Shown in pieces: positions 1 to 21,188 of a stretch of DNA of 21,188 nt; within the stretch, counting starts at the first letter, position 1, and the number at the start of each line of letters is the position of its first letter. The position numbers were made by a program, and so were the translations under genes. Below the pieces are notes generated by a model. That model ran no database searches, had not been told where the DNA came from, and saw only the letters and a list, made by a program, of their open reading frames with translations. Origin of the DNA: a virus. The stretch lies in the IMG/VR virus record IMGVR_UViG_3300032282_005379, positions 1 through 21,188 of that record; one strand, 5' to 3'.

Positions 1-2
1 CC

Positions 3-797
3 CAGCAAGCCGCCATGGCCGATGCGGGCTACGCCCAACAGGCCAACCTCGCCAACCAATCGGCCAACCTCAACGCCGCCCAATACAACAGCAGCCAAAA
101 CCTCGCCGCCCAGCAGGCCAACCAATCGGCAAACTACAACGCCAACTACGCGAACCAAAATTTCCTCCAAGGCGTATCTAGCCAGAACTTCAACCAATTT
201 TCGGGACAGCAAAGCATGCTCGGCAGTCTCTACGGCCAGCAGGCCGGTATAGCGCAGAATCAGATGGGCAACTCCTTGGCTCTAGGCCAAGCCAATGTCG
301 GCCTAGACCCGATCACAAGGGCGATGGGAAGCAATTTGCCTGTCGCCACGCAAGGCATAGCTGCCAACATGGTCGGGCAAGCCTACAACTCCAACATGCA
401 GTACGGCAGCGACGTGTATAACACGAACACCAACATGCAGGCTACTAACTATAACTCCTACATGAATAACCAATCTGCACTGCAAGGCGCAAAATACCAA
501 GCGGATGCCGCAAAATCCGCAGGCAATAGCGCGATGCTAGGCTCTGCCATCGGCGGCGCTGGAGCGGCTGTAGGTGGAGCGGCCGCCGCCGCTTGTTGCT
601 GGGTCGCGCGTGCAGCATTCGGCACATCGACATCGCGATGGATGCTCTACCGCCGTGCGATGCTGCGCGGTGCCAGCGACCGCACGATCCGCCTCTACTG
701 CCAACACGGCCCATCTATCGCCACCCGTATCACCACCCCCATCCGCAGATTTATTACCCGATGCTTACTACGTTCGCTGGAAATCGCTTGGAAGTAA
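3..797 (+). CDS. Phage virion-type protein, Gln/Asn/Ala-rich, with C-terminal CCWVAR box (5' partial)
   Basis: The reading frame is open to the left edge of the window, so the start is probably upstream; the first ATG inside is at 15. Numbered from that ATG, residues 1-165 are a low-complexity chain rich in Gln, Asn, Ala and Tyr, as in phage tail-fibre, internal virion or ejection proteins. A Gly/Ala stretch (about 176-193) follows. Then comes Cys194-Cys195-Trp-Val-Ala-Arg and a basic, Trp/Tyr/Arg-containing tail. This tail resembles C-terminal boxes I know from phage proteins (CWVAREVYG type, similar in layout to the bacterial CFIATAAYG box), so I think the frame is real to the stop. The last 37 bases overlap the YcaO gene, so the two are co-transcribed. 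The exact structural role is unknown. The Cys-containing tail is a possible substrate for the neighbouring YcaO-TfuA pair, but that is inference. Confidence 0.75.
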   Translation, partial: QQAAMADAGYAQQANLANQSANLNAAQYNSSQNLAAQQANQSANYNANYANQNFLQGVSSQNFNQFSGQQSMLGSLYGQQAGIAQNQMGNSLALGQANVGLDPITRAMGSNLPVATQGIAANMVGQAYNSNMQYGSDVYNTNTNMQATNYNSYMNNQSALQGAKYQADAAKSAGNSAMLGSAIGGAGAAVGGAAAAACCWVARAAFGTSTSRWMLYRRAMLRGASDRTIRLYCQHGPSIATRITTPIRRFITRCLLRSLEIAWK

Positions 798-2020
798 CCA
801 AGGTCCGCATCGACGGAGCCCAGCGCGCCTGCACACCCGAGCAGACGCTTGCTCGTATGCGCCCACATTGCCACGCCGCAGGCATCACGCGCCTCGCGGA
901 GATCACCGGCCTAGACCGGATCGGGATCGACGTGGCTCAGTGCATCCGACCCGACGCCATCGTGCTCGCGGTGGATAGCGGCAAAGGAGCGACGCCCGCC
1001 GCTGCGAGATGCAGTGCGATGATGGAGGGCTTCGAGCGCCATGTGGGCGAGACCGCTCCTGTGCGCTCGATCATGGCTAGCGCCGCGCAGCTCGGCGACG
1101 CTGCGGAGACACGTCTCCCGCTCCTCTCTGGAGCCGTCGTCGATCCCCACATCCCGCAACCTTGGGTGGAGGTCTATGGATTGCAAAGCGGCAAGGCCCG
1201 CTACGTCCCAGCTTGCGCTATCTCTCTCCAGGCTAGGCACCCTGCCGGACTCCCGCTCGCGGCGACCCCGTGGGCCTCGACCTCGAACGGACTCTCTTCT
1301 GGCAATACCTATGCTGAGGCGGTGGCTGGAGGGCTCTACGAGTGCATCGAGCGAGATGCGACCGCTATCGCTCAGGGTAAAAATGCGGTGGCCTATTCTG
1401 GATCTGCGACTCTCTCCGATGAAATGGGCAGAACGTATGACGGAACTTTTGCCGTATCTCCCCGAGTGAATCTGGACACGGTGACGGACCGTACCGTTCG
1501 CCGTCTCATCCGTACCATCCGCGATGCCGACATCACCCCCGTGCTGCTCGATGTCACCAGCGACATTGGGATCCCCACTTACATCTGCTACCTCATCGAC
1601 TGCGAGAACGGCCACGGGATACATAAAGGCTATGCCTCCCACCTAGATCCTGCTGTGGCTCAATCTCGCGCCCTCACTGAGACCATCCAAGCCCGCGCTA
1701 TCTGGATAGCTGGCAGCCGCGACGACTTCACTCACGAACGCTTCGACCGCATGAAGGCGGCAGATAACTCTGCGGCCATCGCGCAGCTCTACCGCCACCC
1801 GATCACGTCGGCCAACGCTCACGCCGACCGCTCCGGCGATACCTTCGAGGCCGACATAGATACCCTCTGTGCCGCGCTCGATGCCGCAGGCATACCGGAG
1901 CCGCTCATCTATGAGTTCACCCACGACTACCCGTGCTCCGTGGTGCGAGTGATCGTGCCCACTCTGGAGGGGTATAAATTTGACTATTCTCAGCGCGGAC
2001 CACGCGCCCGCCTCGTATGA
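761..2020 (+). CDS. ycaO: YcaO-family ATP-dependent cyclodehydratase/thioamide synthetase (TfuA-associated type)
   Basis: YcaO enzymes use ATP to phosphorylate a peptide-backbone amide. They form azolines from Cys/Ser/Thr or, with TfuA, thioamides using a sulfur donor. The 419-residue product shows the TfuA-linked type N-terminus with GITRLAEITGLDRIG (41-55), then K75 in SGKG, S85 and E89/E92 in the SAMMEGFERH nucleotide/Mg motif, LYECIERD (192-199), and TETIQAR...GSRDD (306-322). The C-terminus is ..GPRARLV and lacks the Pro-rich PxPxP tail of azoline-forming members, which favours thioamidation. I chose ATG 761 because the family homology starts just after it. The frame extends to 593, but that part overlaps the real coding frame of the upstream gene. 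There is no clear Shine-Dalgarno site, so coupling to the upstream gene is likely. It overlaps tfuA by ATGA. No E1-like partner, dehydrogenase or short precursor peptide gene is visible nearby. Family is secure; substrate unknown. Confidence 0.93.
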   Translation: MLTTFAGNRLEVTKVRIDGAQRACTPEQTLARMRPHCHAAGITRLAEITGLDRIGIDVAQCIRPDAIVLAVDSGKGATPAAARCSAMMEGFERHVGETAPVRSIMASAAQLGDAAETRLPLLSGAVVDPHIPQPWVEVYGLQSGKARYVPACAISLQARHPAGLPLAATPWASTSNGLSSGNTYAEAVAGGLYECIERDATAIAQGKNAVAYSGSATLSDEMGRTYDGTFAVSPRVNLDTVTDRTVRRLIRTIRDADITPVLLDVTSDIGIPTYICYLIDCENGHGIHKGYASHLDPAVAQSRALTETIQARAIWIAGSRDDFTHERFDRMKAADNSAAIAQLYRHPITSANAHADRSGDTFEADIDTLCAALDAAGIPEPLIYEFTHDYPCSVVRVIVPTLEGYKFDYSQRGPRARLV

Positions 2021-3042
2021 AAATCTTCCTCGGCCCCACACGCCCCAGCAACATCCCCGCCGATGCCGACCTACGGCCACCCGCCCAGCAAGGCGACATC
2101 GCCGCCGCTGCCCTAGAGGGGTCGGATACGCTCATACTTATCGACGGACTCTTTCACCAAAGCCTCTCTCCCTGGCATAAGGAAATCCTCTTTGCCCTCG
2201 AGCGAGGGTGCCGAGTGATCGGGGCAGGAAGCCTCGGGGCGCTCCGCGCTGTGGAGTGCGCTCGCTACGGAGCCGAGCCTGTCGGAATCATCGCCGGTTG
2301 GTATGCCGACGAGTCTTGCACGGACGATGCCGATGTCGCGCTCGCTCACGGCCACGCCGAAGATGGCTACCGCGCCCTCTCAATCCCCATCGTGAACCTC
2401 CGCGCCACCGCCGAGTGCCTTGTCGCCGATGGATTATTACCCGCCGCCGAGTTGCCTAGCCTGCTCGCCGCCGCCCGCTCGATCTACTACGTCGAGCGCA
2501 GTTGGCCGCGCCTCCGCCGAGACTTGGGAAGTGTGGCTGATTTGCTCCAAGCAAACTACCGTGACCAGAAGGCGCTCGATGCCGAGGAAGCTATACGCCA
2601 CGCGCAGCACGTCGCCGCTCGCTCCACTTGGGAGGAACCGAAGCATACCCTCAATGCCCACATGCTCGCTCTCCTGGGGAACGATCTGCCGTCCGCTTCC
2701 GGTAGAGAGTATAGCCGATGGACTCACTCTCAACGAGAAATAGCCACAGATGCCGCATTGATTGCCGAACTCGCTCAAGCGGTAGGAATCACGGTGACGC
2801 CTTACGACATCCAAACCGCATCAAGTGCCTTGTGGGATGGGCTCGGAATCCACGAACCAGCCAAGGCCGAGCAGTGGCTATGTGAGCACGGCATCTCCGA
2901 GGGAGTCTGGATGAGCGAGGCGCTCAACGAAGCCATCCGCCGCGCTGCCCGAGCATGGTTGACGAGTACCAGTAATGCCTACGACACCGTGCCCCGCGCC
3001 AAGATTTACCACTCCATTCACAAACAACCCATCACCACCTAA
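2017..3042 (+). CDS. tfuA: TfuA-like protein, YcaO partner
   Basis: TfuA proteins accompany a subset of YcaO enzymes and are linked to sulfur delivery for thioamide formation (archaeal methyl-coenzyme M reductase thioglycine, thioamide RiPPs) and to trifolitoxin production. Family signatures appear in order: QGD (25-27), LIDGLFHQ (41-48), WHKEILFAL (53-61), GAGSLGALRAVE (69-80), the DDADVALAHG acidic segment (103-112) and VNLRATAE (126-133). The remaining ~200 residues are helical and less conserved, with no membrane segment. The total of 341 residues is within the family range. The start codon overlaps the ycaO stop as ATGA, which indicates translational coupling and a shared job. The next gene follows after only 5 bases, so the pair sits within a late/structural phage operon. 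Family assignment is strong; its presence in this phage position is unusual. Confidence 0.92.
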   Translation: MKIFLGPTRPSNIPADADLRPPAQQGDIAAAALEGSDTLILIDGLFHQSLSPWHKEILFALERGCRVIGAGSLGALRAVECARYGAEPVGIIAGWYADESCTDDADVALAHGHAEDGYRALSIPIVNLRATAECLVADGLLPAAELPSLLAAARSIYYVERSWPRLRRDLGSVADLLQANYRDQKALDAEEAIRHAQHVAARSTWEEPKHTLNAHMLALLGNDLPSASGREYSRWTHSQREIATDAALIAELAQAVGITVTPYDIQTASSALWDGLGIHEPAKAEQWLCEHGISEGVWMSEALNEAIRRAARAWLTSTSNAYDTVPRAKIYHSIHKQPITT

Positions 3043-3047
3043 ATAAT

Positions 3048-3653
3048 ATGCCATACGCCCCCCTCGTCAACGACACATCAGGACAGATCCTCGCTGGATA
3101 CCAAGTCAAAGCAGCCGACGCGCTCCAACAAGGCCAAGAAAAGTTCGGCGAAGGGATAGGGACGGCACTTACCGCAGTGGGTGGAGGGATAGGAGTGGGG
3201 ATAAAAAAGCTTAAAGATAATACATCAAAGATGGAAGGAGCACAAGCTACCGTGCAAGCCATGCAATCCATCCTTCCTAAATATGGAGATCGAGGTATCG
3301 CTCTTGGGGATGCTCTTGCTAAAGACATAGAAAAAGCAGGTAACAACCCTGACAAAATCAGCGGCACAATCATGGCCTACCAGCCAACCATGCAGAGCTT
3401 AATCCAAACGGATCATTCCGTCCAAGTCGCCAATGCTCAAGGGGCAAACTATCAAGCGTTAGCTCAAATCAAGGCCGATGCGCAAGCGGCCCAGCCCCCC
3501 AAGATGAATGCCGAGACAATCCGCGCGTATGCTAACGATGCCGCCACTAATGGAAAAACGCCTGATCAAATCAAGGCTGCTTTATTGCAAGGCTATGGAC
3601 AATGGGCTGTCGATGCGGTTTACCCCCAGCCAAAGCAAAACTTTTGGCCGTAG
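3048..3653 (+). CDS. Hypothetical phage protein, possible internal virion/ejection component
   Basis: I do not recognise a named family. The 201-residue product has an N-terminal helix rich in Ala/Gln/Lys, a glycine-rich turn (GEGIGTALTAVGGGIGVGIKK, about 36-55), and predicted helical segments with KMEGAQATVQAMQS and many Gln/Ala residues. It ends with an aromatic QNFWP tail. There is no signal peptide or clear transmembrane helix. Small Gln/Ala-rich proteins between a tail-type gene and a giant ejection-type protein are common in podovirus-like phages, so a virion role is a reasonable guess from context. It starts 5 bases after the tfuA stop and ends 12 bases before the 2238-residue gene. 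The coding sequence is more AT-rich than ycaO/tfuA, suggesting a different ancestry from the modification genes. Confidence 0.7.
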   Translation: MPYAPLVNDTSGQILAGYQVKAADALQQGQEKFGEGIGTALTAVGGGIGVGIKKLKDNTSKMEGAQATVQAMQSILPKYGDRGIALGDALAKDIEKAGNNPDKISGTIMAYQPTMQSLIQTDHSVQVANAQGANYQALAQIKADAQAAQPPKMNAETIRAYANDAATNGKTPDQIKAALLQGYGQWAVDAVYPQPKQNFWP

Positions 3654-3665
3654 TATAATACTGCC
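3654..3665 (+). promoter_or_regulatory. Candidate -10 box (TATAAT) directly before the giant gene
   Basis: A perfect TATAAT at 3654-3659 lies 6 bases before the ATG at 3666, within the 11-bp palindrome AGTATAATACT. Used as a -10 element it would place transcript starts at or next to the start codon (leaderless). No convincing -35 lies 16-18 bases upstream, so this is weak. Confidence 0.25.
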
Positions 3666-6600
3666 ATGGCGCACAACCCCCTTCTGGACATCATCAATGC
3701 TGGCACCTCTACAGAGAGTCAGGGCATAGCGATAGATCAAGCTACTCCGCTGTCTAGCGACCCTCCGGATTGGACTCCATACCCGCAGAACGACATTATT
3801 GGTGAGCTAGATTCAATGGATTTAACTAGAGGGCAAACACCCCAAGATGAAATCCCTGATGCGCCGGAAGAATCTTCTGGGCCAATGCCGCGCCGGAATC
3901 CGCTGCTAGACATAATTAACGGTGGCACTCCTGAGCCTACATTGAGGCGGGAGAATCCCTTGCTTGCGTTCATACGACAGCAAGAGGCCGCCGCCCAGCA
4001 AGAGGCCGCCGCCACGCAGGAAGTGGTAGCGCAGGCAACGACTCCCGATGAGGCGCTGCCCGTCGTGCCAACGAAGCTGGCCAACGCCCTCGGCGTGCTC
4101 GACTACCGCGACCCCGAGGAGGGCGCTCGCCGCTCGCAGGCCGCCGCCCTGGGAGAGATCCTAGGTCTGCCGGAATACGAGAGGGTCCAACTCGGAGCCG
4201 CCCCGACCAATGAGGATGGCACCGTGACCATCCGCCGCGCCCAAGCCGTGAGCCCCGAGGCGAATGCCGCCGCTGCCGTGAAGCTCCAAGAAGACCAAGC
4301 CGCTGCCGCTTCGCGCTACAAAGCCGAGCAAGAATCCCTAGAGCCCTCTTTCTTTGAGAAGATCAAACAACGCTGGAGCCTCGGCCGCGAGCAAGCCGTC
4401 GATGACCAGCTCGCCTACCGCGCGATGACGGGAGAGGTGGACTACGAGAAAGTCAAAGGTCAACTCGACCCATCTACACGCCCGCTCAAGGGTGGCAACT
4501 GGCTCTCCGAAGGCGTGCTCACCGCCTCGCAAATGCTGCCCGCCATGGTCGATGGCATCATCTCTGGCAATAAGCTCGGACTGCAAGGCGCTATGGCTGG
4601 AGGCACCGCCGCCGCTATCGCTGGACAAGTCGGGCCTCAAGTGGTCACGCCCGAAGAGATCGTGACCGTACCCGCTGCCGCCGCTCTCGGCTACACCGCA
4701 GGCACCGCAGCGGGAAGTGCAGAGTATTGGTATAAGCAAGGAGCGGGATCCATGTATCACGAACTCCGCAAGGAGGGGATACCTCATAATGTCGCCAGCA
4801 CGGTCGCCGTCGGATTCGGAGCGCCGTATGCCGCTATCGAGCTTGCCCAAGTCAGCAAGCTCGTCCCTGGGGTGAAGCAAACCGCCGCGCAAGCCGTGGC
4901 CGGTGGCATCAAGTCCCGCCTCACCGCGCTCGCTAAGGAGAAAGGCGTCGAGTATGTCGAGCAGATCGGACAAGAGACCGCTCAAGAACTCCTTAGCATC
5001 TCCGGCGAGAAGCTCGCTGAGTGGTCGGCCGGAGTCACCCCGCCCAAGGATAAAGCCTCGGCGTGGGGTCGGATCGCAAATACCATCCAGCAAACGGCGA
5101 CATCCATCCCTTTCCTCATGGCCCCCAAGGGAGCCCTCGATACCTACCAGACCGTGCGTGGCAACGAGCAAACGCCACCCGCAGCGCCACCCGCCCAATC
5201 TCCAGAGCAAGCCCCCGCCGAAGTCCCTCAAAACTTCACCCCCATTTCCAGCCCTGCCGCCGCGCAGCCAGCTACCCGCCCGAGATCCCTCGGCGAAGTC
5301 CGCGCCCCACAGATCGCCCTCGACCAAGCCGCCGTGGATGAAGCCTTCGGCTCCCCATTTGCACCGCCGCCCGTGGTATCAAATGATACCTTCGCCCCGC
5401 CCGCGCCCGCTCCGGTGAACGCCGCATTACCAACGGATGCTCTCCCTACCGAGACACCTGGCGCAACCTATGGCCGCGAAGCAGAAATCTACGACGCCTT
5501 TTCCAATCTTCGCCGCGCCCCGTTTACCGATCTTTCCCCGGCCGCAGTTAACCCACAGGTTAACCCGCCAGTAGTTATGGTTCCACAAACAGAACCAGCA
5601 GACATTCCAAATACGCGAGGCCAAGGCAAACAATTTCACGGAGCAAGAGGGCCGATAGATAACCTCACAGAAGGATACTATAACCCGAACAATATTTACG
5701 GTGGCGAATCAACTTTCTACACCACTGATGCGGTAGATATAGCGGCTGGATATCAGCGCAAAAAACCAAACTCAGTGATTTATCAAGTCGCTGAAAAGGA
5801 GCCTGTTAATTTCTTTGATATGGAAGAAAGAAAGCCTGTAAATCAATGGCTTTCTATGTTTGATGGAATTGGTGAAATCTTTAATTTGTCTTTAGAAAAT
5901 ATATCAAGACAAACTAAGGGCACTCCAAATCTGAGGGAGATTATGGATGAAATGAGGGATGAGTCTTCTTATGAAGGTATAAGTAAAGATGAATTGCAAG
6001 GCACTTTTGGTTCAATAACTTACAGCTTAGAGAATCAAGGCTTTGGCGGAATGACGCATTTAGGCGGATTAAAGACAAAACGCGAGCCGCATAATGTTAA
6101 AATTTATTTTAGGCCATATGAGCAAATAGAGCTAAAGCCAACAGATGTGCGTGGTAATTTGGTTAACCCGCCCGATACCTCCGCTTTCGATCCATCTACG
6201 GCTACCGAGATCACAGAAACTTCCCCCACCGCCTCTGCTGCCCCCACGGTAAGCGCACCAACAGCGCCCGAATCGACGGGCTCACCCGAATTGATCAGCG
6301 GGGAGGGGACTTCTGTTTCAACCAAACTAGCACCGCCGCGCCGTTTTGCACGGTTGTCCTACGATGCCGGATCATTCCCCATCCTGGCAGCACTCCAAGA
6401 ATCTCCCGTGCGCACCAGCGCCAGCGGGAAGGAAGGCGGAGAGAATGATATATGGGACCAGATGCGGCGCACCGGACGCCACTTTGTTGAGACGCACCGC
6501 AAGACCGGAACGCCCTACGATGTCCGCGCTCAAGAGCTATACAATCAGGGCTTACTCTCCGAGCCTACGGCAGATGCCCTAGCCAGCGCCTACCTTGGCG

Positions 6601-9600
6601 AGATCAAATCCTACCGCGCTGTCAAAGATGGAGATCCGCAAGAGCAGGAATACAATAAGCTACAAAAGCAATACGATACCTTCGCGAAGACGGCCATCGC
6701 GCCGCCCAAATCCAAGCAATCCAACCTCCAGCCCATATCCAGCTCCGACCTCCAAGTGGGGGATAAAGTCAAGATCGGCGACGAGTGGATGCACGTCAAA
6801 GGCATCGACCCCGATACCTTCTCAATGTCGCTCCAAGACGGAACAAAGTTCGGTCTTCAAACCGTGGAGGACGGCACGCAAATGTGGGTGCAGGAAACGG
6901 AACTCGCCGCCCCTGCACAGGATGACCCCTTTTCCTTCCTGGGTGAGACGGACACTCCCCCCGCCGCACCACAGCAGGGAGACCCATTCTCCGGCAATCT
7001 ATTTACGCCAACCGAGATGCCATTCAGCCTCGACCGTCCGCTGGAGGATGACAACTTAAAGCGCCAACGCGAAGCCAATGAAGCCAAGCGCAGCCAGGCT
7101 ATCTACGACGAGGCACAGAAGGGGCAGCAAGGATTAGACTTTCAAGAGCCAGCTCCGCGCCCGTTCTCCGACCTTATGGCAGAGAACATGAAGCGCAAAG
7201 GCGAGGCGGGCTACATCGACCTCGGCGTGGTGCAAGATTTTGGGCATAGTGTTTATCAGGCGGGGATGGATTTTGCCGCATGGTCGGGCCGCATGGTGCA
7301 GAAGTTCGGGGATACCATCCGCGATGTCCTCTCTTCTCTCTGGCACGTTGTCTCCGGCGGGCAATACCTGCCCCAAGCCCGCGAGCGTGGCAGTGTAAAC
7401 ATTTCTCCTGGCACCGGCCCCAAGCCCCGCAAGTTCACGCAATCTGTGCAAGCCGCCGAAGGCGTCATGCCGGAGGTGAAAGCGCAGCTTAATTCTTTTG
7501 AATACGATCCGGTCACTAATGCCGAGACCGTGGCTCAAGCCCGCGCTGGCATAGATGCCGCAGGGAGCATGGATGCCGCTCTCACTGGACTCATGGGGAA
7601 GACCGCCGCGCCAGCATGGCAACCCTCAGCCGTGGACTACGCGACCGGCATGGAACTCATGTCGCAACTCCAAAACCGAGGCCGACATGAGGACGCCGGA
7701 GCTATCGCAAATATGATGGCGACCCGCTCCACCGACCAAGGCCGCGCGATCCAAGCCCTCTCTATGATCTCCCGCCTCGGGCCGCAGGGCATCGAGATCT
7801 TCGCCCAACGCCAGCTCACGCAGGCCGCCACCTCGGGCAAGACAGACAAAGTGCGCACGACCATCCAAGCGAAGATCGACGAGGCCGACCAACTCCGCAC
7901 CGAAGTCACCAAGCTACGCCACGATGCCACGACCGCCGCCATCGTCGGCAATAAAGACATCATTAAAGGCGAACTCCCCGCCGGAGCTAACCCCGTGAAG
8001 GTGAACCTCGCCATACGCGACGCCATCATGGGCTCGCCTACGCCGCTGGCGGCCGAGGCCGCTACCCATACCATCCTCACGGCCGAAGGGCTCTCGGATA
8101 AGGGGGCCGTGCGTATCAGCAAGAGCGTCGTTAAAGATTTCCTCAAGACCACACAGGATGCTCGCGCTAAAGTCCTCCAAGACCTACAAGCTGCCGCTGA
8201 GAATGACCGACGCTTAGATAAATCCAAACTCGGCGGGCTCATGCGCCTCAACCGCGAGGGCAAGCTCACCGATGCCAGCCTGCACGCAGGCATGGCGAAG
8301 ATGCTCGGCATCCCACACTGGGGAGCGGAGCAAAGCGCCAAGGTGCAACGCATCCTCGCGCAGCGCGACAAGGCTACCGATCCGCGTATCAAGCTTGTCA
8401 AGGGGGCCGAAGCCCTCGATGTCGTTTACCGTGAGTTCATGCCGCCTGGATTACTGGCTAAGATAGATACCTACCAGACGCTCTCGATGCTGCTCAATAC
8501 GAAGACCGTCACCCGCAACGTGCTGGGCAACTCCATCATGTTCGGCGGCGATCTGGTGGCCGACTCCTTAGCTGTGCCGATGGATGCTGTGATGGGCCTC
8601 GCGACCGGAGAGCGCACGCGCACGGGATTATCCCTCGGTCAACGTATCGTGGGCCTCGGAGCCGGAGTCGGAGATGTGAAGGCGGGCTATGACTTTGCTC
8701 GCTCGGAAGGGCGTGGCGTCCTCCCAAGCCTAGCCAAAGGGGTCGATACCCTCGTGCGCCTCGGCCGCTTGCAATCCAGCGGCAAATATGACTCGGCTCA
8801 GATCAGCGCCTACAGCGGCGGCACATTCACGGCCCCTGTCCTGCGTCACCTCGAATCCACCCTCGGAGCCGTGCTCTCCATAGCCGACCGAGGATTCTAC
8901 GAAAGCGCCTTCCGATCCAGCCTCGACAACCGCATGAAGGCGGCTCGCGCCAACGGGACGCCCATGCTCGCGCCCGATGCGGACATGATCACCGCTGCCC
9001 GCATGGACGCCGCCCGCGCCGTTTACCAGGATGACAATATCACCAGCCGCACGCTGGGAGGGATGCGCCGTGCGCTTAATGTCAATCAACGCTGGGGGCT
9101 CGGATCCATGCTTTTCAAATTCACTCAAGTCCCAGGCTCTATCGCTACCCGTGCGGTGGAGTTTTCCCCGCTGGGCTTCATCGGTACCGCCTACGAAACC
9201 CTCGCCCCGCTCCTAAGTAAGAATAAGGAGTTCGACCAAAAGGCATTTGTGGATTCCTTCACCCGCGCCCTTGTCGGCACGACCGGCCTCGTCGCCACCG
9301 GCTACTGGCTCGCGCAACTCGGCATCATCTCCGCAGGCAGCGACGCAAAGGATGAGGACAAGCGCAACCTCGACAAAGCCCGTGGATGGGGGAACTACAA
9401 ACTCAACGCCACCGCGCTCAAGCGTGCGCTCATGACCGGCAACTTCTGGACCCGCCAGCCACAACAGAAAGGCGACATGGTGGTGAGCTACGATTGGGCG
9501 CAACCCCTCTCCATCGGCGTCGCCATGGGAGCCTACGCCCGAGAGAACCAAGACGCCGTGCGCGAAGACGTCCTGCGCGGCAAGAAGCAAAGCCTCCTCG

Positions 9601-10382
9601 CCACCGGCATGAACTGGCTCGCCTACGGAGCCGGAGCCGCCACCGGTGCCATGAACTCCCTCGTCGAGCAACCTCTCCTCACGGGCATCAACTCTTTCAT
9701 GCGAAACGCTGGCTACGATGGACTCATCGGGGCCGTGGTGAAGACCGCCGCCGATATACCTGGCAGCTTCGTCCCATCCTCCGCCCGCCAGTGGATGCAG
9801 CTCGACGACAACTCCTCCCGCGAGGCCCGCGACAGCTCGCCCTTCCGTCAATACGTCAACGAACTCAAGTCCCAACTCCCTGTGCTCAGTAAATCTCTGC
9901 CGCAGAAATACGACATCGCTGGAAAGCCCGTCGAACGCTGGGCGCAAGATAGCAACACGATCTTCAACGTCATGTTCAATCCAAGCATGGTCACTTACAT
10001 CAAAGGCTCTCCCGTGCTCACCGAGATGGGAGAGATCTACCGCCGCACCGCCGATGGCCGCGCCGTAGCCAACCAGGTCAAGCCCGAGTTCACGCTCGAA
10101 GGCGTCAAGGTCCGCCTCACGGATGAAGAGATCAGCGCCATGCAAAAGGATATGGGCGCACTCTCCGTCGCCACCATCGAGAAATATGTGCTCGATGATC
10201 CCCGCTACGCCAAAGCCTCATGGGACGTGAAAGCTAAAGCCTTCACTCGCGCCCTGGAGAAAGCCGCCACCGCATCCAAGTATCGCATCCTCCTCGCCCG
10301 TCCCGACCTCAAGGAACGTGCCCGCCAAGACTTCATCCAAACCCGAGATGCCCGATCCAAACAACAATCCCTCATGGAATAA
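3666..10382 (+). CDS. Giant polyvalent-type phage protein (2238 aa), putative ejected/internal virion protein with ART-like domain
   Basis: This single uninterrupted frame has several parts. Residues 1-104 carry three NPLLDIIN-like motifs. An Ala/Glu-rich linker and helical part follow, then a Gly/Ala-rich hydrophobic segment (about 305-360) and a Pro/Ala linker (about 500-640). An ADP-ribosyltransferase-like domain lies at about 655-835: H658 in FHGARG, STFYTTD at 682-688, Y696, then GFGGMTHLGG and a closing beta-strand HNVKIYFRPYEQIEL. Next are a helical block (about 900-1010), an SH3-like beta segment with GDKVKIGDEW (about 1032-1080) and a YIDLG..FAAWSGRMVQKFGDTI helix (1183-1226). A TRNVLGNSIMF..GERTRTG segment (about 1610-1655) and a membrane-like helix LVGTTGLVATGYWLAQLGI (about 1868-1888) complete it. 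The C-terminal half resembles giant proteins of podoviruses and mobile elements, which are thought to enter the cell with the DNA. No lytic transglycosylase motif was found. Operon position supports a late/virion role. Confidence 0.85.
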   Translation: MAHNPLLDIINAGTSTESQGIAIDQATPLSSDPPDWTPYPQNDIIGELDSMDLTRGQTPQDEIPDAPEESSGPMPRRNPLLDIINGGTPEPTLRRENPLLAFIRQQEAAAQQEAAATQEVVAQATTPDEALPVVPTKLANALGVLDYRDPEEGARRSQAAALGEILGLPEYERVQLGAAPTNEDGTVTIRRAQAVSPEANAAAAVKLQEDQAAAASRYKAEQESLEPSFFEKIKQRWSLGREQAVDDQLAYRAMTGEVDYEKVKGQLDPSTRPLKGGNWLSEGVLTASQMLPAMVDGIISGNKLGLQGAMAGGTAAAIAGQVGPQVVTPEEIVTVPAAAALGYTAGTAAGSAEYWYKQGAGSMYHELRKEGIPHNVASTVAVGFGAPYAAIELAQVSKLVPGVKQTAAQAVAGGIKSRLTALAKEKGVEYVEQIGQETAQELLSISGEKLAEWSAGVTPPKDKASAWGRIANTIQQTATSIPFLMAPKGALDTYQTVRGNEQTPPAAPPAQSPEQAPAEVPQNFTPISSPAAAQPATRPRSLGEVRAPQIALDQAAVDEAFGSPFAPPPVVSNDTFAPPAPAPVNAALPTDALPTETPGATYGREAEIYDAFSNLRRAPFTDLSPAAVNPQVNPPVVMVPQTEPADIPNTRGQGKQFHGARGPIDNLTEGYYNPNNIYGGESTFYTTDAVDIAAGYQRKKPNSVIYQVAEKEPVNFFDMEERKPVNQWLSMFDGIGEIFNLSLENISRQTKGTPNLREIMDEMRDESSYEGISKDELQGTFGSITYSLENQGFGGMTHLGGLKTKREPHNVKIYFRPYEQIELKPTDVRGNLVNPPDTSAFDPSTATEITETSPTASAAPTVSAPTAPESTGSPELISGEGTSVSTKLAPPRRFARLSYDAGSFPILAALQESPVRTSASGKEGGENDIWDQMRRTGRHFVETHRKTGTPYDVRAQELYNQGLLSEPTADALASAYLGEIKSYRAVKDGDPQEQEYNKLQKQYDTFAKTAIAPPKSKQSNLQPISSSDLQVGDKVKIGDEWMHVKGIDPDTFSMSLQDGTKFGLQTVEDGTQMWVQETELAAPAQDDPFSFLGETDTPPAAPQQGDPFSGNLFTPTEMPFSLDRPLEDDNLKRQREANEAKRSQAIYDEAQKGQQGLDFQEPAPRPFSDLMAENMKRKGEAGYIDLGVVQDFGHSVYQAGMDFAAWSGRMVQKFGDTIRDVLSSLWHVVSGGQYLPQARERGSVNISPGTGPKPRKFTQSVQAAEGVMPEVKAQLNSFEYDPVTNAETVAQARAGIDAAGSMDAALTGLMGKTAAPAWQPSAVDYATGMELMSQLQNRGRHEDAGAIANMMATRSTDQGRAIQALSMISRLGPQGIEIFAQRQLTQAATSGKTDKVRTTIQAKIDEADQLRTEVTKLRHDATTAAIVGNKDIIKGELPAGANPVKVNLAIRDAIMGSPTPLAAEAATHTILTAEGLSDKGAVRISKSVVKDFLKTTQDARAKVLQDLQAAAENDRRLDKSKLGGLMRLNREGKLTDASLHAGMAKMLGIPHWGAEQSAKVQRILAQRDKATDPRIKLVKGAEALDVVYREFMPPGLLAKIDTYQTLSMLLNTKTVTRNVLGNSIMFGGDLVADSLAVPMDAVMGLATGERTRTGLSLGQRIVGLGAGVGDVKAGYDFARSEGRGVLPSLAKGVDTLVRLGRLQSSGKYDSAQISAYSGGTFTAPVLRHLESTLGAVLSIADRGFYESAFRSSLDNRMKAARANGTPMLAPDADMITAARMDAARAVYQDDNITSRTLGGMRRALNVNQRWGLGSMLFKFTQVPGSIATRAVEFSPLGFIGTAYETLAPLLSKNKEFDQKAFVDSFTRALVGTTGLVATGYWLAQLGIISAGSDAKDEDKRNLDKARGWGNYKLNATALKRALMTGNFWTRQPQQKGDMVVSYDWAQPLSIGVAMGAYARENQDAVREDVLRGKKQSLLATGMNWLAYGAGAATGAMNSLVEQPLLTGINSFMRNAGYDGLIGAVVKTAADIPGSFVPSSARQWMQLDDNSSREARDSSPFRQYVNELKSQLPVLSKSLPQKYDIAGKPVERWAQDSNTIFNVMFNPSMVTYIKGSPVLTEMGEIYRRTADGRAVANQVKPEFTLEGVKVRLTDEEISAMQKDMGALSVATIEKYVLDDPRYAKASWDVKAKAFTRALEKAATASKYRILLARPDLKERARQDFIQTRDARSKQQSLME
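3672..3977 (+). repeat. Three NPLLDIIN-like peptide repeats at the N-terminus of the giant protein
   Basis: Copies are at residues 3-11 (HNPLLDIIN), 77-85 (RNPLLDIIN) and 96-104 (ENPLLAFIR). The first two also share a following (A/G)GT. In the first two copies seven of the eight NPLLDIIN codons differ only at synonymous bases, so the peptide, not the DNA, appears to be conserved. Function unknown; a docking or packaging signal is possible. Confidence 0.75.
5558..6172 (+). other. AT-rich inserted cassette encoding the ART-like domain, bounded by a 12-bp direct repeat
   Basis: GGTTAACCCGCC occurs at 5558-5569 and again at 6161-6172. The copies are 603 bp apart, an exact multiple of three, so loss of one copy plus the interior would keep the frame. 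Between them the sequence is far more AT-rich: 21 of 60 bases are G or C at 5821-5880, against 43 of 60 at 5161-5220. It encodes the ART-like domain. Pro/Ala-rich linkers flank it on both sides. Confidence 0.7.
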
Positions 10383-10385
10383 GAA

Positions 10386-10416
10386 TGGGGGAGGGTTTTT
10401 TAAGCCCACCCCCATG
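10386..10416. terminator. Inverted repeat between convergent genes, possible terminator
   Basis: ATGGGGGAGGG (10386-10396) can pair with CCCACCCCCAT (10406-10416), with one A-A mismatch around a 9-base loop. It sits between the convergent giant gene and integrase gene. The T-run is in the loop and not after the stem, so classical intrinsic termination is doubtful. Confidence 0.4.
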
Positions 10417-10442
10417 ATAAAAGCCTGCCAGCTCGCGGAGAA

Positions 10443-11543
10443 TTACAGCGGCTTCGGACGCTTGATGAGATTGTGGTAATGGTTAAAGGTCGTCTGAATA
10501 TCTCGGTGCCGGAGTAACCGGCTGGCAACCTCGATCCCGTCACGTCCCGCGATCTGCGCCCCGTATTCTTTGCGAAGATTGTAAGCGCCCTTCTGCCCGT
10601 CAGGAATGAACTGCCGCACAAACTCATTGATCCCGTAGTGCGCGAGGTCGTAAGCCTCCGTCTTGCTAGACCTGGGGATGACAAACTCGCCATCACCACC
10701 AAGCGCAGCCTTGATGAGCTTAAGCATCCGTGACCGCATCGGCACGCGACCGCTCCGGCCCTTTGGCTTCCAATCATCGCGCTTAATGAGCACAAGGTCG
10801 GCGGTCCCGTCAGTCTGCCAATCCACCCAGCTCCACTTCAAATGCTCCACCTCCTCATTGCGCAGCCCCGCCTTGCGCATGATCCAGTAAATCGCCCACA
10901 CCCTCGCGTTCTGCTTGCGCAGCCGGTGGCCCGCCGCTTTATCCATCCGTGCCAAAGTCAATCGGTCGATAGGCTGATACCCCTCCGTGCTCGTCGATCC
11001 GCCCGACACTGCCCAAAAATCTGTGAGATCCGGCAGCTTGAGTTTTTCAAATAGGTAAAATCTTTTCCGCGCGACAACGCTCTTAATCGTTTGAACGTCC
11101 GTATGGATGCCCGACTCGGAGCGGTCCGCTGCTTTCTGAGTGTCGATCCATGCCCGCAGCGCGGCGGCCGTCAATACCAGGTGCGTGCTTTGTTCCTCCC
11201 AATCTCTCCTCTTCGTCACCTCCCGCACATAAACCGCAAACCGGCTCAGGCCTTTCGTCCTCGAAGCCTCGGGACCGTGAACGCGATAAATATCCGCCAC
11301 CTCGCCACACTTCGCAAAGCCTGGGCGCTTCACCGCTGCCGCTATCTGGTGTTCATCCTTCGAGCGCAGCGCCGCCGCCAATTTCTCCGCAGCCCGCATC
11401 GCCTCCTTGCGTCCGGCCTCGCTGTGCTTAGTGACGCCCGTGGAGAGTTTTTTTGTGCGCCCGTCAATCTGGACACGGTAATACCAGCCCGCCCGTCCCT
11501 CATCATTCCTCCAGAAAACCGATACTTCATTGTGGCGTCTCAT
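10443..11543 (-). CDS. int: Tyrosine recombinase, phage integrase
   Basis: This enzyme catalyses site-specific recombination between phage attP and host attB. The 366-residue product has an N-terminal beta-rich AP2/arm-binding-like region (about 5-40, with WYYRVQIDGRTKKLSTGV), a core-binding helical domain (about 95-175) and a catalytic domain. The catalytic residues are R228 in GLRNEEV, K261 in KPKGRSG, R324 in YNLRKEYG, H346 in LLRHRD and the nucleophile Y356 in TTFNHYHN. The usual His of the HxxR box is Tyr (Y321), a tolerated variation in several subfamilies. The start ATG lies 3 bases from two 12-mer repeats, and a candidate promoter overlaps those repeats. The adjacent tRNA-derived attP core strongly supports function. 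Transcription is toward the giant gene (convergent). Confidence 0.95.
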   Translation of the reverse strand: MRRHNEVSVFWRNDEGRAGWYYRVQIDGRTKKLSTGVTKHSEAGRKEAMRAAEKLAAALRSKDEHQIAAAVKRPGFAKCGEVADIYRVHGPEASRTKGLSRFAVYVREVTKRRDWEEQSTHLVLTAAALRAWIDTQKAADRSESGIHTDVQTIKSVVARKRFYLFEKLKLPDLTDFWAVSGGSTSTEGYQPIDRLTLARMDKAAGHRLRKQNARVWAIYWIMRKAGLRNEEVEHLKWSWVDWQTDGTADLVLIKRDDWKPKGRSGRVPMRSRMLKLIKAALGGDGEFVIPRSSKTEAYDLAHYGINEFVRQFIPDGQKGAYNLRKEYGAQIAGRDGIEVASRLLRHRDIQTTFNHYHNLIKRPKPL

Positions 11544-11545
11544 AC

Positions 11546-11577
11546 GGGGACAACTTTAAGCGGGGACAACTTTGGGG
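11546..11577 (+). repeat. Two tandem GGGGACAACTTT repeats (candidate arm-type sites)
   Basis: GGGGACAACTTT is present at 11546-11557 and 11562-11573, 16 bp apart, the second followed by GGGG. They lie between the attP core and the integrase start. Their position fits integrase arm sites, operators or replication iterons. Confidence 0.6.
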
Positions 11578-11581
11578 TCAA
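11553..11581 (-). promoter_or_regulatory. Candidate integrase promoter
   Basis: On the minus strand TTGACC (11581-11576) is followed by a 17-base spacer and TAAAGT (11558-11553). The expected transcript start is within a few bases of the ATG at 11543. Both 12-mer repeats overlap it, which suggests autoregulation by the protein that binds them. Not confirmed by any terminator or transcript data. Confidence 0.4.
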
Positions 11582-11687
11582 CTCCGATACGAAAATAGAG
11601 CAATGTGGACGATGCTGGTGATGCGTCGGCAAACCTAAGAACACCCGCAGAGGTAGCATTAGAGAGGGTTTGCAGAGAGAGAGGGAG

Positions 11688-11730
11688 TGCAGCCATGAGG
11701 AGTCGAACCTCAAACCTTCTGATCCGTAGT
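11688..11730 (-). other. attP: attP core: 3' half of a tRNA-Arg(ACG) gene
   Basis: On the minus strand this reads as the 3' half of a tRNA: anticodon loop CTACGGA (anticodon ACG), 3' anticodon strand TCAGA, variable loop AGGTT, T-stem TGAGG/CCTCA around TTCGACT, acceptor strand TGGCTGC and discriminator A. The T-stem pairs perfectly. The 5' half is absent: the bases before the loop cannot pair with TCAGA, and no D-arm is present. This is the expected look of a phage attachment core that rebuilds the tRNA after integration. It lies 144 bp upstream of the integrase start. Because phage genes continue on both sides, it is best read as attP and not attL/attR. Confidence 0.85.
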
Positions 11731-11770
11731 TTATCTTTGTTTTATTGGTAATCATAGACTTGTGATAAAG

Positions 11771-11790
11771 GGGGACAACTTTGGGGACAG
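11771..11790 (+). repeat. Third GGGGACAACTTT repeat, on the other side of the attP core
   Basis: GGGGACAACTTT at 11771-11782 is followed by GGGGACAG. Together with 11546-11577 it brackets the tRNA-derived core, as arm-type integrase sites do. The rest of the 11544-11860 gap holds the attP core, a CT/AG-rich stretch (about 11670-11687) and an AT-rich stretch (about 11729-11770); I see no gene in it. Confidence 0.55.
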
Positions 11791-11860
11791 GTGGGGTTTT
11801 ACCTTCTGACCATAATAAGAAATTTTCATTCAATAAGTTGCGCAAAATTTTGAGGGTTTT

Positions 11861-12103
11861 TCACATTTTAATGTGCTTACGCTCCTCTTCGGTGGGCTTG
11901 TCGGGGCGTCCGGTGGCTGTGTTGAGCTGGTGCCGGATCCATGCGGCGAGCTTGCCTGGCTTTGAGGCGCGCACCCATGCGTTTTTTTCCTCCGGATAGC
12001 ATTCAAATAAAATCTTGGCGGTCATATTTTCCGCTTCGGGATCGGGATTGCGGGCGGCGTGGCGGTTGCCGGTATTGCCGTGTGGCGGGGCGTCGTCTGT
12101 CAT
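11861..12103 (-). CDS. Hypothetical small phage protein (80 aa)
   Basis: I do not recognise a named family. The product is hydrophilic. The central part KNAWVRASKPGKLAAWIRHQLNTA (about 40-63) looks like a compact helix-rich segment, reminiscent of small RHH-like or toxin-partner phage proteins that contain 'W(V/I)R..Q', but this is weak. A charged tail EEERKHIKM follows. It is the last gene of the minus-strand small-gene cluster before the attachment region. The start is 4 bases after the upstream gene's stop, so the two are probably coupled. Confidence 0.6.
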   Translation of the reverse strand: MTDDAPPHGNTGNRHAARNPDPEAENMTAKILFECYPEEKNAWVRASKPGKLAAWIRHQLNTATGRPDKPTEEERKHIKM

Positions 12104-12107
12104 TTTT

Positions 12108-12326
12108 TTAGGCGGGGCTGGTTGCTGGGTTTAAAGTTTCGCGCCCATCCGCCATGCGGCATTCTTGCGCGGGGGTAATTACGGGCTTCCCGTCCACTAG
12201 GGCGGGAAGGATGGCGGCATCGTCGGCGGCAAGTTGGGCCTCGGTGGTGTGGCCTGGGGTGATGTCTAAATGATGAAGCGCCGCCTCAAGTTTTGAGGCG
12301 GCGCGGGTGAATTGGTCGGGTGTCAT
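12108..12326 (-). CDS. Hypothetical small phage protein (72 aa)
   Basis: The product starts MTPDQFTRAASKLEAAL and contains LAADDAAILPALVDGKPVITPAQE; it is soluble and probably helical. No family is recognised. A longer reading to a TTG at 12356 is possible, but it would overlap the upstream gene. ATG 12326 leaves 4 bases after that gene's stop and fits the tight spacing of the cluster, so I prefer it. Confidence 0.6.
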   Translation of the reverse strand: MTPDQFTRAASKLEAALHHLDITPGHTTEAQLAADDAAILPALVDGKPVITPAQECRMADGRETLNPATSPA

Positions 12327-12330
12327 TCGA

Positions 12331-12609
12331 TTAAAACAATGGTGGGCTGCTATCAATTATTAGATGAGATTTTGCCCACTCGGGGTTGATGCCTCCTTTT
12401 TCTATCAAAAGGTTTTTGAGTTTTTCATCTCGGGCTGCGTTGGATTCTTGTTGCTTCCTCCATTCGTTGTGCGCGGCATTATTTGCGACCCGCTGCGAGG
12501 TGAACGGCCCGAGATCTTCGCGCAGTTCATCTTCTTGGTGGATAGAAACGAAAATCCCCTTTTCCGTCGGGAATGTGTGGTAGTCGTGTTTGGATGTCAT
12601 CTTTTTCAT
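12331..12609 (-). CDS. Hypothetical phage protein (92 aa)
   Basis: A charged, soluble protein with KGIFVSIHQEDELREDLGPF and a helical, Gln/Asn/Lys-rich middle (HNEWRKQQESNAARDEKLKNLL). No named family is recognised. The ATG at 12609 overlaps the stop of the upstream gene as ATGA, which supports this start over the internal ATG three codons later. It belongs to the same minus-strand operon of small genes. Confidence 0.65.
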   Translation of the reverse strand: MKKMTSKHDYHTFPTEKGIFVSIHQEDELREDLGPFTSQRVANNAAHNEWRKQQESNAARDEKLKNLLIEKGGINPEWAKSHLIIDSSPPLF

Positions 12610-12881
12610 TTTGTGGGAATGATGAATTTAGAGATTAGGTTGCCGAGGGTTAGGGTTTGATGATTTGGGTCTTCGTCTTCGCCTTCCCACTCGTAAACCT
12701 CGTATTCGTGGCGGGTGTTGGTGAGTTGCCCGCGATGATCATCCCAATCCCATCGGCGGATGACAGCAAGATCTCCCCAAATTGCTTGGCCTGCGGAATG
12801 TGGCTGCCCTTGGTCCTCCGGTGGCGTTAAATATGTGAGATTTGCAATCTCGGCTTGTTCTTGTGGTGTTAGTGTTTTCAT
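12606..12881 (-). CDS. Hypothetical phage protein (91 aa)
   Basis: The product MKTLTPQEQAEIANLTYL... contains a Trp/Asp-rich central part (AIWGDLAVIRRWDWDDHRG) and an acidic YEVYEWEGEDEDPNH stretch. No named family is recognised. The frame is open to an ATG at 12938, but that extension lies over a separate small gene (12887-13048). ATG 12881 follows that gene's stop by 5 bases and is preferred. It is coupled to the downstream gene by ATGA. Confidence 0.6.
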   Translation of the reverse strand: MKTLTPQEQAEIANLTYLTPPEDQGQPHSAGQAIWGDLAVIRRWDWDDHRGQLTNTRHEYEVYEWEGEDEDPNHQTLTLGNLISKFIIPTK

Positions 12882-12886
12882 TTTTC

Positions 12887-13048
12887 TTAGGGTTGGATTT
12901 TTTCGCGGGGGTTGTCGATGGTGTATTTTTCGAGCCATTTGGCTAGGGTGTTGTCAGAGGTGAATGTTTCTAGGGTCTTGGATCCGTCGCCCCATAGGAT
13001 CTCGATGGTGATTTTTTCGCCTTCGGTTTGAATTTTTGTGAGTTTCAT
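12887..13048 (-). CDS. Hypothetical small phage protein (53 aa)
   Basis: A short frame: MKLTKIQTEGEKITIEILWG, then GSKTLETFTSDNTLAKWLEK and a basic tail. The pattern of alternating beta residues followed by a helix, the tight fit between the flanking genes (6 bases from the stop of the gene upstream, 5 to the gene downstream) and coding-like codon use support it. No family is recognised. It is short enough to be missed by length-filtered gene calls. Confidence 0.6.
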   Translation of the reverse strand: MKLTKIQTEGEKITIEILWGDGSKTLETFTSDNTLAKWLEKYTIDNPREKIQP

Positions 13049-13054
13049 ATTCTT

Positions 13055-13339
13055 TCAATGGTCCCAAGTCTCTCCTGTGGCGGCTTCGATGGCGTCGGCC
13101 ACTTGATCCCATAGCGCAGTGCCTTCTTCTCCGGCTGCGTCGGTGGCGTCGTAGCTGTCGCCCATTGCCTCGAGGGCGGCGCGGAGGGCTGCGAGCATCT
13201 GCGGGGCGGCTGCGATGAGACGCCCGACGGGTTCGGTTTCTGTTGCGTTTAAAAGGGGAGAGACGCGAGCGATGGGGAATTTTGTTTTGTCCTCAGTGAT
13301 CCCCCAAGGGTGAGATGTCCAGGTGTTGAATGTTTTCAT
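13055..13339 (-). CDS. Small phage protein with 'RLIAAAPQMLAAL' motif (94 aa)
   Basis: The protein has a short beta N-terminal part (TWTSHPWGITEDKTKFPIARVSP), then GRLIAAAPQMLAALRAALEAM, a helix widespread in small phage proteins of the type 'ARLIAAAPELLAAL'. An acidic helix (WDQVADAIEAATGETW) follows. These proteins are common in phage early/accessory regions; their biochemical role is not known to me. The start overlaps the stop of a 16-codon frame by ATGA. Confidence 0.7.
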   Translation of the reverse strand: MKTFNTWTSHPWGITEDKTKFPIARVSPLLNATETEPVGRLIAAAPQMLAALRAALEAMGDSYDATDAAGEEGTALWDQVADAIEAATGETWDH

Positions 13340-13386
13340 AAGTTGGCGGCGATTTCGTGCGCGGCGGCGCGGTTGGTGGTGCTCAT
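13336..13386 (-). CDS. Possible 16-aa peptide MSTTNRAAAHEIAANL
   Basis: ATG at 13386 to TGA at 13336 encodes MSTTNRAAAHEIAANL. Its stop overlaps the next start as ATGA, and it begins one base after the RadC-like gene's stop. The RAAAHEIAANL string looks like the N-terminal helix of other phage proteins. It may be a remnant or a coupling leader. Too short to be sure. Confidence 0.35.
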   Translation of the reverse strand: MSTTNRAAAHEIAANL

Positions 13387-13387
13387 A

Positions 13388-13840
13388 TTAAATTAGTCCT
13401 GCTTCTTTGAAGGAGAAGAACGGGGTTTCTGTGTGGCTGGATCCAACAATAATATGATCAATCAATGAGATTTGCAGCATTCCGGCTGCTTCCCTTAAGT
13501 TTTTGGTGACTCTCATATCTGCCTGGCTCGGGGTTGCGTCCCCGCTGGGGTGATTGTGCATGATCGCGATGGCGTAAGCATTCATAGCTATTGCGGGCCG
13601 GAATACGTCCCTAGGATGGCACATGCACTCTGACAATGTGCCTATGCTTACTATGCTGTGAGCTACGGTGCGGAGTTTTGCATTGAGGATCAGAACAATC
13701 ATTTGCTCTTTTTCTTCGCTGAACCACGGGGCCGATGTGATGGAGTTTTCCCAATACTCTAATGATTTTTCTGGTCTGTCACAAATGAGTCCTGGGCATT
13801 CGCGGACAAATTGAATTTTAACTTCGTTTGATGTTTCCAT
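13388..13840 (-). CDS. RadC-like JAB/MPN-domain protein
   Basis: This 150-residue protein carries the RadC/JAMM-type metal site: E45 in EEKEQMIVLILNAK, then HNHPSGDATPSQAD with H95, H97 and D108 as the expected zinc ligands. This fits the single MPN domain without the helix-hairpin-helix part of full RadC, as in mobile-element forms. The family is associated with phages, islands and anti-defence regions, but its reaction is unproven (possible DNA-related hydrolase). A strong Shine-Dalgarno AAGGAGG precedes ATG by 8 bases, the best ribosome site in this cluster. It overlaps the stop of the upstream membrane-protein gene, indicating coupling. Confidence 0.88.
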   Translation of the reverse strand: METSNEVKIQFVRECPGLICDRPEKSLEYWENSITSAPWFSEEKEQMIVLILNAKLRTVAHSIVSIGTLSECMCHPRDVFRPAIAMNAYAIAIMHNHPSGDATPSQADMRVTKNLREAAGMLQISLIDHIIVGSSHTETPFFSFKEAGLI

Positions 13841-13847
13841 GGTCGCG

Positions 13848-13855
13848 CCTCCTTA
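13848..13855 (-). promoter_or_regulatory. Strong Shine-Dalgarno site of the RadC-like gene
   Basis: TAAGGAGG on the minus strand combines the stop codon of the upstream gene with AAGGAGG, about 8 bases before ATG 13840. Most neighbours lack a site this good. Confidence 0.7.
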
Positions 13856-14023
13856 GATTGTTGGGTTGAGGGTGGCGGCGATGAGGCCGAGGGTGAGGAA
13901 GGCGGCGAGGCCGCCAATGAATGCGGCGGGGCCGCTGGTGAGGGTGAAGGCCGCGCCGAGGGCGAGGGCTGAGACTGCTGCCAGGGCGAGGGCTCCGGCG
14001 ATTGCGTTTTTTGCTGTTTTCAT
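13853..14023 (-). CDS. Small two-helix membrane protein (56 aa)
   Basis: The frame encodes MKTAKNAIAGALALAAVSAL, continues with ALGAAFTLTS and GPAAFIGGLAAFLTLGLIAA, and ends TLNPTI. It therefore has two hydrophobic Ala/Gly/Leu-rich helices joined by a short turn and a Lys-bearing N-terminus. Holin-like and superinfection-exclusion proteins can look like this, but its place in the integrase-side accessory operon, not near a lysin, argues against a holin. It is shorter than common length cut-offs. Its stop overlaps the Shine-Dalgarno site of the RadC-like gene. Confidence 0.6.
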   Translation of the reverse strand: MKTAKNAIAGALALAAVSALALGAAFTLTSGPAAFIGGLAAFLTLGLIAATLNPTI

Positions 14024-14030
14024 TTTGTTT

Positions 14031-14074
14031 CCCAGATTCGCTGGGCCGAGGTCTTATTTTTCCAGATTCGCTGG
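14031..14074. promoter_or_regulatory. Two near-identical palindromes, candidate operator pair
   Basis: CCCAGATTCGCTGGG (14031-14045) and CCAGATTCGCTGG (14062-14074) are copies of one short inverted repeat, with centres about 30 bp apart (close to three helical turns). They lie in the leader before the minus-strand operon, so they could be operator sites or RNA hairpins. Confidence 0.5.
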
Positions 14075-14110
14075 ATCGGGCGGGCCGTGTTTGGCTCGCT
14101 TGTTTTTGAA

Positions 14111-14139
14111 TTTATATATAAACAAAAAGAGCGCAAGAA
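14111..14139 (-). promoter_or_regulatory. Candidate promoter of the minus-strand accessory operon
   Basis: A -10 TATAAA (14116-14111 on the minus strand) lies 17 bases after a poor -35 (TTCTTG) in a strongly AT-rich stretch. Transcription would read through the two palindromes into the membrane-protein and RadC-like genes. Confidence 0.35.
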
Positions 14140-14217
14140 TTATTTTTCATTTGGTTAAAATAATTTTACAGAAAATGCTTGACAGGCGCGAAGGCTGATA
14201 GAATCAGGCTCGGCGGG

Positions 14218-14640
14218 TCATGGTCCTTTTCTTTGCGAAAGAGTTTTTTTAGGCGGCGGGATAAATTGCATCAGCGGATTGGGGGCGCTGGGGGAAAATA
14301 TGGCGATGGTTTGGGGTGGTGTTTCGTCGGGCCGGAACATCTCAAAATTACACGATCCGTCACGCCAGCGGGCGCGGAAATAATGGCTATAAGCTCCGGT
14401 GTGGGGCCATGTGAGGCGGCCGGTGCTGAGGCGCTCGGGAGTGATCTTAAGGGTGACGGGAGCGACGCCGAGTACGTTGCCGTTCCAATCTACAAGCCCG
14501 CCAGCGGGCTCTGTAAGAATCTGAATCTCTATCGGCTCGGGGACGGCTTCGGCTCGGCGGGTGATGGGCTCGGGCTGAGGAGTGGAGCAGGATGCCAGGA
14601 GAAATGAGAGCAAAACGGGGAATGTGGTTTTTATTTTCAT
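14218..14640 (-). CDS. Putative lipoprotein with PEGA-like beta domain (140 aa)
   Basis: The N-terminus MKIKTTFPVLLSFLLASC is a lipoprotein signal peptide with lipobox LASC, so Cys18 would be lipidated and the protein attached to a membrane. The region IEIQILTEPAGGLVDWNGNVLGVAPVTLKI (about 37-66) resembles a PEGA-type beta motif. A Pro-rich C-terminal tail follows (PNPLMQFIPPPKKTLSQ). Phage lipoproteins expressed from lysogenic regions often block superinfection; that role is possible here but unproven. About 74 bases separate it from the repressor gene upstream; I see no clear promoter or terminator in them. Confidence 0.75.
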   Translation of the reverse strand: MKIKTTFPVLLSFLLASCSTPQPEPITRRAEAVPEPIEIQILTEPAGGLVDWNGNVLGVAPVTLKITPERLSTGRLTWPHTGAYSHYFRARWRDGSCNFEMFRPDETPPQTIAIFSPSAPNPLMQFIPPPKKTLSQRKGP

Positions 14641-14714
14641 AAAAGCTTATTGATAACAATCTACCCCCTCACCCCCACCTAGCGGCAGGGGCATTTGAAT
14701 GATTTTGCATGGCT

Positions 14715-14975
14715 CTACCCCGTGGCGTGTTTTTTCTTTTGCGGAATCGGCCCAACTTGTAAAGGTTGGGCTTGGACTTTTCCCTGGATGATACGAGTGA
14801 GGCCAAAAATAGCGCCTTCGGTGAGGGCGGCTGTGATTGCTTCTCGCGCCCACGCTCCACGACTAATCCCGCCGGATGCCGCGAGGCGGTCAATCTCGGC
14901 GACTTGGGCATCTGTCAGCGTGGTTGAAACGCTGATTTTGCCATCGCCTGCGCCGTGGCTTTTTTTTGCTTTCAC
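14715..14975 (-). CDS. Ribbon-helix-helix DNA-binding protein, candidate lysogeny repressor
   Basis: The 86-residue product has the RHH pattern: beta strand KISVSTTLT (about 13-21), helix DAQVAEIDRLAAS, turn GGISRG and helix AWAREAITAALTEG. A basic/Gln-rich tail follows. RHH proteins bind as dimers of dimers to short repeated half-sites. The start is GTG at 14975, 6 bases after a -10 box (TATATT), so the mRNA is probably leaderless like lambda cI from PRM. It is divergent from a second RHH gene, as in the phage P22 arc/mnt immunity region. The intergenic region holds a perfect palindrome and repeated half-sites that fit operators. Which of the two proteins maintains lysogeny cannot be told from sequence. 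Confidence 0.8.
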   Translation of the reverse strand: MKAKKSHGAGDGKISVSTTLTDAQVAEIDRLAASGGISRGAWAREAITAALTEGAIFGLTRIIQGKVQAQPLQVGPIPQKKKHATG

Positions 14976-14981
14976 GGGATC

Positions 14982-15009
14982 AATATAAGCGGTCGGAAAT
15001 CATTTTCAA
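14982..15009 (-). promoter_or_regulatory. Leftward repressor promoter
   Basis: TTGAAA (15009-15004) and TATATT (14987-14982) on the minus strand are spaced by 16 bases. The transcript start would fall at the GTG of the RHH repressor (14975). Confidence 0.55.
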
Positions 15010-15018
15010 TTTTTTTTA

Positions 15019-15046
15019 TTGCTTTCCAATTGGAAATGAATATTTA
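15019..15046 (+). promoter_or_regulatory. Rightward promoter of the early operon
   Basis: TTGCTT (15019-15024) and TATTTA (15041-15046) are spaced by 16 bases. The palindrome TTTCCAATTGGAAA overlaps its -35 and spacer, so binding there should repress it. A leader of roughly 27 bases would precede ATG 15080. Confidence 0.45.
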
Positions 15047-15059
15047 TGAATGGAAATGA
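15023..15059. promoter_or_regulatory. Operator: 14-bp palindrome plus repeated TGGAAATGA half-sites
   Basis: TTTCCAATTGGAAA (15023-15036) is a perfect palindrome. TGGAAATGA occurs at 15031-15039 and 15051-15059 (20 bp apart), and a related CGGAAATCA at 14994-15002. Repeated half-sites between divergent RHH genes are as expected for their operators. Confidence 0.65.
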
Positions 15060-15079
15060 GTGGAACACCCTACTTGACC

Positions 15080-15226
15080 ATGAATAAAACAATACAAACG
15101 CAGATACCAAAAGAGCTGGATCAAATCATCTCAGCTATTGCAAAAAGCCAGATGGTGAGCCGCGCGGCGGTCGTCCGCCAGTTGATTGTAAAGGCGCTTG
15201 ATAAAACGAGAGAGGGCCAGATATGA
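15080..15226 (+). CDS. Small ribbon-helix-helix regulator (48 aa), first gene of the rightward operon
   Basis: Codons from ATG 15080 give MNKTIQTQIPKELDQIISAI, then AKSQMVSRAAVVRQLIVKAL and the tail DKTREGQI: a minimal RHH domain with beta strand TIQTQIPKE, helix LDQIISAIAKS, turn MVSRA and helix AVVRQLIVKAL. The size is close to the Arc repressor. It is transcribed away from the larger RHH gene, with operator-like repeats between. It is too short for many gene callers. Its stop overlaps the next start (ATGA). It probably acts as the lytic-side regulator of the switch, but that is inference. Confidence 0.75.
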   Translation: MNKTIQTQIPKELDQIISAIAKSQMVSRAAVVRQLIVKALDKTREGQI

Positions 15227-15309
15227 GCTCTGTTTTTTATAGCCTGGCGACGGGATGCCTGAGCGGGGCGGTTTTTTATTTTTTTGCGAAAATGGAGGGC
15301 TGGAAATGA
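15223..15309 (+). CDS. Very small membrane peptide (28 aa)
   Basis: ATG at 15223 overlaps the RHH stop. The product MSSVFYSLATGCLSGAVFYF continues FAKMEGWK, giving one short hydrophobic, Phe/Tyr-rich helix. It ends in ATGA with the next gene. No family recognised. Support comes from the ATGA chain and the membrane-like composition. Confidence 0.45.
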   Translation: MSSVFYSLATGCLSGAVFYFFAKMEGWK

Positions 15310-15452
15310 GCCGCTTATTTTTGTGCAGGGCCACGGATCCGCTGCGGGGATCTTTTGGCGACTATGTGAGGGCGGGCAGCCGCGAGGCCGCGCGGGCTGC
15401 GTTTTTTAAAATATTTGGGTTGTGGCCTCATTCGGTGGAGGTGGAACGATGA
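15306..15452 (+). CDS. Hypothetical small phage protein (48 aa)
   Basis: MSRLFLCRATDPLRGSFGDY, then VRAGSREAARAAFFKIFGLW and PHSVEVER. The pattern 'F.VRA.S.EAAR..F...FG..P..VE' occurs in small phage proteins that have one alpha-beta fold. A longer frame opens at ATG 15255, but it overlaps the 28-aa gene; the ATGA overlap at 15306 is the better start. Function unknown. Confidence 0.55.
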   Translation: MSRLFLCRATDPLRGSFGDYVRAGSREAARAAFFKIFGLWPHSVEVER

Positions 15453-15565
15453 GCGCGGATGATTTTTTCCGGTGCTCGGGATATTTTTTCGATTTTTTGC
15501 AGATGGTCGCACCGTTGGTCGTCCTCCTTTGGGTGACGGATCGAATCCTGGAGGGCGGGAAATGA
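15449..15565 (+). CDS. Very small membrane peptide (38 aa)
   Basis: ATG 15449 overlaps the previous stop. The product has an acidic/aromatic N-terminus (MSADDFFRCSGYFFDFLQ), a hydrophobic helix MVAPLVVLLWV and the tail TDRILEGGK. It overlaps the next start as ATGA. No family recognised. Confidence 0.45.
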   Translation: MSADDFFRCSGYFFDFLQMVAPLVVLLWVTDRILEGGK

Positions 15566-15789
15566 TCGAGCAACATTATTCAGCCAGGGAAATTGCGGCG
15601 TTGCTCAAGGTCGATCACTCCACGGTGACGCGTAAAATATCCTCCGGCGAGATGAAGGGGGTCAAAATCGGCAAGCGGGTCATTGTTCCCGAGTCGGAGG
15701 TAGAGCGGTTTCTTGACCTCAACAGACTCGGGAGGCCTGCGCCTCTTCCTGTCCGGCGAGGGGTCCGGCCTTTGATCGCCTCGCTTTAA
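15562..15789 (+). CDS. Excisionase/MerR-type helix-turn-helix protein (75 aa)
   Basis: The product has the compact winged-helix DNA-binding unit YSAREIAALLKVDHSTVTRKISSGEMKGVKIGKRVIVPESEVERFL (about 6-51). This is the excisionase-family pattern: helix, turn, recognition helix, and a beta wing with KIGKR. The track to 15472 in the same frame overlaps other genes; ATG 15562 makes the last ATGA overlap of the chain. In a temperate phage it may serve as excisionase (Xis/Cox-like) or as an early regulator; sequence alone does not decide. Confidence 0.75.
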   Translation: MIEQHYSAREIAALLKVDHSTVTRKISSGEMKGVKIGKRVIVPESEVERFLDLNRLGRPAPLPVRRGVRPLIASL

Positions 15790-15814
15790 ATCCCTGCCGC
15801 CTTTTTTATTTTTT

Positions 15815-16639
15815 ATGGACTCCCCCTTAAGTCGATTTGATGCGCATGAAACTGCGGCGCCTTTTTTATTTTCGGCGGCGGAAATAGGTGCTGAGAAGCT
15901 CGAAGCCACTGGGGAGTTCAGCGGCGAGCGGTTGCTTGCTCGCAGGCCGGAGGTTTATCGGGCGATATTATCCATGAGTGCCGAGGGTTTGAGCGTGTCG
16001 GCTATGGCTCGGGCGTTCGGGGTCAGCCGGAATACGATTGCAGCCGTGCAGGATCGTGAAGGATTTTCTATAGAGCAACATAAAAAGGAGTTGCTTCGGA
16101 ATGTGCGCACTGCGGCGCGGCTCTCGGTCGAGAGGGTCGTGGAGTTGGTGCCTTCTATCAATAGCGCCAAGGATGCGGCCATTGTTGCGGCGGTGATGGT
16201 CGATAAGCTCCAGCTCCTCAGCGGCGAGGCAACGGCCCGAGTCGAACGGGTAGAGGTTAGCCAGGACAAACTCTCGGAGATGCTAGCCGGTCTGCCGGAG
16301 CTCGAGGCCGAGATCGTGCCGGCAACCGGTTCAAGCGGCAGCGGGTCGGAGCAAAAGGGGCGGGCTGCGGCGGGTTGCCTGGGGTTGGATCCGGTGGGAT
16401 TGGGGCGCGCTGGCTCCGGTTCTGATACTCAATCAGATGGTTTGCAGGGTTTACAAGACGTAAGCGCGGGGATGGGGACAACTTCGGGGACGGGTGACGC
16501 TGCGGGTCGGGTCGATCTCGAGGATCTGGCCGCCGACACGGAGGGGGGGAGGGGGTCTGAATTTTTGGCCCCCCCCCCGTCAGCACCCACTGATTTGGGT
16601 GAACGGAAAATTTTTAGCAAAGGAGACCTTAACTCCTAA
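15815..16639 (+). CDS. Helix-turn-helix phage protein with low-complexity tail (274 aa)
   Basis: Residues about 44-82 (RPEVYRAILSMSAEGLSVSA followed by MARAFGVSRNTIAAVQDRE) form a helix-turn-helix of the Hin/transposase-like type. Helical segments follow (about 90-150, with RNVRTAARLSVERVVELVP and AAIVAAVMVDKLQLLSG) that may mediate oligomerisation. Residues 165-250 are Gly/Ser/Asp-rich and low in complexity. I infer a DNA-binding regulator or replication accessory; no named family is certain. The 3' part contains a G7 run and a C10 run (about 16543-16578) and a near-exact copy of the attP-side 12-mer repeat (16474-16491). The start ATG follows a T-rich stretch without a Shine-Dalgarno site. 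Confidence 0.65.
   Translation: MDSPLSRFDAHETAAPFLFSAAEIGAEKLEATGEFSGERLLARRPEVYRAILSMSAEGLSVSAMARAFGVSRNTIAAVQDREGFSIEQHKKELLRNVRTAARLSVERVVELVPSINSAKDAAIVAAVMVDKLQLLSGEATARVERVEVSQDKLSEMLAGLPELEAEIVPATGSSGSGSEQKGRAAAGCLGLDPVGLGRAGSGSDTQSDGLQGLQDVSAGMGTTSGTGDAAGRVDLEDLAADTEGGRGSEFLAPPPSAPTDLGERKIFSKGDLNS
16474..16491 (+). repeat. Distant fourth copy of the attachment-site repeat
   Basis: GGGGACAACTTCGGGGAC differs from 11771-11788 at one base in 18. It lies inside the helix-turn-helix gene, nearly 5 kb from attP. It may be a regulatory or recombination site, or a chance of coding sequence. Confidence 0.45.
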
Positions 16640-16654
16640 ACGGAGGTCCATTTT

Positions 16655-16930
16655 ATGCAAAATAAAAAAAACAAGCCGGAGGTGGAGCAGGCGACGCCTC
16701 CGGTGCAGGAGGCGGTGAAGGTGAAGGTGTACCGCCATGTGCCGAACAAGAACTTGCTTCAAGTGCAAGTGCCTAATGGGGACGGGGGAACAATGAAGGT
16801 GGGACTGATGCGTGTGCGCGATAGCCACTACTACAGGGCGGGGGAGATGATACCGGCTAAGTTGGGCGACCATGATGTGTGGGAGCCGCTGAAGACCCGT
16901 TTCCGCCCCAACATAGGGGGGCTGGTATGA
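16655..16930 (+). CDS. Hypothetical phage protein (91 aa)
   Basis: The N-terminal part is basic and Pro/Glu-rich; the rest is beta-type (VKVKVYRHVPNKNLLQVQVP and VGLMRVRDSHYYRAGEMIPA), so a small beta-barrel-like fold is likely. No named family is recognised. A Shine-Dalgarno GGAGG (16642-16646) lies 8 bases before ATG. Its stop overlaps the next start as ATGA. Confidence 0.65.
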   Translation: MQNKKNKPEVEQATPPVQEAVKVKVYRHVPNKNLLQVQVPNGDGGTMKVGLMRVRDSHYYRAGEMIPAKLGDHDVWEPLKTRFRPNIGGLV

Positions 16931-17058
16931 GTGGCGTTACGGCGTTGTTGCTGGCGGGGTTAGTGATGCTGGCTCTCTGGACGACTTTTCACCTTGGGGT
17001 GGAGTGCGGCAGGGAGGAGAAGGAAATAAATGATGATGAGGATGATGATTTTAAATGA
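16927..17058 (+). CDS. Small membrane protein with acidic tail (43 aa)
   Basis: ATG 16927 gives MSGVTALLLAGLVMLALWTT, then FHLGVECGREEKEI and a tail NDDEDDDFK: one transmembrane helix followed by a strongly acidic cytoplasmic-type tail. It overlaps both neighbours by ATGA (start in the upstream stop, stop in the exonuclease start). It is shorter than usual gene-call limits. Function unknown; several similar one-helix genes occur in this operon. Confidence 0.55.
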   Translation: MSGVTALLLAGLVMLALWTTFHLGVECGREEKEINDDEDDDFK

Positions 17059-17639
17059 AAACGCGATTGATTGTTATTGATACTGAGACGGGTGGGTTAG
17101 ATGCGCAAAAAAACGCCCTGCTTTCTTTGAGTGCGCTTGATACTCTTGATGGTGAGGTTTTTACAGCTATGATAAAGCCTTCGCCTGAGTGGATCGTGGA
17201 GCCGGAGGCGATGCGGGTGAATGGGTTCACCTTGGATTTTCTGGAAAAACACGGGCGGCCTGAGCGGGGGGTGATGGAGGACTTTGCGTTGTGGCTGGGG
17301 GAGCGGCGGTATGCGTTGCTGGCTGGCTGTAATGTGGCGTTTGACATTGGGTTCCTGCGGGCGGCGGGCGAGCGTGTGGGGCTGACGTTGCCGCTGGGCT
17401 ATCGCTCGGTGGATTTGCAGGCGGTGGCTTGGCTGGCTTGGGAGGTGGGCGGTCTGGAGCTGCCGCTGGGCAAGGATGGGCTGCCTAAGTTGAGCTTGTC
17501 GGTGATCTCGGAGGCGCTGGGGCTGGGCCGGACGAGTAAGACGCATAATTGCCTCGAGGACACGATGCTGACGTGGGCGTGCCTGAGCAAGATCGGCCGC
17601 TGCGTGGAGATGGCCCCTCGCGTGGAGGTGCAGCCATGA
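17055..17639 (+). CDS. DnaQ-like DEDDh 3'-5' exonuclease
   Basis: Three exonuclease motifs are clear: Exo I D9-T-E11 in VIDTETGGLD, Exo II D97 in NVAFDIGFL, and Exo III H164 and D169 in HNCLEDTMLT. These coordinate two metal ions for 3'-5' removal of nucleotides. The 194-residue size matches stand-alone DnaQ/epsilon or RNase-T like proteins, with no polymerase part. It lies in the replication operon, coupled by ATGA on both sides, so proofreading or processing of phage replication intermediates is the likely job. Confidence 0.9.
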   Translation: MKTRLIVIDTETGGLDAQKNALLSLSALDTLDGEVFTAMIKPSPEWIVEPEAMRVNGFTLDFLEKHGRPERGVMEDFALWLGERRYALLAGCNVAFDIGFLRAAGERVGLTLPLGYRSVDLQAVAWLAWEVGGLELPLGKDGLPKLSLSVISEALGLGRTSKTHNCLEDTMLTWACLSKIGRCVEMAPRVEVQP

Positions 17640-17803
17640 ACTCGAAGGAGAGGGCGCTTTCTTACGACGATGCCCGCTGTGGCCACCGTGTGGTGATGCG
17701 GCCGAAGATTACGAACAAGGCTCTCACGCGCTGGCTTGCTGGCCGTGAACCGCAAAAAAAGAAACTGACGGAGAAAAAAGAACAAAATGAGCAACTGGAT
17801 TAA
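17636..17803 (+). CDS. Hypothetical basic phage protein (55 aa)
   Basis: ATG 17636 overlaps the exonuclease stop. The product MNSKERALSYDDARCGHRVV, MRPKITNKALTRWLAGREPQ and a Lys/Glu/Gln-rich tail is small, basic and soluble, possibly nucleic-acid binding. A longer frame to 17549 overlaps the exonuclease gene and is not needed. It overlaps the replication gene by 17 bases. Confidence 0.55.
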   Translation: MNSKERALSYDDARCGHRVVMRPKITNKALTRWLAGREPQKKKLTEKKEQNEQLD

Positions 17804-18692
17804 AATGCGGAGCAATCTTTGGGATGATCCTCGGATCGCCAGAATTTGCGACCTGACCCACAAGCGGGAGGCCGAGGTGATTGGTGGGCTGTATTGGATA
17901 TGGTCGATGGCCGATGAGCAGAGCACGGATGGACAGCTTGATGGGCTTTCGCTTGGAGCTATCGACAGGAAGACGGGGGTTAAGGGATTGGGAGCGGCTC
18001 TTGCAAAGGTTGGTTGGATTACGGAAGTTGAAGATGGAGTTGAGATTGCACGCTTCGATGAACATAATGGAGCGTCTGCAAAAAGACGGGCGGAGATGGC
18101 GAAGGCGTCATCAAAATATAGAGCCTCGTCATCAAAGCGTCATCACTCTGATATGACGGATGGATCACGGGAATATGACCTAGATAAGAATAGAATAGAT
18201 AATACCCCTATAGTCCCCAATGGGGACATGGTGTTGGAGGGTGAGCGGGTTGATTTACCGGCACCGGAGGATCAGATCGTTTCGAGATTTCGTGAGCTTT
18301 TCCACATTCGACCGACTTCGACTCTGGATGCCTCCACGACCAAGGCTTACCAGAAAAATAAAAAAGCGGCGGCGGAGTTGAGCGATGAGGATTGGCGGGC
18401 GCTGGAGTGGGTGTATCGCCAACAGGAGGGCGTGGCGGCGACTTACAGGCGTAAGGACTTGGCTACGTTGCTAAATAACCTCACTTCGGAGGTGCAGCGG
18501 GCCTACGATTGGGCGGGTCGCTCGGGGGTGAGCTTTGCCCTGGTGAGGGTGGCGGTGGAGTCGGAGCCGGAGGGGTGGGCGTCGATCATCACGGATGAAG
18601 ACCCGAGCTATAATTGCATTTCGTGGGCGGCTTTGCCGGATTCGATGAAGCGTTATGTGCGGGAAAAAATCCGCCAACGGCATGAATCCTAA
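17787..18692 (+). CDS. Phage replication-initiator type protein
   Basis: The N-terminus (KMRSNLWDDPRIARICDLTHKRE, then GGLYWIWSMADEQSTDGQLDGL and IDRKTGVKGLGAALAKVGWI) is the winged-helix part common in phage replication proteins of the O/DnaD-like group. A hydrophilic linker (about 95-160) and a helical C-terminal domain (about 165-300) follow, with YQKNKKAAAELSDEDWRALE and ..RRKDLATLLNNL. Such proteins bind the origin and recruit the DnaB helicase encoded 1.5 kb downstream. The gene overlaps its two neighbours, so it is expressed as part of the early operon. No origin repeats were recognised inside it. Confidence 0.8.
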   Translation: MSNWIKMRSNLWDDPRIARICDLTHKREAEVIGGLYWIWSMADEQSTDGQLDGLSLGAIDRKTGVKGLGAALAKVGWITEVEDGVEIARFDEHNGASAKRRAEMAKASSKYRASSSKRHHSDMTDGSREYDLDKNRIDNTPIVPNGDMVLEGERVDLPAPEDQIVSRFRELFHIRPTSTLDASTTKAYQKNKKAAAELSDEDWRALEWVYRQQEGVAATYRRKDLATLLNNLTSEVQRAYDWAGRSGVSFALVRVAVESEPEGWASIITDEDPSYNCISWAALPDSMKRYVREKIRQRHES

Positions 18693-19101
18693 CGATTACT
18701 TTTATCAACAACTTACCGAGCGCGATGCGATGGAGGAAGGGTGCTTCCGCGATAGCTTCCGCGCCGAATGGGGGGTGGCATTCCCTCCGCAACTTAACAA
18801 TGAATATGAACAATATATGACTACAAACAATGAATCCCTCGATACTTACGAGGAAAATAAAAATACGGGGCTGGCGCTGATCACTCGGCACAGGCCGGAT
18901 GCGAAGTATGAGTTCCTGCGTTTCCAGGTGGGGGTGATGGCGCTGCGGCAGATGGTGGAGCCGATCTACGACGAGGCGGGGGAGAGGGTGATCGGGGAGC
19001 GTCCGCTGGATCGGGCGACTTGCATGGTCTTTAATCTCTTGGGCTTTGGGGTGTCTTTGCAAAAAGCAAAAGCAATGATGATGAGGAACTACAAGCTATG
19101 A
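18682..19101 (+). CDS. Hypothetical phage protein (139 aa), possible replication accessory
   Basis: The product starts MNPNDYFYQQLTERDAMEEG. It contains EFLRFQVGVMALRQMVEPIYDEAGE and a C-terminal helical region LDRATCMVFNLLGFGVSLQK. No named family is recognised. A start at 18655 is possible; ATG 18682, overlapping the previous stop, is nearer the other genes' pattern. It sits between the initiator and the helicase genes, so a helicase-loader role is a guess from position only. Confidence 0.6.
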   Translation: MNPNDYFYQQLTERDAMEEGCFRDSFRAEWGVAFPPQLNNEYEQYMTTNNESLDTYEENKNTGLALITRHRPDAKYEFLRFQVGVMALRQMVEPIYDEAGERVIGERPLDRATCMVFNLLGFGVSLQKAKAMMMRNYKL

Positions 19102-19307
19102 GCGTGTCAATGAATTGGGTGGATGCCGATAAACAAAAGCCGGATGATGGCGAGACCGTCATCATTCACATGCAGGGGGGGGAAGTCTGGACGGGTTTCC
19201 TTGACGGGGATGTCTGGCGGAATGTGTCGGGCGCACGGATTCACGAGGAGGAGCCGGTATTGCACTGGATGCCGCTCCCTAACCCTCCAATCGGAGGACA
19301 TCTATGA
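19098..19307 (+). CDS. DUF551-like small phage protein (69 aa)
   Basis: The sequence NWVDADKQKPDDGETVIIHM ... VWTGFLDGDVWRNVSGARIH ... PVLHWMPLPNPP matches the DUF551 pattern: 'W.....P.dg..V' at the start and 'V.HWMPLP.PP' at the end. These proteins are common in phages and mobile elements; function unknown. It overlaps the genes on both sides by ATGA. Confidence 0.75.
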   Translation: MSVSMNWVDADKQKPDDGETVIIHMQGGEVWTGFLDGDVWRNVSGARIHEEEPVLHWMPLPNPPIGGHL

Positions 19308-20674
19308 GCGCGAGTTCTTTACCAGAGGCTCCGGTGTGCGAGCGGGCGGTGATCGGGGCGGCGTTGCAGGAGGGGCGGGTGGCGGATAGTGTGCTGGAGG
19401 TGCTGCGGCCGGAGCATCTCGCTTGGCCTGCGAATAAGGAGATCCTTTCGCTGATCTCGGATATGCGGCAACAGGCGTTGCCGGTGGATTTTATCTTGGT
19501 GACGACGGCGTTGGATAAGGCGGGAGTCCTCGAAGCGGTGGGCGGGAGTGCCTACCTATCGGAGCTGGCGACGGATATGGGGACGGTGGCAAATTGGCAG
19601 TTCTACGCAGAGGAGGTGATCGACTCATGGAAGCGTCGGGAGATGCTGGCTGCGGCGATGAGGTTGGCGCAGGAGGCCCGTGATCCGGCTTTGAGAGTCG
19701 AGGACGCGCAGGAGCGGTGCGAGCAGGTGCTATACGGCTTACGGGAGAGTATCGGGAAGGAGAATGTGGTGGCGCATTGCAAACGGGCCGTGCTGGAGGC
19801 CGTTGAGCATATCGAGAAGGTGTATCAGAATCGCGGACAGACGGTGGGGCTGGAGAGTGGCATTCACGATCTGGACCGCTCGACGGGGGGATTCCTCGGC
19901 GGGCAGATGATTGTGATCGCGGCGCGTCCGGCTTGCGGGAAGTCGGCGCTCGGGATGCAGATGGCGCTCCATGCGGCGATGAAGGTGCAAGTGCCGGTGC
20001 TGGTCTTCTCGGTGGAGATGCCGTCGATGGAGCTGATGACTCGGGCGATATGCTCGGAGGCGGGCATTGACCTCCAGCGGGTGCGGGATGGATTTTTGCC
20101 TGCGACGGCGCTGGGGAATGTGTCTTCGGCGGCGAGCCGCTTGAGCAAGGCGAACTTGTATCTGGACGATACGCCTGGCTTGACGGTGGCGCAGTTTCGC
20201 TCACGGGCGCGGCGGGCTAAGGCGGCGCACGGCATTAAGCTCATTGTGGTGGATTATCTGCAATTCATGCACGGGTCGTCGAAGCGGGCGGGGGAAAGCA
20301 GGGCGCTGGAGGTAAGCGAGATCTCGAAGGCGATCAAGACAACGGCGAAGGAACTCAGTATTCCCATCATTGCCCTAGCGCAGCTCAACCGCGATGCGGA
20401 TGAGCAGAGCAAGCCGAAGCTCTCGAATCTCCGCGAGTCGGGCAGCATCGAGCAGGATGCCGATACGGTGATGCTCATTCACCGCCTAGACAAAAATAAA
20501 AAACGGGCGGGCGAGGATGAGGAGCCTATGGATCACAATACGTTGCTGATCCTTGCAAAACAAAGAAACGGCCCGACGCCGGAGATCAAGCTCAACTTCA
20601 TCGGCGAGCACACGACCTTCCGAAATGTGACGGAGAAGGCGTATAGCAACAACAAGAACGAAAGGCAGAAATAA
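19304..20674 (+). CDS. dnaB: Replicative DNA helicase, DnaB type
   Basis: DnaB hexamers unwind DNA ahead of the replication fork. The N-terminal helical domain (about 8-110) is followed by the RecA-like core. The core shows Walker A ARPACGKS (207-214, K213), catalytic E238 in VFSVEM, Walker B D317 in IVVDYLQ, IALAQLNRD (357-364), RESGSIEQDADTVMLIHR and the arginine finger KQR at 419-421. No intein interrupts it. Length (456) is normal for the family. With the O-like protein and the exonuclease upstream it forms the phage replication module. The start overlaps the DUF551-like stop (ATGA). Confidence 0.95.
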   Translation: MSASSLPEAPVCERAVIGAALQEGRVADSVLEVLRPEHLAWPANKEILSLISDMRQQALPVDFILVTTALDKAGVLEAVGGSAYLSELATDMGTVANWQFYAEEVIDSWKRREMLAAAMRLAQEARDPALRVEDAQERCEQVLYGLRESIGKENVVAHCKRAVLEAVEHIEKVYQNRGQTVGLESGIHDLDRSTGGFLGGQMIVIAARPACGKSALGMQMALHAAMKVQVPVLVFSVEMPSMELMTRAICSEAGIDLQRVRDGFLPATALGNVSSAASRLSKANLYLDDTPGLTVAQFRSRARRAKAAHGIKLIVVDYLQFMHGSSKRAGESRALEVSEISKAIKTTAKELSIPIIALAQLNRDADEQSKPKLSNLRESGSIEQDADTVMLIHRLDKNKKRAGEDEEPMDHNTLLILAKQRNGPTPEIKLNFIGEHTTFRNVTEKAYSNNKNERQK

Positions 20675-20678
20675 AACC

Positions 20679-20924
20679 ATGAGTATCATATCTGATTCGG
20701 CGGTGGGGTGTACGGCTTGTCATCGGGAGTGGCTTGACCATCCAGGGTTGGACCACACTTGCAAGCTGGCGACGGACTTGGCGGCGACGTTGAGGGGGGT
20801 GTTGCGCTATGCGCACCCTCCGGAATACACGCGCGATATTGGGGCGCAGGAAGTTTATTTTGACCTCATCGAAAATGCGCGGCGGCTGATCGTGAAGGCG
20901 CGGACTTTTGAAAGCGAACTATGA
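20679..20924 (+). CDS. Hypothetical phage protein with Cys/His cluster (81 aa)
   Basis: The N-terminal CTACHREWLDHPGLDHTC (about 11-28) has three Cys and two or three His residues and may bind zinc. The rest is helical (LATDLAATLRGVLRYA, VYFDLIENARRLIVKA). No family recognised. It starts 4 bases after the helicase stop and overlaps the next gene by ATGA. Confidence 0.6.
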   Translation: MSIISDSAVGCTACHREWLDHPGLDHTCKLATDLAATLRGVLRYAHPPEYTRDIGAQEVYFDLIENARRLIVKARTFESEL

Positions 20925-21100
20925 ACTCTCTCTCGGACTACATAGCGCACAAGGGTATCGACCCGACGCATACGCTCAATCTCCTCCAAGATGCGGGGGT
21001 GGTGTCGGATCTGTGCATCACGGTGGAGGAGGTGGGCGATACGGGCCTCGCGGTGGCGTGGCTGAATGAACATGAATCTGAACTGCGGAGGGCGAAATGA
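20921..21100 (+). CDS. Hypothetical small phage protein (59 aa)
   Basis: ATG 20921 to TGA 21100 encodes MNSLSDYIAHKGIDPTHTLN, then LLQDAGVVSDLCITVEEVGD and TGLAVAWLNEHESELRRAK, a soluble alpha-beta protein. It overlaps both neighbours by ATGA and has codon use like theirs. It is just below a 60-codon cut-off. No family recognised. Confidence 0.65.
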   Translation: MNSLSDYIAHKGIDPTHTLNLLQDAGVVSDLCITVEEVGDTGLAVAWLNEHESELRRAK

Positions 21101-21188
21101 GCGGCACGCCTGAGACGGATGCGGCGGTGATGGCGGCGGGGGGAGATTGGTCTTACCCGCTGCGGGAGTGCAGTCGCCGGTTGGAGCG
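21097..21188 (+). CDS. Small phage protein of the 'TPETDAA...LER' type (3' partial)
   Basis: The frame begins MSGTPETDAAVMAAGGDWSY and goes on PLRECSRRLER to the window's end, so it is cut off. Proteins starting MS.TP.TDA with a central W.(Y/V)P and (R)xLER are frequent in phage replication operons; role unknown to me. The start overlaps the preceding stop (ATGA). Confidence 0.6.
   Translation, partial: MSGTPETDAAVMAAGGDWSYPLRECSRRLE

Follow-up and report, generated by a model that had tools for sequence, protein, structure and literature searches.

Textbook lysogeny switches are built from HTH repressors, which are commonly self-cleaving for SOS induction. Ribbon-helix-helix (RHH) proteins also occur in lysis/lysogeny systems. 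The immI region of phage P22 (Arc/Mnt) is described as dispensable and secondary, acting through Ant on a separate c2/cro switch (PMC11016777, PMC7549136). In some Pf prophages, an Arc-family gene replaces repressor C (12 of 182; PMC7549136), and the lysis/lysogeny system of Bacillus SP-beta includes YosL, an RHH protein of the Arc type (PMC10516654). In the literature searched, outside which most subscription journals lay, we found neither a direct precedent for an RHH protein as prophage master repressor nor a paper on a tailed phage having a divergent RHH pair as its primary switch.

The DNA analyzed here is a 21,188-bp stretch of a virus record (the window). A minus-strand RHH gene (14715–14975; GTG start, 86 amino acids) and an Arc-sized plus-strand RHH gene (15080–15226; 48 amino acids) diverge from a control region of 104 bp (14976–15079). 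Both ORFs are present as given in a preliminary description of this DNA, as are the palindrome, repeats, and −10 box placed between them. The divergent genes form the boundary between a minus-strand arm, which ends in a tyrosine integrase gene (10443–11543, minus strand), and a plus-strand early operon. The suggestion that the pair heads this operon was borne out: the plus-strand RHH gene comes first, followed by an HTH_17 excisionase-like gene (15562–15789), an exonuclease gene, and, 3' of the switch, genes for replication initiation (17787–18692) and a DnaB-like helicase (19304–20674). Elsewhere in the window, a single ORF of 2238 amino acids (3666–10382, plus strand) directly precedes the integrase gene, and the minus-strand arm encodes, close to the switch, a RadC-type JAB protein (13388–13840, minus strand; Pfam 123.6 bits). 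Among the late genes is a peptide-thioamidation-type pair (755–3042, plus strand), in which YcaO (Pfam 207 bits) precedes a TfuA-like gene (116 bits); YcaO is present in six of 15 relatives.

The layout is shared with the lambdoid immC region (cI/cro), which likewise lies between an integrase arm and an early operon, has divergent repressors and a shared operator region, and is exchanged as immunity types among related phages. Unlike in immC, both proteins of the window locus are RHH proteins, and neither an HTH repressor nor an S24 autoproteolysis domain was detected. Like P22 immI, the window pair comprises two small divergent RHH repressors with operators between them and takes part in lysis/lysogeny control, at least as we interpret it; however, it heads the early replication operon, and a c2/cro-like gene went undetected in its relatives. 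The likeness to immI drawn in the preliminary description thus holds for fold and divergence but not for role, since immI is dispensable and acts on c2/cro (PMC11016777). Pf prophages similarly have an RHH gene where the usual repressor is missing, but these are filamentous phages in which, in the accessible portion of the report, the Arc-family gene stands alone and no divergent RHH pair is described (PMC7549136). SP-beta differs in that its master repressor, MrpR, is not an RHH protein. The locus is best read as having an immC-like role built from immI-type parts.

The claim that the larger protein has an RHH fold is upheld by its Pfam RHH_1 score (21.8 bits against a cut-off of 20.5) and by its AlphaFold model, in which a strand segment is followed by helices at residues 22–34 and 39–52. 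The RHH domain spans approximately residues 15–52 of the model, and the remaining tail is of low confidence. Orthologues could be aligned from 17 other contigs, and 12 of 18 match RHH_1 at E-values up to 0.1. Foldseek returned CopG, PutA, and antitoxin RHH proteins for this model, all with nonsignificant E-values. The window copy of the plus-strand protein scores 15.7 bits against RHH_1, below the cut-off, but all 20 orthologues match at E-values up to 0.1. Its model (pLDDT 84.5; helices at residues 11–24 and 28–46) has Arc, CopG, and ORF56 as its top Foldseek matches, with a best E-value of 0.14, in agreement with the earlier assignment of this protein too as RHH. When profiles were run against the sequences of solved structures, all matches were weak, and the evidence for the fold therefore comes from the models and Pfam. 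Alternative start codons for the plus-strand gene at 15050 and 15056 were rejected, as in several orthologues the upstream frame stays open for no more than a few codons. On the best reading, we propose that the minus-strand protein is the immunity repressor, with a cI-like role, and that the plus-strand protein is Cro-like, the first gene product of the early operon.

The control region contains a perfect 14-bp palindrome, TTTCCAATTGGAAA (15023–15036), located inside a candidate early promoter. The sequence TGGAAATGA occurs on the plus strand at 15031–15039, overlapping the right half of the palindrome, again 20 bp downstream at 15051–15059, and a third time at 15301. These three copies compare with 0.25 expected in the window, and one of 100 shuffles reached as many. 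A copy with one mismatch, TGAAAATGA (15000–15008, minus strand), lies within the minus-strand promoter, and a T8/A8 tract (15010–15017) separates the −35 element of that promoter from the operator. Taken alone, the palindrome was equalled in 25 of 500 dinucleotide shuffles, marginally above chance, and a single promoter-like site in the region is not unusual (shuffle mean 0.6). Relatives were therefore compared.

Both the neighboring HTH ORF and the replication gene served as baits, giving about 60 viral loci. Profiles of both RHH proteins then identified 23 contigs (window included) in which the same divergent pair precedes the bait gene; we call this pair type I. Some relative contigs are fragments. 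One locus, L003, was discarded as a false match of the RHH query to an HNH-type ORF. A tblastn search of 50,697 phage records with the minus-strand RHH protein (the L005 orthologue), the plus-strand RHH protein, and the HTH ORF gave no match, and hence there was no isolate to use.

The gap between the RHH genes is 103–107 bp in 22 of the 23 type I contigs and 83 bp in the other (L022). In subgroups A–F, the best inverted repeat in the gap starts 47–50 nt from the minus-strand start codon, and its sequence differs by subgroup: TTTCCAATTGGAAA in A, TTCTAATTAGAA in B, TTCTCACGAGAA in C, TTCTATACAGAATCTGTATAGAA in D, CTTATAAGAATTCTTATAAG in E, and TCTTAAAAGAATTCTTTTAAGA in F. The subgroup C repeat is imperfect and by itself no better than shuffles, while those of D, E, and F were equalled in 0, 0, and 3 of 500 shuffles, respectively. 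All are near a 12-bp unit, TTCY-NNNN-RGAA (described post hoc), of which the window palindrome is the group A form; the unit is doubled in C–F at a spacing of 11–12 bp, which is known for Arc. The T8/A8 tract is conserved in type I and also seen in type III contigs (described below), and in a 42.2-kb relative the site TTCTNNNNAGAA occurs a single time, at the switch. It is through conservation across relatives that the features of the control region exceed chance.

The minus-strand promoter, TTGAAA-16-TATATT, has its −35 element at 15004–15009, a position conserved in relatives, and its −10 element at 14982–14987, ending 6 nt before the GTG. This makes it a candidate for a leaderless start, as proposed in the preliminary description. 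In subgroups A–D, a −35 element, a spacer of 16–17 nt, and a −10-like hexamer located 5–6 nt before the start codon place the predicted transcript start at, or no more than 1–2 nt from, that codon. The hexamer is poor in subgroups E and F, reads TACATT approximately 7 nt before the start in type III, and was not found before the type II minus-strand gene. The missing Shine-Dalgarno sequence was rejected as evidence, being uninformative because several other window genes also lack one, and GTG, with which the group A gene begins, is not the codon favored in leaderless translation. Leaderless translation of the minus-strand gene is plausible, and the comparison supports it in part. The λ cI gene is translated leaderless, and the window repressor may be likewise. 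Facing the other way, a candidate early promoter, TTGCTT-16-TATTTA (15019–15046, plus strand), overlaps the operator; it is weak and was picked by eye, with no clear sigma-70 match, and most relatives have TTGnnn in the corresponding position.

Operator sequence tracks the minus-strand and not the plus-strand RHH protein. The more alike the minus-strand RHH domains, the more alike the operators (r = 0.80; partial r = 0.73 after allowing for the plus-strand protein), with none of 2000 permutations as high in a test that ignores shared ancestry, as compared with a partial r of 0.17 (p = 0.04) for the plus-strand protein. Because shared ancestry is ignored in this test, the stronger argument is a contrast among three loci. 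L010 and L033 have identical plus-strand proteins but different operators. The minus-strand domains of L033 and L017 share 90% identity, but L033 has RANVSTT in place of RAVVSTT, which puts Asn at a β-strand position occupied by Val in L017, and L033 carries the operator of L005 and L016, whose β strand reads MANVSTT. By alignment with CopG, we take this residue to be a DNA-contacting position of the strand. The same data bear on the possibility that the roles are reversed, with the plus-strand protein as palindrome-binding repressor and the minus-strand protein as its antagonist. The plus-strand protein does match Arc better when folds are searched, and it is the more conserved of the two, but the covariation of operator with minus-strand protein and the identical plus-strand proteins of L010 and L033 make such a reversal quite improbable.

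Approximately 17 further contigs have, in place of the type I pair, one of two other pairs that cannot be aligned with it and are mostly RHH-like. The type II pair consists of a minus-strand protein (KTKKIDVRLD...) above the RHH_1 cut-off and a weakly RHH-like plus-strand protein (KEIKLSARLPE...). In the type III pair (minus, ...QFSVRLPEEV...; plus, MKTFSIRLP...), both proteins are near but below the RHH_1 threshold, and one plus-strand protein exceeds the HicB cut-off. The genes flanking the exchanged pairs are homologous (31–90% identical), with the lipoprotein, 48-amino acid ORF, HTH ORF, exonuclease, and replication genes beside the switch mostly still recognizable across types. In a quick tree built from the HTH ORF, eight changes of cassette type are needed, against a minimum of two for three types. 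A regulator cassette is thus exchanged between homologous flanks, which is how immunity regions behave, and these comparisons suggest that phages most likely swap the RHH pair as a single, interchangeable immunity unit.

Other variation was noted around these loci. Relatives carry one of two versions of the HTH_17 gene (window 15562–15789; 89% versus 36–57% identity), apparently independently of RHH type. In type III loci, the early region has an additional gene, whose product contains the phospholipase-D-like motif HAKVI...SANLRSSDNIEQ (L030, 5208–5864; L069, 9148–9864; L068, 9082–9861). Minus-strand proteins with unalignable RHH domains have C-terminal tails in common (for example, ...SRQAG, ...SHPAG, and ...KKKHATG), encoded at the 3' ends of their genes (14715–14800 in the window; also L010, L018, L019, L036, and others). 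These shared tails imply either an exchange junction inside the ORF or a role of the tail itself, for which a degradation tag is one guess. A GGTGGCTGGTGGCT minisatellite adjoins the 3' end of the minus-strand RHH gene in L005 (~5489–5560), L012, and L014 (both ~1–150).

An integrase match was found in all 15 longer relatives (33.6–43.2 kb), five of them over the Pfam cut-off. None of the 15 has an HTH_3 (CI/Cro) domain over the cut-off or an S24 peptidase, as found in λ-type cI; the search of whole relatives covered these two families, and a repressor with a different fold might have escaped it. Sub-threshold HTH_3 matches were rejected as evidence of a repressor, falling mostly in a conserved ORF of 250–310 amino acids that matches 15815–16639 of the window. 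The left-arm ORFs of the window that were tested against PHROGs gave no repressor match. In the wider family, L069 lies in a 76-kb contig of a Verrucomicrobia metagenome-assembled genome, where phage genes begin at ~44.5 kb and have genes for SMC, a glycosyltransferase, and NAGPA to their left. Neither an integrase gene nor a tRNA (ARAGORN) was found at the prophage edge. As its phage region adjoins host genes, members of the wider family integrate.

These observations bear on two further explanations. The pair might have a secondary role like that of immI, adjusting an antirepressor or some other repressor encoded elsewhere in the phage, as Arc/Mnt do in P22. Its fold and divergent layout are the same as those of Arc/Mnt, and P22 immI also steers the lysis/lysogeny balance indirectly (PMC11016777). 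Against this, the pair heads an operon with replication genes, neither HTH_3 over the cut-off nor S24 was found in the 15 relatives of 33–43 kb, and no ant-like gene lies 3' of the plus-strand RHH gene, where small ORFs and the HTH_17, HTH ORF, exonuclease, and replication genes are found instead; the sole ant-type match downstream is the HTH_17 gene itself, at an E-value of 0.03. We regard such a role as unlikely. A toxin-antitoxin, partition, or copy-control unit is very improbable: no toxin-like partner gene was seen, the RHH genes diverge at the boundary of lysogeny and early genes, and an integrated relative exists, even though RHH proteins often act as antitoxins or as copy controllers of the CopG type and the Foldseek matches include antitoxins.

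We therefore favor, with a probability of about three in four, a reading in which the locus serves a temperate Verrucomicrobia phage as its primary immunity region, with a minus-strand RHH repressor and a Cro-like plus-strand RHH protein as a swappable pair. The earlier suggestion of a switch made of two RHH proteins in place of a cI/cro pair accords with the conserved divergence, the operator covariation, the replacement of cassettes, the lack of HTH_3 matches over the cut-off and of S24 matches, the integrase matches in 15 of 15 relatives, and the relative that borders on host genes, all of which are sequence comparisons; an RHH repressor with no autoproteolysis domain counts against it. In the mechanism we propose, the minus-strand protein would be made in lysogens from a promoter that perhaps yields leaderless mRNA, and would bind one or two tandem 12-bp TTCY-NNNN-RGAA operators (11–12 bp apart if two). 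As these overlap the early rightward promoter, binding would shut off the plus-strand RHH gene and the excisionase-like and replication genes. The plus-strand protein, as counterpart of Cro, would be the first product upon infection or induction, and would repress the minus-strand gene and its own operon from a different site. The RHH pair carried would constitute the immunity type of the phage, with whole pairs exchanged by recombination. Operator binding, repression, switch direction, leaderless translation, and the role of the plus-strand protein are elements of this scheme that we infer.

A broader proposition, which we consider evenly poised, is that a whole family of tailed temperate phages has a divergent RHH pair as its only primary switch, with specificity set by one or two β-strand residues and induction by a route other than RecA-stimulated self-cleavage. 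Val or Asn in the strand would then go with the operator TTCTATACAGAA or TTCTAATTAGAA, respectively. A switch made solely of RHH proteins would raise the question of how the prophage is induced, and the natural RHH pairs are material for testing operator choice by strand residues. The locus would also offer a handle on lysogeny in Verrucomicrobia, a subject on which we found little literature. With two proteins of ~50–100 residues as the only detectable switch, it would be a minimal, swappable natural toggle.
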